Assembly: GCA_027485815.1 (NCBI GenBank)
Contig: JAIXQE010000072.1
Span: forward strand, 62,001-126,000
Direction of reading: 5' to 3'
DNA length: 64,000 nt
Origin: Opitutaceae bacterium
Lineage (GTDB): Bacteria; Verrucomicrobiota; Verrucomicrobiia; Opitutales; Opitutaceae
A program made the translations under genes and the position numbers. Below, piece after piece: positions 1 to 64,000 of this stretch (its first letter is position 1; each line of letters opens with the position of its first letter). Below the pieces are notes generated by a model that saw only the letters and a list, made by a program, of their open reading frames with translations, was not told where the DNA came from and ran no database searches.

Positions 1-1814
<1,814 letters not shown>

Positions 1815-1919
1815 GCGGAGCGGCCGCCAAGGGCGCAAAAACCCCGGGCGGGCGCAAGGGGTTTCCCGACCGGCCACTCTCCGCTCGCGCCGGCGCCGGG
1901 GCGCGCGCAGCATTGGGGA

Positions 1920-3341
1920 ATGAAGACCGCCCTGTTTTGCCTCGGGCTCGTCCCCGCCCTGAGCGCCGCTCCCGCCCTGACCCTGTACCACCAAGGTTTC
2001 GCCGTCGTCCGCGAACGCGTGCCGCTCCGCCTCACGGCCGGCGAGACGGAGACGGCCTTCGCGGGCGTCACGGCGCAGGTCGAGCCAGACTCGGTGGTGC
2101 TGCGCGACCCGGCGGGAAAGGTCGCCTTCCGGGTGCTGGAGCAAAGCTACCGCGCTGATGTCGTCTCCCAAGCCCTGCTCCTCACGCTGCACGAGGGGCG
2201 CGAGCTCGATTTCCTGGTGCGGGACCGCGACGCGCGGGAGCTCACCGTCCGGGGTAAGGTCATCCGCGGCGGGCACCAGCCGGGGGGCGAGCCGGTCGCG
2301 CCCATCATCGAGGTCGAGGGCAAGGTGCGATTCTCCCTGCCCGGGGAACCGCTGTTCCCGCCGCTCGGCGGCGACGGCATCCTGCGGCCCACGCTCTCGT
2401 GGCGGCTCGCCTCCGCAGCGGCTGCCGACTTCGAGGCGGAGCTGGGCTACGTCACGGGCGGGCTCGGCTGGCAGGCGGCGTACAACCTCATCGCGCCCGA
2501 GCAGGGCGAACTGCTCGACCTCGTGGGCTGGGTCACGCTCTCGAACCAGAGCGGCCGGACCTTCGCGGACGCGACGGTCAAGCTGATGGCGGGCGACGTC
2601 GCCCGCGTCGTCCCCCGGGCGCCGCGGCTGAACCGCGGCCGCGAGGCGGTGATGCTCGCGATGGCGGCGGACGGTGCCGTGACGGAGAAGGCGTTCGACG
2701 AGTTCCGCCTCTACGCCCTGCCGCGGCCGGTCACGTTGCGCGATCGCGAGACGAAGCAGGTGGAGTTCCTGCGCGCGACGGGCGTTCGGGCCCCGGTGCT
2801 TTACGTCTTCGACGGGGCTCCCGGGATGGCCTTCGGCGGCGGCGCGAACCGGGACCCGGCGTTCGTCGGGTCGGGAGGCGCGAAGGTCGCCGTGTTCCGG
2901 GAATTCCGGAATTCCGAGGCGAACCGGCTCGGCGTGCCGCTGCCCAAGGGACGCCTGCGCTTCTACCGGCAGGATGCGGCGGACGGCCGCCTCGAGTTCA
3001 CCGGCGAGAACGAGCTCGACCACACGCCGCGCAACGAGCTGGTGCGCGTGCGCACCGGCGACGCATTCGACCTGGTCGGGGAACGCACCCGCACCCAGTA
3101 CAACGGGAGCAACCGCCAGGAGTTCGCGGAGGAGGACTTCGAGATCCGCCTCCGCAACCGCAAGGCGAGCCCGGTGACGATCCGGGTGGTGGAACGACTT
3201 TACCGCGGCGCCAACTGGCGGATCCCGCAGCACTCCGCCCCGTTCACCCGCCGCGACGCGCAGACGATCGAGTTCGACGTCCCCGTACCGGCGGACGGCG
3301 AGACGGTGGTGACGTACCGCGTCCGCTACGAGTGGCGCTGA
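1920..3341 (+). CDS. DUF4139 domain-containing exported protein
   Basis: A 473-residue protein with an N-terminal signal peptide (MKTALFCLGLVPALSAAPAL) followed by a beta-rich region. The C-terminal half resembles DUF4139: it has a GLGWQAAYNLI segment and ends in a GETVVTYRVRYEW-like strand. The frame is open further upstream, but the ATG at 1920 sits exactly before the signal peptide, so I chose it. Function is unknown; proteins of this type are generally predicted to be periplasmic or surface proteins. It stands alone, divergent from the helicase and convergent with RNase R, 16 bp from the latter's stop. Confidence 0.75.
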   Translation: MKTALFCLGLVPALSAAPALTLYHQGFAVVRERVPLRLTAGETETAFAGVTAQVEPDSVVLRDPAGKVAFRVLEQSYRADVVSQALLLTLHEGRELDFLVRDRDARELTVRGKVIRGGHQPGGEPVAPIIEVEGKVRFSLPGEPLFPPLGGDGILRPTLSWRLASAAAADFEAELGYVTGGLGWQAAYNLIAPEQGELLDLVGWVTLSNQSGRTFADATVKLMAGDVARVVPRAPRLNRGREAVMLAMAADGAVTEKAFDEFRLYALPRPVTLRDRETKQVEFLRATGVRAPVLYVFDGAPGMAFGGGANRDPAFVGSGGAKVAVFREFRNSEANRLGVPLPKGRLRFYRQDAADGRLEFTGENELDHTPRNELVRVRTGDAFDLVGERTRTQYNGSNRQEFAEEDFEIRLRNRKASPVTIRVVERLYRGANWRIPQHSAPFTRRDAQTIEFDVPVPADGETVVTYRVRYEWR

Positions 3342-3357
3342 ACCGCGCGGCAGCGGC

Positions 3358-5784
3358 TCAGTCCGCCGGCGCGAAGTCCACCTGGCGCCGGTAGCGGTCG
3401 ACCTTGACCACGATCACCTCGAGCCGGCCGTTGAGCCCGAGGCGGCGCCGGTGCCGGCGGCCGATGAGCGCGTCGCCCGAGGGGGAGGGCGCGTAGCGGT
3501 CGTCGCGCAGCGCCTCGAGCGGTACGAAACCGAAGGCGAGGGACTCGGTCAGCTCCACGAACAGGCCCTGCGGCCGCACGTCGGTGATGACCGCCGGGAA
3601 GCGGGTCGGCGGCCGGAGCTCCAGCTGGCGCGAGAAGAACTCCATCAGCTTCACCTTCACGCTGTCGCGCTCGGCCTCGGCGCTGTTGATCTCGGTGCGG
3701 CTCAGGTGCTCGGCGAGGCGCTCGACGCCGGGGAGGTCGTAACGGGTCGCGCGCGCCGCGCCCGCCTGACCGCTGGTCAGGTGGCGCTCCAGCACCCGGT
3801 GCACCACGAGGTCCGCGTAGCGGCGGATCGGGGAGGTGAAGTGGGTGTAGTCGCGCTTGTGCAGGCCATAGTGGCCGTCCGGCGAGTGCCGGTAGGCGGC
3901 CTTGCGCAGGCTGCGCAGGAGCTGGGTCCGGAGGGTGTGGCCCTGCGGGTGGGTCGCGAGGATCGCGAGGACGCGGCCGAGCTCGGCCCGCTCGGTGAGG
4001 TCGCCGGCCGGAATGCCGTGGTCCGCGAGGGTCGCCCGCAACTCCCCGAGGCGCGCGGGCTCGGGATCGTCGTGCACCCGGTAGAGCGAGGGCAGCTTGT
4101 GTTGGCGAGTGAGGCGGGCGACGGCCTCGTTCGCCGCCAGCATGAATTCCTCGATCAGCTGGTGGCTTTCGTCGTGCTCCACCCGCTCCAGGCGGTCGGC
4201 GTAGCCCGCGGGATCCAGCAGGATCTTGGTTTCCGGCATGTCCAGATCGAGGCTCCCGTGGGCCATCCGCTCCTCACGCAGGCGTCGCGCGAAGCCCCAC
4301 AGCCGGCGGATCCAGCTTTGGAGGTCGCGCAACTCCGCTTCCGTCAGTTCCCGCAAGGCCCGTCCGGTCGAACCGGTCTGATGCTTGGGCGGCAGCGGGA
4401 GTTCCCGGATGCGCGCGAGGTCATCCTCCTGCAGGAAGGCGAGGGCCTGGCGGTACGTCAGTCGCTTCCGGCTGCGGATCACCGTGCGGGCCGGCGCGCT
4501 CCCGCGGAGCCGTCCGCCGGCGTCGAAATCCAGCAGCACCGCCTGGCAGAGGCGGTCCTCTCCCTCGACGAGCGAGCAGAGCCCGTTCGAGATCGGTTCC
4601 GGCAACATGGGCACGACGGTGCCGACCAGGTAGGTCGAGTTGCCGCGGCGCTGGGCCTCGCGGTCGAGCGCGCCGCCGGGGGGGACGTAGTGCGAGACGT
4701 CCGCGATGTGGACGCCCACCCGCCAGCCGCCGCCGGGCAGCTCCTCGAGGGAGAGGGCGTCGTCGAAGTCCTTCGCGTCGTCGGGGTCGATCGTGAACAC
4801 GGGCCGGTCCCGGTAATCGAGCCGGCCGCGGGTGTCGCGCGCGGGGACTTTGGCGGGCAGGGCCGCGGCCTCGCGCAGCGCGTCCTCCGGGAAGCGCGGC
4901 TCCAGCTCGTAGGTCAGGAGGATCGCGCGCAATTCCGCGTCGGGCTCGTGCGTGCGCCCGAGGCGCTCCGTGACGACGCCGGGCGGCGGCAGGGAGGCGT
5001 CGGTCCAGGCGCCGAGGCGCACGGCGACCTTGTCCCCGGCGCGCGGGACCGGGTCGAGGCCGGCGCGGGCGGGGTCCGGCACGCTGATCTCACGGGTGAA
5101 GCGCGGGTCGTCGGGGGCGACGCTCCAGCCGCCGCGGAGCCGGCGGAGCTCCCCGACGACGACCTCGCGGTCGCGCTCAAGCACGTGGACGACGCGGCCG
5201 ACGCGCTCGCCGGGCCGGCGGCCCTGCCGGCCGGGATGGATCCGCACCACCACGCGGTCGCCGGGCAGCGCGACCCCGGAATCCCCCGGGGGAATCTGCA
5301 CCGCCGGCACGGGCGCCGCCCCGGCGGGCTGCTCCGGCACCGCGAAGCCGGAGCCGCCGGTGCGGAACTGGATGCGCGCCACGAGTTCACCGGGGCGGAG
5401 CCGGGGCGCGGCGGGCGCCTCCTCGCGGACGGGCGGCGCGGGCAGCTCCTCCGGCGGGACCGGGGCACGTCCCGGGCGGGGCAAGGGGAGGGGCGAGTCC
5501 GGCGGCGGCATCGTGGGTCCGCGACGCCGCGGGGTGAACACGGGGCGGGCGGTGGACGGGGGCGGCGCGGACTCGCGCGGGGCAGAGGCGGCGGGTGCGG
5601 CAGGCAGGAGCCGCGCGTCCCGGGTGCGACGCAGTTCGCCGGTCCGCGTGAGCGCGGCGACGGCCTCCGCCAACTGGGCGGGACGCACGGCGGGCTTGCC
5701 GAGCAGGCGGGCGAGCTGGGCGGGGTGGGCGGGGGCGAAGCCCGCGGAGCGGACCAAGGTGAGCAGACGTTCGCGGAGCGACAT
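3358..5784 (-). CDS. rnr: Ribonuclease R (RNB-family 3'-5' exoribonuclease)
   Basis: A processive 3'-5' exoribonuclease that degrades structured RNA in the cytoplasm. The 808 residues show the RNase R order: a winged-helix segment at about 1-60, an Ala/Pro-rich linker at about 61-128, cold-shock-like OB folds at about 130-300, the RNB catalytic domain from about 320 (IDPDDAKDFDDAL carries the metal-binding aspartates at about 333-342), and a C-terminal S1 domain from about 715. The S1 domain has a short basic insert (IGRRHRRRLGLNG). The low-complexity proline-rich linker is longer than I would expect for enterobacterial RNase R. The gene diverges from glgA with a 74-bp gap. Confidence 0.93.
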   Translation of the reverse strand: MSLRERLLTLVRSAGFAPAHPAQLARLLGKPAVRPAQLAEAVAALTRTGELRRTRDARLLPAAPAASAPRESAPPPSTARPVFTPRRRGPTMPPPDSPLPLPRPGRAPVPPEELPAPPVREEAPAAPRLRPGELVARIQFRTGGSGFAVPEQPAGAAPVPAVQIPPGDSGVALPGDRVVVRIHPGRQGRRPGERVGRVVHVLERDREVVVGELRRLRGGWSVAPDDPRFTREISVPDPARAGLDPVPRAGDKVAVRLGAWTDASLPPPGVVTERLGRTHEPDAELRAILLTYELEPRFPEDALREAAALPAKVPARDTRGRLDYRDRPVFTIDPDDAKDFDDALSLEELPGGGWRVGVHIADVSHYVPPGGALDREAQRRGNSTYLVGTVVPMLPEPISNGLCSLVEGEDRLCQAVLLDFDAGGRLRGSAPARTVIRSRKRLTYRQALAFLQEDDLARIRELPLPPKHQTGSTGRALRELTEAELRDLQSWIRRLWGFARRLREERMAHGSLDLDMPETKILLDPAGYADRLERVEHDESHQLIEEFMLAANEAVARLTRQHKLPSLYRVHDDPEPARLGELRATLADHGIPAGDLTERAELGRVLAILATHPQGHTLRTQLLRSLRKAAYRHSPDGHYGLHKRDYTHFTSPIRRYADLVVHRVLERHLTSGQAGAARATRYDLPGVERLAEHLSRTEINSAEAERDSVKVKLMEFFSRQLELRPPTRFPAVITDVRPQGLFVELTESLAFGFVPLEALRDDRYAPSPSGDALIGRRHRRRLGLNGRLEVIVVKVDRYRRQVDFAPAD

Positions 5785-5858
5785 GGAGGAGGGCCGGCCG
5801 GTCCTGAGGCCGTGCTTTGGGATTGGCGGGAGGCAACGGGCCTTCTACCCCTCAAGCG

Positions 5859-7301
5859 ATGAAAATCGTCCACGTGGCGAGCGAGCTGTTCCCGTACGTC
5901 AAGACCGGCGGCCTCGCGGACGCGGTGGGCGCGCTGGCCGGGGAACTGGCCCGGCAGGGCCACCAGGTGTCCGTCTTCCTGCCCGGTTACCGGGCGGCGG
6001 TGGAGCACGCCGACGCGGCCGGCGCCGAACGCATCCTGCGGCTCAAGGTCGAGCTCGGCCAGGACTACCTCGCCGGCGACGTTCGCGTCTTCTCCCCGCA
6101 GCCCAATCTCCGGATCCACCTCATCTGCCGGGAGGAGTTCTTCGACCGTCGCGGCGCGTACGGCAACGGCGAGCGCGACTTCGAGGACAACGCCGACCGG
6201 TTCATCTTCTTCTGCAAGGCGGTCGTCGACACCCTGCGGCTCGGGGACTTCGGGGCGGACATCGTCCACGCCCACGACTGGCAGGCCGCGCTGGTGCCGC
6301 TGCTGCTGCGCGAGGCCGAGCGGCGCCACGGGCTTACGCTCGCCCTCAAGACGGTGTTCACGGTGCATAACATCGCCTACCAGGGCCTGTTTCCGGCCCG
6401 GGTCTTCGGCCGCACCAACCTCCCGGATGAGCTCAACCAGATGGACGGGCTCGAGTACTACTCGCAGGTCAACCTCCTCAAGGGGGGCATCCTGTTCTCC
6501 GACCGCGTGACCACGGTGAGCCCCCGTTACGCCCGCGAGATCCAGACGCCGGAGTTCGGCTGCGGGCTCGACGGCGTGGTGCAGACGCGGGCCGAGGATC
6601 TCGTGGGGTTGCTCAACGGCATCGACACGGGCGTCTGGAACCCGGCCACCGATCCGCTGCTGCCGGCCCGCTACTCGGCCGGCGACCTCCGGGGCAAGGC
6701 CAAGTGCCGCGCGGAACTGCTGCGCCGCTGCGGCCTGGAGGCGGGGCCGGGCGTGCCCCTCTTCGGCGTCGTTGCCCGCCTCACCGCCCAGAAGGGCATC
6801 GATTCGATCCTCGCCAACCGCGAATTCTTCCTCGCCCACGACGTGCGCCTGATCGTGCTGGGGACGGGCGACCGCCGCCTGGAGGAGGAATTGCGGGAAC
6901 TCGTCCGCGAGCAGCCGCGCAAGGTCTTCCTCGCGGCGGCGCTCGACGAGGGGATGAGCCACCTGATCGAGGCCGGCTGCGACTTCTTCCTGATGCCGTC
7001 CGCCTTCGAGCCCTGCGGCCTCAACCAGATGTACTCCCAGGTCTACGGCACGGTGCCCGTGGTGACCCGCGTCGGCGGGCTCGCGGACACGGTCACCGAC
7101 GCGGACCAGGACCCCGCCGCGGGCACGGGCCTCGTTTGCGAGCCCAACCCGGCCAGCCTGCTCGACGCGCTGCACCGGGCCCTGGCCCTGTTCAGCGATG
7201 CGCCGCGGCACGCCGCCGTGCGGGAGCGCGGGATGCGGCGCGACTTCAGCTGGCGGACCGCCGTCGCCGCCTACGAGCGGCTCTACCAGGATGCCTTGTG
7301 A
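5859..7301 (+). CDS. glgA: Glycogen (starch) synthase, ADP-glucose type
   Basis: Transfers glucose from ADP-glucose to the non-reducing end of alpha-1,4-glucan (GT5 family). The 480 residues begin MKIVHVASELFPYVKTGG. The KTGGL motif at residues 15-19 binds the nucleotide-sugar phosphate, and the GT-B C-terminal domain has the SAFEPCGLNQ motif with the catalytic-region Glu384. The ATG at 5859 places KTGGL at the usual distance from the N terminus. No other glycogen genes are next to it, so glgB/glgC must lie elsewhere. The next gene starts 64 bp downstream on the same strand. Confidence 0.95.
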   Translation: MKIVHVASELFPYVKTGGLADAVGALAGELARQGHQVSVFLPGYRAAVEHADAAGAERILRLKVELGQDYLAGDVRVFSPQPNLRIHLICREEFFDRRGAYGNGERDFEDNADRFIFFCKAVVDTLRLGDFGADIVHAHDWQAALVPLLLREAERRHGLTLALKTVFTVHNIAYQGLFPARVFGRTNLPDELNQMDGLEYYSQVNLLKGGILFSDRVTTVSPRYAREIQTPEFGCGLDGVVQTRAEDLVGLLNGIDTGVWNPATDPLLPARYSAGDLRGKAKCRAELLRRCGLEAGPGVPLFGVVARLTAQKGIDSILANREFFLAHDVRLIVLGTGDRRLEEELRELVREQPRKVFLAAALDEGMSHLIEAGCDFFLMPSAFEPCGLNQMYSQVYGTVPVVTRVGGLADTVTDADQDPAAGTGLVCEPNPASLLDALHRALALFSDAPRHAAVRERGMRRDFSWRTAVAAYERLYQDAL

Positions 7302-7365
7302 GCGTGGCGTCGCGCCCCCGGCGTCCCCGGGGCGACTTCGGCCGTAGCAAGGGGCGTCCCTTCCC

Positions 7366-8850
7366 GTGAGCGCCTCTCCTCCCTCGATCGTCTGGTTCCG
7401 CCAAGACCTGCGCCTGCAGGACAATCCCGCCCTGCACGCGGCCCTCGAACGGGGTGGGCCCGTGCTGCCCGTCTACATCCGAGACGACGCCGGGGAGGGC
7501 GCGTGGCCGGCCGGGGGCGCCGCGCGCTGGTGGCTCCATCACGCGCTGGCCGCGCTCGACGAGTCCCTGCGCGTGCGCGGTTCGCGGTTACTGTGCTTCC
7601 GCGGCGACGCGGGACAGGTCCTGGGGGAGCTGGCGGCGCGCACCGGGGCGAAGGCGGTGTTCTGGAACCGGCGCTACGAACCGGCGGTGATCGCGCGCGA
7701 CACCCGGCTGAAGAGCGAACTGACGCTGGCGGGACTCGAGGTGCGCAGCGCCAACGCCGCGCTCCTGCACGAGCCGCACACCATCGCCAACAAGCAGGGC
7801 CGGCCCTTCCAGGTGTTCACCCCCTTCTGGCGCCATTGCCTGACCCTCCCGGTCGAGGCGCCGCTGGCGTTGCCGGCGGGACGCCCGGTGCCCGCCCCGG
7901 CGGCGTGGCCGGCGACGTCCGGGGTGGGCGACCTCGGCCTGCTCCCGCGGATCCGTTGGGATGCCGGCCTGGCGGAGACGTGGACCCCGGGGGAGGCGGG
8001 AGCGGCGCGCCGCCTGCGCCAGTTCATTGACGGCGCGATGTCCGCCTACGCCGACCGGCGCAACCTCCCGTACGAGGACGGCACCTCGATGCTTTCCCCG
8101 TGGTTGCACACCGGGGAACTGTCGCCGCGGCAGATCTGGCGCGCGGTCGAGGACGTGGGCCGGCCCGCGGGCCTGTTCCCGCCGGGCAACGGCGCGCGGG
8201 TCTTCCTGAGCGAGGTCGGCTGGCGGGAGTTCGGCCACCACCTGCTGTTCCACTTCCCCCATACCCCCGAGAAGCCGTTGCGGGAGGACTTCGAGCGCTT
8301 CCCGTGGGCCGAGGATCCGGGTGGCGTGCGGCTCGAGGCCTGGCGCCGCGGCCGTACCGGTTACCCGATCGTCGACGCCGGGATGCGCCAACTCTGGCAC
8401 ACCGGCTGGATGCACAACCGCGTCCGGATGATCGCCGCCTCCTTCCTCGTGAAGCACCTGCGCCTCAACTGGACCGCCGGGGCCGCGTGGTTCTGGGACA
8501 CGCTCGTCGACGCGGACCTCGCCAGCAACACGCTCGGCTGGCAATGGACCGCGGGCTGCGGGGCCGATGCCGCACCTTACTTCCGCGTCTTCGCGCCGGT
8601 CCTGCAGGGCCAGCGGTTCGATCCCGAGGGCACCTACGTGCGCCGCTGGGTGCCCGAGCTGGCGCGCGTGCCGGCCGCGTTCATCCACGCTCCGTGGGAG
8701 GCGCCGGCGGAGGTGCTGGCGCGGGCCGGCGTCACCCTCGGTCCTTCCGGCAACTATCCCCGGCCGATCGTCGACCACGCGCAGGCGAGGCAGGCGGCGC
8801 TCGACGCGTTCCAGGCCCTGCGCGGCGGCGAGGTCGTGGTGCGCGAATGA
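7366..8850 (+). CDS. phrB: Deoxyribodipyrimidine photo-lyase, class I (CPD photolyase)
   Basis: Light-dependent flavoenzyme that splits cyclobutane pyrimidine dimers. The 494-residue protein starts at GTG (7366): SIVWFRQDLRLQDNPAL begins the N-terminal antenna-binding Rossmann domain. The C-terminal FAD-binding domain carries the family signature GRTGYPIVDAGMRQLWHTGW, with NRVRMIAASFLVKHL and a WQWTAGCGADAAPYFRVF segment. Its stop overlaps the ATG of the next photolyase (ATGA, 8847-8850), so the two are translationally coupled. A (6-4) specificity cannot be excluded from sequence alone, but the motifs are those of the CPD/cryptochrome class I group. Confidence 0.93.
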   Translation: MSASPPSIVWFRQDLRLQDNPALHAALERGGPVLPVYIRDDAGEGAWPAGGAARWWLHHALAALDESLRVRGSRLLCFRGDAGQVLGELAARTGAKAVFWNRRYEPAVIARDTRLKSELTLAGLEVRSANAALLHEPHTIANKQGRPFQVFTPFWRHCLTLPVEAPLALPAGRPVPAPAAWPATSGVGDLGLLPRIRWDAGLAETWTPGEAGAARRLRQFIDGAMSAYADRRNLPYEDGTSMLSPWLHTGELSPRQIWRAVEDVGRPAGLFPPGNGARVFLSEVGWREFGHHLLFHFPHTPEKPLREDFERFPWAEDPGGVRLEAWRRGRTGYPIVDAGMRQLWHTGWMHNRVRMIAASFLVKHLRLNWTAGAAWFWDTLVDADLASNTLGWQWTAGCGADAAPYFRVFAPVLQGQRFDPEGTYVRRWVPELARVPAAFIHAPWEAPAEVLARAGVTLGPSGNYPRPIVDHAQARQAALDAFQALRGGEVVVRE

Positions 8851-10502
8851 GCGCCCGGCGCGAGCGCGCCCCCGGGGCTCCCGTGGAGCGCCTGATCCTG
8901 GTGCTGGGCGACCAGCTCAACGCCGACGCGGCCGCGCTGGAGGGGGCCGACCGCGCACGTGACGTCCTCTGGATGGCCGAGGTCGAGGAGGAGTCGCGCC
9001 ACGTCTGGAGCTCGCGGCCGCGCACCGCCCTGTTCCTCGCCGCGATGCGGCACTTCCGCGACGCCCGCCGGGCCGAGGGTTGGCGCGTGGAGTACACCGC
9101 GCTGGACGATCCGGCCAACACGCACTCGCTCGCGGGCGAGTTGCGCCGCGCCGTCGCCCGCCTGGCCCCGCGCGGGCTCGTGATGACCGCCGCGGGAGAC
9201 TTCCGGGTGGCGCAGGCCCTCACCGCGGCGGCCGCCGCGGCCGGGGTGCCACTCGAGGTGCGCGAGGACGGCCACTTCCTCTGCTCGACGGCCGAATTCG
9301 CGGCCCACGCGGCGGGCCGCCGGCAACTGCGGCTCGAGTTTTTCTACCGCGAACTGCGCCGCCGCCACCGGATCCTCCTCGACGAGGCCGGCGAGCCGTT
9401 GGGCGGGCAGTGGAATTTCGACCACGACAACCGCGGGAGCTTCGGGCGGGAGGGTCCGCCGCCCGACCTCCCGCCGCCCCGCCGCTTTGCGCCCGACGCC
9501 GTCACACGCGAGGTGTTGCGGCTGGTGGGGGAACGTTTTCCCGATCACCCCGGCGACCTCGCGGCCTTCGACTGGCCGGTCACGCCCGCCGAGGCGCAGC
9601 TCGCGCTGGACGATTTCATCACGCACCGGCTCCCGCAGTTTGGCCGCTTCCAGGACGCGATCTGGGTGGGGGAGCCGTGGCTCTACCACTCGCGCCTCGC
9701 GGCGGCGATGAACCTGAAGCTGCTCGACCCGCGCACGGTGATCGCGGCCGCCGAGACGGCGCATCGCGAGGGTCGGGTCGACCTGGCCTCGGCGGAGGGC
9801 TTCATCCGCCAAATCCTCGGCTGGCGCGAGTATGTCCGCGGCATCTATTGGCGGGAGATGCCCGGCTACCTCGACCGCAACGAGCTCGGTGCCACGGAGG
9901 CGTTGCCCGCGTTCTACTGGACGGGTGAGACCGGGATGGCGTGCCTGCGGGACGCGCTGGGGCAGACGCTGCGCCTGGGTTACGCGCACCACATCCAGCG
10001 CCTGATGGTCACGGGGCTCTACGCGCTGCTGCTCGGCGTCCGCCCGCGGTCCGTCCACGAGTGGTACCTCGCGGTTTACGTCGATGCGGTCGAGTGGGTC
10101 GAGGCGCCCAACACCGTCGGGATGTCGCAGTACGCCGACGGCGGGCTGATGGCGTCCAAGCCCTACGTCGCGACTGGCAAGTACATCCAGCGGATGAGCA
10201 ACGCCTGCGCCGGCTGCCGGTTCCGGCCCGACGAATCAACGGGTGAGTCGGCCTGCCCGTTCACCACCCTGTACTGGGACTTCCTGTTGCGCCATGAGCC
10301 GCTGCTCCGGCGGAACCAGCGGATGGCGCTGCAGGTGAAGAACCTGGCCCGGCTGTCCCCGGCGCAGCGCGTGGCGGTACGGGAGCGGGCCGACGCGATC
10401 CGCCGCGGCGGGGGCGAACCTCCCGGCGCGGACCAGGCGCAGCTTGGCCTCGCCGAGCCGGCGGCGCCCATCCGGCGCGTGGTCCGGACCCCTTCCAACT
10501 GA
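8847..10502 (+). CDS. FeS cluster-type cryptochrome/photolyase (FeS-BCP, PhrB/CryB-like)
   Basis: A 551-residue second photolyase of the bacterial iron-sulfur group, whose studied members repair (6-4) photoproducts. The N-terminal domain starts LILVLGDQLNADAAALEG, typical of this group and unlike class I. Four candidate cluster cysteines are present: one in GMACLRDALGQT, then the NACAGC pair, then ESACPF near the C terminus. WNFDHDNR and the MSQYADGG/SKPYVATGKYI segments also match the family. The gene is coupled by ATGA overlap to phrB upstream and by TGATG overlap to the epimerase downstream. The ATG at 8847 is fixed by the coupling and by the start of the first beta strand. Confidence 0.9.
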   Translation: MSARRERAPGAPVERLILVLGDQLNADAAALEGADRARDVLWMAEVEEESRHVWSSRPRTALFLAAMRHFRDARRAEGWRVEYTALDDPANTHSLAGELRRAVARLAPRGLVMTAAGDFRVAQALTAAAAAAGVPLEVREDGHFLCSTAEFAAHAAGRRQLRLEFFYRELRRRHRILLDEAGEPLGGQWNFDHDNRGSFGREGPPPDLPPPRRFAPDAVTREVLRLVGERFPDHPGDLAAFDWPVTPAEAQLALDDFITHRLPQFGRFQDAIWVGEPWLYHSRLAAAMNLKLLDPRTVIAAAETAHREGRVDLASAEGFIRQILGWREYVRGIYWREMPGYLDRNELGATEALPAFYWTGETGMACLRDALGQTLRLGYAHHIQRLMVTGLYALLLGVRPRSVHEWYLAVYVDAVEWVEAPNTVGMSQYADGGLMASKPYVATGKYIQRMSNACAGCRFRPDESTGESACPFTTLYWDFLLRHEPLLRRNQRMALQVKNLARLSPAQRVAVRERADAIRRGGGEPPGADQAQLGLAEPAAPIRRVVRTPSN

Positions 10503-11425
10503 TGAACACTCCACGCGTGGTCCTGCTTGCCGGTGCCTCGGGTCTGCTGGGCCGGGCCCTCGGCGCCCGCCTGAATGCGGAGGGCTGGGAGGTGCGCCGG
10601 CTGGTCCGCCGCGCCCCCGCCGCGTCCGGGGAATTCGCATGGGATCCGGCGGGGGGCCAGGTGCCCGCCGCGGCCCTCGCGGGCGCGACGGCGGTGATCA
10701 ACCTCGCCGGGGAAAACATCGCCGCGGGCCGCTGGACGGCGGCGCGGCGCCGACTGCTGCGCTCGAGCCGGATCGATCCGTCGCGCGCGCTCGCCCGGGC
10801 CATCGCCGCGATGCCGCGGCCGCCCGAGGTCTTCGCGTGCGCCTCCGCAGTCGGCTTCTACGGGGACCGGGGCGACGTGGCCGTGGCCGAGGATGCCGCC
10901 CGCGGCGAAGGGTTCCTCGCCGAGCTGACCGCGGAATGGGAGGCGGTCGGCGCGGCGGTGGAGGCCGCCGGAATACGCTGGGCCGCGCTGCGGCTCGGGG
11001 TGATCCTCAGTCCGGAGGGCGGGGCCCTGGCGCGGCTGCTGCCGGTCTTCCGGCTCGGGCTCGGCGGGCGGCTGGCCTCCGGGCGGCAATGGATGAGCTG
11101 GATTTCCCGGGAAGACGCCGCGGCGGCCTTCGTGCACGTGCTTGCCACGCCCGCCTGCCGCGGTCCGCTCAACGCGTGCTCCCCCGGGCCGGTGACCAAC
11201 GCGGATTTCACCCGCGTGCTCGGCTTCGTGCTGCGGCGCCCGGTGGTGTTTCCCGTCCCAGCCTTCGCGTTGCGGGTGGCGTTCGGCCAAATGGCGGAGG
11301 AGACGCTCCTCGCGAGCACCCGGGCGATCCCGCGCGGACTGGCGGCAACGGGCTTCCGCTTCGGGCAACCGGGGCTCGAGGCGGCGCTGCGCCACGAGCT
11401 CGGACGGCCTAGAGCCGGCTCTTGA
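10502..11425 (+). CDS. TIGR01777 family NAD(P)-binding epimerase-like protein
   Basis: A 307-residue short-chain dehydrogenase/epimerase-like protein of the TIGR01777 (YfcH/SulA-like) family. GASGLLGRAL is the nucleotide-binding glycine motif; INLAGENIAAGRW and ACASAVGFYGDRGD are family hallmarks; the C-terminal DUF1731-like part is GFRFGQPGLEAALRHEL. The substrate is unknown. It is the last gene of the photolyase operon (start codon overlaps the previous stop by one base), and family members are often found beside photolyases. Its 3' end overlaps the convergent heme-protein gene by 17 bp. Confidence 0.88.
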   Translation: MNTPRVVLLAGASGLLGRALGARLNAEGWEVRRLVRRAPAASGEFAWDPAGGQVPAAALAGATAVINLAGENIAAGRWTAARRRLLRSSRIDPSRALARAIAAMPRPPEVFACASAVGFYGDRGDVAVAEDAARGEGFLAELTAEWEAVGAAVEAAGIRWAALRLGVILSPEGGALARLLPVFRLGLGGRLASGRQWMSWISREDAAAAFVHVLATPACRGPLNACSPGPVTNADFTRVLGFVLRRPVVFPVPAFALRVAFGQMAEETLLASTRAIPRGLAATGFRFGQPGLEAALRHELGRPRAGS

Positions 11426-14400
11426 GGAAGGCGACGAGGTCGGCGAGCTCCTGCGGCGAAAGGACGACGTCCATGCCCGGGGGCATCGCCGAGACGGCCC
11501 CCGGTTGCAGGTCGGTCACCTGGGCGCGGGCCAGCCGCACCTCGCTGTCCGGTCCGGTGGCGAGGACCAATTCGTCGGCGGACTCGAGCTTCAGGATGCC
11601 GGAATGGCTCTCGCCGGCGCGGGTCGAGGCCACGACGGTCTCGTAGCCGCGCACGATCGCCGCGCTGGGATACATCACGGCTTCCAGCAGTTCGCGCTCG
11701 CTGCGGATCTTGCCGATCGCGGTGAGATCCGGGCCCAGCAGGCCGCCGCCGTACCCGATCTTGTGGCAAAGGACGCAGGCGGTGCGCGGGCTGTTGAAGA
11801 GGGCCTGGCCGCGGCGGACGTCGCCCTGGGCGAGGCCCGCGGCGACGGCCTCAACCCGCGCGTTCTGGCGCGCCGCATCGGTTTCCAGACTGGCGAGCAA
11901 CGCGTCGGCCTCGCGGCGGATTTCGGGCGGATACTTGGCCAGGACGGGGCGCAGCTGGCCGGGTCGGAGGCTGCTGCGGGCGGGCGAGGCGGCGAGTCCG
12001 GCGAGCAGCCGGCGGCCAAGTTCGTTCCCTGGAGCGCGCTCGAAGGCGGGGAGCAGGCGGGGAATCTCCATCGCCCCAGCGGTGGCCAGCGCGTCGGCCA
12101 GCTGCAGCTGTTGCGCCGGGGTGAGCCGGGCGCGGGCGAGCGCCTCGGCGGCGGTCTGCCGGACCGCGAGCGGCTGGTGCGCGGCGAGTTGCCCGAGCAG
12201 GAATTCGAGGATCGCCGGTTCCGGTGTTCCCGCGTGCGCGGCCGCGGCAGCCAGCGCCTCCAGCCGCACCGCAGCGGGGAGCCGGGCATCGGCGCCTACG
12301 CGGCCGAGCGTGGCGATCAGCCCCGCGTGTCCGCCCTTCGGCAGCCGCTGCGCCCGCGCCGCCGACACCAGCGCGGACAGTTCCGCATCCGTTGCCTCAG
12401 GGAGGCGCCGGGCGAGCGCCTCGAGCCAGGACGCCGGCGCTTCCCGCAGCGAGGCGCGGGCGAGGATTTCCGCCGCGAGGGCGCGACCGGCGGGAGGGGC
12501 GTCGACCAACGCGCCCGCCAAGGCCTGTTGCACTCCCGTGGATGCGGAGAGCGAGAGCAACTGGGCGTGCAGCGCCGCCCGTTCCGCCGCGTCGCCTGGC
12601 GGCGACTGCAGACGCTCGCGGAAAAACACCCCCAGCGTGTCCCCCCAGGCGGGGCGCTGCGCGATGATCCAGCCCGCGGTTTGCGGCAGCGGCGCGTTTC
12701 CGGACCGGAGCCACGGCAGCACGTCGCTGGGCTGCAGCGGACTGCCGGCCAACTGGTCCGCCGCGACCAGCGCCGCGCGCAACGCCGGCGGGGGAGCCGT
12801 CGTTTGCAGGAAGGAGAGCAACGGGCCCGCGCGGCCGAGCTCGATCAGCGCGTGAATGAAAGTGTGGTCGAGAGTGCGCGCGGCGGCCTCCGCGGGTGAA
12901 CCGGCCGCGGCAGCCGGGCCCGCAGGCAGCTGGCCGGCCGCGGCGAGCAGCGGCGCCACGGCTTCGGCGCGACCGGTCCGTCCGAGGGCCTCGGCAGCGG
13001 CGCGGACCACCGCCGCATCGGAATGCTGCAACAAAGGCAGGACCGGCGCGAACGCCGCCGCGTCCCGCCACAAGCTCACGCTATGCAGGGCGACGCGCAG
13101 GACGCCGGCCTCGGGGTCGCGCAGGGTTTCCCGCGTCGCCGCCCGCGCGGCGTCACCCTCGATGCGGGCGAGGGTCCAGAGGGCATTGCTCCGGAACCGC
13201 GCCTCGCGTTCCCCCGTGGCCGCGGCGCGCAGGGTGGGCACGGCCGCGTCGCCTAGGCGCCCCAGCCGCGCCTTCGCCTGTTCCACGACGTCAGGTCGCG
13301 CGTCGCCCAGCAGGCGGGTGAGCCCGGCGGCATCGAGCCGCGCCCAGGGAATTTGGCGTCCGCGGGGATCGGGGGCCGGAGTCGCGCCGGCGCGGCGGAT
13401 GCGGTAGATCCCCCCGAGCACGTCGGGCTTGGCGAGTTGCGAGGTGGGGCAACAGATCTTGTACCAGCCGCCGGTGTCGACGACGAGCACGCTGCCGTCG
13501 GCGTCCTCCAGCACGTCGGTCGGGCGGAAGTCGGGCTGGTCCGAGGTCAGGAAGTCCGTCTCGCGCGTTCGGAAGGTGGCGCCGTCCGGGATGAGCTCGT
13601 GGCGGACGACCTTGCGCAGGTTGAAGTAGCAGACGAGCAGGTTGCCGTCGAAGCCGGCGCCGAGGGTGTCGCCGCGCAGGGTGGCCGAGCCGCAGGGGGC
13701 GGCGGCGCCCATGTGGGTCATGATGGGCAGCAGTTCGCCCGTGCGCGGATGCCCGGCGGAGGCGGCGTTCTCCTTGCCGTAGACGCCGCCGTGCAGGGCG
13801 TGGATCAGGCCGTCGCGCTTTCCCGCCGCGGGCAATTGGAAGAAGGTGCCCGAGAGGAAGCGTTCGCCGGCCGGGCCGAAGGTCACTCCCACCGGGTTGT
13901 CCATCCCTCCGGTCATCACGGGCTCGAAGCCGCGGCCGTCCGGCCGAGCGCGGTAGATGTGCGCAGCGCGGGTCACGAACGGCCGGCCGTCGCCGAGCGT
14001 GTGGCGTTGTTCCGCGAAGGCGCCCTTGGTCCAGTAGAACCACCCATCCGGCCCGAGGTAGGGTCCGTGCACGTCGTTGGCGCAGCCGGTCAGCGTGCCG
14101 CCGTCCCACCAGATTTCCCGGCGCTCGGCCACGCCGTCGCCGTCGGCATCGGTGAATTTCCAGATGTGCGGCGGTGCGGCCACGTACAGGGAACCCTCGT
14201 GGAAGAGCGCGCCCTGGGGGAACATCACGCGGTCCGCATACACGGTGCTGCTTTCGAACCGCCCGTCGCCGTCAGCATCCACGAGGCGCACGATGCGGTG
14301 CGGTTTCTCCTCCAGCTGCTTCTGGGCGCGCTCGCTCAGGCCCGACGAATCCGTCGCGTACAGGGCGCCCGCCGGGTCGAAGGCGAGGGAGATGGGACGG

Positions 14401-14570
14401 TTGACCACCGGGGGCCCGGCGACGCGCTCCACGGTGAAGCCGGCCGGCACGGTCAAGGTCTGTCCCCCCAGCGTGACGGACACGGTCTCGGGGGCGGCGG
14501 CGAGGCTGGCGGCGGTGGCGAGCAGGAGGGCGAGCCGGCGCAGGGTGGGGGGCAGCGGAAGGGGGCGCAC
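11409..14570 (-). CDS. PVC-type secreted beta-propeller / HEAT repeat / cytochrome c protein
   Basis: A large exported protein (about 1053 residues from the GTG at 14570) of a type characteristic of Planctomycetes and Verrucomicrobia. The N-terminal signal peptide is LRRLALLLATAASLAAA. Next is a sorbosone/glucose-dehydrogenase-like beta-propeller (LYATDSSG, DADGDGRFESSTVY, VDTGGWYKICCP), then a long alanine-rich region of HEAT-like repeats. A C-terminal mono-heme domain has CVLCH at residues 932-936 and GPDLTAIGK. It is likely a periplasmic electron-transfer or sugar-oxidising protein, but no substrate is known. The frame stays open to 14741, which would overlap ridA; the GTG just before the signal peptide is the better start. 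ATG alternatives are absent nearby. Confidence 0.87.
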   Translation of the reverse strand: MRPLPLPPTLRRLALLLATAASLAAAPETVSVTLGGQTLTVPAGFTVERVAGPPVVNRPISLAFDPAGALYATDSSGLSERAQKQLEEKPHRIVRLVDADGDGRFESSTVYADRVMFPQGALFHEGSLYVAAPPHIWKFTDADGDGVAERREIWWDGGTLTGCANDVHGPYLGPDGWFYWTKGAFAEQRHTLGDGRPFVTRAAHIYRARPDGRGFEPVMTGGMDNPVGVTFGPAGERFLSGTFFQLPAAGKRDGLIHALHGGVYGKENAASAGHPRTGELLPIMTHMGAAAPCGSATLRGDTLGAGFDGNLLVCYFNLRKVVRHELIPDGATFRTRETDFLTSDQPDFRPTDVLEDADGSVLVVDTGGWYKICCPTSQLAKPDVLGGIYRIRRAGATPAPDPRGRQIPWARLDAAGLTRLLGDARPDVVEQAKARLGRLGDAAVPTLRAAATGEREARFRSNALWTLARIEGDAARAATRETLRDPEAGVLRVALHSVSLWRDAAAFAPVLPLLQHSDAAVVRAAAEALGRTGRAEAVAPLLAAAGQLPAGPAAAAGSPAEAAARTLDHTFIHALIELGRAGPLLSFLQTTAPPPALRAALVAADQLAGSPLQPSDVLPWLRSGNAPLPQTAGWIIAQRPAWGDTLGVFFRERLQSPPGDAAERAALHAQLLSLSASTGVQQALAGALVDAPPAGRALAAEILARASLREAPASWLEALARRLPEATDAELSALVSAARAQRLPKGGHAGLIATLGRVGADARLPAAVRLEALAAAAAHAGTPEPAILEFLLGQLAAHQPLAVRQTAAEALARARLTPAQQLQLADALATAGAMEIPRLLPAFERAPGNELGRRLLAGLAASPARSSLRPGQLRPVLAKYPPEIRREADALLASLETDAARQNARVEAVAAGLAQGDVRRGQALFNSPRTACVLCHKIGYGGGLLGPDLTAIGKIRSERELLEAVMYPSAAIVRGYETVVASTRAGESHSGILKLESADELVLATGPDSEVRLARAQVTDLQPGAVSAMPPGMDVVLSPQELADLVAFLKSRL

Positions 14571-14703
14571 GGCCCGAATGCACGAGCGGGGCGGGGCCGA
14601 GGCAACGGCAAAGCCGGCCCAGCCGCGGCTTGCGCGGGCGGCGCCGGAGTCCCACAACGCTCGCGTCCCGCGGACCTGGTCGTCCGGGGGCGCCCATTCC
14701 CTG

Positions 14704-15165
14704 ATGACCCCGGAAGCCAACGTCGCCCGCCTCGGGCTCATCCTGCCACCCGCGCCGCGGCCGGTGGCCGTCTATCGCCCGCTCGTGGTCGCGCAGGGCC
14801 TCGCTTACGTCTCGGGTCACGGGCCGGTCCAGGCGGACGGGTCGCTGATCCGCGGCCGGGTGGGGGTCGACCTCGACCTCGCGCAGGGACGAAACGCGGC
14901 GCGGCAGTGCGGGCTGGCGATTTTGGCGACCCTCCGCGCCGAGCTCGGTTCGCTCGACCGGGTGGCCCGGCTGGTGAAGGTGCTCGGGATGGTGAATTCG
15001 GGGCCGGCCTTCCTGGAGCATCCGCAGGTCATCAACGGCTGCAGCGAGCTCTTCGCGGAGATCTTCGGGCCCGAGCACGGGATCGGGGCGCGGAGCGCCG
15101 TCGGCATGGGGCCGCTGCCCGGGGACATCGCGGTCGAGGTGGAGGCCATCTTCGAGCTGCGATGA
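14704..15165 (+). CDS. RidA/YjgF family imine deaminase
   Basis: A 153-residue RidA (YjgF/YER057c/UK114) family protein. Such proteins hydrolyse reactive enamine/imine intermediates such as 2-aminoacrylate released by PLP enzymes. VSGHGPVQADGSLIRGRVG and the conserved C-terminal GPLPGDIAVEVEAIFEL support the call. The ATG at 14704 is the first in-frame Met close to the family N terminus. The gene overlaps the downstream PLP enzyme (ATGA at 15162-15165), which gives a plausible partner: RidA would detoxify the imine that enzyme releases. Confidence 0.9.
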   Translation: MTPEANVARLGLILPPAPRPVAVYRPLVVAQGLAYVSGHGPVQADGSLIRGRVGVDLDLAQGRNAARQCGLAILATLRAELGSLDRVARLVKVLGMVNSGPAFLEHPQVINGCSELFAEIFGPEHGIGARSAVGMGPLPGDIAVEVEAIFELR

Positions 15166-16277
15166 GCATGGACACGACTTGGCTGCGGTTGGCCGACGAG
15201 CCTGCGCTGGCGACACCCGCGCTGGTGCTGTTCCCGGAGCGGATCGAGGAGAACCTCCGCCGGATGATCGCGCGCGCCGGGGATCCGGCCCGCCTCCGAC
15301 CGCACGTGAAGACGCACAAGCTGCCGGCGCTCGTGGCCCTGCAGGCGCGGCTGGGGATCACGCGCTGCAAGTGCGCTACCATCGCCGAGGCCGAGATGGC
15401 CGCCGGCGCCGGGGCCGTGGAGGTCACCCTCGCGGCCCAGCCTGTCGGCCCCAACGCGGCCCGGTTGGTGGAACTCGCGCGCGCCTTCCCGGCGGTCCGC
15501 TTCTCGACTGTGGTTGACGATTTCTCCGCCCTCGCCGGTCTCGCGGCCGCGGTGGCCGGAGCGCGCGTCCCGCTCGAGGTTTTGGTGGATCTCGACGTCG
15601 GGATGGCGCGCACGGGGATCGTGCCCGGTCCGGCCGCGGTGGAACTCTACGCGGCGATCGCGGCCGCCCCGGGATTGCGGCCCGGCGGCCTGCACGCCTA
15701 CGACGGCCACCACCGGCAGCGTTCCCTGGAGGAGCGCGTGGCGGCGGCGGCCCCGGCCGTTGCGCGGGTCGAGGCCCTGAGGACCGAACTGCTCGCCCGG
15801 GGCTTGGCCGTGCCGCGGGTGGTCTGGGGCGGGACGCCTACCTTCCCCGTTCATGCGCGGCGTCCCGACGTCGAATTGAGCCCGGGGACCTGCGTGCTCT
15901 GGGACGCCGGCTACGGCGCCGGCCTGCCCGACCTCGATTTTCTGCCGGCGGCGGTGCTGTTGACGCGCGTGATCAGCCGGCCCGGGGTGGGGCGGCTCTG
16001 CCTCGATCTTGGGCACAAGGCGGTGGCGAGTGAGATGCCGCACCCGCGGGTGATCTTTCCGGAGCTGCCGGACGCGCGGGCGGTCACCCACAGCGAGGAG
16101 CATCTCGTGGTGGAGACGGCGCGGGCGGGCGACTTTCCGGTGGGCGCGGTGCTGCACGGCATTCCGTGGCACATCTGTCCGACGGTGGCGCTGCACGACC
16201 GCGTGCTGGTGGCGCGCGGGGGCCACGTGGCGGAGAGCTGGCCCGTCGTCGCGCGGGCCCGCCGACTGAATTTCTAA
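15162..16277 (+). CDS. D-threonine aldolase / D-serine dehydratase-like PLP enzyme
   Basis: A 371-residue fold-type III PLP enzyme of the D-TA/DSD1 family (alanine racemase-like N-terminal barrel plus metal-binding C-terminal domain). RPHVKTHK carries the PLP lysine; LEVLVDLDVGMARTG and the C-terminal WHICPT motif are family marks. The H-x-C pair in WHICPT matches the zinc ligands of eukaryotic-type D-serine dehydratase, whereas classical D-threonine aldolase has H-x-D, so dehydratase activity deserves preference. It is translationally coupled to ridA. The ATG at 15162 (alternative ATG 15168) is set by the ATGA overlap. Confidence 0.85.
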   Translation: MSMDTTWLRLADEPALATPALVLFPERIEENLRRMIARAGDPARLRPHVKTHKLPALVALQARLGITRCKCATIAEAEMAAGAGAVEVTLAAQPVGPNAARLVELARAFPAVRFSTVVDDFSALAGLAAAVAGARVPLEVLVDLDVGMARTGIVPGPAAVELYAAIAAAPGLRPGGLHAYDGHHRQRSLEERVAAAAPAVARVEALRTELLARGLAVPRVVWGGTPTFPVHARRPDVELSPGTCVLWDAGYGAGLPDLDFLPAAVLLTRVISRPGVGRLCLDLGHKAVASEMPHPRVIFPELPDARAVTHSEEHLVVETARAGDFPVGAVLHGIPWHICPTVALHDRVLVARGGHVAESWPVVARARRLNF

Positions 16278-16284
16278 GCCGGGC

Positions 16285-17196
16285 TCAGGTGCGGTAAGTG
16301 AGCTCGGTCACCTTGCCGTGGCCGGGATGGGTGGGGGCGAGGGCGCGCAGCTCGAGTCGGATGGCGCCCGGTTGAAGGACGGCCTCCACCCAGCCGCTCG
16401 GCTGCTGGGCGTCGAAGGGGTAGGCGACGGCGGGGAGGTTCACCAGATGGATGCCGCTTTCGTCGCGGTCGATCTGCCAGCGGTGGGAGTGGCCGTAGAA
16501 ATGGGCCTTCACGTGCCGTCGTGGCCGGAGCACGGCTAGCAGGGCGTCGGTGTCGGTGAGGCCGTTGCGGTTGCCGCCGGTGTTGGGGTTGTGGTGCACC
16601 ATCACCAAGGCGGGTCGGTCCGCGTGGGCGTCGAGAGCCCGGCCGAGCCACGCCAACTGCTCGGCGCCGAGCACCCCCGGCGTCGAATTTGTGCGGTCGA
16701 GGGAATCCAACACGAACCAGTTGGCCTGTTGCCCGCGCACGACCGCCGCCTGGCGTTCGCCGGCGGCCGCATCGGGGCGACGTTCCGCCGGGAGGCCGCT
16801 CCAGCAGCGGGCGCGGTGGTCGTGGTTGCCGAGGGCGAGCGTGATCGGGATGCCGGCGCCGCGCACGGGCAGGAGCAGGTCCGCGAGGGTGGCATAGTCG
16901 CCGTCCTCGCCGGTGTTGAGGGCGAGGTCCCCGTTGATGAGGAGCCCGGCGGGGCGGCGCGGCCGCGAGAGCACCTCGCGCACGACCGCACCCAGGTGAT
17001 CGGCCAGGTTGATGTTGCGGGCGACGCGCGCCCGGTCGGCGGCGATGTGGGTGTCCGAGAGCAGGGCCCAAGTGTGGGGATCGGCCGGCGTGGCGGCGGC
17101 GGCAAGGGAGCGACGGGTCAGGGCGGCGGCGAGACCGGCGGCGGCGGCGCGGGCGAGGAAGGCGCGGCGGGGAAGGGGGGCGTGGAGGAGGGGCAT
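16285..17196 (-). CDS. Exported calcineurin-like metallophosphoesterase
   Basis: A 303-residue metallophosphoesterase with a twin-arginine-type leader (PRRAFLARAAAAGLAAAL). All five dimetal-site motifs are visible in order: LLSDTHIA, INGDLAL, LGNHDHR, VMVHHNP and GHSHRW. It probably hydrolyses a phosphomonoester or diester in the periplasm; the substrate is unknown. It converges with the D-threonine aldolase-like gene (7-bp gap) and lies downstream of the PDZ gene on the same strand, separated by about 100 bp that include a likely terminator. Confidence 0.88.
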   Translation of the reverse strand: MPLLHAPLPRRAFLARAAAAGLAAALTRRSLAAAATPADPHTWALLSDTHIAADRARVARNINLADHLGAVVREVLSRPRRPAGLLINGDLALNTGEDGDYATLADLLLPVRGAGIPITLALGNHDHRARCWSGLPAERRPDAAAGERQAAVVRGQQANWFVLDSLDRTNSTPGVLGAEQLAWLGRALDAHADRPALVMVHHNPNTGGNRNGLTDTDALLAVLRPRRHVKAHFYGHSHRWQIDRDESGIHLVNLPAVAYPFDAQQPSGWVEAVLQPGAIRLELRALAPTHPGHGKVTELTYRT

Positions 17197-17210
17197 CGGG
17201 AAACGGAAAG

Positions 17211-17234
17211 AAAAAAACCTGCCCGGGGGCGGGC
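17211..17234 (-). terminator. Probable rho-independent terminator of the PDZ gene
   Basis: On the minus strand, a perfect 5-bp stem with a 4-base loop (GCCCG CCCC CGGGC, 17221-17234) is followed by AGG and seven T residues. It lies about 60 bases after the stop of the PDZ-domain gene and just before the phosphoesterase gene. The stem is short, so this is moderate support. Confidence 0.45.
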
Positions 17235-17296
17235 GGGGTGACGTGAGCCGGAAGGCGGGAGTGGTTCAATCCCGATCCGCGGTGGGCCGCCGGGGG

Positions 17297-17950
17297 TCAG
17301 CCCGGGCCGGAGCCGGGAGCGGGGGGCGGGGTGGGGGCGCCCTCGCGCGGCGGAAAGGGGCGGGCGCCGGGGCCGCGGCGCAGACCGGGTCCCGGGCCGG
17401 GGCCGGCCTCGGGGGTGGGCTCGCCCTCGGGCCGGCCGAGACGGTGCTGCATCATCCCGTCGTAGGGCCGGTGGCGGGGCTCCTCGCGGGCGCCCAGCTT
17501 GACCTTGAGCGTCTCCTTCTTGCCGGCGCGGAGGACGCTGAGCGTGACCTCGGTGCCCTCGGCGCGTTGCCGGACCAGGGCGGCGAACTGGTGGGGGTTC
17601 ACGAGGAGCTGATCCTCGAGGTGGGTGAGGACGTCGTGCTCGCGGAGCACGCCGTGGGCAGGGCCGCGCGGGTCAACTTGGAAGATGACGAGGCCGGCTT
17701 CGCGCGGCAGCCCGAGTTGGGCGCCGAGCACGGCGGGCGAGGGGGCAACCGCGGCCCCGAGGAAGGAGACGCGTTCGCGCTCAAGGTTGGCGCCGGGGCG
17801 GCCTGGGAGGCCGCGGGGACCGGGGCCGGGACCGGGCCCGCGGCGCATTTCAGGGCCGGGCCCGGCGGGACGGGCGTCGGGTTCAGCGCCCGGGAGGGCG
17901 GCGAGGACGAGGGGGATGAGGAGCGGGAGGAAGCGGAGGAAGGGTTTCAT
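17297..17950 (-). CDS. Exported PDZ-domain protein with Gly-Pro-rich flanks
   Basis: A 217-residue protein: signal peptide (FLRFLPLLIPLVLAALPGA), a Gly/Pro/Arg-rich segment at about 28-55 (GPGPGPGPRG), a PDZ-like domain at about 60-155, and a second Gly/Pro-rich tail. In the PDZ-like domain, FLGAAVAPSPAVLGAQLGLP is the carboxylate-binding region and LREHDVLTHLEDQ the second half. There is no protease domain, so it is a stand-alone peptide-binding module rather than a Deg/HtrA protease. The function is unknown. The gene has its own upstream region (172 bp to the VOC gene, with short CCGGCT/AGCCGG palindromes). Confidence 0.78.
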   Translation of the reverse strand: MKPFLRFLPLLIPLVLAALPGAEPDARPAGPGPEMRRGPGPGPGPRGLPGRPGANLERERVSFLGAAVAPSPAVLGAQLGLPREAGLVIFQVDPRGPAHGVLREHDVLTHLEDQLLVNPHQFAALVRQRAEGTEVTLSVLRAGKKETLKVKLGAREEPRHRPYDGMMQHRLGRPEGEPTPEAGPGPGPGLRRGPGARPFPPREGAPTPPPAPGSGPG

Positions 17951-18122
17951 TGGATGTGTGCGGTGACTGGCGGCCCAAGGGGCCCGGCGTGCAGGGACGC
18001 GGGTCTCAGCGAAAGGTTTGCGGGCCGCCGTTGAGAAAACGGAATCCCTTGGGGCCGCAGACGCAAACGCGGCGGGAGCCGGCCAGCCAGGACACCGGCT
18101 GAGCCGGTCCCGACGGCCTGAC

Positions 18123-18557
18123 TCAACGACCCGGTTTCGCTGGCGCCGCGCCGTCCGGAGCGGCGAGGGCAGGCTGGAGCAGGTCCCACGGGTTGCCGTA
18201 CAGGTCGAGGAACACGGCCACCTCCCCGTAGGGTTCGACCTTGGGGGGGCGGACGAACGTCACGCCGCGCGCCGTGTAGGCGGCGTGGTCCCGGGCGAGG
18301 TTGTCCGTGTGCAGGAAAAGGAAGACGCGCCCCGCCGCCTGGCGTCCGACGAGGGCGCGTTGCTGCTCATTCGCGGCGCGGGCGAGGAGCAGGCGGCACC
18401 CGCCGCCCCCGGGCGGGGCGACCACCACCCAGCGCTTGGCCTGGGCGGGGATCGGGGTGTCCTCGACGAGTTCGAAGCCGAGTTTTCCGACGAAGAAGGC
18501 CAGGGCCTCGTCGTAGTCGCGGACGAGCAGGGAGATCAGGGCAAGGGACTGGCGCAT
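18123..18557 (-). CDS. VOC (glyoxalase/bleomycin-resistance) superfamily protein
   Basis: A 144-residue single-module VOC protein: LISLLVRDYDEALAFFVGKL opens the first beta-alpha-beta-beta-beta unit and AVFLDLYGNPWDLLQP closes the second. Conserved potential metal ligands are visible (E in VEDTP region, H in LHTDNL, D/E in the last strand), but the assignment is only by position. The substrate is unknown. The frame is open to 18683, but the ATG at 18557 begins directly at the first domain strand. About 157 bp with no evident gene separates it from the ceramidase-like gene upstream. Confidence 0.85.
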   Translation of the reverse strand: MRQSLALISLLVRDYDEALAFFVGKLGFELVEDTPIPAQAKRWVVVAPPGGGGCRLLLARAANEQQRALVGRQAAGRVFLFLHTDNLARDHAAYTARGVTFVRPPKVEPYGEVAVFLDLYGNPWDLLQPALAAPDGAAPAKPGR

Positions 18558-18714
18558 GGCGGAGGAGCCGTTGGGTTTAGGAGGGCTGAGGTCAAGGGGC
18601 GCGAGGTCCAGATCGAGTCGCGGAACGGAAGCCGGGTCGCTCAGCGGTCGAAGGGCTGACCCGTAAGGGCAGCTCCCGGGCAAGGCAAAGCAGTCGGAGC
18701 CTCTACGGTCGACG

Positions 18715-20100
18715 TCAGGCGAGCAGGCCGCGCAGCGCGGTGGTCAGGGCGTCGTCGATGCCGGGCGCGGCGAAGGCATACTCGACCTCGTAGCCGCCGC
18801 CGGGATGCTCCGCCGCCGTCGGCAGGTACCAGGGACCGCAGTCGCCGTAGGCCGCGACCGCCACCGGTCGACGGGCCAGTTGCTGGGCGCGCAGCTGGTA
18901 CGCGACAAAGGGCTCCGCCGGCAGGTGCAGGGCGACGAGGCCGTTGAGGTGCAGGGCGCTCAGGACGAACGGTTGCCGGCGCCCGCAGCGCTCGAGGAAC
19001 GCGAGTTTGTAGGCCGGGCGCATCCGGTTCACCGGCGCGTCGCGGCGCGGCGCCAGCAGTTCGCGCAGGGATGCGGTGGCGAGCGCGGGATTCGGCTCGG
19101 CGAAGACCTCGCGGGTACGCCACTCCAGCGCGCCCACGGGTTCCGGACGGAGGGAGGATCCGGCCGCCATGAGGCCGGCGTGGAGGCGGTCCGTCAGCCG
19201 CCGGCGGGCCTCCGGGGTGCCGTCGTTGTAGCGGCCCGCGGCGATGTCGCCCGCGCAGCCGGTGAGATAAAGGTGGAGGCACTCCGGTTCCTGCGCCTGG
19301 AGCCGGCGCCGCGCGAGGCCGGGAAAGTCCGCCGTCACCCGGCCGTCGCCGTAATAGCTCATCGGGTGCGTGGCGTAGGTGTGGCAGGCGGCGAGCTTCC
19401 GCGCGCCGGAGTAATAGGCGATTGTCCGGAGGTGGGGATCGATCTCCCCTTCCGGCAGGGCGATCAGGCGCGCGTCGCGGCACGAGCTCCCCCGCATCGC
19501 GGTGACGCGGCCCGCCGGGTCCCGGCTCACCCGGCGGTTGCCGGCGACGTCGCGGACCGGGGAGGCGCCGCCGGCCACGTGCGTGACGCGCCGGGCCTGC
19601 GGGAGGGCGGCGCGCAGGGCCTCCTGCGCCCGGGCGAGGGTGGCGGCGACGAACGCGGGATCATGCGAGCGTGGGAGGTCCGGCTGGGTGTCGAGGAGGC
19701 GCTGGGCGGCGGCGCACACGAGCGGGGCGTTGTGCTGGTGCACCGTGTGCACGGTCACCCGGTCGGGCGTGGTGCCGGCGGCGGCGGCGAGGCCGGTCCG
19801 CCAGGCGAGGTGGCTTTCGTTGAGCAGGCCGGTCCAGTCCAGCGTGCAGAGCACGATGGGCGCGCCAGCTCCGAGCAGGACGATTCCGAGGCCCTCCAGC
19901 GGGTCATCGACCGCCTCGACCGGCCGGATCCAGCCGCCGCAGCAGCCGTGGCCGAGGGGCGGCGTGGCGTCGAAGCGGAAGGTCGCGAGGTGCAGGCCGT
20001 TCCCCGGGTGGGCAGCGCGGCTGGCGGCCCCCAGCGAGAGGCCGGAGATGAGCCCGGTCGCGGCGGCCGAGCGGAGGAACGTGCGGCGGGAGGAGGCCAT
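18715..20100 (-). CDS. Neutral ceramidase-like (N-terminal domain) exported protein, nucleophile missing
   Basis: A 461-residue protein of the neutral/alkaline non-lysosomal ceramidase superfamily with a Tat-like leader (SSRRTFLRSAAATGL). Zinc-site elements of the family are present: HTVHQHNAP (HQH at 121-123) and THPMSYYGDGRVTADFPG (His245). The segment that in true ceramidases reads GDVSPN and supplies the nucleophilic serine is here GCAGDIAAG (281-289), by my eye alignment, with alanine at the serine position. It is therefore probably not an authentic ceramidase. It is the last gene of the seven-gene operon, 16 bp after the TonB receptor stop. Confidence 0.82.
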   Translation of the reverse strand: MASSRRTFLRSAAATGLISGLSLGAASRAAHPGNGLHLATFRFDATPPLGHGCCGGWIRPVEAVDDPLEGLGIVLLGAGAPIVLCTLDWTGLLNESHLAWRTGLAAAAGTTPDRVTVHTVHQHNAPLVCAAAQRLLDTQPDLPRSHDPAFVAATLARAQEALRAALPQARRVTHVAGGASPVRDVAGNRRVSRDPAGRVTAMRGSSCRDARLIALPEGEIDPHLRTIAYYSGARKLAACHTYATHPMSYYGDGRVTADFPGLARRRLQAQEPECLHLYLTGCAGDIAAGRYNDGTPEARRRLTDRLHAGLMAAGSSLRPEPVGALEWRTREVFAEPNPALATASLRELLAPRRDAPVNRMRPAYKLAFLERCGRRQPFVLSALHLNGLVALHLPAEPFVAYQLRAQQLARRPVAVAAYGDCGPWYLPTAAEHPGGGYEVEYAFAAPGIDDALTTALRGLLA

Positions 20101-20116
20101 CGACGTGGGACGTCGC

Positions 20117-23100
20117 TCAGAAGGTGCCCTTGAGGCCGAGGGAGAAGTAGACGCCGAAATGCCGGTGCTGGCGCGGGCGGGCGTACTCCGGCGTGGCGGA
20201 GCCGTACTTGGTCCCGGTGAGGTAGGCGTTGAACAGGTTGCGCACGTTCGCGTTGAGCGAGAGCCGGCGGCTGAGCTGGTAATCGGCCCCGAGGTCGAGC
20301 GTGGTGCGGGCCGCGGTGTAGTTGTACGCGTCCGGGGCGAAGGCCGGTTGGGCGGCCAGCTGCTGCTCGCCGCGGTAGTTCCACTTCGCGTTCAGGGTGA
20401 AGGGGCGGCGCGAGAAGGTGACGCCCCAGTTGACGTTCCGCGGGATGAAGCCGGTGAAGTCGGATTGCCGCGACCCCTGCAGCCGGAGCCTTGTGGCGTT
20501 GAAGAACACGGTGAAGTTCCGACCCCAGCCCCCCAGCGGGGCGAGCGAATGCCGCGCGCTCAGCTCGGCGCCGGAGACCTGCGCGGCACCCGCGTTGTAC
20601 CGGGTGGAGAGCTGCCAGCCGACGTATTCGGGATCGAGGCCCAGCGCCTCGAGGTCGTCCGCCGTCGCGACGGTCACGCGGTTGGCGAAGAAGTCCCGGA
20701 TCTCCTTGTGGAAGACGCCGACGGTGAGGAAGCCGCCGGAGGCGGTGTAGTACTCCGCCGAGACGTCGAAATTATCGGCGGTCCACGGCTTCAGCCCGGT
20801 ATTGCGGACGTCGATGGTGCCGCGGATCTGCTGCGGGTCACCCAGCTGGGACTCGTCGAGGTCACGCTCGCTGATCGTCGCGTTGGGGATGATCTCGCTG
20901 AAGTCGGGCCGGCCGAAGGTGCGGGCCCAGGCGGCGCGGACCTGGAAGGACTCGGTGGCGAGCCAGGTCAGGTGGAGGCTGGGGTAGAAGCCATCGTAGC
21001 CCTTCTCGGCGCGGAAGCCGCGCTCCTGCCGGGTGAGGCGGAGTTCCTCCATTGAGCCGACCGCGCCGGCCTCGGGGCGGCGGATGCGCTGGCCGCGCGC
21101 GTCGCGGGCGAAGGTGCCGTCGGCCCGGCGCACCCAGACGTTCGCCGGCTCGAACACCGGTCCGAGCCCCTCGTCGTCGGTGCGTTCCCAGCGGACGCCG
21201 CCGAGAACATTCAGGCGGTTGCTGAACAGCCGGGCCTCGGCCTGCGCGTAGCCGGCGGTCACGGTCTCCTGCAGGTACTCGGAGTTGGTGATGTGGAACT
21301 GCGCCTCGGCCACGGCCTGCGCGGCGGAGCGGGTGAAAAGCGCGGGGTTCTCGCGCCACGCGCGGTAGGCGCGGTGCTTGGACGTCCAGGGCGGTATGAG
21401 GCCGGGCAGGCCGAAGTGGGAATTGCGGCCGACGTAGACCTCGTTGCGGTAAGGCGCGGCGGCGAGGCTGCCGCCGGTCCCGTTGTGGGTGTAGGTGGCG
21501 CTTTCCTTGGTGCTGTCCCGCTCCTGCCGGCGCACGAGGCCGCCGGCCTGCACCGAGGCGGGGAACGGCAGCCAGCCGAGGCGGCGGCGGACGTTGAGGT
21601 CGGCCGCGCGCATGTCCTCGCTCACGTCGCGCGAGAGGAGGGAGGCGTTGTTCACCCGGTAGTTGTTGATGTCGTAGAGGTCCACCTCACGGCCGGTGTT
21701 GTCGAAGGCGCGGATCGAGCGGGGCTGGATGGATGTGATGTCCTGGAGCACGAGGCGGACGGCGGGCACGAGGGTGACGTTCATGCCGGCGAAGTTGCCC
21801 TCGTCGCCGCTGCGGAACGCGTTGGTCGAGTAGGAGCGCGTCAGGCTGGCGTCGATCCGCCACGCGCCGTTGTCGAAGCGGTACCGCAGTCCGGCGCCGC
21901 GCACCTCCTCGTAGCGGGTCATGAAGTTGCCGCTGCCGAGGGTGACCGCGCCGCGGCCGGTGGCGCCGGAGGTGAAGGTGTCCCCGAACGTGAGGGGCGT
22001 GCCGCCGGCGACCGCGGGCGTGCCGTTGGTGCCGGCGTTGAAGTCCATGCTCTGGTGCCCCCAGGAGGCCTGGTACTGGTTCAGGAGGGCGTTGAAGGAG
22101 AGGACGGTCTCCGGGTTGACGCGCCAGTCGGCCTTCACGCTGGCGGAGTTGCGGGTGATGTCCTTGGAGCCGTCGTTGATGCCGTACTGCTGGAGGTAGG
22201 GGCGGGCGGCGGACGCGCCGGTGCCGGTGCCGGCCGCGTTGTAGGTGAGCGTCGAGTGGTCCTCCTCGCCGGCGGAGAGGGAGCGGCTGCCGGTGAGCAC
22301 GACTCCGAAGTTGCGGCCGACGGGGAGCGTGTAGTCGAAGTCCACCCCGGGCATCACCTTCCGGCGCCGGTCCTCGTACGAGTGCGGCTGGCGCGCGAGC
22401 GTCAGGTAGTCCCCGTTGCCGGCCGCGTAGAGCCGGTAGCGGAACTCGGCGCGGTTCCGCTCGAAGGCGCTCTTGCTGACCATGTTCACGGAACCCGCCA
22501 TCGAGTCGGCGGGGTTCGCGGGCGTCGGGACCTTGGTGACCTCGATCCGGGAGACGTTGTTGATCGCGAGCTGGGAGAACTGGAAGGTGCGGGAATTGCC
22601 GTTGAAGTTGGCGTTGGCCAACTGCGCGCCGTCGGCGGTCACGGTCGTCAGGTTGGTGGCGAAGCCGCGGAGCGAGACGGTGTTGATCTGCGCGTCGTCG
22701 TGGTCGCCGGAGATGCCGGGGAGGAACTTGAGGAACTCACCCACGTTGCCCTCGGCCATGTCGCCGAAGGAGTCGGTCGAGACGACGGCCTTGAGGTTCG
22801 AGGCGAACCGTTGCTCGTTGGTCGCGAGGGTTTCGCCCTCGGTGTCGCGGGAGGTCGCCACGACGAACGCGTCGAGGCGCACGGCCGCGGCGTCCCGGCC
22901 GTACCGCGCGACGCTCGAGAGGGCGAAGTCCCGCGTCGCGTTCTCCCCGGGCCTCACGCGCACGCGCGCCTCCTGCGGGTCGAGGCCGGTGTAGAACACC
23001 TCGAGCGTGACCTCCCCGGCCGGCACCGGCGTGAGGCGGTAGATGCCGGCGTCATCGGTAAAGACGACCTGGTCGGCGCCGCGCAGGGTGACGCGAGCGT

Positions 23101-23227
23101 TGGGGAGGTACTGGCCGGTCACGGCGTGCTGGACGCGGCCGGAGACGGCGCCGGAGGGCGCGGCCGCGGCCACGGGTGGCGGCGATAGCAGGCTGAGCAG
23201 GGCGAGGACGGCGGGGAGGAGGCGCAT
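20117..23227 (-). CDS. TonB-dependent receptor with carboxypeptidase-regulatory-like domain
   Basis: A 1036-residue outer-membrane receptor: signal peptide, then a carboxypeptidase-regulatory-like beta-sandwich at about 25-105 (SGRVQHAVTGQYLPNARVTL), a plug domain at about 130-260 (NVGEFLKFLPGISGDHDD, RIEVTKVPTPANPADSMAGSVN), and a 22-strand barrel ending in the usual aromatic residue (GLKGTF). Ligand unknown. SusD partners are absent, as is usual for this phylum. It sits sixth in the sulfatase operon, 21 bp after the preceding receptor, and shares domain order with the receptor at 27114. Confidence 0.92.
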   Translation of the reverse strand: MRLLPAVLALLSLLSPPPVAAAAPSGAVSGRVQHAVTGQYLPNARVTLRGADQVVFTDDAGIYRLTPVPAGEVTLEVFYTGLDPQEARVRVRPGENATRDFALSSVARYGRDAAAVRLDAFVVATSRDTEGETLATNEQRFASNLKAVVSTDSFGDMAEGNVGEFLKFLPGISGDHDDAQINTVSLRGFATNLTTVTADGAQLANANFNGNSRTFQFSQLAINNVSRIEVTKVPTPANPADSMAGSVNMVSKSAFERNRAEFRYRLYAAGNGDYLTLARQPHSYEDRRRKVMPGVDFDYTLPVGRNFGVVLTGSRSLSAGEEDHSTLTYNAAGTGTGASAARPYLQQYGINDGSKDITRNSASVKADWRVNPETVLSFNALLNQYQASWGHQSMDFNAGTNGTPAVAGGTPLTFGDTFTSGATGRGAVTLGSGNFMTRYEEVRGAGLRYRFDNGAWRIDASLTRSYSTNAFRSGDEGNFAGMNVTLVPAVRLVLQDITSIQPRSIRAFDNTGREVDLYDINNYRVNNASLLSRDVSEDMRAADLNVRRRLGWLPFPASVQAGGLVRRQERDSTKESATYTHNGTGGSLAAAPYRNEVYVGRNSHFGLPGLIPPWTSKHRAYRAWRENPALFTRSAAQAVAEAQFHITNSEYLQETVTAGYAQAEARLFSNRLNVLGGVRWERTDDEGLGPVFEPANVWVRRADGTFARDARGQRIRRPEAGAVGSMEELRLTRQERGFRAEKGYDGFYPSLHLTWLATESFQVRAAWARTFGRPDFSEIIPNATISERDLDESQLGDPQQIRGTIDVRNTGLKPWTADNFDVSAEYYTASGGFLTVGVFHKEIRDFFANRVTVATADDLEALGLDPEYVGWQLSTRYNAGAAQVSGAELSARHSLAPLGGWGRNFTVFFNATRLRLQGSRQSDFTGFIPRNVNWGVTFSRRPFTLNAKWNYRGEQQLAAQPAFAPDAYNYTAARTTLDLGADYQLSRRLSLNANVRNLFNAYLTGTKYGSATPEYARPRQHRHFGVYFSLGLKGTF

Positions 23228-23248
23228 GGGGCGGTGCGGGGTGGAGGG

Positions 23249-26200
23249 TCAGTAGGACCACGTGGTGGTGAGGCGCCACTCGCGCGGGGTCACCAGGTCG
23301 TAGCGGCTGTAGGCCCGGCCGCGGCCGCCGGGGAGGAGGAAGCCGTCCGGGTTGGCCTCCGAGACCGCGTAGCGCACGGGGATCAGGTCGTTCTGATTGA
23401 GGGCGTTCGCGACGTTCAACTGGAAGCGGAAGCGGCCGGGCACCCCGCGGAAGGTGCGGGTGTAACCGAGGAGCAGGTCGGTGGCGGCGAGGGCCCGGCC
23501 GGTGACCTCCGCGCCGGTGGAGGTGCGGCCGATGACGTTCGCGCTGCGCCAGCGCCAGCCGCCGCCGACGGTCCAGCCGCGGAGCGCCCCCTCGCGGAAG
23601 TCGTAGGCCGTGAACAGGCTGACCTTGTGCGGGCGCACGCCCCAGCGCTGCTCGTTCTCCTCCTTGGCGTCATTGAGGGCGTCCACGACGTCGAACAGTT
23701 CCTGCGCGAGCGTGATGCCGGTGGAGGTGGTGAGTGTTCCCGGGGCCGCGTCGGGGTGGCGGCCGGCGAGTTCCAGCCAGCGGGCCGCGGCGCCGCCGGG
23801 CAGGTAGGCGGCGGGATCAACGATCCAGCGGCCGGCGGCGTCCTGCCGGACGCCCTGCACGACGCGGCCGTCCTGCGTGCGGAAGCCGTACCAGTCGATG
23901 ATCTCGCGGCTCACGTTGGTGCGGCGGGTGTCGGTGCGGGAGTAGTTGGCGACGAGGCGCCAGCCGCGGGTGAGGTTGGCGGTGACGCGGGCCTCGTAGC
24001 CGTCGGCCTCGTAGTCCGAGCCGGCGGCGGTGGCCGGCGGGGTGAGCTCGGCCTCGATGGGCGCCCAGGCGGCGGCGGTGAAGGGTCGGCCGGGACCGGT
24101 GAGGGCGGACTCGAGGGCGTCGGCGACGCGGCTGTTGCGGCCCGCGGCCCCGACGAACCCGGTGGTGGTGACCTTGCCGCGCTCGAGGGACGTGAAGTAG
24201 ACGACCTTGGCGTTCAGGCGCCCGCCGAGCAGGTCGAGGCTGAGGCCGACGTCGGAGCCGACGCCCTCGGAAGGCGGGGCCAGCTCGCCGCGGGGGAACG
24301 TCTTGCGGACGAACGAAGGCACGCCCTGGTTGGTGGAATAATTCGCGAGCAGGGAGAGCCAGGGCCGCAGGTGCGCCACCACCCCGGCGGTGCCCGTGTG
24401 GCCCGTCGCGGAAGTCGTCCGGGCCAGCGCCCGGTCGCGCACCACGACGTCGCCGACGAGCGGATCGTTGGCGAAGCCGAGCTCGATCACGTCGACGCGG
24501 TCCTGCCGGTAGCCGGCGGTCGTGACGAGGCGGCCGTCGAGGAAGTAACTCTGGGCGACGCCGAGCAGGGAAAACGCCTCCTGCTCCCCGCCGCTGTTGT
24601 TGGCGCCGGCCACCTCGTTAGCGAACACGAGGCCGAACGCGCGACCGTCGAAGTTGACCGTGGTCGGCAGGCGCCGGTAGTCGCCGACGCGGTAGGTGCC
24701 GTACGCGCCCTCCGTGAGGTAGTTGCGGACGGTGATCCGGTTGTTCGGGTTGTTGGGCACGGGGCTGTAGGGGCGCCCGGCGAGCGCGAGCCACGAGTTG
24801 GCGCGGACGTCGAACTGGTCCTGCACGGAGGCCATCGCGGCCAGGCGGTGGCGGCCGAGCCAGCGGCGGGCGGGGTCGACGATCCACGAGGCGGCGAGGC
24901 GGGTCTCGCGCACCTCGCCGGTGTGGACGTCGCGGCGCCAGTTGCCGTCGAAATAGAGGCGGCCGGCGTAGGGATTGGCCGGGCCGCCGATGCCGAGGGT
25001 CCGGTTCGCGTCCCCGCGGAGCGTCGGGTCGGCGCCGGTCATCAGGGTGACCTCGGCGGTGGTGCGCTGGTAGTTGTGGGCGAGGTTGAAGGCGAGGGTG
25101 CGCGTGGCCTGCCAGTCGGCGGAGAACGTCCAGTTGCGGAGGTCCTGGTCGCGCGCCATGCCGGGGCCGGCGCCGTTGAGGCGGTACGGGAAGATCCGCG
25201 GGTCGTTGATGCGGAGGCCGCTGGCGGTCACGCCCGGGGTCCCGTCGGGGGCTCGGACGGCGGCGTTGTTGTAGGTGCCCGTGAGGAAGGTGCCGCGGGC
25301 GTCGAAGACCGTGCCGTCGTTCTCGATGTAGATCGCCCGGCGGTTGAGGCCGCTGGCGAGGACCTCGCGGCCGGTGACGCCGAGCGCCAGCATCGCGGGG
25401 GTGGGCAGGGTGTTGTTCGGAGTAAAGGTCACCGCCGCGACGCCGCGGGCCTCGCGGTTGTCGTACCAGGCAAGGAACTGGTCGGAGTCCACGGTGCTGC
25501 GGATTACCGCCCCGATGTCGCGCCCGGTCTCGCCCATCGCGGTGAGCGTGAGGCGGCGGTGCGGCCGGGCGACGACGGAGGCGAAGACCCGCCGCTTGTC
25601 CTGAAAGTCCCCCGCGCGCCAGCCGCCGCTCTCCTGGTGCAGGGCGGCGAGGGAGAGGGCGAGCTGGCCGCGCCGCAGCACGCGGTTCACGTCGAGCTCG
25701 GTGCGGTTGCGGTCCCAGGCGCCGGCGCCGTGGCGGAGGGCGTACTGGTGCCGGCCGAGCTGGGCGACCTTGGAGGTCTGGTTCACGATGCCGCCCGGGG
25801 AGCCGATGCCGAAGAGGATGCTGTTGGGCCCGCGGCTGTCCTCGTAGCGGCCCGCGCGGTACGGATCGACCGGCACGATGCTGGTGAAGTAGTCGAGGCC
25901 GAGGCTGGCCGTCAGGCCGCGCACCAAGATCGAGGGCGTGAGGCTCTGGGCGTTGACGACGGGATTCTGCTCCGAGCCGGCCTGGTTTTCGTTGGTGTTC
26001 ATCTCGCCGTTGACGCTGTAGCGCAGCAGTTCCGCCACGTCGGAAACGGCGAGGTCGTCGAGGAACTCGCGGGTGAACACCGAGAGCGAGCTGGCGGTGT
26101 CGCGCAGCGGCGTGTTGAGGCGACTGCCGGCGAGGGAGTTCTCCGCCTGGTAGCCGACGTCCCTATCGGTGGAGACCTGGAACGGAGATAGCTCGACCGG

Positions 26201-26305
26201 CGCGCTGGCCGGCGGGGGAGTCGCGGCGGGGGAGGGCGCGACCTGGGCCGCGAGCGGAGCAACGAGGGCGAGCAGGAGGGGCGAGAAGGGCAGGAGGGGT
26301 TTCAT
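23249..26305 (-). CDS. TonB-dependent receptor (plug/barrel, no carboxypeptidase-like domain)
   Basis: A 1018-residue outer-membrane receptor with signal peptide MKPLLPFSPLLLALVAPLAA. A conserved VELSPFQVSTDRDVGYQAEN segment precedes the plug (LAGSRLNTPLRDTASSLSVF, RGPNSILFGIGSPGGIVN). The barrel follows, ending in Tyr (RLTTTWSY). The plug resembles siderophore-receptor-type plugs, but the operon context suggests an organic substrate instead. The ATG (26303-26305) overlaps the TGA of the alpha/beta hydrolase, giving translational coupling. Confidence 0.92.
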   Translation of the reverse strand: MKPLLPFSPLLLALVAPLAAQVAPSPAATPPPASAPVELSPFQVSTDRDVGYQAENSLAGSRLNTPLRDTASSLSVFTREFLDDLAVSDVAELLRYSVNGEMNTNENQAGSEQNPVVNAQSLTPSILVRGLTASLGLDYFTSIVPVDPYRAGRYEDSRGPNSILFGIGSPGGIVNQTSKVAQLGRHQYALRHGAGAWDRNRTELDVNRVLRRGQLALSLAALHQESGGWRAGDFQDKRRVFASVVARPHRRLTLTAMGETGRDIGAVIRSTVDSDQFLAWYDNREARGVAAVTFTPNNTLPTPAMLALGVTGREVLASGLNRRAIYIENDGTVFDARGTFLTGTYNNAAVRAPDGTPGVTASGLRINDPRIFPYRLNGAGPGMARDQDLRNWTFSADWQATRTLAFNLAHNYQRTTAEVTLMTGADPTLRGDANRTLGIGGPANPYAGRLYFDGNWRRDVHTGEVRETRLAASWIVDPARRWLGRHRLAAMASVQDQFDVRANSWLALAGRPYSPVPNNPNNRITVRNYLTEGAYGTYRVGDYRRLPTTVNFDGRAFGLVFANEVAGANNSGGEQEAFSLLGVAQSYFLDGRLVTTAGYRQDRVDVIELGFANDPLVGDVVVRDRALARTTSATGHTGTAGVVAHLRPWLSLLANYSTNQGVPSFVRKTFPRGELAPPSEGVGSDVGLSLDLLGGRLNAKVVYFTSLERGKVTTTGFVGAAGRNSRVADALESALTGPGRPFTAAAWAPIEAELTPPATAAGSDYEADGYEARVTANLTRGWRLVANYSRTDTRRTNVSREIIDWYGFRTQDGRVVQGVRQDAAGRWIVDPAAYLPGGAAARWLELAGRHPDAAPGTLTTSTGITLAQELFDVVDALNDAKEENEQRWGVRPHKVSLFTAYDFREGALRGWTVGGGWRWRSANVIGRTSTGAEVTGRALAATDLLLGYTRTFRGVPGRFRFQLNVANALNQNDLIPVRYAVSEANPDGFLLPGGRGRAYSRYDLVTPREWRLTTTWSY

Positions 26306-27111
26306 CGTTTGGGTGGCGGGTGGTTCAGGGCGTGGCGCAGCAAAAAGTCCAGGACACGCGGGTCCTCGAAGAACCCGGGCCAGAGGGAGTGTCCCTGTCC
26401 GGGCACGACGAGGAGTTCCATCGGGCCGCCGAGGGCGGTGTAGCGCTCGCGGAGCAGCCCGGAGTTGGCCTCGAGGGGGACGAGGCGGTCCTGGTCCCCG
26501 TGCAGCGCGAGCAGCGGCACGCGGGCGGCGGCCAGCGGGGCGAGCCGGTCGACCGGGTTGTGGCGCGACAGCTCGGCGCCGAGGGCCGCGGGCGTCAGGC
26601 CGAAGGCCGGCGCCGCGCGTTCGAGGCCCGGGTAGCTGGCGAGGTTGGTGACCGGGTAGATGCCCGCGAAGGCGGCCACGCTACCGGGGTGCTCCACTGC
26701 CCAGGAGAGCAGCATCAGGCCGCCGCGACTGCGTCCGAGCAGTGCGGGGCGGGGCGAATAGCCGCGGGCCACCAGCAGCGCGTGGAGGTGGTCGAAGCCG
26801 GCGCGCCCGGGCGCGTTGCCGTAGGATTCGCCGACATCGACGCCCGCGATGGCGACGCCGGCCGCGAGCAGGCGGGTGAAGAGCCAGTTCTCGTGCCCAC
26901 CGGGCAAGTTGGGCAGCGTCGGGGCGTACCACACCCAAGGGCGCGGACCGCGGTCCGGCGGCCGGGGCGCGGGGATGAGGAAGGCGCGGTGGGGGCCGGC
27001 GGTGAGGCGCTCCTCCCCGGACCACGCGGGAGCGGGTGGCGGCGGGGCGGCGCCGTGCAGGCCGAGGACGACGGCAAGCGCGAGCAGGGGGAGGGCGGCG
27101 CGGCGTGGCAT
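26302..27111 (-). CDS. Exported alpha/beta hydrolase (prolyl-oligopeptidase/esterase-like)
   Basis: A 269-residue serine hydrolase with signal peptide (ALPLLALAVVLGLHGAA). The catalytic triad elements are visible: nucleophile Ser in LLGRSRGGLM (G-x-S-x-G), Asp in LHGDQDRLVP and His in GQGHSLWPGF. It is likely an esterase or peptidase acting on the imported or surface substrate of this locus. The frame is open to 27387, but the ATG at 27111 precedes the signal peptide and lies 2 bp after the stop of the upstream receptor. The 3' end overlaps the next receptor's start by 4 bp. Confidence 0.88.
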   Translation of the reverse strand: MPRRAALPLLALAVVLGLHGAAPPPPAPAWSGEERLTAGPHRAFLIPAPRPPDRGPRPWVWYAPTLPNLPGGHENWLFTRLLAAGVAIAGVDVGESYGNAPGRAGFDHLHALLVARGYSPRPALLGRSRGGLMLLSWAVEHPGSVAAFAGIYPVTNLASYPGLERAAPAFGLTPAALGAELSRHNPVDRLAPLAAARVPLLALHGDQDRLVPLEANSGLLRERYTALGGPMELLVVPGQGHSLWPGFFEDPRVLDFLLRHALNHPPPKR

Positions 27112-27113
27112 CC

Positions 27114-30100
27114 TCAGAACGAGCCCTTGACGCCGAACGTCCACAGGGCCCCAAACTCGGCCCGCTGCCGGAATTGCGCCACGTCGGGCGTCGACGGGCC
27201 ATGAATCTCCACATCGTCGGTCGGGTCGTTCACGTTGCGGAGGTTCGCGAACAACGCGAAGCGCCGCCCGAGCGAACGCTCGGCGGTCACGTCGATGTAG
27301 GAACGCTTCGAACCCCACGTGAACGTGCCCGCCTCGATGCTCCGGCCGGTGACCGGCCCGCGTCGTTGGCGCCCGAGGTAGTTCCAATTGAGCCGGACGT
27401 TGTAGGTCTCGCGGGTCAGGCTGATGCCCCAGTTGCCGCTCTTGGGGTAGAAGCCGGCGAACTGGCCCGCGTTGACGCCGGTGACGCGCTGCACGCTCCC
27501 GTTGGCGAAGACCTGGAGCCCGCGCGCCCAGCGGGGCAGGAAGGTCAGGGCCTGCCGATAGTTCACGTCGTAGCCCTCCATCCGCACCCGGCCGGGCAGG
27601 TTGTACTGGGTGGCGACGTCGAAGCGGTCGTAGAGGACGGGGTCGAGCCCGTAGAGCGCGAGGAACTCGGGCGTGGCGTCGAACACCGTGCTCCCGAAGA
27701 AATTTTCGAAGTCGCGGCGGAACGCCCCCGCCGACAGGAGCCCGATCCGCTCGAAGTAATACTCAAGGCCCACCTTCGTCGTCTTCGCGCTCCAGGCCTT
27801 GATGCCGGCGTTGTTGACCGTGATGCGGTTGGTGTTCGACGGCGGCGCCTCGACGTCGGGCAGGGTCACGCCGCCGGAATACTGGTTGAAGTTCGGGCGG
27901 CCAACGGAGGGATACCAGGCGGCGCGGGCGATGAGGTTTTCGGTGAGTTGGTGGCTCGCGTTCACGCTGGGGAACCAGCGCAGGTACTCCTTGCGGACGC
28001 TGGCCTCGCGGTCGAGGAAGGTGAGTCGCGAGACCTCGAGCGGCGCGGTGGCGCGGGGCAGCGGGCGGCCGTTCGCGCCGAGGACCACGCGGCCGGAGGC
28101 GTCGCGCTGGAAGTTGCGGGCGGGATCGGTGAGCGGACCCTGCGCGCTGACGTTGGTCTGCTCCGCGCGCACGCCGGTGGTGAGCTTCAGCCGCCGCTGG
28201 AGGAACGCGAGGTCGGCGCGGAGGTAGGCCGACGAGATCAGCTCGCGGGAGAGCTTCGAGCTGTTCACCTGCGAGCGGTACACGGCGTTCTCGTCGCTGG
28301 TGAACTGCCCGGGCGCCGTCCGGAAGCGGTCGAGCACGGCCTCGTTGCTCACCCACTGCACGCGGGGAATCCCGAAGAGGCCCGCGCGTTGGAAGAAATA
28401 GGGATCGAAGAAGGCGGCGGCGCCGTCGTCGGAACCAGCGGGCGCGGTGCTGGCGCGGCCGTCGGCACCGACGTAGTTGTACGAGAGGGCGGTGGTGCGG
28501 TTGTCGCTGCGCGAGCGGCGGAAATCGACGCCGGCCTTGAGGTCCACCGGGACCGCCCCGCCGAAGCCGCGGCGCACGCTGGCGTAGGCCGTCCCCTGCA
28601 CGTTGCGGGACAGTTGGGGGCTGCCGCCCGCGGTGCTCAGCGCGTACTCGCGCAGATCGTAGGGGTTCACGGGCAGGCCGGTGGCGCCGTCCGTGACGGT
28701 GATGACCTGCGGCCGCAGGTAAAAGATCTCGTCGAACGAGACGGTGACCCCGGTGCGCCGGGCCTGGGTGGAGCCGAAGCGGTCCTGGTCGACGTTGCGG
28801 AAGCGGTTCTGCGCGTGCGAGGCGCCGACGCCGGCCTCGGCCTTCCAGACCGGCCCGTCGTGCCGGTAGGCCAGGGTCGGCATCAGGGTGCGGCTGTACC
28901 GGTGGTTGCCGCCGTTGTTCAGGCGGATCTCGCCCGCCCCGGCAAAGCCGCGGGTGAAGCGCGTCGAAAAGTCGCCGGGGTTCACGCGGTTCACGAGGAA
29001 GCTGAGGGCGCGCTGGTTGAAGTTGGTGTGGAACGTGCCGTATTGAAATCCGAACGACAGGCGACCGGCGCTGCCCATGCGCCAGTCCACGGTCGCGGCC
29101 AGCGAGGTGCGGTCGGCGATCTTCGACTCGGTACGAACGAGGAAGTCCGTCAGGTACGGACGGTCCGGGGTGGTGTCCGGGAGCGTGCCGCCGTTGGTGG
29201 CCGCGCCGGCGCCGCGCCAGGTGTTGGTGAGGAGCGGCCCCTCGGTGTAGAGGGTCGACGCGCCGCCCGAGAGGGTGAAGCCGAAGCGCCGGCTGACCGG
29301 CATCACCCAGGAGAATTCGAAGCCGGGACGGACCTTGTGGGTGGGCTCCCGCTGGGGCCCGGGCGAGCGGCGGAACTCCTTGGTGCTGTCGCGCATCGCC
29401 AGGTAGACGCTGGAATTGAAGGCGGGGCGGGCGCGCTCGAACGCGCTGCGGGGCACGAGGTTCACCGACCCCGCGAGCGCCGAACCCGGGCTCTCCGGCG
29501 TGGGCGAGTACACCGCCTCGATGCGCGAGAGGTTGTTGATCGAGACGGCGTTGAGCTCGACGTTGCGGCCCGTGCCCGAGACCTCCGAGGTGGCGAGGCT
29601 GAAGCCGCCGACGGTCACGGGCACGTAGGCCGAGGGCACGCCGTTCATCGAGATTTCCCGCGGGTCGCCGCCGCGGTAGTCCATCGTGATCCCGGGCAGC
29701 ATCTTCAGGAACTCGCCGATGTTGCCGTCCGGCACGATGCCGAACTCGTCCGCCGCCACCACGTTCACGAGGTTCGGGGCGAACCGCTGCTCGTTGATGG
29801 CGATCGCCGCGCCGTCCATCTCCCGCGAGGTGGAGACGACGAGCGACTCCAGCTGCACGACGCCGCGGTCATCGCGGTAACGGCTGCCGCCCGCGAGGGT
29901 CAGCGCCACGTCGCGCCGGGCCTGCGCGGCGAGGTCGGCCTCGATCCGGCCCGGCTCGAGGCCGGTGTAGAACACGTCCACGCGGACCGGCCCCCGCGGC
30001 AGGCCGTCGAGCCGGAAGCTGCCCGACTCATCCGTGAAGGCGACTTGGCCCGTGCCGGCCACGGTGAGGCGCACGTTGTTAAGGTACTGTCCGGCGGCGT

Positions 30101-30215
30101 TCTGGATCCGGCCGGTCAGGATCCCGTCGGCCGGGACCGCGCCGCGGGTGGGCGCGGCGGCCCAGGGGAGGAGCAACAGGGGGAGGAGGCAGCGGAGCAG
30201 TCGGGGCAGGGACAT
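27114..30215 (-). CDS. TonB-dependent receptor with carboxypeptidase-regulatory-like domain
   Basis: A 1033-residue receptor: signal peptide (LLRCLLPLLLLPWAAAPTRG), carboxypeptidase-regulatory-like domain (TGRIQNAAGQYLNNVRLTVA, residues about 30-110), plug (NIGEFLKMLPGITMDYRGGD; SRIEAVYSPTPESPGSALAG) and barrel ending GVKGSF. The frame extends to 30308, but the ATG at 30215 directly precedes the signal peptide. It is third in the operon, 19 bp after the VCBS protein, and is similar in organisation to the receptor at 20117, suggesting duplication and divergence for related ligands. Confidence 0.92.
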   Translation of the reverse strand: MSLPRLLRCLLPLLLLPWAAAPTRGAVPADGILTGRIQNAAGQYLNNVRLTVAGTGQVAFTDESGSFRLDGLPRGPVRVDVFYTGLEPGRIEADLAAQARRDVALTLAGGSRYRDDRGVVQLESLVVSTSREMDGAAIAINEQRFAPNLVNVVAADEFGIVPDGNIGEFLKMLPGITMDYRGGDPREISMNGVPSAYVPVTVGGFSLATSEVSGTGRNVELNAVSINNLSRIEAVYSPTPESPGSALAGSVNLVPRSAFERARPAFNSSVYLAMRDSTKEFRRSPGPQREPTHKVRPGFEFSWVMPVSRRFGFTLSGGASTLYTEGPLLTNTWRGAGAATNGGTLPDTTPDRPYLTDFLVRTESKIADRTSLAATVDWRMGSAGRLSFGFQYGTFHTNFNQRALSFLVNRVNPGDFSTRFTRGFAGAGEIRLNNGGNHRYSRTLMPTLAYRHDGPVWKAEAGVGASHAQNRFRNVDQDRFGSTQARRTGVTVSFDEIFYLRPQVITVTDGATGLPVNPYDLREYALSTAGGSPQLSRNVQGTAYASVRRGFGGAVPVDLKAGVDFRRSRSDNRTTALSYNYVGADGRASTAPAGSDDGAAAFFDPYFFQRAGLFGIPRVQWVSNEAVLDRFRTAPGQFTSDENAVYRSQVNSSKLSRELISSAYLRADLAFLQRRLKLTTGVRAEQTNVSAQGPLTDPARNFQRDASGRVVLGANGRPLPRATAPLEVSRLTFLDREASVRKEYLRWFPSVNASHQLTENLIARAAWYPSVGRPNFNQYSGGVTLPDVEAPPSNTNRITVNNAGIKAWSAKTTKVGLEYYFERIGLLSAGAFRRDFENFFGSTVFDATPEFLALYGLDPVLYDRFDVATQYNLPGRVRMEGYDVNYRQALTFLPRWARGLQVFANGSVQRVTGVNAGQFAGFYPKSGNWGISLTRETYNVRLNWNYLGRQRRGPVTGRSIEAGTFTWGSKRSYIDVTAERSLGRRFALFANLRNVNDPTDDVEIHGPSTPDVAQFRQRAEFGALWTFGVKGSF

Positions 30216-30234
30216 GGGGAAAGCGGGGCGTGGT

Positions 30235-31455
30235 TCAGGGCCGGCGGCGGGTGGGATTCTCGTACCAGATGACGCCCAGACCTTCGGCTTCCTCGCACGT
30301 GAGGACATCGAGGTCCCCGTCGCCGTCGAGGTCGAGCAGCTGCAGCAGGTCGAACTTCACCCCCGCGGCGCCGGCGAGAGAGCGCTGCCACCAGCCGCCC
30401 TCCGGCCGGCGCTCGAGCCAGATCACGCCCTCGAGCTCCCCGCGCGCATGCTCGCAGGAGAAGACCAGATCGACGTGCCCATCGCCGTTGAGGTCCGCCG
30501 CGCGCACGGCCTTCGCGTCGCCGAGGCCCTCCGCCTGCAGGGAAAGGGTTTCCTCCCGCCAGCGGCCGTCGGGCGCCGCGCGCAGGATCACGATGTCGCG
30601 TGGCTTCACCGCCGCGAGGACCTCGGGCCGGCCGTCGCCATCGACATCTGCGAGGTCGGCGAACATCACCTCGCGGCCGAGCGCGCCGAGCGCGTGTTCC
30701 GGCCACGGCTGGTGGGCGCGGTTGGCCGCGGCGCCCGGGTTCTCCAGCCAGAAGAGGCCGGAACGGGCGCCCTTGCGGTCGGAGAGCAGCAGGTCCGCAT
30801 CACCGTCGCCGTCGAAGTCGTGCGCGTGCAGCGTCATCACCCAGTCGGCGCGGCGCAAAGGGTGGAAGCTCCAGGCCGCGACGTTCGCCGGGTTCGCCGG
30901 CGCCTGCAGCCAGCCCAGTGGGCTACCCCCGCCCTTGGCGGCGACGACGAGGTCCGGACCATGCGCGCCGTCGAGCTCGAGCGGCAGCAGCTGCATCCAC
31001 GGCTGGCGCCCGGCCAACGCGGAAAAGGCGGTCGTCGTCCACCCGCGCGGATCGAGCAGGGCGGCGCCCGCCGCGGGTGGTCGGTGCCAGTAGACCGTAC
31101 GCGTCCGGCCCTCGGTCGCGCTCACCACTTCCAGCCGCCCGTCGCCGTCGAGATCCGCGAAAACGGCGTCCTCGGCATCCGTCACCGCGCCCACGGTGAC
31201 CGCCGGCCAGGGGGAACGCACCCGCTCCGTGCCCGGATGCAGGTAGGCGCGGACCACGCCGCCCTCTTCCCAACCGGTGACGAGGTCCGGCCGGCCGTCG
31301 CCGTTGAGGTCGCCGGCCTTGACGCCGTCCGCGCCGCGGGAGGAGGCGTCGATGACGTGGCGCGTCCACGGCGGGCCCGGGGCGCGCGTGACGTCCGCCG
31401 CGGGGAGGGGGGCGGCGCCGAGCGCGGCGAGGCAGGCGGCGGTCAGGCGGCGCAC
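30235..31455 (-). CDS. Exported VCBS/FG-GAP repeat protein
   Basis: A 406-residue secreted beta-propeller-type protein: signal peptide, then at least six FG-GAP/VCBS calcium-binding loops (DLNGDGRPDLV, DLDGDGRLEVV, DFDGDGDADLL, DVDGDGRPEVL, DLNGDGHVDLV, DLDGDGDLDVL). No catalytic domain is evident; such proteins usually bind ligands or carbohydrates at the cell surface. It lies 7 bp downstream of the sulfatase stop and 19 bp upstream of a TonB receptor, so it probably belongs to the same substrate-capture function. Confidence 0.88.
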   Translation of the reverse strand: MRRLTAACLAALGAAPLPAADVTRAPGPPWTRHVIDASSRGADGVKAGDLNGDGRPDLVTGWEEGGVVRAYLHPGTERVRSPWPAVTVGAVTDAEDAVFADLDGDGRLEVVSATEGRTRTVYWHRPPAAGAALLDPRGWTTTAFSALAGRQPWMQLLPLELDGAHGPDLVVAAKGGGSPLGWLQAPANPANVAAWSFHPLRRADWVMTLHAHDFDGDGDADLLLSDRKGARSGLFWLENPGAAANRAHQPWPEHALGALGREVMFADLADVDGDGRPEVLAAVKPRDIVILRAAPDGRWREETLSLQAEGLGDAKAVRAADLNGDGHVDLVFSCEHARGELEGVIWLERRPEGGWWQRSLAGAAGVKFDLLQLLDLDGDGDLDVLTCEEAEGLGVIWYENPTRRRP

Positions 31456-31462
31456 CGGCGGG

Positions 31463-32995
31463 TCAGTTGGTCTTCTTGGCGCCCTTCCGTGCGCCCGCCT
31501 GCTGCTGTTGCGCGGCGAACGCGGCCGGGTCCATCCGGCGGAGATCCTCCGCGCTGGGCCCGCCGCCGAACTGTTGCCAGTAGAGCTCCTTGAAGGGGTT
31601 CACCTTCGGTCCCGTCGCGCCTTCGTTCACCATTAGCGGCCGGGCCTCGGCCCACCACGTGTCGAACCGCTGCTGCAAGGCGGCGACGACCTCCGGGTGC
31701 CGCGCGGCGACGTCCTGCTGCTGGCCCGGATCGGCCTGCAGGTCGAACAACTGCCAGGCTGGGGCGCGACCGCCGTCGAGCGAGACCAACTGCCAGCGTG
31801 GGTCGCGGACGCTGCACTGGCGGTACTTCCAATCGTCCGGCGAGGTCCCGAGGGGCCAGCGGCCGACGTGGGTGAAGAGGGTGCGCTCGGCCCAGGGTGC
31901 GGCGGGATCGACGAGGAGCGGGACGAGGCTGCGCCCCTCGACCTGGGCGCGGGCCCGAGCGTCCAGCGGGGCACCGGCGAGTTCCGCGAGGGTGGGGAGG
32001 AAGTCGAGGTGCGCGGTGAGCGCACCAACGTCGGCCGGGCGCAGGCGGGCGGGCCAGCGCCAGAGAGAGGAGGAACGGGTGCCGCCGAGCCAGGGGCTGC
32101 CCTTCGCGCCGCGCATGCCGGCGTTGAAGAGGCGGGTGCCGACGGTGCCGCCGTTGTCGTTCATGAAGACCACCAGCGTGTCCCGAGCGATGCCGAGGGT
32201 GTCGAGTCGAGCAAGCAGCCGGCCGACGTTGTCGTCGATGTTCGCGATCATCCCGAAGTACTTCGCGGTGTTGGCGTCGGGCACCTTGCCGGTGTAACGG
32301 GCCTCGTCCTCGGGCCGGGCGTCGAGCGGGGCGTGCGGCGCGTTGGTCGCGATCCACGCGAAGAAGGGGCGGTCGCGGCCGGCTTCGCCGATCCAGGCCA
32401 TCGCGCGGTCGAAAAAGACGTCGGTGCAGTAGCCCTGGGTGCGCACGAAGCGGCCGTTGTGGAGGATGGCGGGGTCAAAGTAGCTGTTGCCGGGCGCGTC
32501 GCCGCAGGACCCGGGGTAGGTCTGCCCGATCCCGCCCGCCCCGTGGATGAACATCTCGTCGAACCCGCGGCGGCTCGGCCAGAGCTCCGGCTCGTCCCCG
32601 AGGTGCCACTTACCGAAGATGCCGGTCCGGTAGCCCGTCCCGCGGAGGATTTCCGCGACGGTGACGGAGCCGGGCGCCAGTCGCTCGCGCTCGAGGATGG
32701 TGTGGGTCACGCCGTTCTTGAACTCGTGGCGGCCGGTCAGCAGCGCGGAGCGGGTCGGCGCGCAGGTCGGACTGACGTGGAAATCGGTGAAGCGCACGCC
32801 CTCGCGGTGCAGGCGGTCGAGGTTCGGCGTGCGCAGCACGGGGTTGCCGTGGGCGGAGAGGTCCCCGTAGCCTTGGTCGTCGGTGATGATGAAGACGATG
32901 TTTGGGCGGGCGCCGGCCAGCGGGGTGGGCGCGGCGGCAGGCAGGGAGGGCAGGGCGAGGAGGAGCGCGGCGAGCGCGCGGAGCGGCGAGGCCAT
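31463..32995 (-). CDS. Sulfatase (arylsulfatase A-like, formylglycine type)
   Basis: A 510-residue exported type I sulfatase. After a signal peptide, NIVFIITDDQGYGDL carries the first metal-site aspartates. The formylglycine motif is CAPTR (C78-x-P80-x-R82) followed by LLTGRH, and GKWHLGD is the second sulfatase signature. The C-terminal subdomain ends in a Gln/Lys-rich tail. It hydrolyses a sulfate ester in the periplasm or at the surface; it needs a formylglycine-generating enzyme, which is not in the window. It is the first gene of the seven-gene operon. The aromatic or sugar substrate cannot be told from sequence. Confidence 0.93.
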   Translation of the reverse strand: MASPLRALAALLLALPSLPAAAPTPLAGARPNIVFIITDDQGYGDLSAHGNPVLRTPNLDRLHREGVRFTDFHVSPTCAPTRSALLTGRHEFKNGVTHTILERERLAPGSVTVAEILRGTGYRTGIFGKWHLGDEPELWPSRRGFDEMFIHGAGGIGQTYPGSCGDAPGNSYFDPAILHNGRFVRTQGYCTDVFFDRAMAWIGEAGRDRPFFAWIATNAPHAPLDARPEDEARYTGKVPDANTAKYFGMIANIDDNVGRLLARLDTLGIARDTLVVFMNDNGGTVGTRLFNAGMRGAKGSPWLGGTRSSSLWRWPARLRPADVGALTAHLDFLPTLAELAGAPLDARARAQVEGRSLVPLLVDPAAPWAERTLFTHVGRWPLGTSPDDWKYRQCSVRDPRWQLVSLDGGRAPAWQLFDLQADPGQQQDVAARHPEVVAALQQRFDTWWAEARPLMVNEGATGPKVNPFKELYWQQFGGGPSAEDLRRMDPAAFAAQQQQAGARKGAKKTN

Positions 32996-33067
32996 AAAAA
33001 GGGGGTGGGGAGGGGTGGCGGGAACGTGGGCGCCCGCCTTCGGCCTGTCAGGCTCAAAACCGCCGGT

Positions 33068-34120
33068 TCAAAGGGAAAACCGGAGCGTCTGGCCGGGCAC
33101 GGGCAGCGCGAAGTCCTCGGCGGTCAGGCCCGCGTTCCGGCGCGCGACCGCGAGGTCGGCGGCGGGCTCGCCGTAGCCGTCGTCCGCGAGGGGGAAGCAG
33201 CCGAAGTGCATCGCGAGGCTCCTGCGCGCCCGAACGTCCCGGTGCACGCGCACCGCCTCCTCCGGGTCGCAGTGCAACGCCGACATGAACCAGCGCGGGC
33301 GGTAGGCCCCGATGGGAAGCAGTGCCACCGCGAAGGGTCCCAGCCGCGTCCCGATCTCGCGGAACAGGGGCGCGTAGCCGGAGTCGCCCGCGAAATACAC
33401 GGCGCCCCCGGGCGCGCGCAGCGCGAAGCCGCCCCAGAGCGAGAGGTCGCGGTCGAACAGGCCCCGCGCCGAGAAGTGCTGGGCCGGCGTGAAGGTCACG
33501 CCGTAGCCGCCGCCCAGCGCGTGCTCGCCCCACCAGTCGAGCTCCACCGGCTCCGCGATGCCCGCCGCCGCCAGCAGCGCGCGCTGGCCGAGGCCGGTCA
33601 CGACGCGCGGCCGGTGCCGGGCCTGCAGGGCGGCCAGGGTCGCGAGATCGAGGTGGTCGTAGTGGTTGTGGCTGACCAGGACGACGTCGATCCGCGGGAG
33701 GGCGTCGAGCGGCAACGCCGGGGGATGCACCCGCCGGGGACCGGCCCACGGGACAGGGCTGCAGCGTTCCGACCAGATCGGGTCGGTGAGCACGTTGAGG
33801 CCGGCGAACTGGAGCAGGAAGGTGGCGTGGTTGACGAGTGTGACCGCGACCTCGCCCGCAGCGACCGAAGCCGGCAGGGCGGCGGGTGCGGCGACGGGGA
33901 GCGCGGCGGGCCAGGGACCCTGCGCCCGCGCGAGTTGCCAGCGGAGGAGCGCGCCCAGGCCTGGCGGACCCGCGCCGCCGGGGTTGCGGAAGCGTCCGCC
34001 CGCGCGCGGTGCGGTCCCGGGGGAACCGGAGCCGGATTCGCTGCCGCGGGCGGCGCGGGGCCCGCCGAGCAGCGCCGCTCCGGCGAACAGGCGCAGGAGG
34101 GAGCGGCGGCGGAGCGGCAT
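33068..34120 (-). CDS. Metallo-beta-lactamase fold hydrolase, NAPE-PLD-like
   Basis: A 350-residue MBL-fold enzyme with a leader resembling a Tat signal (LRRRSLLRLFAGAALLGG). TDPIWSERCSPVPWAGPRRV and SHNHYDHLD (H-x-H-x-D-H metal motif) are typical of the N-acyl-phosphatidylethanolamine phospholipase D-like/UlaG-like group. FAGDSGYAP and MHFGCFPL supply further ligands. It likely hydrolyses a phosphodiester or lipid-derived substrate in the periplasm. The frame is open upstream to 34231, but the ATG at 34120 precedes the leader. It diverges from the signalling gene at 34219 (98-bp gap) and is 72 bp from the sulfatase operon start, same strand. Confidence 0.85.
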   Translation of the reverse strand: MPLRRRSLLRLFAGAALLGGPRAARGSESGSGSPGTAPRAGGRFRNPGGAGPPGLGALLRWQLARAQGPWPAALPVAAPAALPASVAAGEVAVTLVNHATFLLQFAGLNVLTDPIWSERCSPVPWAGPRRVHPPALPLDALPRIDVVLVSHNHYDHLDLATLAALQARHRPRVVTGLGQRALLAAAGIAEPVELDWWGEHALGGGYGVTFTPAQHFSARGLFDRDLSLWGGFALRAPGGAVYFAGDSGYAPLFREIGTRLGPFAVALLPIGAYRPRWFMSALHCDPEEAVRVHRDVRARRSLAMHFGCFPLADDGYGEPAADLAVARRNAGLTAEDFALPVPGQTLRFSL

Positions 34121-34218
34121 CGGCTGAAGCTGGGCGGGGCGTCGCCGCGGGGCAAGCGCCGGCGGCGGGCGGCGACTGCGGCATTGAAGCGCGCGCGGGA
34201 ATCCGCACGGTGGCGGGA

Positions 34219-36141
34219 ATGGAGGCTGCAACCACCGGACAGCAGGGAGCGGACGGGCTGGTGCCCGGGCAGGAGCCGCGGGAGTACGAGCGCGTGGTCC
34301 GGGCCGCGGTGTCCGCCGGGCAACTGCTGACCGCGATCGAGGTGGCCCGCGAGGGGCTGGAGCGCTTTGGCGAGACCGGCGGCCTGCGGCAGCAGCTGGC
34401 CCTCGCGCTGGTCCAGACCGGCGCCCTTGCCGCCGCGCGGGAGGTGCTCGCCGGCGGCCGGCCCGGGGAGATCCACGACGAGGAGACCCTTTGCCTGCTC
34501 GGGCGCGTGCACAAGGAGATGTGGCGCCGCGCCGGCGATCCCCGCGAGGCCGAGGCGGCGATCCAGCGCGCCTGCGAGCTCTACGGCGAGGCCTTCGCCC
34601 GGCACGAATCCTACTACCCCGGGATCAACCTCGCCTTCACCCTCGCCGCGGCCGGCCGGCGCGCCCAGGCCCGCCAGTGCGCGCGCAAGGTGACCCGCCA
34701 GTGTGAGGCCGCCGCGCGCCGCGAGGGCCGACCCGACAACTGGCTCGCCCGCCTGACGGGGGCCCGCCCGCCCGCCGACGCCGGCCCGCGGGACGGCTGG
34801 CTGCTGGCGACGCTGGCGGAGGCGCTGGTGCACCTCGGCGAGGAGGACGAGGCCGCCCGCCATTACCGGGCCGCCGCCACCCTGTTCGCGGGCCGCTGGC
34901 GCGACCTCGCCTCGATGCGTCGTCAGGCGCGCGAGATCCTCCGGTTCGCGGGCCGGCCCGAGGATGCCCTCGATGGCTGCTTCGAGTTCCCCTCCGTCGC
35001 CGTCTTCTCGGGCCACATGATCGACGGGCCCGGTCGCCCGCGGCCCCGCTTCACCGCCGCCATGGAACCGGGCGTGCGCCGCCGCCTGCTGGCGCAGCTG
35101 CGCTCGTGGCGGGTCGGCTTTGGCTACGCCTCCGGGGCCAGCGGCGGCGATATCCTCTTCGGCGAATGCCTGCTCGAGCTCGGCGCCCGGCTCCAGCTGG
35201 TGCTCCCGCTCCCGGTGCAGAGCTTCAAGCGGCAGAGCGTCCTGCCGGCCGGGGGCGACTGGGAACGCCGTTTCGACGCGCTGCTCGCGCGGGCGGAGGA
35301 CACGGTCATCGTGCATGGCGGCATCGGCGGGACCGGCGCGGACGCGGGGGCGGGGCCCTGTGAACTCGTCTATGCCAACCGGGTGATGACCGGGCTCGCC
35401 GCTCTCCAGGCGCGGGCCCTTGACCTCGAGTTGCGCCCGCTGGCGCTCTGGGATGGGGAGCCCGCCCGCGAGCGCGGCGGCACCGCCAGCGCGGTGGAGG
35501 ACTGGCGGGCGCGCGGCTTTGCGCCCGAGGTGATTGCCCCGGCGAGCGAATCCCGTTCGGCGGCGCCCAAGGCCCCCGCCGCGTCCGCGCACGTGGGGGA
35601 TGGCGGCCAGGAGATCGAGGCGGTGGTCGCCCTTGAGGTGGTTCACTTTCGCCGGGTTCCTGAGCGGCAATGGGAGGATTACCACCGCGTCGTCCGGCAG
35701 GGCCTTGCCGCGCTGGTGGGTCGTCTTCCCGCGGCGCCCCTCGCGATCGAGGGCCTCGGGCCCGTGCTGGCGTTCCGTTTCGCGTCGCTGGCCGCGGCTG
35801 CCGAGCTCGCGTTGGCGGCGGGGGAGTGGGCGGCGGGCAAGCCGTGGGTGGAAGCAGGCCTGCCGGCGGACCTCGGCCTGCGGGTCGCGGTCCATGCGGG
35901 TCCCGTGCTGTCCCTCGCCGATCCCCTGCTCGGGCGGTCCGCCGCCCTCGGCGCCCACGTGCAGCGGCCGCAGCAGTTCCTGCCCTCGGTCCCGGCGGGG
36001 GAGGCCTACGCCAGCCGTGAATTCGCTGCGCTCTGCGGGGCGGAGCGCCTGCCGGGCGTCGCCTGTGAATTCCTCGGCCGGCGCCCGACCACGCAGATGT
36101 TCGAGGAGGCCGTCCTCTTCCGGCTCAGCCGGGACCGGTGA
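34219..36141 (+). CDS. TPR/TRAFs-binding-like + Rossmann-like + degenerate nucleotide cyclase-like protein
   Basis: A 640-residue cytoplasmic multidomain protein. Residues 20-250 are alpha-helical repeats like the TRAFs-binding (DUF4071-type) TPR region (LLATLAEALVHLGEEDEAARHYR). Residues about 258-415 form a Rossmann/SLOG-like module (VAVFSGHMIDGPGRPRPRF, YASGASGGDILFGECLLELG). Residues about 466-637 resemble a class III adenylate/guanylate cyclase domain (LRVAVHAGPVL). The cyclase looks degenerate: the first metal Asp position reads ALEVVHF and the GDG motif reads EGLGPV. The function is unknown, possibly sensing or signalling. Its stop overlaps the next gene's start (TGATG). A GTG at 34210 is an alternative start. 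Confidence 0.75.
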   Translation: MEAATTGQQGADGLVPGQEPREYERVVRAAVSAGQLLTAIEVAREGLERFGETGGLRQQLALALVQTGALAAAREVLAGGRPGEIHDEETLCLLGRVHKEMWRRAGDPREAEAAIQRACELYGEAFARHESYYPGINLAFTLAAAGRRAQARQCARKVTRQCEAAARREGRPDNWLARLTGARPPADAGPRDGWLLATLAEALVHLGEEDEAARHYRAAATLFAGRWRDLASMRRQAREILRFAGRPEDALDGCFEFPSVAVFSGHMIDGPGRPRPRFTAAMEPGVRRRLLAQLRSWRVGFGYASGASGGDILFGECLLELGARLQLVLPLPVQSFKRQSVLPAGGDWERRFDALLARAEDTVIVHGGIGGTGADAGAGPCELVYANRVMTGLAALQARALDLELRPLALWDGEPARERGGTASAVEDWRARGFAPEVIAPASESRSAAPKAPAASAHVGDGGQEIEAVVALEVVHFRRVPERQWEDYHRVVRQGLAALVGRLPAAPLAIEGLGPVLAFRFASLAAAAELALAAGEWAAGKPWVEAGLPADLGLRVAVHAGPVLSLADPLLGRSAALGAHVQRPQQFLPSVPAGEAYASREFAALCGAERLPGVACEFLGRRPTTQMFEEAVLFRLSRDR

Positions 36142-38180
36142 TGTCCAGGCGCCTCGCCCTCGGCCTGCTGCTCGTCTTGCTGCCCGCCGCGGCGACGCGG
36201 GCTTCGTTGGAGGGTTGGGTGCCGCCGGCCGGCTGGCGGACCGCGCCGGAGCTCGAGGCGGGATTTCCCGCCGGTGCCCTCCGCGCTCTCGTGCACGAAC
36301 GCGCGGCTGGGACCCAGCCTGCGCGCCGCGTGGTCGCGGTGCTTTGGGATCCGGGTTCGCCGGCGGTCGCGCTGCGTCCGGTCCTCGCGTCCACGGCGCG
36401 TTCCGTGGCGCAGTTCGTGGCCGAGGAGCCGCGTCGCGTGTTCGCCGCCCTCAACGGCGGGTATTTCGGCGGCAACCAGTCCTTCAGCCTCGTGGTCGCG
36501 GATGGGCAGGTGCTCTCGCCCAACATCCGCCAGCTATCGCGTCCGCTGCAAGGCGTCGCCACGGCCTACTACCCGACGCGCGCCGCCTGGGGCCTCGACG
36601 TCGCCGGCCAGCCCTCCGCGCACTGGGTCTATTCGGTCGGCGCCGGCACCGGCCGGCTCATCGCCTACGACGAGCCGAGCCCCAATCGCCTGAACTCCCC
36701 GCCCGCCCCGGTGCCGTCGGCCGACTTTCCCGCCGGGGGCCGGCCGTGGCTCGCGCGTCACGCCATCGGCGGCTCCCCCCTGCTCGTCCGTGACGGCGTC
36801 GTCCGCGTGACCGACGCCGAGGAGCTGATCGAGGTGAACAACACCTCCCGCCGGCCGCGCAGCGCCATCGGCCACCTGCGCGCCGGACTCGTGGTGCTCG
36901 TGGCCGCCGAGGGCGACCAGCCCGGCGGGCCCCCGGGGCTCACGCTCCTCGAGCTCGCGGAACTGATGCGGGACCTCGGTTGCGAGGGCGCGATCAACCT
37001 CGATGGCGGCGGCTCGACGATGCTCCGGGCCGGCGGCGTGGCGGCCGTGCGGCCGGGCGATGGCGTGGAACGCCCCGTGGTCTCGGCGCTGCTCCTCGTC
37101 GACGCGGCCGCGTCCGGTCCGGCGGAGGCGCCGCCGGTGATCCGCCACGCACCGTGGGCGCTGCGACTGGCTCCGGGGGCGGCCGGTTGGTTGCAGGTGG
37201 GGGCCGAGGGTGGGGGATTGACGTATCAGTGGTCCCGAGACGGCCAGCCGGTCGCCGGCGCGACTGCCCCGGCGTTGGAGGTGCGCGCGGAGGCGGTGGG
37301 GGCGGGGGCCCGTTACGCGGTGACCGTCGCCAACGTGCGCGGGAGCGTGACTTCCCCGGCGGTGGAGGTGGCGGCCGCGGCGGCTCCGGCGGGGGAGTTG
37401 GTGAACCTGTCCGTCCGCGCCCCCGCCGGTGCGGGCGAGGAGCAATTGGTCGCCGGCCTGGCGGTGCGGACTGCGCCGGTGCGCCTGCTGGCGCGGGCGG
37501 TGGGGCCGGGGTTGGAGCCGTTTGGCGTCGCCGGGGTGCTGGCGGATCCCGCGCTCGAACTGCGATCGGTGGCGGGACGGTTATTGGCCGCCAACGACGA
37601 CTGGCCCCTCAGTCTGGTGGAAACGGCGGCGGGAGCCGGCGCCTTTCCGCTGCGGCCGGGCAGCCGGGACGCGGGTCTGCTGGCGACGGCGGATCCGGGG
37701 ACCTTTTTGCTCTCGTGTCCGCTGGCTCCGGGGGTGCTTCCGGGGGAGGTCCTGCTGGAGGTTTACGGGCTGGCGGGGGGCACCGGCGCGTTGGCCAACC
37801 TTTCGACCCGGGCGCGCCTGGGCCCGCAGGGTTTACTCACCGCGGGGTTTGTCGTCCGCGGGGATGCGGCCGCCACCATTCTGGTCCGCGGGATCGGGCC
37901 GTCGTTGCGGGTTTTTGGCGTGGCGGAGGCCGTGGCGGCGCCCCGGTTGGTCCTGGCTGGTAGCGGCGGCGAGTTGGCGGTGAATGCGGGCTGGGCGGCG
38001 GCGGCCAACGCGGCGGCCGTGCGTGTGGCAGCGGCGCGGGCAGGGGCGTTCCCGGTTTCCAGCGCGGCCGCGGATGCCGCGCTGCTGGTGACCTTGCCGC
38101 CCGGGCCGTACACGGCGTCCCTCGTGCCCGCCGGGGGCGCTCCCGGCGTCGGCCTGATCGAGGTCTACGAGGTCCGCTAG
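36141..38180 (+). CDS. Exported phosphodiester glycosidase (NAGPA domain) with C-terminal beta repeats
   Basis: A 679-residue exported protein: signal peptide (LALGLLLVLLPAAATRA), NAGPA/phosphodiester glycosidase domain at about 60-330 (ALNGGYFGGNQSFSLV; the signature NLDGGGSTML), an Ig-like domain at about 345-415 (LTYQWSRDGQPVAGAT), and two homologous beta-sandwich repeats at about 420-540 and 553-679. These share L-x-R-AVGPGLEPFGV / L-V-RGIGPSLRVFGV and a following P-x-L-x-L strand. The enzyme family removes GlcNAc or related sugars from phosphodiesters. The start is fixed by the TGATG overlap with the cyclase-like gene. Confidence 0.85.
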   Translation: MSRRLALGLLLVLLPAAATRASLEGWVPPAGWRTAPELEAGFPAGALRALVHERAAGTQPARRVVAVLWDPGSPAVALRPVLASTARSVAQFVAEEPRRVFAALNGGYFGGNQSFSLVVADGQVLSPNIRQLSRPLQGVATAYYPTRAAWGLDVAGQPSAHWVYSVGAGTGRLIAYDEPSPNRLNSPPAPVPSADFPAGGRPWLARHAIGGSPLLVRDGVVRVTDAEELIEVNNTSRRPRSAIGHLRAGLVVLVAAEGDQPGGPPGLTLLELAELMRDLGCEGAINLDGGGSTMLRAGGVAAVRPGDGVERPVVSALLLVDAAASGPAEAPPVIRHAPWALRLAPGAAGWLQVGAEGGGLTYQWSRDGQPVAGATAPALEVRAEAVGAGARYAVTVANVRGSVTSPAVEVAAAAAPAGELVNLSVRAPAGAGEEQLVAGLAVRTAPVRLLARAVGPGLEPFGVAGVLADPALELRSVAGRLLAANDDWPLSLVETAAGAGAFPLRPGSRDAGLLATADPGTFLLSCPLAPGVLPGEVLLEVYGLAGGTGALANLSTRARLGPQGLLTAGFVVRGDAAATILVRGIGPSLRVFGVAEAVAAPRLVLAGSGGELAVNAGWAAAANAAAVRVAAARAGAFPVSSAAADAALLVTLPPGPYTASLVPAGGAPGVGLIEVYEVR

Positions 38181-38261
38181 CGAGGACGCCGCGCCGAATC
38201 GGTAAACGTGCCAGCGTTGTGCCCGCAAAGGTGCTCGCGGTGACATGGCAAAGGGGCCCGT

Positions 38262-38357
38262 CCCGAGCGAAGTCGGGGAGCCCGTCCCGAGCGCAGTCGG
38301 GGGACCGGCCCCGAGCGCAGTCGAGGGGTTGGTCCCGAGCGAAGTCGAGGGACTTGC
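38262..38357. repeat. Four-unit 24-bp tandem repeat
   Basis: Four direct units begin at 38262, 38286, 38310 and 38334, exactly 24 bp apart, each with the core CCCGAGCGMAGTCGRGGG. The units differ at a few bases. They lie in the 208-bp gap between the glycosidase and the lipoprotein genes. Because 24 is a multiple of three, the repeat is also open in the lipoprotein frame (reading PSEVxxxx-type octapeptides), but the signal peptide begins downstream at 38389. Confidence 0.9.
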
Positions 38358-38388
38358 GCCGCGCCCGCCGAGCCGTTGGACTCGGTTG

Positions 38389-38880
38389 ATGCCGAATCCG
38401 CGCCGTCCCCTTGCCCTGCTCCTGGTCACCTTCGCGGCGCTGGTCGCCGGGTGCAGCCGTGACGGGGAGGGACGCCGCGCTTCTGCTCCCGCGGCCGGCG
38501 CGCCCGCGGCCGCCAAGGCCCCGGCCAAGAGCGAGGTGCCCGCGGCGGAGATGGCGGCCCCGGCGGAGGTGCAGCGGATGCTCGGCCGCTGGCTGCGCTC
38601 CGACGGGACCTACGTCCTCGAACTGCGCGGCGCCGACCGCAGCGGCATTGTGCAGGCGGCGTACTTTAATCCGAAGTCCATCAATGTCTCGCGCTCCATC
38701 TGGCTGCGCGGGGCGGAGGGGACGCAGGTGGTGGTCGAGCTCAACGACACCGGCTATCCGGGGGCGACCTACGTGCTCGGGCTGGCGGCCGACGGCGACC
38801 GGTTGGTGGGCAAGTACAACCAGCCGCAGATGGGCCAGTCGTTCGACGTCGAGTTCATCCGGCAGAAGAAGTTTCCCTGA
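38389..38880 (+). CDS. Putative lipoprotein of unknown function
   Basis: A 163-residue protein with a lipoprotein signal (PRRPLALLLVTFAALVAGC, lipobox LVAGC), an Ala/Pro/Lys linker, then a compact domain of about 100 residues (MLGRWLRSDGTYVLELRGAD to GQSFDVEFIRQKKFP) that looks like a lipocalin-like beta-barrel fold (DGTYVLELR, YVLGLAADGDRLVGKY). I do not recognise a named family. The ATG at 38389 is chosen because of the lipobox; the frame continues upstream through the tandem repeat to 38245. It lies 11 bp upstream of the DTW gene, so they may be cotranscribed. Confidence 0.72.
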   Translation: MPNPRRPLALLLVTFAALVAGCSRDGEGRRASAPAAGAPAAAKAPAKSEVPAAEMAAPAEVQRMLGRWLRSDGTYVLELRGADRSGIVQAAYFNPKSINVSRSIWLRGAEGTQVVVELNDTGYPGATYVLGLAADGDRLVGKYNQPQMGQSFDVEFIRQKKFP

Positions 38881-38891
38881 CCGGGGGCGCG

Positions 38892-39605
38892 ATGGGCCGA
38901 CCTCCCTTGGGCAACGCCGTGCGATGCCCGCGCTGCCGGTTGACCGTGCGCTGGTGCGTCTGCGCGGTCGCGCGCCCGGTCGAGGTCCCGCTGGCGGTCG
39001 ACGTGCTGATGCACCACCGAGAACATTTTCGCCCCACCAGCACCGGCCATCTGATCCAGCGCGCCTTGCCCGCCGCGCGCCTGCACCTGTGGCGACGGGA
39101 GCGCCGTTTGACCGCGGAGGAAGTCCGGCGGCCGGGTCGCGAGCTCTGGATTTTGCACCCGCACGGCCACCCGCCGCCGGAGGATGCCGATCCGGCCGCG
39201 GTGCAGGCCGTGCTGCTGGACGGCGTCTGGAGTGAGGCCACGGGGATGCTGCCGGACCTCGCGGGTTGGGGCCGCGTCGTGGGCCTGCCCATGCGCGGGG
39301 AGAGCCGTTACTGGCTCCGCGCCCAGCAGGCGGGCGGACGATTCTCCACCATTGAGGCCCTGCTGTTCCTGCTGGGCACGCTCGGATTGGACGCGGCGCG
39401 GCGCGAGCTGGAGCTGCAGTTTGAGCTGCACGTGTACGCGAGCCTCCGGCTGCGGGGGCGCAAGGAGCTCGCGGCGCGTTTTCTGGCCACTTCCCCGGTG
39501 GCGGCCGTCTGGCCTGAGTTTCTCGAGACGCTCCACACCCCGCGGCCGCTGGCCCCGGGTTTGACTCCGTCCGACCCGCCGCAAGCCTCGCCGCCTTCCC
39601 CATGA
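38892..39605 (+). CDS. DTW-domain tRNA-uridine aminocarboxypropyltransferase-like protein
   Basis: A 237-residue DTW-domain protein (TapT/TSR3-related), which would transfer the 3-amino-3-carboxypropyl group from SAM to a uridine in tRNA. An N-terminal zinc-like cysteine cluster is present (RCPRCRLTVRWCVCA), as is the SAM-pocket GESRYWLRAQQAGGRFSTIE. The hallmark D-x-T-W motif reads DGVW (in LLDGVWSEATGML), with Val for Thr. The C-terminal tail is Pro-rich. The stop overlaps the ATG of the NIPSNAP gene (ATGA, 39602-39605). Confidence 0.82.
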   Translation: MGRPPLGNAVRCPRCRLTVRWCVCAVARPVEVPLAVDVLMHHREHFRPTSTGHLIQRALPAARLHLWRRERRLTAEEVRRPGRELWILHPHGHPPPEDADPAAVQAVLLDGVWSEATGMLPDLAGWGRVVGLPMRGESRYWLRAQQAGGRFSTIEALLFLLGTLGLDAARRELELQFELHVYASLRLRGRKELAARFLATSPVAAVWPEFLETLHTPRPLAPGLTPSDPPQASPPSP

Positions 39606-40381
39606 ACCTCCCCCGCCTGCTCCGTCATCTCATCCTCGCGCCCCTCGTGGGCCTGCTGCCCGTTTCCGCCGCCGCGCCCGCCGAGGCGCCGGGCACCGTG
39701 TACGAGCTCCGCACTTACGTCGCCGCGCCGGGCAAGGGCGAGGCCGTGCTGGCCCGCTTCCGCGAGCACACCACCCGTCTCTTCGAGCGCCACGGGATGG
39801 TGAACGTCGGCTATTGGGTGGCGGCGGACGCCAAGGACGGCGGCGGCGAGAAGCTCATTTACCTCCTCCGCCACCGCAGCCGTGAGGCCGCCAAGGCTTC
39901 CTGGCAGGCCTTCGTCGCCGATCCGGACTGGAAGGCGGTCGCCAAGGCCACCGAGGCCGGGGGCAAGATCGTCGCCAGCATCGAGTCGGTGTTTCTCGCC
40001 AGTACCGACTTCACCGCCCCGATGGACGCGGGCAACGGCGGCGCCGAGCGGGTCTTCGAGCTGCGCACGTACGTCGCCGCTCCCGGCAAGCTGCCCCGCC
40101 TCGACGCCCGCTTCCGCGACCACACCCGCGCCCTCTTCGCGCGCCACGGGATGACCAACCTCGGTTACTTCCACCCGGTCGATGCCGACAAGGGCGCCGG
40201 CACCACGCTGATCTACTTCCTGTCCTACCTGAGCCGCGACGCCGCCGCCGCCGCGTGGAACGGCTTCCGCAACGACCCGGACTGGGTGAAGGCCCGCACG
40301 GAGTCGGAGAAGGAAGGCAAGCTCACCGCCAAGGTGACGTCGGTCTACCTGAAGCCGACGGACTTCTCGCGGATTCGCTGA
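39602..40381 (+). CDS. Exported protein with two NIPSNAP domains
   Basis: A 259-residue protein: signal peptide (LILAPLVGLLPVSAAAPA), then two NIPSNAP repeats. The first starts VYELRTYVAAPGKGEAVLAR (about 33-140) and the second VFELRTYVAAPGKLPRLDAR (about 148-255). The units align well across RFREHTTRLFERHGMVNVGY / RFRDHTRALFARHGMTNLGY, so this is an internal duplication. The NIPSNAP fold is a ferredoxin-like dimeric barrel of unknown bacterial function. It is translationally coupled to the DTW gene. Confidence 0.88.
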   Translation: MNLPRLLRHLILAPLVGLLPVSAAAPAEAPGTVYELRTYVAAPGKGEAVLARFREHTTRLFERHGMVNVGYWVAADAKDGGGEKLIYLLRHRSREAAKASWQAFVADPDWKAVAKATEAGGKIVASIESVFLASTDFTAPMDAGNGGAERVFELRTYVAAPGKLPRLDARFRDHTRALFARHGMTNLGYFHPVDADKGAGTTLIYFLSYLSRDAAAAAWNGFRNDPDWVKARTESEKEGKLTAKVTSVYLKPTDFSRIR

Positions 40382-40443
40382 CCCGGGCCGCGCGCCCAGA
40401 ATCGCGTCGACTCCCGCCGCCGGTCCCGCCAACGATCGGGGTG

Positions 40444-40500
40444 CCGGCGGCGTCGTGGGTCAGGTTCGGCCCGGCCCGCCGCCGGTTCCCGCACCTGACC
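40444..40500 (+). promoter_or_regulatory. Possible pseudoknot leader of the downstream TonB receptor
   Basis: Two interleaved perfect inverted repeats: CCGGCGGCG (40444-40452) with CGCCGCCGG (40477-40485), and GGTCAGGT (40458-40465) with ACCTGACC (40493-40500). They could fold as an H-type pseudoknot whose last strand ends three bases before the ATG at 40504 and so could block ribosome binding. GC-rich sequence forms such repeats fairly often, so support is weak to moderate. Confidence 0.3.
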
Positions 40501-40503
40501 ACC

Positions 40504-43500
40504 ATGAAACGCACCTCGCTCCCTCCGCCCGCGTTCCGGGCTCTCCCGGCGGCCCTCCGCCTTTGGTTCCTGGCCCTCCTTGCCGGCGGCGCCGCCTTCG
40601 CCCAGGCCACCGGCTCGATCTCCGGATCGGTCGTCAGCTCCGCCACGCGCAACGCCCTCCAGGGCGCCACCGTGACGCTGCCCGCGCAGGGCCGCACGGA
40701 CTTCTCCGACAACGCGGGCTCGTTCCTCCTGCAGGGGGTCGCCCCCGGCCCGGTGGAACTGGTCGTCGCCTACACCGCCTTCGAGGAGCGGCGCGTCACC
40801 GTCACCGTCCGCGCCGGTGAGACCGCGCGCGTCGAGGTCGAGATGAAGCCTTCACAGGCCGTGGTGATGGACCGCTTCACCGTCGCCACCGTGCGCGAGG
40901 GGCAGTCGCTGGCCATCACCGAGCAGCGCAACGCGCTCAACGTGAAGAACGTCACCGCGCTCGACGAGTGGGGCGTGCTGCCCACCCAGAACGTCGGTGA
41001 ACTCGTCTCCCGGATGCCCGGCATCACGTTCACCACGGACGAGGACAACCTGATTAACAACGTGAGCATCGGCGGCCTCCCCGCGAGCTACACCCGGCTC
41101 AACATCGACGGCATGTCCTCGACCGGCGTCGGCGGCGACGGCCGCACCGCCACGCTGCATTCCTTCTCGGGCTCGATGTACGAGCAGGTCGAGATCATCG
41201 CCGGCCAGACGCCCGACAAGCGGGCCGATTCCCTCGGCGGCCAGCTCAACCTCAAGACCCGTTCGCCGCTCGCCATGGCCGAGCGCCGCCGCTTCTCCTA
41301 CACCGCTAGCGGCCGGTACTTCCCGTCGTGGTCCAAGCGGAACTTCGCCGTCTCCGAGCGCCCCCTGCGCCCGGACTTCAGCGCGGCCTACACCGAGGTG
41401 TTCAGCGTCGGCCAGGGGGTCCGCAACCTCGGCGTCGCGGTCACCGCCTCCTACCAGGAGGTGCTCAATCCGCACGATTGGGACATCCTCCTTTACGAGT
41501 CGACCGCCAACCCCGTGGCCCAATTGCGCGACTACACGCGGATGAGCGGCCTCAACGACCGCTTCCTTTCCGCGGTCAGCGCCCGCGTCGACTACAAGCT
41601 CTCCGAGGCGACGCGCGTCTCGTTCCGCTTCCTCTACAACGCGGGTTCGGAGCCGTTCTTCACCTACACCGCCGTCAACCCGTGGATCGCGAGCAACCTC
41701 ACGGTCAATTCCGCGACCAACCCGACCGGCGGCATCCGCGAGGGCTACACCGCCACGCGGATCGAGATGCTCCCGGTGAACAACACCGCGCTGCAGCCCG
41801 GTGGCGTCGCGGTCGGCGCCTCGCAGATGCGCCTCAATCCGCAGCGCTACTCCTTCACCAGCAAGAACCCGACCGGCACCCTCGCCTTTGAGCACAACTG
41901 GGGCCGCCTCCGGGTCGACCACGCCTACCGCTGGAGCAACACGCACTGGAACTCCGGGGCGGGCCGCAACCGGGAGAATGGCGCGGTCTCGATGCGCACC
42001 CGCGACGCGATCGGCTTCATCCTCGATTACAGCGATCCCGCCGGCCAGACGTTCTTCCCCACCGGCGGCGCCAGCGTCTACAGCGCCGCCAGCTACACGC
42101 CGTTCGTCACCGCCAACGCCTCCGCCGCCCAGCCCGTCCCCCAGACTTCGGTGGTGTTCAACAAGCGCGACACCGTGACCGACACCAACGAGGTCACCGC
42201 CAACGTGAATGCCGCCTACACGCTGGCCACCGCGTTGCCGATCACGCTCAAGGCCGGCCTCGAGTCGGTGAACCGCCGCGTCAACAACCGCCAAGTGTTC
42301 CCGCGCCGCTGGTACGGGGTGGTGGGTTCGGTGCTGCCGACCGACGGCCTGATGCCGCTCACCGAGTTCGAGCGCCAGAATGGCGGCCGTCGCCTGCCGG
42401 TGGTCGATCCCGCCGCCATCAGCACCACCCTCGGCAATTCCGCGCTGTGGTATGAGGACGTGAACTTCACCGCCACCTCGCAGTACACGAACCGCCGCAT
42501 CCTCGAGGAGGGCGTCGACTCCGCTTACGCTCAGGGCACGGTGCGCCTCGGCGCCCTCACGGTCCTCGGCGGCGTCCGGCGCGAATGGGTGTCCACCGAC
42601 ACGTTCACCTACTTCCGCGCCCGCACGACGCCCATCGCCACGGAGCCCGACCACTTCAAGCGCGCCGCGCTCGACTTCCAGCGGCTGTCCAAGGACGGGG
42701 AGTACGCGAAGGCCTTCCCCAGCCTGCACCTCGCCTACGACATCACCGCCAACCTGAAGGCCCGGGCCAGCTGGTCCACCAGTTACGGCCGGGCGCCGCT
42801 CGCCTCGCTCATCGCCTCCGCCACGGCGAATGATGCGGCCCGCACGGTCACGATGGGCAACCCGGACCTGCAGCCCCAGCTCGGCCGCAACATCGACCTC
42901 AAGCTCGAGTACTACCACCGCGACGGCACCATCTCGGTGCGCGGCTACCGCAAGGAGATCTCCGATTACATCGGGCCCTCCGGGCGCTCCGGCGAGGTGA
43001 TCGGCGGCGGCTCCGACAACGGTTTCGACGGCCTCTACGAAGGCTACGAGATCGTGCAGGCCCGCAATCTGGGCGACGCCCTCTACCGCGGCCTCGAGGT
43101 CGACTTCCGGCAGCGCCTCTCGTTCCTGCCCGGCGCCTTCCGCGGACTCACCGTGCGCGCGAACTACACGTACCTGCGCTCGCAGGGCAACTTCGGCGCC
43201 ACCGCCGCGATCGCCAACGGCAATCTCGGCGGCTTCATCCCGAAGGCCTACAACGTCGGACTGCTCTACGCCTACGGGAATTTCGGCGCCTCGTTCGACG
43301 TGAACTACACCGGTGCCTGGCCGGTCCTGAACGTCAGCACGACCGCCCCGCAGACCAACCGTTACCGCGAGGAGTGGCGCGTGATGAACACGGGCGTGAC
43401 GTACCGCTTCCGCCGCGACACGACGGCCTTCCTCAGCGTCAACAACCTCGCCGAGGCGGGTCGCCGGGAGTACATCTTCAACGCCAGCCGGGTCCGCTCC

Positions 43501-43551
43501 AACTGGGTGATCCCGCGCACGCTGAAGTTCGGCATCACCGGGCAATTCTGA
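40504..43551 (+). CDS. TonB-dependent receptor with carboxypeptidase-regulatory-like domain
   Basis: A 1015-residue outer-membrane receptor: signal peptide (FLALLAGGAAFAQA), carboxypeptidase-regulatory-like domain (SGSVVSSATRNALQGATVTL, about 40-115), plug (NVGELVSRMPGITFTTDEDN; EQVEIIAGQTPDKRADSLGG) and a long barrel ending KFGITGQF. The frame extends upstream to 40255, but the ATG at 40504 precedes the signal peptide. It is a single-gene unit followed by a strong terminator. Substrate unknown; no partner enzyme is adjacent. Confidence 0.92.
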   Translation: MKRTSLPPPAFRALPAALRLWFLALLAGGAAFAQATGSISGSVVSSATRNALQGATVTLPAQGRTDFSDNAGSFLLQGVAPGPVELVVAYTAFEERRVTVTVRAGETARVEVEMKPSQAVVMDRFTVATVREGQSLAITEQRNALNVKNVTALDEWGVLPTQNVGELVSRMPGITFTTDEDNLINNVSIGGLPASYTRLNIDGMSSTGVGGDGRTATLHSFSGSMYEQVEIIAGQTPDKRADSLGGQLNLKTRSPLAMAERRRFSYTASGRYFPSWSKRNFAVSERPLRPDFSAAYTEVFSVGQGVRNLGVAVTASYQEVLNPHDWDILLYESTANPVAQLRDYTRMSGLNDRFLSAVSARVDYKLSEATRVSFRFLYNAGSEPFFTYTAVNPWIASNLTVNSATNPTGGIREGYTATRIEMLPVNNTALQPGGVAVGASQMRLNPQRYSFTSKNPTGTLAFEHNWGRLRVDHAYRWSNTHWNSGAGRNRENGAVSMRTRDAIGFILDYSDPAGQTFFPTGGASVYSAASYTPFVTANASAAQPVPQTSVVFNKRDTVTDTNEVTANVNAAYTLATALPITLKAGLESVNRRVNNRQVFPRRWYGVVGSVLPTDGLMPLTEFERQNGGRRLPVVDPAAISTTLGNSALWYEDVNFTATSQYTNRRILEEGVDSAYAQGTVRLGALTVLGGVRREWVSTDTFTYFRARTTPIATEPDHFKRAALDFQRLSKDGEYAKAFPSLHLAYDITANLKARASWSTSYGRAPLASLIASATANDAARTVTMGNPDLQPQLGRNIDLKLEYYHRDGTISVRGYRKEISDYIGPSGRSGEVIGGGSDNGFDGLYEGYEIVQARNLGDALYRGLEVDFRQRLSFLPGAFRGLTVRANYTYLRSQGNFGATAAIANGNLGGFIPKAYNVGLLYAYGNFGASFDVNYTGAWPVLNVSTTAPQTNRYREEWRVMNTGVTYRFRRDTTAFLSVNNLAEAGRREYIFNASRVRSNWVIPRTLKFGITGQF

Positions 43552-43588
43552 GGCCTCCGGCCCGACGATTCAGCTTCCGTCTCCTTCC

Positions 43589-43617
43589 GGGCGGCCCTGC
43601 GGGGCCGCCCGTTTTCT
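43589..43617 (+). terminator. Rho-independent terminator of the TonB receptor gene
   Basis: A perfect 9-bp stem GGGCGGCCC/GGGCCGCCC with a four-base loop (43589-43610) is followed by GTTTTCTTT. It lies 38 bp after the receptor stop and separates it from the toxin-antitoxin gene. Confidence 0.88.
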
Positions 43618-43678
43618 TTGGCCCCAGGTTCGCTCCGGAGGTGGTTGGAAGTGAGGTAAGACGCTGGCCGGGGCTGAA

Positions 43679-43704
43679 TTGACAATCAGACCAAGGCTGG
43701 TCTG
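43679..43704 (+). promoter_or_regulatory. Promoter -35 box and palindromic operator of the fused toxin-antitoxin gene
   Basis: A perfect TTGACA (43679-43684) is followed three bases later by an 18-bp palindrome CAGACCA-AGGC-TGGTCTG (43687-43704), which would lie between the -35 and -10 elements and therefore look like an autorepression operator for the Phd-type DNA-binding domain. No clear -10 sequence is visible. With a 17-bp spacer transcription would begin at about 43714, essentially at the ATG (43715), hinting at a leaderless mRNA. Confidence 0.6.
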
Positions 43705-43714
43705 GTCTTAGCTG

Positions 43715-44371
43715 ATGAAGCTCGTCAACATCCAGGCCGCGAAGACGCATCTTTCCCGCCTGGTCGAGGAGGTGGTGGCGGGCGAGGAGGTGGTGCTCGC
43801 GAAGTCGGGCAAGCCGCTGGTGCGGCTGTTGCGCTACGCCCAACCACGGTCGCGGCGGACCCCCGGGGCGCTCGCCGGCCAGATCTGGGAGGCCCCGGAT
43901 TGCTGGGCGCCAGGTCCGAGCGAGCTCGAGGCTTCGATCGAGGCGCCTTTGCTGCTGGAGCCGCCCGCGCCGGCTCTCGCGCCCCGCCTGCCTCGCCGGT
44001 TGTTGATCGATTCCCCCGTGGTGGTCTGGTGGCTGTGCGCGCCCGAACGGCTGACCACTGAGACCCGGAACCTGATCAGTTCACCCGATCACGAGGTGTT
44101 CCTCAGCGCGGCCACGGTGTGGGAGCTCGGACTCAAGCTCGCCCGCGGCAAGCTCAAGCTCCCGGAGGCCTACGCGGGCACGCTGCTCGCGGATGGCTGG
44201 CGGGAACTGCCGGTGACCATCGCCCACGGAGCTCGCGCCGTGCACCTGCCACCGCTGCACGCCGACCCGTTCGACCGCCTCCTGATCGCGCAGGCCCTCG
44301 AGGAGGAGCTGGTGCTCGTCACGGCCGACCGGATTCTGGCGGCCTATCCGATTCGCATCCAGGTCGCGTGA
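43715..44371 (+). CDS. Fused type II toxin-antitoxin: Phd/YefM antitoxin joined to PIN (VapC-like) toxin
   Basis: A single 218-residue ORF combines two proteins that are normally separate. Residues 1-78 are a Phd/YefM-type antitoxin (MKLVNIQAAKTHLSRLVEEV; VLAKSGKPLVRLL; tail EAPDCWAPGPSELEASIE). A Pro-rich linker (79-94) follows, then a PIN RNase domain (95-218). The PIN acidic residues are all kept: D99 (RRLLIDS), E137 (TVWELGLK), D184/D187 (HADPFDR) and D205 (VTADR). There is no stop or frameshift between the parts. An in-frame TTG at 44000 could give a free toxin, but it lacks a ribosome site. It is preceded by its own operator. Confidence 0.85.
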   Translation: MKLVNIQAAKTHLSRLVEEVVAGEEVVLAKSGKPLVRLLRYAQPRSRRTPGALAGQIWEAPDCWAPGPSELEASIEAPLLLEPPAPALAPRLPRRLLIDSPVVVWWLCAPERLTTETRNLISSPDHEVFLSAATVWELGLKLARGKLKLPEAYAGTLLADGWRELPVTIAHGARAVHLPPLHADPFDRLLIAQALEEELVLVTADRILAAYPIRIQVA

Positions 44372-44387
44372 GTCCGCGGGGTAAGCC

Positions 44388-45434
44388 ATGACCTCGATTT
44401 CGCCCGTGATCCCGATCGAGAGCACCTGCCGTCGGCCGCGCCGATGGTTCGCACGCAGGTGCGGGTTCTTTGTGGGATTCGCCCTCGCCGGCGTGGGGTG
44501 GGGTGCGGCGCCGGACGTGGTGCCGCCGCTGCCGGCGGCGGCCGCGGCCCTGGTGGGGGCGGGGGAGGACTTCCCGCGGGCGCCGACCACCTGGCTCGAG
44601 GCGCAGGTGGAGTTGTCCCGGCGTGGATTTTCGGGCGGTCCCATCGACGGACTTGCCGGGCCCCAGTCCACCGCGGCCCTCCGCGCCTTCCAGCGCCGGG
44701 AGGGCCTGAGCGAGACGGGGGTCCTGGATGCGGCAACCCGGGAGGTGTTGGTCCTGGAGGCTCCGGCGCTGACCTGGGCGTCGCTGTCGGCGGAAGATTT
44801 GGCAGGTCTGCGGCCGGTGCCGGAGACGTGGCAGGGTAAGGCGGCGGCGGAGGGCCTACCCCACGCGACGCCGCTGGAGTTGCTGGCGGAGCGGTACCGG
44901 GCAGGGGAGCGCTTCCTGCGGCGACTCAATCCGGGCGTCGACTGGGAGGCGCTCACCCCGGAGACCTTGGTGGTGGTCCCGGCGGCGGAGGTGGTCGTGC
45001 GGCCCGGCGTGGCGGCGCGGCTGCAGATCCGCCTCGCGGCGCGGGAGTTGGAGGTCACGGATGCCGCCGGGCGGGTGATCGCCCATTTTCCGGTGAGCAT
45101 CGCCCGGCGGGTGGAGAAGCGTCCGGTTGGGGAGTTGCGGGTGCGGGTGGTGGTGGCGGGGCCGGACTACACCTTTGATCCGGCGTTGTTCGCGGATTCC
45201 GCGGAGGCGCGGGAATTGGGGGGCCGGAAGCTGATCTTGCCGCCGGGCCCGAATAATCCGGTGGGCGTGGCGTGGATCGGATTGGATCGGCCTGGATACG
45301 GCATTCACGGCACGCCCGAGCCGGGGAACGTGGGGCGCACGGAATCGCTGGGCTGTTTCCGCCTCGCGAACTGGGACGCGCAGACCCTGCTGGGCCTCGC
45401 GTGGGTGGGCCTGCCCGTGCTCGTCGAGCCCTGA
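44388..45434 (+). CDS. L,D-transpeptidase (YkuD) with peptidoglycan-binding domain
   Basis: A 348-residue exported L,D-transpeptidase that would crosslink peptidoglycan 3-3 or attach proteins to it. N-terminal membrane/signal segment (FFVGFALAGVGWG), peptidoglycan_binding_1 domain at about 65-120 (GPIDGLAGPQSTAALRAFQR), a LysM-like stretch (LLAERYRAGERFLRRLNPGV) and the YkuD catalytic domain with HGTPEPGNVG and catalytic Cys in SLGCFRLAN. ATG 44388 lies 16 bp after the toxin-antitoxin stop. Readthrough from that promoter is possible but there is no clear functional link. Confidence 0.9.
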   Translation: MTSISPVIPIESTCRRPRRWFARRCGFFVGFALAGVGWGAAPDVVPPLPAAAAALVGAGEDFPRAPTTWLEAQVELSRRGFSGGPIDGLAGPQSTAALRAFQRREGLSETGVLDAATREVLVLEAPALTWASLSAEDLAGLRPVPETWQGKAAAEGLPHATPLELLAERYRAGERFLRRLNPGVDWEALTPETLVVVPAAEVVVRPGVAARLQIRLAARELEVTDAAGRVIAHFPVSIARRVEKRPVGELRVRVVVAGPDYTFDPALFADSAEARELGGRKLILPPGPNNPVGVAWIGLDRPGYGIHGTPEPGNVGRTESLGCFRLANWDAQTLLGLAWVGLPVLVEP

Positions 45435-45460
45435 GGGATCGAGGTGGGCGCAGTCTCCGA

Positions 45461-45574
45461 TGTGGCCGCGGCTGCAGCCGCGGATAAAGTCGGAAGGACT
45501 TTCGGATGGGCTGGGATCTGGCCTCCGGCGGGGAGGAGTTTCGGTCCGAATCCGCGGCTACAGCCGCGGCCACA
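45461..45574. repeat. 114-bp palindromic REP/BIME-like element, copy 1
   Basis: Left arm 45461-45485 and right arm 45550-45574 form a near-perfect 25-bp inverted repeat, each arm containing a self-palindromic core close to CCGCGGCTGCAGCCGCGG (exact at 45466-45483). The 64-bp interior is not palindromic. It is the same length as, and aligns without gaps to, the copy at 50064. It occupies most of the 216-bp gap between the L,D-transpeptidase and the oxidoreductase. No coding sequence is seen in it. Confidence 0.85.
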
Positions 45575-45650
45575 CCGGGGCCCGCGGCCACAACCGGCCC
45601 GCGGGCTTGACCTCAGTGGAGGCGGTGGGAGCCTCGCCTCACCCCTCCCC

Positions 45651-47033
45651 ATGCCCGCCCTTCCGCTTCCCGCCACCCGCCGCGGCTTCCTCCGCTCCGC
45701 CGCCGCGACCGCCGCCGCCTTCCCCGCCGTGCTCCGCGCCGCGGCCCCCAATGCCGCCGTCCAGGTCGCCGTCGTCGGCGTCAACGCCCGCGGCTACGCC
45801 GACCTGCACAGCACCGCGTCCCACCGCGCCGTGCGCTACGTGGGCTTCTGCGACGTCGACGAGGCCGCCTTCGCGCGGGCGGACAAGGACCACCCCGGCA
45901 CGCGGCACTGGGCGGACTACCGAGAGATGCTGCGGGACCTCGGGGACCGCCTCGACGCGGTGATCGTCGCCACGCCCGACCACATGCACGCCCCGGTCGC
46001 GGTGGCCGCGATGCAGCGCGGCAAACACGTCTTCTGCCAGAAGCCGCTCGCGCACACCGTCTGGGAGTGCCGGCAGATGCGCCTCTGGGCGGAGAAGGGC
46101 AATCTGGTGACCCAGATGGGCAACCAGATCCACTCTGCCGTCGAGTATCGGCTGGCCACGCGCCTGCTCCGCTCCGGCGTGATCGGCAAGGTGCGCGAGG
46201 TGCACTCCTGGGTCGCGGTCGCCGGCAACGAGCGGACCTGCCTGCTCGAGCCGCCGACTGAACCGGCCCCCGTGCCGGCCGGCTTGAACTGGGACCTGTG
46301 GCTCGGCGCGGCGCCCGCCCGCCCGTACTCGCCCGGCATCTACCACCCGTTCGCGTGGCGCGACTGGCAGGATTTCGGCGGTGGCGCCCTCGGGGACTTC
46401 GGTTGCCACATCCTCGATCCGGTGTTCACCGGCCTCGGCCTCACCGCCCCGCTCTCGGTCGTGGCGGAGAACAGCGGCGTCAATCGCCACATCTGGCCCA
46501 CCAACGAGACCGTGCGGTACACCTTTCCGGGCAACGAGCTGACCGCCGAGTCCACGCTCAAGGTCACCTGGGCGGACGGCGGGCTGCGCCCCGACCGCAA
46601 GTTGGCGGGCCTCCCTGCCCACCTCGACCTGCCGCGCAGCGGCTCCCTCTTCATCGGCGAACGGGGGAACATGGTTCTCCCGCACGTGGGTGGACCGCGG
46701 CTCTACCCGGAGGAGAATTTCCAGGGTTTCGCCTACCCGAAGGACGTGAAGGCGGTGAACCACTGGCACAGCTGGGTCGATGGCATCCTCGCCCGCACGC
46801 GCACCAGCGCGGGGTTCCACTACGCCGCCGACCTCGCGGAGACCGTGCAGTTGGGCAACATCGCCACGCGCCTGTCCCGGCGGGCGATGATCACGCGGGG
46901 CACGCGGAAGGCCGATGATCAGGCGTCGGTGCTGCGGTGGGATGCCGCCGCCCTGCGCTTCCCCGGCCAGCCCGCGGCGGATGCGCTGCTCACGAAGACC
47001 TACCGCCGCGGCTTCGAGGTGCCGGCGGCCTGA
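45651..47033 (+). CDS. Exported Gfo/Idh/MocA family oxidoreductase
   Basis: A 460-residue NAD(P)-dependent sugar oxidoreductase-like protein with a twin-arginine leader (TRRGFLRSAAATAAAF). The Rossmann motif is VVGVNARGYADL; the substrate-binding lysine lies in CQKPLAHT (usually EKP); GGGALGDFGCHILD is conserved. It belongs to the exported clade common in Verrucomicrobia and Planctomycetes, thought to act on sugars in the periplasm. The ATG at 45651 precedes the Tat leader; the frame runs open upstream through the repeat element. It converges with the LamG gene (21-bp gap). Confidence 0.9.
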   Translation: MPALPLPATRRGFLRSAAATAAAFPAVLRAAAPNAAVQVAVVGVNARGYADLHSTASHRAVRYVGFCDVDEAAFARADKDHPGTRHWADYREMLRDLGDRLDAVIVATPDHMHAPVAVAAMQRGKHVFCQKPLAHTVWECRQMRLWAEKGNLVTQMGNQIHSAVEYRLATRLLRSGVIGKVREVHSWVAVAGNERTCLLEPPTEPAPVPAGLNWDLWLGAAPARPYSPGIYHPFAWRDWQDFGGGALGDFGCHILDPVFTGLGLTAPLSVVAENSGVNRHIWPTNETVRYTFPGNELTAESTLKVTWADGGLRPDRKLAGLPAHLDLPRSGSLFIGERGNMVLPHVGGPRLYPEENFQGFAYPKDVKAVNHWHSWVDGILARTRTSAGFHYAADLAETVQLGNIATRLSRRAMITRGTRKADDQASVLRWDAAALRFPGQPAADALLTKTYRRGFEVPAA

Positions 47034-47054
47034 CGCCCGCTCCCCGCGGCGTGC

Positions 47055-47900
47055 TTACCGCAGGTCGCGGATGCCTCCGGGCAGGTCGCGCACGGTGAGG
47101 ATTTCCGCGGGGCTGAGCACCCGATTGAAGACCGCCAACTCGTCGATCAAGCCGACGTAGGCCGCGGCGAGGACCAGACGGACCTTCGCCGGGTCCCAGC
47201 CGAAATCCAGCTGCCAGCCGGTGATGGCGCCCTGGGGAACGCCGTCGAGGTACAGGCGCCCGGTCGCGGCCTGGCCCTCGTTGATCCGCTCGTAGGTGAA
47301 GGCGACGTGCGTCCACCGCGTCCGGGCGAAGGGCGCGCGGGCCACCTGAACCATCGGCCGCTCCGCGTCGGATAACTTGGCCCAGTCGATGCCGCGGGGA
47401 TTCCAGAGCTCAATCCGCGGGCGGATCGCGTAGCGGAAGAGGCGGGGCGTTTCGTCCTTGGACCATTCCAGAAAGATGAAGCCCTTGCGGCTGTCGTCCC
47501 CGACGATCTGCACGGGGTCGCAGTAACCGGGCTCAAGGTCCTCGTCGGGGGAAAGCTTGAGCCAGACGCTGACGGTCCCGCTCCAGGAACCGGCCTGGTA
47601 GTCAAGGATGCCGGCGTTGGTGAAGAAGGGGCGCACGGGATTCTTGCGGGCGACGCGGAGGGCGCCGCCGAAACGGCCCTCGCCCGGGGCGAGGCGGATG
47701 TGTTCGCCGGGTCCCGGGGGCGCATCCTTGGGGCCGCCCAGGAACTGCAGGCGCGGGTCGCCGCGGGAAAAGTCCGCGTCGAACGAGGCGTCGAAGGCGG
47801 CGTGGTGGGTGAGGGCGGAACGCAGGGCGGCGGGCGCGGCGGCGGCGAGGGCCGAGGTGAGGAGGCAGGCGGGGAGGAGCAGGCGCAGCGGGGTCAGCAT
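47055..47900 (-). CDS. Exported LamG/concanavalin-like domain protein
   Basis: A 281-residue secreted protein: signal peptide (RLLLPACLLTSALAAAAPA), then one LamG-type jelly-roll lectin domain (SGTVSVWLKLSPDEDLEPGY; TRWTHVAFTYERINEGQAAT; GRLYLDGVPQG; YVGLIDELAVFNRVLSPAEI). It probably binds carbohydrate or a cell-surface ligand; no catalytic motif is visible. The gene diverges from the TonB receptor at 48000 across about 100 bp, and its long upstream open frame is antisense to that receptor. Confidence 0.82.
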   Translation of the reverse strand: MLTPLRLLLPACLLTSALAAAAPAALRSALTHHAAFDASFDADFSRGDPRLQFLGGPKDAPPGPGEHIRLAPGEGRFGGALRVARKNPVRPFFTNAGILDYQAGSWSGTVSVWLKLSPDEDLEPGYCDPVQIVGDDSRKGFIFLEWSKDETPRLFRYAIRPRIELWNPRGIDWAKLSDAERPMVQVARAPFARTRWTHVAFTYERINEGQAATGRLYLDGVPQGAITGWQLDFGWDPAKVRLVLAAAYVGLIDELAVFNRVLSPAEILTVRDLPGGIRDLR

Positions 47901-47999
47901 CGGGAGCGGGGATTCGGCGGAAGCGTGGGAGGGGAGCGGGGGGCGGCAAGCCCGTTGCGCGGTTGCGCCGCGGCCGCGGGCGCCCCACGGTCCGCGGCC

Positions 48000-50051
48000 G
48001 TGAACCAACGCCTGTTTTCGACCCTGCTGCTCGCGGTTTCCCCACTCGTGCTGCCTGCGGCCGCGCCCGCTCCGTCGGGGGAGATCGTCCGCCTTGAGGA
48101 CGTCGTGGTGTCGCCGAGCCGGTTCGGCGTCACGGAGCAGGCCGCGGGGAGTGCGGCGGCGATGACGGGCGCGCAACTGGAGGATCTCCCGCAGGTCGGG
48201 CAGGACCTGTACCGCTCGATCGCGCGCCTGCCGGGCTTGGCCGCCGACGACATCTCCGCCCAGTTCTGGGTGCGGGGCGCGCCGCAGTCCGAAGTCCGCG
48301 GGCGGCTCGACGGCCTCGACCTGATCGAGCCGTTCCACCTCAAGGATGTCGGCGGTTCCCTTTCCATCGTCGATCCGGCCGTGATCGGCTGGCTGGAGTT
48401 GGCCACCGGTGGTTTCGGCGCGGAGCACGGCGACCGGCTGGCGGGCGTCCTGACGCTGGAGACTCGCCCGCCGGCGCGGACCCGATCCGCCGTCGACCTC
48501 AGCCTCACCGGCCTGGGGCTCCGCCGCGAAGGGGTGATCGCGGGTGGTCGCACGCGCTACCTGCTCACTGGGCGGCGGGGATACCCGGACGTAGCCCTGC
48601 GCGCGGCGGGACGGGATGATGATGTCTCCCCGCGGTACTACGACGGTCTCGCCAAGGTGGAGTTCGCGGTTGCGCCGGGCCAGACGCTTTCCGTGCACGC
48701 CCTGCACGCGGGCGACGACCTGCGGTACGCGCGGGTCAATTCCCCGTCCCTGCGGAGCAGCTACGACACGACGGCCGCGTGGTTGCGTTGGCGGGTGGCG
48801 GAGCGCGCGGGCTGGAACGCGGAGACCGTCGCGTCCTGGTCGGCCCTCGCGTGGAACCGCCTCGGCTCCGGGCGCCTCGATGGGTTTCCCTTCAGTCTCC
48901 GGGATCGGCGTGAGCTCGGCGTGGCGCACCTGCGTTCGGAATGGTCGCGCGCGGTCGGGGAGACCTGGCGCGTGCGGGCGGGTGGGGAGGTGCGGCGGGC
49001 GGCGGCGGATTATGATTATGCGCTGACGCAGCAGCGGACGGCGGTGCTCAACGGTGTGCAGGTGGCGCGGACGAACACCGTGCGGGCGGATCTAACGCCG
49101 CGCGACACCGGCGGCGGCGCGTTCGTGGCGGGGCGGACGGTGCTGCCGGGGAACCTGATCCTGGAGCCCGGCGTGCGCTTTGACCGGGCGCCGGCGACCC
49201 CGGGCGCCGAGTGGGGCCCGCGTCTGAATGCGGCGTGGGTGATCGGCGGATTCACCTGGCGCGCGGCTTGGGGGCGCCACGCGCAGGCCCAAGGCCTCCA
49301 CGAGTTGTCCGTTGCCGATGGGGAGCGTCGCTTCTCCACTCCGGAGCGGGCGGAGCACCGGGTGCTGGGCGTGGAGACGCGCGTGGGGGCGGGCACGGCC
49401 CTGCGGGTCGAGGCGTACGAACGGGCGTCGCGCAACCTGCGGCCGCGGTGGGTGAACCTGGACAACGCGTATGATCTCTTTCCCGAAGCGCAGGCCGACC
49501 GGGTCCGGCTGGATCCGGAGCGCGGCCGGGCGCGGGGCGTGGAACTGCTGCTGGCCGGCCGCGGCCGGGGGCCGTGGCAATGGAACGCGAGTTATGCCTG
49601 GGCCCGCACCGAGGAGCGGATCATTGGCCGCTGGGTGCCGCGCGCGCGGGACCAGCGGCACGCGGCGTACGGGGACGTGACGTACGCGCCGAACCCGCGC
49701 TGGACCTTCAGCGCGGCGTGGCATTTTCACACGGGCTGGCCGACGACGGACGTGAGTTACGCGCTCGCTCCGCTGAACAACGGCCGGCGGTTGCTCGTAT
49801 CGGCCAATGGGCCCGCATTCGGCCTGCGCCTGCCTGCCTACCACCGGCTCGACCTGCGCGCGACGCGGCGGATTCCGCTGCGGACCGGCGAGCTGCGGGT
49901 GCACCTCGATGTCTTCAACGCCTACGACCGCCTGAACTTCCTGGGCTACGACCGCAAGGTGAGCGTCGCGGGCAACGAGGTGACCGTCCGGCGGGAAGCC
50001 CGCGAGCAACTGCCATTCCTGCCGAGCGCCGGGTTGATCTGGGAATTCTGA
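48000..50051 (+). CDS. TonB-dependent receptor (short type)
   Basis: A 683-residue outer-membrane receptor starting at GTG (48000), with signal peptide (FSTLLLAVSPLVLPAAAPA). A TonB box-like region (IVRLEDVVVSPSRFGV) precedes the plug (YRSIARLPGLAADDISAQFW; GAEHGDRLAGVLTLE), and the barrel ends LIWEF. It is shorter than the four other receptors here and lacks a carboxypeptidase-like N-terminal domain. Ligand unknown. Downstream is a repeat element; no partner genes are adjacent apart from the divergent LamG protein. Confidence 0.86.
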   Translation: MNQRLFSTLLLAVSPLVLPAAAPAPSGEIVRLEDVVVSPSRFGVTEQAAGSAAAMTGAQLEDLPQVGQDLYRSIARLPGLAADDISAQFWVRGAPQSEVRGRLDGLDLIEPFHLKDVGGSLSIVDPAVIGWLELATGGFGAEHGDRLAGVLTLETRPPARTRSAVDLSLTGLGLRREGVIAGGRTRYLLTGRRGYPDVALRAAGRDDDVSPRYYDGLAKVEFAVAPGQTLSVHALHAGDDLRYARVNSPSLRSSYDTTAAWLRWRVAERAGWNAETVASWSALAWNRLGSGRLDGFPFSLRDRRELGVAHLRSEWSRAVGETWRVRAGGEVRRAAADYDYALTQQRTAVLNGVQVARTNTVRADLTPRDTGGGAFVAGRTVLPGNLILEPGVRFDRAPATPGAEWGPRLNAAWVIGGFTWRAAWGRHAQAQGLHELSVADGERRFSTPERAEHRVLGVETRVGAGTALRVEAYERASRNLRPRWVNLDNAYDLFPEAQADRVRLDPERGRARGVELLLAGRGRGPWQWNASYAWARTEERIIGRWVPRARDQRHAAYGDVTYAPNPRWTFSAAWHFHTGWPTTDVSYALAPLNNGRRLLVSANGPAFGLRLPAYHRLDLRATRRIPLRTGELRVHLDVFNAYDRLNFLGYDRKVSVAGNEVTVRREAREQLPFLPSAGLIWEF

Positions 50052-50063
50052 CCGCGGCCCCGA

Positions 50064-50177
50064 TGTGGCCGCGGCGGCAGCCGCGGATCGGGACGGAAGG
50101 CCGCTCCGTCCGGGCGGGGAATGGCCTGCGGCGGGACGGGGAGGCAGCCGGAATCCGCGGCAACTGCCGCGGCCATA
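50064..50177. repeat. 114-bp palindromic REP/BIME-like element, copy 2
   Basis: Left arm 50064-50088 and right arm 50153-50177 are 25-bp inverted repeats of the same family as at 45461 (TGTGGCCGCGGC... and ...GCCGCGGCCATA). The 64-bp interior aligns gaplessly to copy 1 with about 40 of 64 identities by hand count. It lies between the TonB receptor and ribE in a 201-bp gap. No gene is seen in the rest of the gap. Confidence 0.85.
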
Positions 50178-50252
50178 ACGGAGCCGCGCCCACAGCCGGG
50201 CCGGCGCTTTGCGGCTTGGCGCGACGGGCAATCGCGGTTTCCCTCGCCCCCG

Positions 50253-50849
50253 ATGTTCACGGGCATTGTCGAGGAGGCAGGTAGGGTGGCGGACTTCTCG
50301 CCTTCGGCGAAGGGGTGGTCCCTGCGCGTCAACGCCCGGCAGGCGCTCGCGGGGGTCGCGCTGGGGGACAGCATCGCGGTGAACGGCTGCTGCCTCACTG
50401 TCGCGGAATTCGACGCCGCGAGCCTGCGCTTCGACGTGCTGGCGGAGACGCGCCGGCTGACCAGCTTCCACGCCCTCGCGCCCGGGGCGGCGGTGAACCT
50501 CGAGCGGAGCCTGCGCTTCGACGGCAAGGTGGGCGGGCATTTCGTCACCGGGCACATCGACGTGCCGGGACGGGTCGAGGTCTTCGAGCCACGGGGCGCC
50601 GATCATTACCTGCGGGTCGGCTTCCCGGCGGAATTCGGCGCCTACGTGGTGCCGAAGGGCTGCATCGCGATCGACGGCATCTCCCTGACGGTCGCGGAAT
50701 GCGGCCCGGAACACCTCGCGGTCTGGCTGATCCCCCACACGCTCGCGGTGACCAACCTGCGGGAGCGGCGCGCGGGGGATACGGTGAACCTAGAGTTCGA
50801 CCTGTTGGCGAAGCACGTCGCGCGCCTCCTGCAGGCGCGCGGGACCTGA
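50253..50849 (+). CDS. ribE: Riboflavin synthase alpha chain
   Basis: Catalyses dismutation of two 6,7-dimethyl-8-ribityllumazines to riboflavin. The 198 residues show the two-lumazine-domain architecture: MFTGIVEEAGRV at the start, GDSIAVNGCCLTVAEF in domain 1, then GHFVTGHIDVPGRV and KGCIAIDGISLTVAE in domain 2. It heads a tight five-gene set (7 bp to the glycosylase gene, then overlaps through opgG). No FMN riboswitch is recognisable in the 75 bases upstream of the ATG. Confidence 0.95.
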   Translation: MFTGIVEEAGRVADFSPSAKGWSLRVNARQALAGVALGDSIAVNGCCLTVAEFDAASLRFDVLAETRRLTSFHALAPGAAVNLERSLRFDGKVGGHFVTGHIDVPGRVEVFEPRGADHYLRVGFPAEFGAYVVPKGCIAIDGISLTVAECGPEHLAVWLIPHTLAVTNLRERRAGDTVNLEFDLLAKHVARLLQARGT

Positions 50850-50856
50850 GCCGGCG

Positions 50857-51780
50857 ATGCGCGCCTCCCTCCAGGCCATCACCGAGGAACTGCGGCGGCT
50901 GAAGCTGGCCGGCGTGACGAGCGTGCCGGTGGCGGACGAGACCCTCGAGCGGCTGCGGCGGGTGGTGGGTCGGCGGGCGGCGGCCGGCGCGGTCGAACGT
51001 CCCGCTGCGGCGCCGGCTCCGGTGGTGGCGCCGGCGACGCCTGCCCCCGAACGGATCCGGGAGGCGACGCGCAGCGGGTCGCCAGCGGCACCGTCCGCCG
51101 CGCCGTCTTGGACTCCTCCGGCCGTGCATCTGCCTCCGGGGAGCAAGGCAGAGCGCTGGGCCGCGCTGAAGGCGATGGTCGAGGGCGACCCCGTGTGCCG
51201 GTCCCATCTGCGGCCGGGAAAGCGGGTCGTGGTGGGCGTCGGTTCGCTGGATTCGGCGCTGATGTTCGTGGGTGAGGCCCCCGGTGCGGAGGAGGAGATT
51301 CAAGGCGAGCCGTTTGTCGGGCCGGCGGGGCAGTTGCTGACGCGGATGATCGTCGCGATGGGCGTGGCGCGGGAGGAGGTTTACATCGGCAACATCATGA
51401 ATTGGCGTCCGGGGCTACCGACCGCGGAGGGTGGGGAACAGGTCGGGAATCGTCCGCCGACCGCCGGGGAGATGGCCTACTGCCTGCCGTTCCTGCGGGC
51501 GCAGGTTGAGGTGGTCGCGCCCCGCTTCCTCGTGGCGCTGGGGGCGACCGCGGCGCAGGGGCTGCTCGGGGCGGGGGCCTTCAAGACGCTCGGCGAGGTC
51601 CGCGGGCGCTGGCACGACTTCGGGGGCATTCCGCTGATGGTCACCTATCATCCGAGCTACATCCTGCGCGAGCCGACGCCGCGCCGGAAGCGCCTCATCT
51701 GGGAAGACCTGCTCCAGGTGATGGAACGGGCCGGCCTGCCGATCTCCGAGCGGCAGCGGGGCTACTTTCTCGAGCGATGA
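50857..51780 (+). CDS. Uracil-DNA glycosylase, family 4-like, with altered cysteine set
   Basis: Removes uracil from DNA as the first step of base-excision repair. The 307-residue protein has an N-terminal helical segment, an Ala/Pro-rich linker (about 40-90) and the UDG domain with motif 1 GEAPGAEEE (139-147), QGEPFVGPAGQLL and motif 3 HPSYIL (265-270). In family 4, four cysteines bind a 4Fe-4S cluster; here I see C114 (CRSH) and C209 (YCLPF) while the usual Cys in KCRP is Trp183 (NWRP). The cluster may be absent. The stop overlaps opgG's ATG (ATGA). Confidence 0.85.
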   Translation: MRASLQAITEELRRLKLAGVTSVPVADETLERLRRVVGRRAAAGAVERPAAAPAPVVAPATPAPERIREATRSGSPAAPSAAPSWTPPAVHLPPGSKAERWAALKAMVEGDPVCRSHLRPGKRVVVGVGSLDSALMFVGEAPGAEEEIQGEPFVGPAGQLLTRMIVAMGVAREEVYIGNIMNWRPGLPTAEGGEQVGNRPPTAGEMAYCLPFLRAQVEVVAPRFLVALGATAAQGLLGAGAFKTLGEVRGRWHDFGGIPLMVTYHPSYILREPTPRRKRLIWEDLLQVMERAGLPISERQRGYFLER

Positions 51781-53291
51781 AGATCGGGCGCGCGTGGAGC
51801 GGGCTGGCGCTCGGGCTTGCGGTGACCCTCGCCGGGGTCGCCGGGGAGCCGGTGGTCGGCGATTTCGCGGCCCTGCGGGAACGGGCGCGCGTCCTCGCCG
51901 CGGCGCCGCCGCGCACGACGGCCGGTGAGGTCCCGGCGTGGCTCCGGAACCTTTCCTACGACCAACTGCGGCGGATCGAATTCGACACCCGGCAATCCCT
52001 GTGGGCCGGGGACGGAACCTGGTTCGAGGCCCAGTTCCTGCATCCCGGCTTCCTCTTCGACCGCTCCGTGCGCCTCTGGGAAACGCATCCCGGCGGGGTG
52101 CAGCCGATCCCTTTTCGGACGGGACTGTTCCGCTACCGCGGGGTCGAACCCGGGCTGATTCCCGCGGAGCTCGGGTTCGCCGGCTTCCGGCTGATGCACC
52201 CCTTCGGCGGGCGCGGGGAGCCGTTCCAGGAGATCGGCTCCTTCGCCGGCGCGAGCTACTTCCGCTTCCTCCCGGCCGGCGCCGCGTATGGCCTTTCCGC
52301 GCGCGGCCTCGCCCTCGACACCGCGGCGGAACGTCCGGAGGAGTTTCCCCGCTTCAGCGAATTCTGGCTGGAACGGCCGGCGGCCGACGACCGCGCGGTC
52401 ACCGTCCTCGCCCTGCTGGAGAGCGAGCGGGTCACCGGCGCCTACCGCTTCCGCATCACGCCGGGGGCCGAGACGGTCGTCGCGGTGAGCGCGGAGCTGC
52501 ATTTCCGGGGCGCGCCGGGGGTGGTCGGCCTCGCGCCCCTGACCAGCATGTTCTGGCGGGGCGAGGGCAACGGCGCCGCGGCCGAGGATTACCGGCCGGA
52601 GGTCCACGATTCCGACGGTTTGCTGCTGCACCGCGGTTCCGGAGAATGGCTGTGGCGGCCGCTCGCCAACCCGGCGCGCCTGACGGTCGCGACCTTCGCG
52701 GACGAGAATCCGCGCGGCTTCGGCCTGCTGCAGCGTGACCGCGACTTCGAGCACTACCAGGACCTGGAGGCTTCCTACCACCTCCGCCCGAGCCTGTGGG
52801 TCGAGCCCGTGGGGGCGTGGGGTCGGGGCGGCGTGCGGCTGGTCGAAATCCCGACCCGGACCGAGTTCGACGACAACGTGGTGGCGTGCTGGGTGCCGGA
52901 GGTGGCGCCGGTGCCGGGAAAGCCGTTCGGGCTCGAGTACCGCCTGCGCTGGTTCCTCGACGGAATCGGGCCGCCCGGCGCGCGCGTGGTGGCGACCCGG
53001 CGGGGCAAGTCGGGGGTGCACGAACCCGGTTTCGAGCGCTTCGTCGTGGACTTCGCGGGCGGGGCGCTGGCCGGCCTCGCCGCGGAGGCCCCCGTCGAGG
53101 CGGTGGTCACCGTCGGCGACGCCGGCGCGCCGCACCACGTCACGGTCCAACGCAACCGGTTCAACGGCAGTTGGCGCGTCGCGTTCCTCGTGCGCCCGCC
53201 GGTGGAGCCGCGCCCTGTGGAGTTGCGTTGTTTCCTGCGGCATGGCGGCGAGGCGCTCTCCGAAACGTGGTCGCACCTCTGGCAGCCATGA
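51777..53291 (+). CDS. opgG: Glucan biosynthesis protein G (periplasmic)
   Basis: A 504-residue protein of the OpgG/MdoG family, needed for osmoregulated periplasmic glucan backbone branching and release. Signal peptide (LALGLAVTLAGVAG), then the large beta-sandwich domain (VPAWLRNLSYDQLRRIEFDT; HPGFLFDRSVRLWE; HPFGGRGEPFQEIGSFAGAS; LTSMFWRGEGN). ATG overlaps the glycosylase stop, and the stop overlaps the next gene's ATG (53288). It is followed by a small membrane protein and opgH, so this is a glucan-synthesis unit. Confidence 0.92.
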   Translation: MKIGRAWSGLALGLAVTLAGVAGEPVVGDFAALRERARVLAAAPPRTTAGEVPAWLRNLSYDQLRRIEFDTRQSLWAGDGTWFEAQFLHPGFLFDRSVRLWETHPGGVQPIPFRTGLFRYRGVEPGLIPAELGFAGFRLMHPFGGRGEPFQEIGSFAGASYFRFLPAGAAYGLSARGLALDTAAERPEEFPRFSEFWLERPAADDRAVTVLALLESERVTGAYRFRITPGAETVVAVSAELHFRGAPGVVGLAPLTSMFWRGEGNGAAAEDYRPEVHDSDGLLLHRGSGEWLWRPLANPARLTVATFADENPRGFGLLQRDRDFEHYQDLEASYHLRPSLWVEPVGAWGRGGVRLVEIPTRTEFDDNVVACWVPEVAPVPGKPFGLEYRLRWFLDGIGPPGARVVATRRGKSGVHEPGFERFVVDFAGGALAGLAAEAPVEAVVTVGDAGAPHHVTVQRNRFNGSWRVAFLVRPPVEPRPVELRCFLRHGGEALSETWSHLWQP

Positions 53292-53893
53292 ACGCCGTGC
53301 CCGCTCCCGCCGACCGCGTCGAACTGGCGATGGTGTTCCGCCCGGCCACCGGCTCGATGGCCGACTGGAACGAGGCGTACGTGCGGGTGGAGGACTACCT
53401 GCGGGCGCACCGGATCCACAACCGGCTCCACCAGAGCCGCCTGATCCTGCGGATCCTGCAGCGGGCGGCGGTGCGCCATGCGGCGGACCCGGCGCTGAGC
53501 CCGACCCGGCTCGCGGCGGAGGAGACCGAGCGCCAGATTGATGAGTGGTTCGCGGCGATGCTGGACGAGCGCGGCGCCCCGGGCGACCGGCGGACGATCG
53601 AGGGGCGGGTCGCGCTGCTGCTGGCCGACGGTCCCGGCCGGTGGCCCTACGCGTTCCTCGAGTCGGCGCAGATCCCGGACGAGTTCCGGGCGGCGATGCG
53701 CGCGGGCGTGCTGCGGGCCGGGCCCGACCTCAAGATCTCGAGCATGGTGCCGCGTCCGATCGACCTCGGCCCCATTCCGGAGGCCGCGGGTGACACCATC
53801 GAACGCATCGGCAAGTGGCCGGTCTTCCGGCTGCTCTTCCTCTGGGCCCTGCTCGCCGGGGTCCTCGGCGCGCTCTTCCGGCTGACCCGCTGA
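53288..53893 (+). CDS. Membrane-anchored hypothetical protein in the opgGH operon
   Basis: A 201-residue protein of unknown function, translationally coupled to opgG and 6 bp upstream of opgH. The body is mostly helical (EDYLRAHRIHNRLHQSRLIL; EETERQIDEWFAAMLDE) and the C terminus has one hydrophobic segment at about 179-197 (FRLLFLWALLAGVLGALF). There is no signal peptide, so the predicted topology is cytoplasmic with a C-terminal tail anchor. I do not recognise a family. Its position suggests an accessory to the OpgH glucosyltransferase, by inference only. Confidence 0.8.
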   Translation: MNAVPAPADRVELAMVFRPATGSMADWNEAYVRVEDYLRAHRIHNRLHQSRLILRILQRAAVRHAADPALSPTRLAAEETERQIDEWFAAMLDERGAPGDRRTIEGRVALLLADGPGRWPYAFLESAQIPDEFRAAMRAGVLRAGPDLKISSMVPRPIDLGPIPEAAGDTIERIGKWPVFRLLFLWALLAGVLGALFRLTR

Positions 53894-53899
53894 ACCGCG

Positions 53900-56038
53900 A
53901 TGCAACCCTACCTGCCAGGGCGGATGGACGAGCGGCGGCTCACGCGGCGCCGCTCGCTCTTCTTTACCGGCATCTTCCTGCTCACGAGCGTCGCGACCTG
54001 GTTCCTCGCGGACCTGCTCTGGCGCGGTGGAATCACGGCGCTCGAGGTCGCCCTGCTCGTGGTGTTCACGGTCCTGTTTGCGCACGTGGCGGCGGGCTTC
54101 TGCACCGCGATGGTCGGGCTCTACGTCGTGAATCGCGGCGGGGATCGGGCGCGGATCGACGCCTCGACGGTGCCGCCCGACGCGCCCCTCGCCTCCACGG
54201 CGATCGTGATGCCGGTCTGCAACGAGGACGTCAGCCGGGTGTTCGAGGGGCTGCGGGTCGTCTATCGCTCGCTGCAGGAGACGCACCGGCTCGAACCGTT
54301 CGACTTCTTCGTGCTCAGCGACTCCAGCCAGCCGAACCAGTGGATCCAGGAGGAGGTCGCGTGGCTCGAGCTCTGCAAGCAGGTCGATGGGTTCGGCCGC
54401 ATCTTCTACCGCAAGCGCCGGCACTCCACGAACAAGAAGGCGGGCAACCTGGGCGACTTCCTGCGCCGCTGGGGCGGCCGCTACCGGTACATGATTGTCC
54501 TGGACGCGGACTCGATCATGACCGGCCGGGCCCTGGTCCAGCTCGTGGCGCTGATGGAGCAGCACCCGCAGGTGGGGATCATCCAGACGGCGCCGCGGCT
54601 GATCAACGGGGAGACCCCGTTCGCGCGGATGCAGGCCTTCGCGAGCCGGTTGTACGGCGGCCTGTTCCTTGCCGGCCTGAATTACTGGCAGCAGCACGAT
54701 GGCAATTACTGGGGGCACAACGCGGTGATCCGCGTGCAGCCCTTCATCGAGCACTGCGCGTTGCCGGAACTGCCGGGCAGCGAGCCCTTCGGCGGCCGCA
54801 TCCTCTCGCACGACTTCGTCGAGGCCGCGCTGATGCGCAAGGCCGGGTGGGGCGTCTGGCTTGCCGCGGGGATCGAGGGCACCTACGAGGAGGGGCCGCC
54901 GACGCTGATCGATTCCGCCAAGCGCGACCGGCGCTGGTGCCAGGGCAACCTCCAGCACTCGTGGTTGCTCACCGCCCAGGGCTTCCGGCCCGTGAGCCGC
55001 TTCCACCTCCTGATGGGTGTGATGGGCTACGCGGCCTCTCCGCTGTGGCTCCTGTTCATGCTGCTGTGCACGCTCGAGGTCTTCGCGCGCACGGGGGAGG
55101 CGCCGGCCGACGCCGCGGCGCCCGCCGCGACCGCCCTTGGCCTGCCGCCCGGCCTGCCCAGCGCGCTGGCCCTGTTCGCCCTCACGATGCTGCTGCTCTT
55201 CCTCCCGAAGGTCGCGGGGCTGGCCGTGACATGGGGGCGCCCCGAGGAGGTGCAGCGCTTCGGGGGGCGCGGCCGCCTCGCGCTGAGTTTCCTGCTCGAG
55301 TCGATCGGCTCCGCCCTGCTCGCGCCCATCAACATGCTCTTCCACGCCAAGTTCGTGGTCTTCACGTTGCTCGGCCAAGGCGTGTCCTGGCTGGCGCAGC
55401 GGCGAGGCGCCGAGGACGACGGCACCGACTGGCGCGAGGCCATCCTCACCCACGGCGGCCAGATGCTCTTCGGCCTCGTCTGGGGCGTCTCCGCCTACGT
55501 GTTGTCGCCGGCCTTCTTTGCGTGGCTGAGCCCGGTGGTGGTCCCGCTCGTGCTTTCCGCGCCGCTGTCCATCTTGCTCAGCCAGGGCCGGCTCGGGCGG
55601 GCCGCCCGACGTTGGGGCCTCTTCCTGACCCCGGAGGAGACCGCGCCGCCGTACGAGCTGCGCCGGCTCGAGCAGAACCTGGCGGAATGTTACCGCCACC
55701 TCCCGCCGCTGGAGCCGCTCCGCGCCGACTACGGCCTGCTGCAGGCCGTGCTGGACCCGTACGTGAACGCGCTGCACGTCGCGCTCCTGCGCCAGCGGCG
55801 CCGCACCGAGGAATCGCGCGAGTGGTTCGCCCAACTCCGCGAGCGGCTGCTCCGCGACGGCCCGGACCGCTTCACCCCGCGCGAGAAGATGGCGCTCCTG
55901 CTCGACGCCGAGTCGATGATGGAGCTCCACCGCGACCTCTGGAGCGCCCGCACCGAGGACCTCGCCCCGTGGTGGCGACTGGGCATCCGGCAGTACAACG
56001 TCCTCACCACCGCCCCCACCACCGCCCTGTACCGCTGA
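53900..56038 (+). CDS. opgH: Glucans biosynthesis glucosyltransferase H
   Basis: A 712-residue inner-membrane GT2 glucosyltransferase that polymerises the periplasmic glucan backbone from UDP-glucose. N-terminal membrane segments (FFTGIFLLTSVATWFLADLL; ALLVVFTVLFAHVAAGF), GT2 domain with STAIVMPVCNEDVSR, RRHSTNKKAGNLGDF, D202-A-D204 and RRWCQGN (344-350), then several C-terminal membrane segments and a cytoplasmic tail. It is the last gene of ribE-udg-opgG-orf-opgH. It is somewhat shorter than the E. coli protein. Confidence 0.94.
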   Translation: MQPYLPGRMDERRLTRRRSLFFTGIFLLTSVATWFLADLLWRGGITALEVALLVVFTVLFAHVAAGFCTAMVGLYVVNRGGDRARIDASTVPPDAPLASTAIVMPVCNEDVSRVFEGLRVVYRSLQETHRLEPFDFFVLSDSSQPNQWIQEEVAWLELCKQVDGFGRIFYRKRRHSTNKKAGNLGDFLRRWGGRYRYMIVLDADSIMTGRALVQLVALMEQHPQVGIIQTAPRLINGETPFARMQAFASRLYGGLFLAGLNYWQQHDGNYWGHNAVIRVQPFIEHCALPELPGSEPFGGRILSHDFVEAALMRKAGWGVWLAAGIEGTYEEGPPTLIDSAKRDRRWCQGNLQHSWLLTAQGFRPVSRFHLLMGVMGYAASPLWLLFMLLCTLEVFARTGEAPADAAAPAATALGLPPGLPSALALFALTMLLLFLPKVAGLAVTWGRPEEVQRFGGRGRLALSFLLESIGSALLAPINMLFHAKFVVFTLLGQGVSWLAQRRGAEDDGTDWREAILTHGGQMLFGLVWGVSAYVLSPAFFAWLSPVVVPLVLSAPLSILLSQGRLGRAARRWGLFLTPEETAPPYELRRLEQNLAECYRHLPPLEPLRADYGLLQAVLDPYVNALHVALLRQRRRTEESREWFAQLRERLLRDGPDRFTPREKMALLLDAESMMELHRDLWSARTEDLAPWWRLGIRQYNVLTTAPTTALYR

Positions 56039-56108
56039 GGGCTGTTCTATTCGGTGCCGGGAAGCCGCCCAACTCCCTTAATTCGAGTGTCCTGCATCAG
56101 CAGAAATA

Positions 56109-56139
56109 CGCATCAAAACATCACGATGCGTTGATGTTT
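56109..56139 (+). promoter_or_regulatory. Structured metK leader: operator palindrome or pseudoknot (SAM/SAH-responsive?)
   Basis: An AT-richer patch in the metK upstream region. AAACATCA (56116-56123) and TGATGTTT (56132-56139) form a perfect 8-bp inverted repeat with an 8-base spacer. CGCATC (56109-56114) and GATGCG (56125-56130) form a second, interleaved one. As DNA this could be a dimeric regulator site (for example SahR/ArsR type); as RNA it could be an H-type pseudoknot, the fold of several small SAM/SAH riboswitches. I recognise no exact riboswitch consensus. It lies about 60 bases before the start codon. Confidence 0.55.
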
Positions 56140-56198
56140 AAGCCTTGCACGCTGGGTGCATCGACGGTTGGAGTACGGGCTTTCAACCCAATACCCAC

Positions 56199-57413
<1,215 letters not shown>

Positions 57414-57429
57414 ACCGCCCCCTCCTACC

Positions 57430-58866
57430 ATGGCCACCTCCTCCGCCAAGAAACGCCGCCCCGCGGCCCCTGACCACGCGGTCAAGGACATCGCCCTCGC
57501 CGCCTGGGGCCGCAAGGAAATCGCGATCGCCGAGCACGAGATGCCCGGCCTGATGTCGGTGCGCCGCAAGTTCGGGCCCAAGCGCCCGCTCGCCGGCGTG
57601 CGCATCACCGGCTCGCTGCACATGACCATCCAGACGGCGGTCCTCATCGAGACGCTGCAGGAGCTCGGCGCCGACGTGCGCTGGGCCTCGTGCAACATCT
57701 TCTCGACGCAGGATCACGCCGCCGCCGCCATCGCCGCGGCCGGCACGCCGGTGTTCGCCTGGAAGGGCGAGACGTTGGAGGAGTACTGGGACCTCACCCT
57801 CCGCGCCATCACGTTCCCTGGCGGCCTCGGGCCCCAGCTGGTGGTCGACGACGGTGGGGACGTCACGCTGCTCATCCACAAGGGCTGCGAGCTCGAGGAG
57901 GGCAGCGACTGGGTCAAGACGCCCTCCAGCTCCCACGAGGAGCAGGTCATCAAGAACCTGCTGATCAAGGTCAGCCGGGAGCGGCCCGGTTTCTGGAAGG
58001 GCATCGCGGCCCAGTGGCGCGGCGTCTCCGAGGAGACCACCACCGGCGTGCACCGCCTCTACCAGATGATGGAGAAGGGGAAGCTGCGCGTCCCCGCCAT
58101 CAACGTGAACGACTCGGTGACCAAGTCGAAGTTCGACAACCTCTACGGCTGCCGCGAGTCGCTCGCCGACGGCCTGAAGCGGGCGACGGACGTGATGATC
58201 GCGGGCAAGGTGGCCTGCGTCTGCGGTTACGGCGACGTGGGCAAGGGCTCGGCGTTCTCGCTGAAGGGCTTTGGCGCCCGTGTGATCGTCACCGAGATCG
58301 ACCCCATCAACGCCCTGCAGGCGGCGATGGAAGGCTTCGAGGTGAACACGGTTGAGTCGACCCTCGGCACCGCCGACATCTACGTCACGACCACCGGCAA
58401 CCGCGACATCCTCACCCTGGAGCACATGCGCCGGATGAAGGACCAGGCGATCGTCTGCAACATCGGCCACTTCGACAACGAGATCCAGGTGGACCGGCTG
58501 AACCAGTCCGACGCCAAGCGGGTGAACGTGAAGCCGCAGTACGACCAGTACACGTTCCCGAACGGGCGCTCGATCTACCTGCTCGCCGAGGGGCGGCTGG
58601 TGAACCTCGGCTGCGCCACCGGGCATCCGTCGTTCGTGATGTCCAACAGCTTCACCAACCAGGCGCTCGCGCAGATGGACCTCTGGCGCAACCGCGACGC
58701 CTACGCGGTCGGCGTGTACCGCCTGCCGAAGCACCTCGACGAGGAGGTCGCCCGGCTGCACCTGGAGAAGATCGGCGCGAAGCTGACGAAGCTCACCAAG
58801 GATCAGGCCGGCTACCTCGGCGTGCCGGTCGGCGGGCCCTACAAGCCCGAGCACTACCGGTATTGA
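57430..58866 (+). CDS. ahcY: Adenosylhomocysteinase (SAH hydrolase)
   Basis: Hydrolyses S-adenosylhomocysteine to adenosine and homocysteine, removing the product inhibitor of SAM-dependent methylation. The 478 residues include [20 protein letters not shown], the NAD-binding [29 protein letters not shown] and the conserved C-terminal KPEHYRY. Cotranscribed with metK. It ends in a short convergent gap with the MFS gene that contains a strong hairpin. Confidence 0.97.
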
Positions 58867-58874
58867 AGTCCCCG

Positions 58875-58906
58875 GCCCGGCGCCGCCCTCCGCGCGGCGC
58901 CCGGGC
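58875..58906. terminator. GC-rich hairpin between convergent ahcY and MFS genes
   Basis: GCCCGG-CGCCGC (58875-58886) pairs with GCGGCG-C-CCGGGC (58894-58906) with one bulged base and a small loop. It fills the gap between the two convergent stop codons and probably serves as a terminator in both directions, though no T-run follows. Confidence 0.5.
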
Positions 58907-60259
58907 TCAGGACCGGAGGGTGTGCAGCGGCGGCAACTGGCGCAGTTGCGGCACGCCCCGGGCGATCGCGGCGGCCACCAGCACGGTGCCCACGCCGCCC
59001 CAGACGACCGCGGCCACCGGGCCGACGGCGGCCGACATCAGGCCGGCGCGCAGCGCGCCGATCTCGTTGGAGGAGCCGATGAAGATCTGGTTCACGGCGG
59101 TCACGCGTCCCCGCAGCGCGTCGGGCGTGAGCAGTTGCACCAGCGACTGGCGGACGACGACGCTGACGTTGTCGAGGGCGCCGGTGAGCGCGAGGGCTAT
59201 GAGGGAGAGCCAGAGCGAGCGCGACCAGCCGAAGAGGATGGTGGCGAGGCCGAAGCCGGCCACGGACCAGAGCAGGGCGCGACCCGGCCGGGCGAGGGGC
59301 GGGCGGTGCGCCAGCCACAACGCCATCGCGATCGCGCCGATCGACGGCGCGGCGCGGAGCCAACCGAAGCCGGCGGGCCCGACCTCGAGGATCTGGGCCG
59401 CGAAGATTGGCAGGAGCGCGGTCGTCCCGCCGAGTAGCACCGCGAACAGGTCGAGGCTGCTGGCGCCGAGGATCACCTTCCGGTTCCAGATGAACTCGGC
59501 CCCCGCGAGCATCTCGCGCCACGAGCGCCGCCCCGGCGACGGGGTGGGCGGGTGGAAGTAGCGCACCCGCGCGATCGCGACCAGGAAGAGGATTTCCGTG
59601 ATCGTCCCGAGAATGTAGACCGCCGTCGTGCCGCCGGCCGCGATGAGCAGCCCGCCGAGCGCGGGGCCCGCGATCGTGGCGATCTCGAAGCTGCTCGCGT
59701 TCCAGGTGATCGCGTTGCCGAGGGCGGGGGTGGGCACCAGCAGCGGCGTGATGCTCGCGCGCGCCGGCCAGACGAGGATCCGCACGGTGGCGTGGCCCAG
59801 CAGCAGCAGGAACATCAGGGGCAGCGCCGGCTGGTCGAAGCGCAGTTGGGCCGGGTCGCCGGCGAGTTCGAACCAGCCGGCGATCGTCCGCAGCACGGCG
59901 TTGCCCCAGGCCAGCGGCGCCCACGCGGGGAGGGCCTCCGCCGTGGCGGAGAGCAGCGCGAGGAGACCGTTGGCGAGCACCAGCACGGCCGTCCCCGCCG
60001 CGATCAGCCGGCGCCGGTCGTGCCGGTCCGCGAGTGCCCCGGCGGGCAGGGAGAGCGCGAGCAGCGGCAGCACGTTCACGGCCCCGACGAGGCCGAGCGC
60101 CGCGGCGGAACGGGTCCACTCGTACACCTGCCAGGTCACGGCCGCGAGGACCGCCTGCCGGCCGAAGAGGGCGAGCGAACTCCCGATGAGGTAATCCCGG
60201 TACTGGGGCACCCGCAGGGCCGCGTAGGCGTCGTGGGGCGCGGGAGCCGGGGAAGTCAT
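58907..60259 (-). CDS. MFS transporter (EntS/enterobactin exporter-like)
   Basis: A 450-residue major facilitator superfamily protein with about 12 membrane segments. VPQYRDYLIGSSLALFGRQA, GALADRHDRRRLIAAG (the MFS A-motif-type loop) and LRGRVTAVNQIFIGSSNEIG match the EntS-like MFS_3 subgroup. The exported compound is unknown. The ATG at 60259 was chosen; a TTG five codons upstream (60274) is possible. It converges with ahcY and diverges from fmt across about 100 bp. Confidence 0.88.
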   Translation of the reverse strand: MTSPAPAPHDAYAALRVPQYRDYLIGSSLALFGRQAVLAAVTWQVYEWTRSAAALGLVGAVNVLPLLALSLPAGALADRHDRRRLIAAGTAVLVLANGLLALLSATAEALPAWAPLAWGNAVLRTIAGWFELAGDPAQLRFDQPALPLMFLLLLGHATVRILVWPARASITPLLVPTPALGNAITWNASSFEIATIAGPALGGLLIAAGGTTAVYILGTITEILFLVAIARVRYFHPPTPSPGRRSWREMLAGAEFIWNRKVILGASSLDLFAVLLGGTTALLPIFAAQILEVGPAGFGWLRAAPSIGAIAMALWLAHRPPLARPGRALLWSVAGFGLATILFGWSRSLWLSLIALALTGALDNVSVVVRQSLVQLLTPDALRGRVTAVNQIFIGSSNEIGALRAGLMSAAVGPVAAVVWGGVGTVLVAAAIARGVPQLRQLPPLHTLRS

Positions 60260-60360
60260 CGAGGCCCCGAGCAAGCCGGGCGAGGGACGCGCAGGCGAGA
60301 ACCCTTTCCGCGCGGGGAATTGCTTTGAACCGGCGTCGCGCCGGCGGTGACGTGATCCGC

Positions 60361-61374
60361 ATGCCGCCGCTGCGCCTCGTCTTCCTGGGATCCGACGCCA
60401 TCGCCCTGCCGCTGCTCAACTGGCTGGCCGGCCCGGGCGCCGCCGTGGCCGAGGTCATCGGGGTCTTCACCCAGCCGGACCGTCCGGCCGGCCGCGGGCA
60501 GCAGGTGCGGCCCAACGCGATCAAGCTCTGGGCCGAGGCCCGGCAGTTGCCGGTCCTGCAGCCGGAACGGCTGACCCCGGACGTCACCGCACAGCTGGCG
60601 GCACTCCGTCCGGACCTCGGGCTGGTGATGGCCTACGGGCACCTGCTGCGGGACGACTTTCTGGCGGTGCCCCGGCTCGGGATGCTCAATCTCCACACGT
60701 CGCTGTTACCCGCCCTGCGCGGCGCCTCGCCGATCCAAACCGCGGTCGCGCTGGGCTGGCGTGAGACCGGCGTGACCCTGATGCGGATCGTCCGCCGCCT
60801 GGATGCGGGGCCCGTGGCGGATCAGGAGCGGGTCCCGATCGGCTCCCTGGATACCGCCCTCGAACTCGAGGAGCGCCTGGCGACCGCGTGCGTCCCCTTG
60901 GTCGCGCGCAGTCTGCCCGCGCTGGCCCGCGGGGAACTCGGCTTCACCGCGCAGGATGAGGCCGCGGTGACGCACTGCCGGAAGCTGACCAAGGAGGATG
61001 GGGCGTTGGATTTCGCCCGGCCCGCCGCGGAGCTGGCGGCGCGGATCAACGGGCTGTTCCCGTGGCCGGGCTGCAGCGCGGTGCTCGGGGAGGAAACGCT
61101 GAAGCTGGGCCTGGCGGATGTGGCGGAGGCGGCCCCGCCCGGCGGGGCCGGGTCCCCGGGGCAGGTGGCGGGGACCGACGCCGCGGGGCTTCTCGTGGGG
61201 ACCGGGGCCGGGCTCCTGCGGTTGCGGCGGCTGCAGCGGCCGAGTGGCCGGATGCTGCCGGCGGTGGAGTTCCTGCGCGGATTCCCCGTGGCTCCTGGGG
61301 CCACGTTCGCCTCGCGGCCGATGCCCGGTTTGCTGGTCCCGCCCCGGCCGCCCGCGCCCGCCGTGATCCACTAG
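60361..61374 (+). CDS. fmt: Methionyl-tRNA formyltransferase
   Basis: Formylates Met-tRNA-fMet for translation initiation. The 337 residues show LRLVFLGSDAIALPLLNWL, YGHLLRDDFL and the catalytic signature NLHTSLLPALRGASPIQTAV with Asn and His, followed by LDAGPVADQE (Asp), then a C-terminal OB-fold domain. ATG 60361 is preferred over an upstream in-frame ATG because it starts directly at the first beta strand. Peptide deformylase is not adjacent. LysM and parB genes follow on the same strand. Confidence 0.93.
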   Translation: MPPLRLVFLGSDAIALPLLNWLAGPGAAVAEVIGVFTQPDRPAGRGQQVRPNAIKLWAEARQLPVLQPERLTPDVTAQLAALRPDLGLVMAYGHLLRDDFLAVPRLGMLNLHTSLLPALRGASPIQTAVALGWRETGVTLMRIVRRLDAGPVADQERVPIGSLDTALELEERLATACVPLVARSLPALARGELGFTAQDEAAVTHCRKLTKEDGALDFARPAAELAARINGLFPWPGCSAVLGEETLKLGLADVAEAAPPGGAGSPGQVAGTDAAGLLVGTGAGLLRLRRLQRPSGRMLPAVEFLRGFPVAPGATFASRPMPGLLVPPRPPAPAVIH

Positions 61375-61413
61375 CCGCTTGTTTTCGGTGCCGCGCGCCC
61401 CATTGTCCCGCCG

Positions 61414-61977
61414 ATGCTTGCGCCGCGTTGCCTCGCCCTGCTACTGGCCGGGACGGTCCACGCCCAGAACCTGCCCGTGGAAGTAGCCAACCTGCGGGAG
61501 GATGTCCGCGGGCTGGCGCAGCGGGTGGGCGAGCTGGCGTTGCGGGTGGAACAGCTGGAGCGGGAGAACGCCGAGTTGCGCGGGCAACTCGCGAATGCGG
61601 GCAAGGCCCAGGTGACGCTCGCGCAGCTGCGGGAGGCCTTGGCCGAGTCGGCGCGGGAGGCGCGCGCCGCCGTCGCCGCGAGCAAGGCGGAGACCCTGCA
61701 GCAGGTCGCCACGCAGATGGAGAAACTGGCGAAGCAGACCAACGCCGCGTTGGAATCGCTCGCGCGGACGAACGGCGCCCGCGCCCCGGCGGCGACGGGT
61801 TCCACCGGGGATTTTCCGCGCGAGGGCATCAGCTACACGGTGCAGAAGGGGGACACCCTCGCGGTGATCGCCCGCAAGACGGGCGCCCGCGCGCAGGACA
61901 TCATCAACGCCAACCAGCTGACCGATCCCTCCCGGATTCAGGCCGGCCAGGTCCTTTTCATCCCAGGAGGAAAATAA
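61414..61977 (+). CDS. Exported coiled-coil LysM-domain protein
   Basis: A 187-residue protein: signal peptide (PRCLALLLAGTVHA), a predicted coiled coil at about 20-120 (heptad-like LRVEQLERENAELRGQLAN), a Gly/Thr linker, and one LysM domain at about 138-185 (YTVQKGDTLAVIARKTGARA, IQAGQVLFIPGG). LysM binds peptidoglycan GlcNAc. The function is unknown, but such proteins act as periplasmic or cell-wall-anchored scaffolds. It ends 4 bp before parB, whose AGGAGG ribosome site (61965-61970) lies inside this gene. Confidence 0.85.
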   Translation: MLAPRCLALLLAGTVHAQNLPVEVANLREDVRGLAQRVGELALRVEQLERENAELRGQLANAGKAQVTLAQLREALAESAREARAAVAASKAETLQQVATQMEKLAKQTNAALESLARTNGARAPAATGSTGDFPREGISYTVQKGDTLAVIARKTGARAQDIINANQLTDPSRIQAGQVLFIPGGK

Positions 61978-61981
61978 ATCG

Positions 61982-62932
61982 ATGCCGGCAGTTCCCAAAA
62001 CACGTCTCGGTCGCGGCCTCGGTGGCCTCATTGCCGCGGCCCGTCCCGCCCAGCCGGCGGGAGCGCCCGCCCCCGCGAGCGCGGCTCCCGCCCCCGCCGC
62101 CGGGAGCCCGGCTCCGGCGGCTGCCCCCGCGACTCCCGCGCCCGGGTTCCAGGAAATTCCCGTCGGCGCGGTGGAGCCCAGCCCCTATCAGGCGCGGCGC
62201 GAGATCGCGCCCGAGCAGTTGCAGGAACTGGCCGAGAGCATCCGCGCTGAGGGTCTCCTTCAGCCGATCGTGGTGCGCCGTCAGGGCGACCGCTTCCAGC
62301 TGATCGCCGGCGAGCGGCGCTGGCGCGCCTTCCAGCTCCTCAAGCTCAAGTCGATCCCCGCCCGCCTCGTCGAGGCCAGCGACGCCTCCTCGGCCGCGAT
62401 CGGCCTGATCGAGAACCTCCAGCGCGAGGGACTCAACCCGCTCGAGGAGGCGCAGGGTTACGCCAGCCTGATCCGCGACTTCGACCTGACGCAGGACACC
62501 GCGGCGGAGCGCGTCGGCCGCGGCCGCGCGACGGTCGCCAACTCCCTGCGCCTGCTCTCGCTCGAGGCGGAGCTGCAGGGTTATCTCGCGAAGGGACTGC
62601 TCTCGGTCGGACACGCCAAGGTGTTGCTCGGCGTCGAGCCCGGCGCGGCCCGGACGTTGCTCGCGCGGCGGATCCTCGAGGAGGGGCTCAGCGTGCGGGC
62701 CGCGGAGAAGGCCGCCCAAGCTTCGCGTCGCGCCCCCGGGACTCCGCGGACCGGGCGGGCGGCGCGACCGGAGGATGCCGCGGCCGTGGCCGGCATCGAA
62801 CGCAAGCTCACCTCCCATCTCGGCGCCCGGGTGGCCGTCCTGCACACGGCCCGCCGGGGACGCATCGTCATCGAATACCGCGGCAACGAGGACCTCCAGC
62901 GCCTGCTGGAGAAGCTCGGCGTCGAGGCCTGA
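61982..62932 (+). CDS. parB: ParB/Spo0J chromosome-partitioning protein
   Basis: Binds parS sites and spreads on DNA as a CTP-dependent clamp. The 316 residues have an Ala/Pro-rich N-terminal region (about 20-55), the CTP-binding N-terminal domain (PSPYQARREI, GERRWR at 110-115, ENLQREGLNPLEEA at 144-157), a helix-turn-helix region (RGRATVANSLRLL, LSVGHAKVLLG) and a C-terminal dimerisation domain. The start is supported by AGGAGG 11 bp upstream. parA is not adjacent, unlike the common parAB arrangement. No parS-like sequence was recognised in the window. Confidence 0.94.
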   Translation: MPAVPKTRLGRGLGGLIAAARPAQPAGAPAPASAAPAPAAGSPAPAAAPATPAPGFQEIPVGAVEPSPYQARREIAPEQLQELAESIRAEGLLQPIVVRRQGDRFQLIAGERRWRAFQLLKLKSIPARLVEASDASSAAIGLIENLQREGLNPLEEAQGYASLIRDFDLTQDTAAERVGRGRATVANSLRLLSLEAELQGYLAKGLLSVGHAKVLLGVEPGAARTLLARRILEEGLSVRAAEKAAQASRRAPGTPRTGRAARPEDAAAVAGIERKLTSHLGARVAVLHTARRGRIVIEYRGNEDLQRLLEKLGVEA

Positions 62933-62945
62933 ACGGGTCTTCGTG

Positions 62946-62968
62946 GTGGCCGCGGCTGCAGCCGCGGA
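62946..62968. repeat. Solitary arm of the REP/BIME-like palindromic element
   Basis: GTGGCCGCGGCTGCAGCCGCGGA matches the left arm of the 114-bp repeats at 45461 and 50064, including the 18-bp perfect palindrome CCGCGGCTGCAGCCGCGG. No second arm is within the 49-bp gap between convergent parB and the dehydratase gene. It may serve as a bidirectional hairpin between them. Confidence 0.75.
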
Positions 62969-62981
62969 GGGGGCGGCCCGC

Positions 62982-64000
62982 TCAGCCGGCGTTCCCTCCT
63001 GAGCGGCGCCGTTCCTCGGCGAGGCCCAGCTCCAGCAGGTGGGCGATGCGCCCGGCATCCGCCACGCAGCCGCCCCACGTGCCCCCGCAGGCCTGCTGGA
63101 GCGCCGACCAGAGGACGGTGTCCGCGGGCACCCGCGGATCCGGGCGCAGTTGGGGGTGACGGCCGCGCGCGCGCAAGTCCGCGGGTGAGAGATCGACGGC
63201 GTCCACGCTGCCCTCGAGCCGGCGGGTGTCCACCACGAGGCGGATCCGGTCGCCGTCGCGGATCCCGGCGAGCGGGCCGCCGGCCCACGCCTCGGGGCTT
63301 ACGTGGCCGATGCAGGCCCCGGTGGAAACCCCGGAGAAGCGTCCGTCCGTGACCAACGCGATGCGTTCACCGCCGCGCACGTGTTTCAGGGCGGAGGTGA
63401 TCTGGTAGGTCTCGGGCATCCCGATGCCCGGCCCGATCCCCGCGAGCACGAGGACGTCGCCCGGGGTGAGCCGGCCCGCCTTCACCGCCGCGATCGCCGC
63501 GGCCTCGGTGGTGAAGACGCGGGCGGGACCCTCGTGGCGGTACACTCCGTCCGGACCGATCAGCGCCGGGCTGATGGCGGTGCTCTTCACCAGGGCACCT
63601 TCGGGGGCGAGGTTGCCGCGCAGGAGGGTCAGGGTGCTCGTCATTCCCTTGGCCGCGGCCCGGGCCGGGGACAGGATCACCTCTTCGGGGTCGATGCCGT
63701 CGAGCGTGTGGAGGAGGTCGCGGAGCCGGCGCCGGCGCTCGGAGCGTTCCCACCAATCGAGGTTTTCCCCGAGGGTGCGGCCGGAGACCGTGCGGGTGCC
63801 GAGGCGCAGCAGGCCGGCCGCGCGCAGGTGCAGCATCACCTCGGGCACGCCGCCGGCGAGGTACACCTGCACCGTCGCGAAGCTGCGGGGCCCGTTCGGG
63901 AGCACGTCGACCAGCCGCGGCACGGAACGGTTCACCCGCATCCAGTCTTCGAGTTCCGGGCGGCGCAGTCCCGCCGCGTGGGCGATGGCCGGGACGTGCA
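62982..64000 (-). CDS. IlvD/Edd-family dehydratase, YjhG/YagF D-xylonate dehydratase-like (N-terminal part outside window)
   Basis: The C-terminal 339 codons of a dehydratase of the dihydroxyacid/sugar-acid dehydratase superfamily, 4Fe-4S or 2Fe-2S enzymes that convert aldonates (such as D-xylonate) or dihydroxyacids to 2-keto products. Visible: GENLDWWERSERRRRL, KSTAISPALIGPDGVYR, GIGPGIGMPETYQITSAL and LVTDGRFSGVSTGACIGHVSPEA with the conserved SGxSxGxCIGHxxPEA signature. The sequence is open past position 64000, so an internal ATG at 63941 is not the start. The N-terminal cluster cysteines lie outside. The YjhG/YagF subgroup is a moderate call. Confidence 0.82.
   Translation of the reverse strand, partial: HVPAIAHAAGLRRPELEDWMRVNRSVPRLVDVLPNGPRSFATVQVYLAGGVPEVMLHLRAAGLLRLGTRTVSGRTLGENLDWWERSERRRRLRDLLHTLDGIDPEEVILSPARAAAKGMTSTLTLLRGNLAPEGALVKSTAISPALIGPDGVYRHEGPARVFTTEAAAIAAVKAGRLTPGDVLVLAGIGPGIGMPETYQITSALKHVRGGERIALVTDGRFSGVSTGACIGHVSPEAWAGGPLAGIRDGDRIRLVVDTRRLEGSVDAVDLSPADLRARGRHPQLRPDPRVPADTVLWSALQQACGGTWGGCVADAGRIAHLLELGLAEERRRSGGNAG

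What the first reader, a model, noticed from the sequence alone, without database searches (positions are those of the whole stretch)
43715..44371. Antitoxin and PIN toxin fused in one 218-residue protein
A Phd/YefM-type antitoxin (1-78) is joined by a Pro-rich linker to a complete PIN toxin (95-218) with all catalytic acidic residues (D99, E137, D184/D187, D205) intact. In type II systems the two are normally separate proteins so that proteolysis of the antitoxin frees the toxin. A covalent fusion would need cleavage, an internal start (an in-frame TTG lies at 44000) or have lost toxicity. It is uninterrupted, with no frameshift. Whether the fusion is new or has relatives I cannot tell.
Basis: partly seen in the sequence, partly recalled or inferred. 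Interest (0 to 1): 0.75.

Follow-up and report, generated by a model that had tools for sequence, protein, structure and literature searches.

The report
Single-gene fused Phd–VapC toxin–antitoxin
A bacterial gene pair that normally makes a poison and its antidote as two proteins has become one gene making a single joined protein, seen in two related species and kept by selection; this is unusual for this family, though other poison–antidote families are known to have been joined in the same way.

Summary
Window 43715-44371 (+) is one uninterrupted 218-residue ORF: a Phd/YefM antitoxin (PF02604, residues 1-46, plus its tail) followed by a complete PIN/VapC toxin (PF01850, 97-211) with the catalytic acids present. 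It derives from an ordinary two-gene Phd/YefM–VapC module found in other Opitutaceae-type genomes. The "Pro-rich linker" is that antitoxin's own tail; the stop codon and the toxin's ATG are both gone.

One relative is confirmed, in a second species of the genus (62-65% identical, same neighbours: TonB receptor upstream, L,D-transpeptidase downstream). A third species has the toxin end at that site, cut by a contig edge. Of 85 fetched loci (some redundant) holding both parts, only records of these two genes have them in one frame. The pair forms a clade in both half-trees, and both halves show purifying selection (dN/dS 0.16 and 0.22), so a sequencing error or fresh pseudogene is unlikely. The family's inverted repeat lies intact 11 bases before the start codon.

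Most likely it is a self-repressed, cis-inhibited VapC, as EzeT is for zeta toxins; activity is untested. The TTG at 44000 has no SD-like sequence. New variant of a known kind: my paper searches turned up no Phd/YefM–PIN fusion.

The parts
43715..44371 (+). fused Phd/YefM–PIN (VapC) gene, 218 aa, ATG to TGA
43715..43948 (+). antitoxin half, residues 1-78 (Pfam PhdYeFM_antitox 1-46)
43949..43999 (+). junction, residues 79-95: the former antitoxin tail; residues 82-90 have pLDDT under 50
44000..44368 (+). PIN/VapC toxin half, residues 96-218, with D99, E137, D184, D187, D205
43688..43703 (+). inverted repeat AGACCA-N4-TGGTCT, putative autoregulatory operator of the family
   Evidence: binding not tested
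43588..43611 (+). terminator-like hairpin behind the TonB receptor gene
   Evidence: 2 terminator-like sites found in the stretch, 1.0 expected in shuffles
43949..43951 (+). TTG codon 79 with GAGG 5 bases upstream: weak candidate internal start
40255..43551 (+). context: TonB-dependent receptor (mechanical ORF start)
44388..45434 (+). context: L,D-transpeptidase with peptidoglycan-binding domain, 16 bases behind the fused stop

Best explanation
This is a one-gene version of a type II Phd/YefM–VapC module. Shown: the closest relatives are two-gene modules; here the antitoxin's stop codon and the toxin's start codon are absent and the protein is continuous; a fused gene sits at the same chromosomal site in two species; both halves show purifying selection between them. 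Inferred: the fusion happened once, from a two-gene ancestor; the antitoxin half still dimerises and represses its own promoter through the inverted repeat just upstream; its tail covers the PIN active site in cis (or across a dimer), so the RNase is made already inhibited and always one-to-one with its antidote; it would become active only if the disordered stretch at residues ~82-90 is cut or the antitoxin half is displaced or remodelled.
For: Open 218-residue frame with both Pfam domains above their cut-offs. Junctions: of 32 loci given to the call, 21 gave two-gene rows (toxin start -4 to +15 bases from the antitoxin stop), 2 were fused, 9 gave no row because the motif search missed a part. 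Profile scan of all 121 loci then held: 85 loci with both parts, 7 of them with both in one frame, all records of two genes, G000 and G012. Second fused gene with the same flanks: TonB 78%, fused gene 62%, L,D-transpeptidase 66% identical. The fused pair is one clade, 89/87 in the toxin tree (24 rows) and 97/95 in the antitoxin tree (28 rows). dN/dS: antitoxin 0.162 (95% bootstrap 0.063-0.289), toxin 0.22 (0.11-0.351), junction 0.409 (0.082-1.236, unresolved); flanking transpeptidase and TonB genes about 0.24 and 0.19, computed. Inverted repeat retained. Junction disordered and PIN domain confident in both AlphaFold models. Precedent: EzeT's N-terminal domain quenches its toxin in cis, and deleting it strongly reduces viability (PMC4826407, PMC4803016, passages).
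Against: No activity, cleavage or repression data. Only two complete fused genes are known; the public one is a metagenome bin. G000 has Pro where 19 of 24 relatives have His next to the catalytic Asp. The fused toxin end branches are long (0.44 and 0.28; median 0.2), and the toxin-tree support for the pair is not in the strongest class. Four close relatives have an empty site. In the AlphaFold monomer the antitoxin tail (41-80) has low confidence (block means 58-72), so inhibition in cis is not shown by the model.
Confidence: 0.6

Rival explanations
1. Tamed derivative: the fusion permanently inhibits the PIN domain, and the protein now serves mainly as a DNA-binding autoregulator or a non-toxic RNA-binding protein.
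For: Inverted repeat kept. His-to-Pro change beside D99 in G000. Longer toxin branches.
Against: The catalytic acids are kept in both orthologs, and toxin-half dN/dS is 0.22 (95% upper bound 0.351), within the range of the eight two-gene toxin pairs compared (about 0.03 to 0.26, computed).
Confidence: 0.22
2. A separate toxin is still made from an internal start inside the former antitoxin tail, so the locus still delivers two products.
For: GAGG-5nt-TTG at codon 79 here; GGAGG-5nt-GTG at codon 85 in G012, which also has further in-frame starts with SD-like sequence nearby (codons 71, 87). In the window's 35 long ORFs, 231 of 2641 (4-mer SD) and 60 of 2641 (5-mer SD) 26-codon stretches hold such a site.
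Against: The original toxin ATG is gone in both. TTG 44000 has no SD. The sites in the two genes are not at homologous positions, and the GAGG here falls in codons for the SIEAPL stretch that the two-gene relative G174 also has (sequence). The stretch searched (38 and 42 codons) was longer than the 26-codon control and was looked at after the fact, so the chance figures are too low.
Confidence: 0.13
3. Decaying module: the fusion is a step in the loss of the system at this site.
For: Four of the closest relatives have an empty site. A two-gene copy in G005 looks degraded, with a shortened antitoxin and altered PIN motifs.
Against: dN/dS well under 1 in both halves over divergence like that of the flanking genes (dS 1.22 against 1.06 and 0.78). 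A fusion is kept in two species.
Confidence: 0.05

Closest known systems
Phd/YefM–VapC (PIN) two-gene type II modules, e.g. Picosynechococcus sp. PCC 7117 WP_065711776/WP_065711775
   Same: same domains in the same order; the family toxins aligned share the catalytic residues and the family upstream regions share the inverted repeat
   Different: two proteins with a stop codon and a separate toxin start
EzeT (Escherichia coli fused antitoxin–zeta toxin)
   Same: N-terminal antitoxin and C-terminal toxin in one chain, thought to have arisen by fusion of a two-gene operon (PMC4826407, PMC4803016, passages)
   Different: unrelated toxin (UDP-GlcNAc kinase) and antitoxin; cis-quenching shown there, not here
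Phd–RelE fusion of Ralstonia eutropha (reported by Loris and Garcia-Pino 2014, as told in PMC4826407, passage)
   Same: a Phd antitoxin fused to a toxin
   Different: RelE toxin; truncations are thought to abolish toxin and antitoxin function there, whereas both halves look intact here
YefM–YoeB fusions (PMC11980606, passages: 5 prokaryotic, 2 eukaryotic)
   Same: Phd/YefM antitoxin at the N-terminus of a fused toxin
   Different: BECR-fold (YoeB) toxin, not PIN; the survey is of BECR-fold toxins
Fused HicAB/HicBA (PMC10865869, PMC4963859, passages) and CapRel (PMC10865869 passage; PMC9712102, PMC11578894, PMC13423816 seen as listing and start of abstract only)
   Same: toxin and antitoxin in one polypeptide; CapRel shows such a fusion can be phage-triggered
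   Different: different domains; no phage link found here and no PADLOC match

Membership tests
Phd/YefM antitoxin (PF02604) | Pfam gathering score reached | tested here: met
   35.2 bits against 29.8; ortholog 34.5
Phd/YefM antitoxin (PF02604) | binds its own operator | tested here: inconclusive
   conserved inverted repeat just upstream; binding itself not tested
VapC/PIN toxin (PF01850) | Pfam score and PIN fold | tested here: met
   56 bits against 23.6; VIA Z 14.7, rmsd 2.7, 121 aligned residues to 3zvk_C, VapBC2 of Rickettsia felis
VapC/PIN toxin (PF01850) | conserved catalytic acidic residues | tested here: met
   D99, E137, D184, D187, D205 present; their catalytic role is recalled family knowledge
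VapC/PIN toxin (PF01850) | RNase activity or toxicity | not testable with these tools
   needs an experiment
Type II toxin–antitoxin module | toxin and antitoxin made as two separate proteins | tested here: not met
   one open frame; stop and toxin ATG absent; a separate toxin from an internal start is not excluded
Single-chain (cis) toxin–antitoxin such as EzeT | antitoxin and toxin domains in one polypeptide | tested here: met
Single-chain (cis) toxin–antitoxin such as EzeT | toxin quenched in cis, released on removing the antitoxin domain | not testable with these tools
   needs an experiment

The most novel reading that the evidence does not exclude
The fused protein is a self-contained RNase sensor: always made inhibited and unable to fire through simple antitoxin turnover, it is released only when a specific trigger (a protease, or a phage protein binding the Phd half) frees the PIN domain, a VapC counterpart of CapRel.
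Probability: 0.12. Interest if true: 0.65.

Novelty: new variant of a known kind. Interest (0 to 1): 0.38.

Why it matters
A review passage I read calls VapBC 'by far the most numerous' toxin–antitoxin system (PMC4803016; the passage was cut off there), and the usual account of type II activation is proteolysis of a separate antitoxin (PMC4826407, passage). A naturally fused VapC kept by selection, with two-gene relatives and empty-site relatives in the same genus, makes it directly testable whether a covalently tied antitoxin can still act as a switch.

Tried and rejected
Sequencing error or hidden stop: rejected, because the assembly of another species also has a fusion at this site and the toxin ATG is gone in both.

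Common annotated family: rejected within what was searched. Among the match rows shown for 95 relatives (E <= 1e-10), 27 genus genomes (1e-15), 252 family genomes (1e-22), 372 order genomes (1e-20) and 387 phylum genomes (1e-20; sets overlap), only G000 and G012 matched over both domains from residue 1 without an internal stop. One further row, G018 (residues 25-214, no stop), also spans both; its antitoxin ORF lies in another frame and overlaps the toxin start (L016), and the profile scan did not put both parts in one frame. In the larger sweeps only about 7-11 first-look candidates per genome were scored, so weak ones could be missed. The profiles were built from this family, the two fused genes included, and the 121 loci are redundant. 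Plasmids: 362 of 72,556 records matched, 131 of them over at least 80% of the query; I saw the 30 best rows and 60 rows spread over the ranking. Six of the 60 spread rows were full-length in one piece: four Erwinia amylovora rows annotated as two genes, and two without annotation (H39, H48), which I opened and found to have an in-frame stop. The rows not listed were not seen. Phages: no match at E 1e-3. Viral contigs: no relative. Other phyla were sampled only through plasmids and phages.

Phage-defence label: no PADLOC match for the fused protein, its ortholog or the transpeptidase. Sigma-70-like promoter scan: none found. Solved structures by sequence: nothing better than E 0.49, an unrelated methyltransferase; Phd antitoxins at E 0.63 to 1.4. 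In the VIA list the antitoxin half was barely tested, because the PIN domain fills the rows.

Origin at the site: in the L,D-transpeptidase tree (24 sequences) G000 is sister to five species; four of them (G009, G010, G019, G007) show TonB directly followed by the transpeptidase, and the fifth (G021) has no TonB in the stretch held. G012 and G026 form another clade; G003, at the same level, has a TonB receptor and the transpeptidase without a match to the fused protein between them. One old gain with losses, or two gains, both fit; similar dS of fused gene and neighbours favours the old gain.

Literature: searched for fused toxin–antitoxin, VapBC fusion wordings, PhdYefM with PIN, EzeT with VapC, and PF02604 with PF01850. 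I saw no report of a Phd/YefM–PIN fusion; of the papers listed I read passages of six only, and most subscription papers are not held.

Full report
The ORF at 43715-44371 (+) is open from ATG to TGA and encodes 218 residues. Pfam finds PhdYeFM_antitox at 1-46 and PIN at 97-211, both above their curated cut-offs; NCBIfam finds the phd family at 5-39. The window lies in a 4.08 Mb, 232-contig, 97%-complete genome. The eight named relatives found in genome contigs are all titled as metagenome-assembled Opitutae/Opitutaceae or other Verrucomicrobia.

Origin. Closely related modules are two-gene. The toxin start lies -4 to +15 bases from the antitoxin stop (32 loci given: 21 two-gene rows, of which L101 and L068 look like one gene, 2 fused, 9 without a row). 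Several have both genes in one frame with a single stop and one codon between (G174, G340, G615, G616). Where these read antitoxin-tail, stop, one codon, Met-Arg-Leu-Leu, the window gene reads Leu-Pro-Arg-Arg-Leu-Leu and G012 reads Leu-Pro-Arg-Arg-Pro-Arg-Ala-Leu-Arg-Leu-Leu. The Pro-rich stretch is therefore the old antitoxin tail, and the toxin's start codon is gone in both. That the shared Leu-Pro-Arg-Arg goes back to one fusion event is an inference; the trees agree with it (fused pair one clade, 89/87 for the toxin half, 97/95 for the antitoxin half).

Distribution. In the genus (27 genomes) and family (252 genomes), G000 and G012 alone gave full-length matches without an internal stop. 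In samples of the order (372) and phylum (387) only G000 did; neither sample returned G012. G018 gave a stop-free row from residue 25, but its antitoxin is in another frame. A profile scan over the 121 loci held found antitoxin and toxin together in 85 loci and in one frame in 7, all records of those two genes. A third species, G026, has only the last 55 toxin codons at a contig edge, followed by the same transpeptidase gene; whether it is fused is unknown.

Site. TonB receptor, fused gene and L,D-transpeptidase stand in this order in G000 and G012. In G009, G010, G019 and G007 the TonB receptor (89-92% identical to the window's) is followed directly by the transpeptidase (sequence): an empty site. 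G010 and G019 have a two-gene copy on another contig. In G000 the transpeptidase starts 16 bases after the fused stop, while a terminator-like hairpin lies between TonB and the fused gene, so the transpeptidase may be transcribed from the toxin–antitoxin promoter; this is inference.

Selection. Between G000 and G012, dN/dS is 0.162 (95% bootstrap 0.063-0.289) for residues 1-78 and 0.22 (0.11-0.351) for 96-218; the junction value, 0.409 (0.082-1.236), is not informative. dS is 1.15, 1.34 and 0.92 for antitoxin, toxin and junction, and 1.06 and 0.78 for the flanking transpeptidase and TonB genes, so the values are near saturation and rough. If the fusion happened once before the split, all of this constraint acted on the fused protein; if it happened twice, part of it predates fusion.

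Regulation. AGACCA-N4-TGGTCT at 43688-43703 is the only match in the window with up to one mismatch (expected 0.03), 11 bases before the start codon. It is exact in 21 of 29 and within one mismatch in 28 of 29 family upstream regions examined. Autorepression by the Phd half is inferred from family knowledge.

Structure. AlphaFold on a 16-row alignment gives mean pLDDT 83.7 and pTM 0.57: blocks of the PIN domain from residue 101 at 86-96, the N-terminal 40 residues at 83-85, residues 41-80 at 58-72, and 82-90 under 50. The ortholog gives 78.8 and 0.56, with 43-46, 58-66 and 77-93 under 50. The PIN half matches VapC structures (Foldseek; VIA Z 14.7, rmsd 2.7, 121 residues, 3zvk_C). The models do not fix how the tail and the active site meet.

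Translation. TTG 44000 has no SD-like sequence. GAGG five bases before a TTG at codon 79 here, and GGAGG five bases before a GTG at codon 85 in G012, leave an internal start possible. Such sites occur in 8.7% (4-mer) and 2.3% (5-mer) of 26-codon stretches of the window's long ORFs; the stretches I searched were longer (38 and 42 codons), so chance is somewhat higher.

Against the reading: no experiment; two complete genes only; His-to-Pro beside the catalytic Asp in the window's copy; longer than median toxin branches; patchy presence in the genus.

Known kind. Fused toxin–antitoxin proteins are described: EzeT and a Phd–RelE fusion (PMC4826407; EzeT also PMC4803016), HicAB Slr1999 (PMC4963859), 195 BECR-toxin fusions including YefM–YoeB (PMC11980606), HicA classes 11-13 (PMC10865869); passages were read in each. 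Makarova et al. 2009 (PMC2701414, passages) list PHD–PIN as neighbouring genes in the passages shown. I saw no printed Phd/YefM–PIN fusion.

Noticed in passing
44388-45434; L076, L077, L078, L080: The L,D-transpeptidase gene is found in 25 of 27 genus genomes. With the fused gene in place it starts 16 bases behind the fused stop instead of close behind the TonB terminator, which may change its control.
   Followed up: partly
L006 1473-2084 (G005; same as L070): A two-gene copy with a shortened antitoxin and altered PIN motifs (Asp at the position of E137, DPIDR in place of DPFDR), which looks like a module in decay.
   Followed up: partly
L002, L003, L004 (own genome, other contigs): Three further PIN toxins (36% identical to the window's) with separate upstream ORFs that by eye look like antitoxins.
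   Followed up: no
L082 after position 1159 (G003): Between TonB and the transpeptidase, where no toxin–antitoxin match is found, there is a near-palindrome TTTTCACGTAATACGTGAAAA.
   Followed up: no
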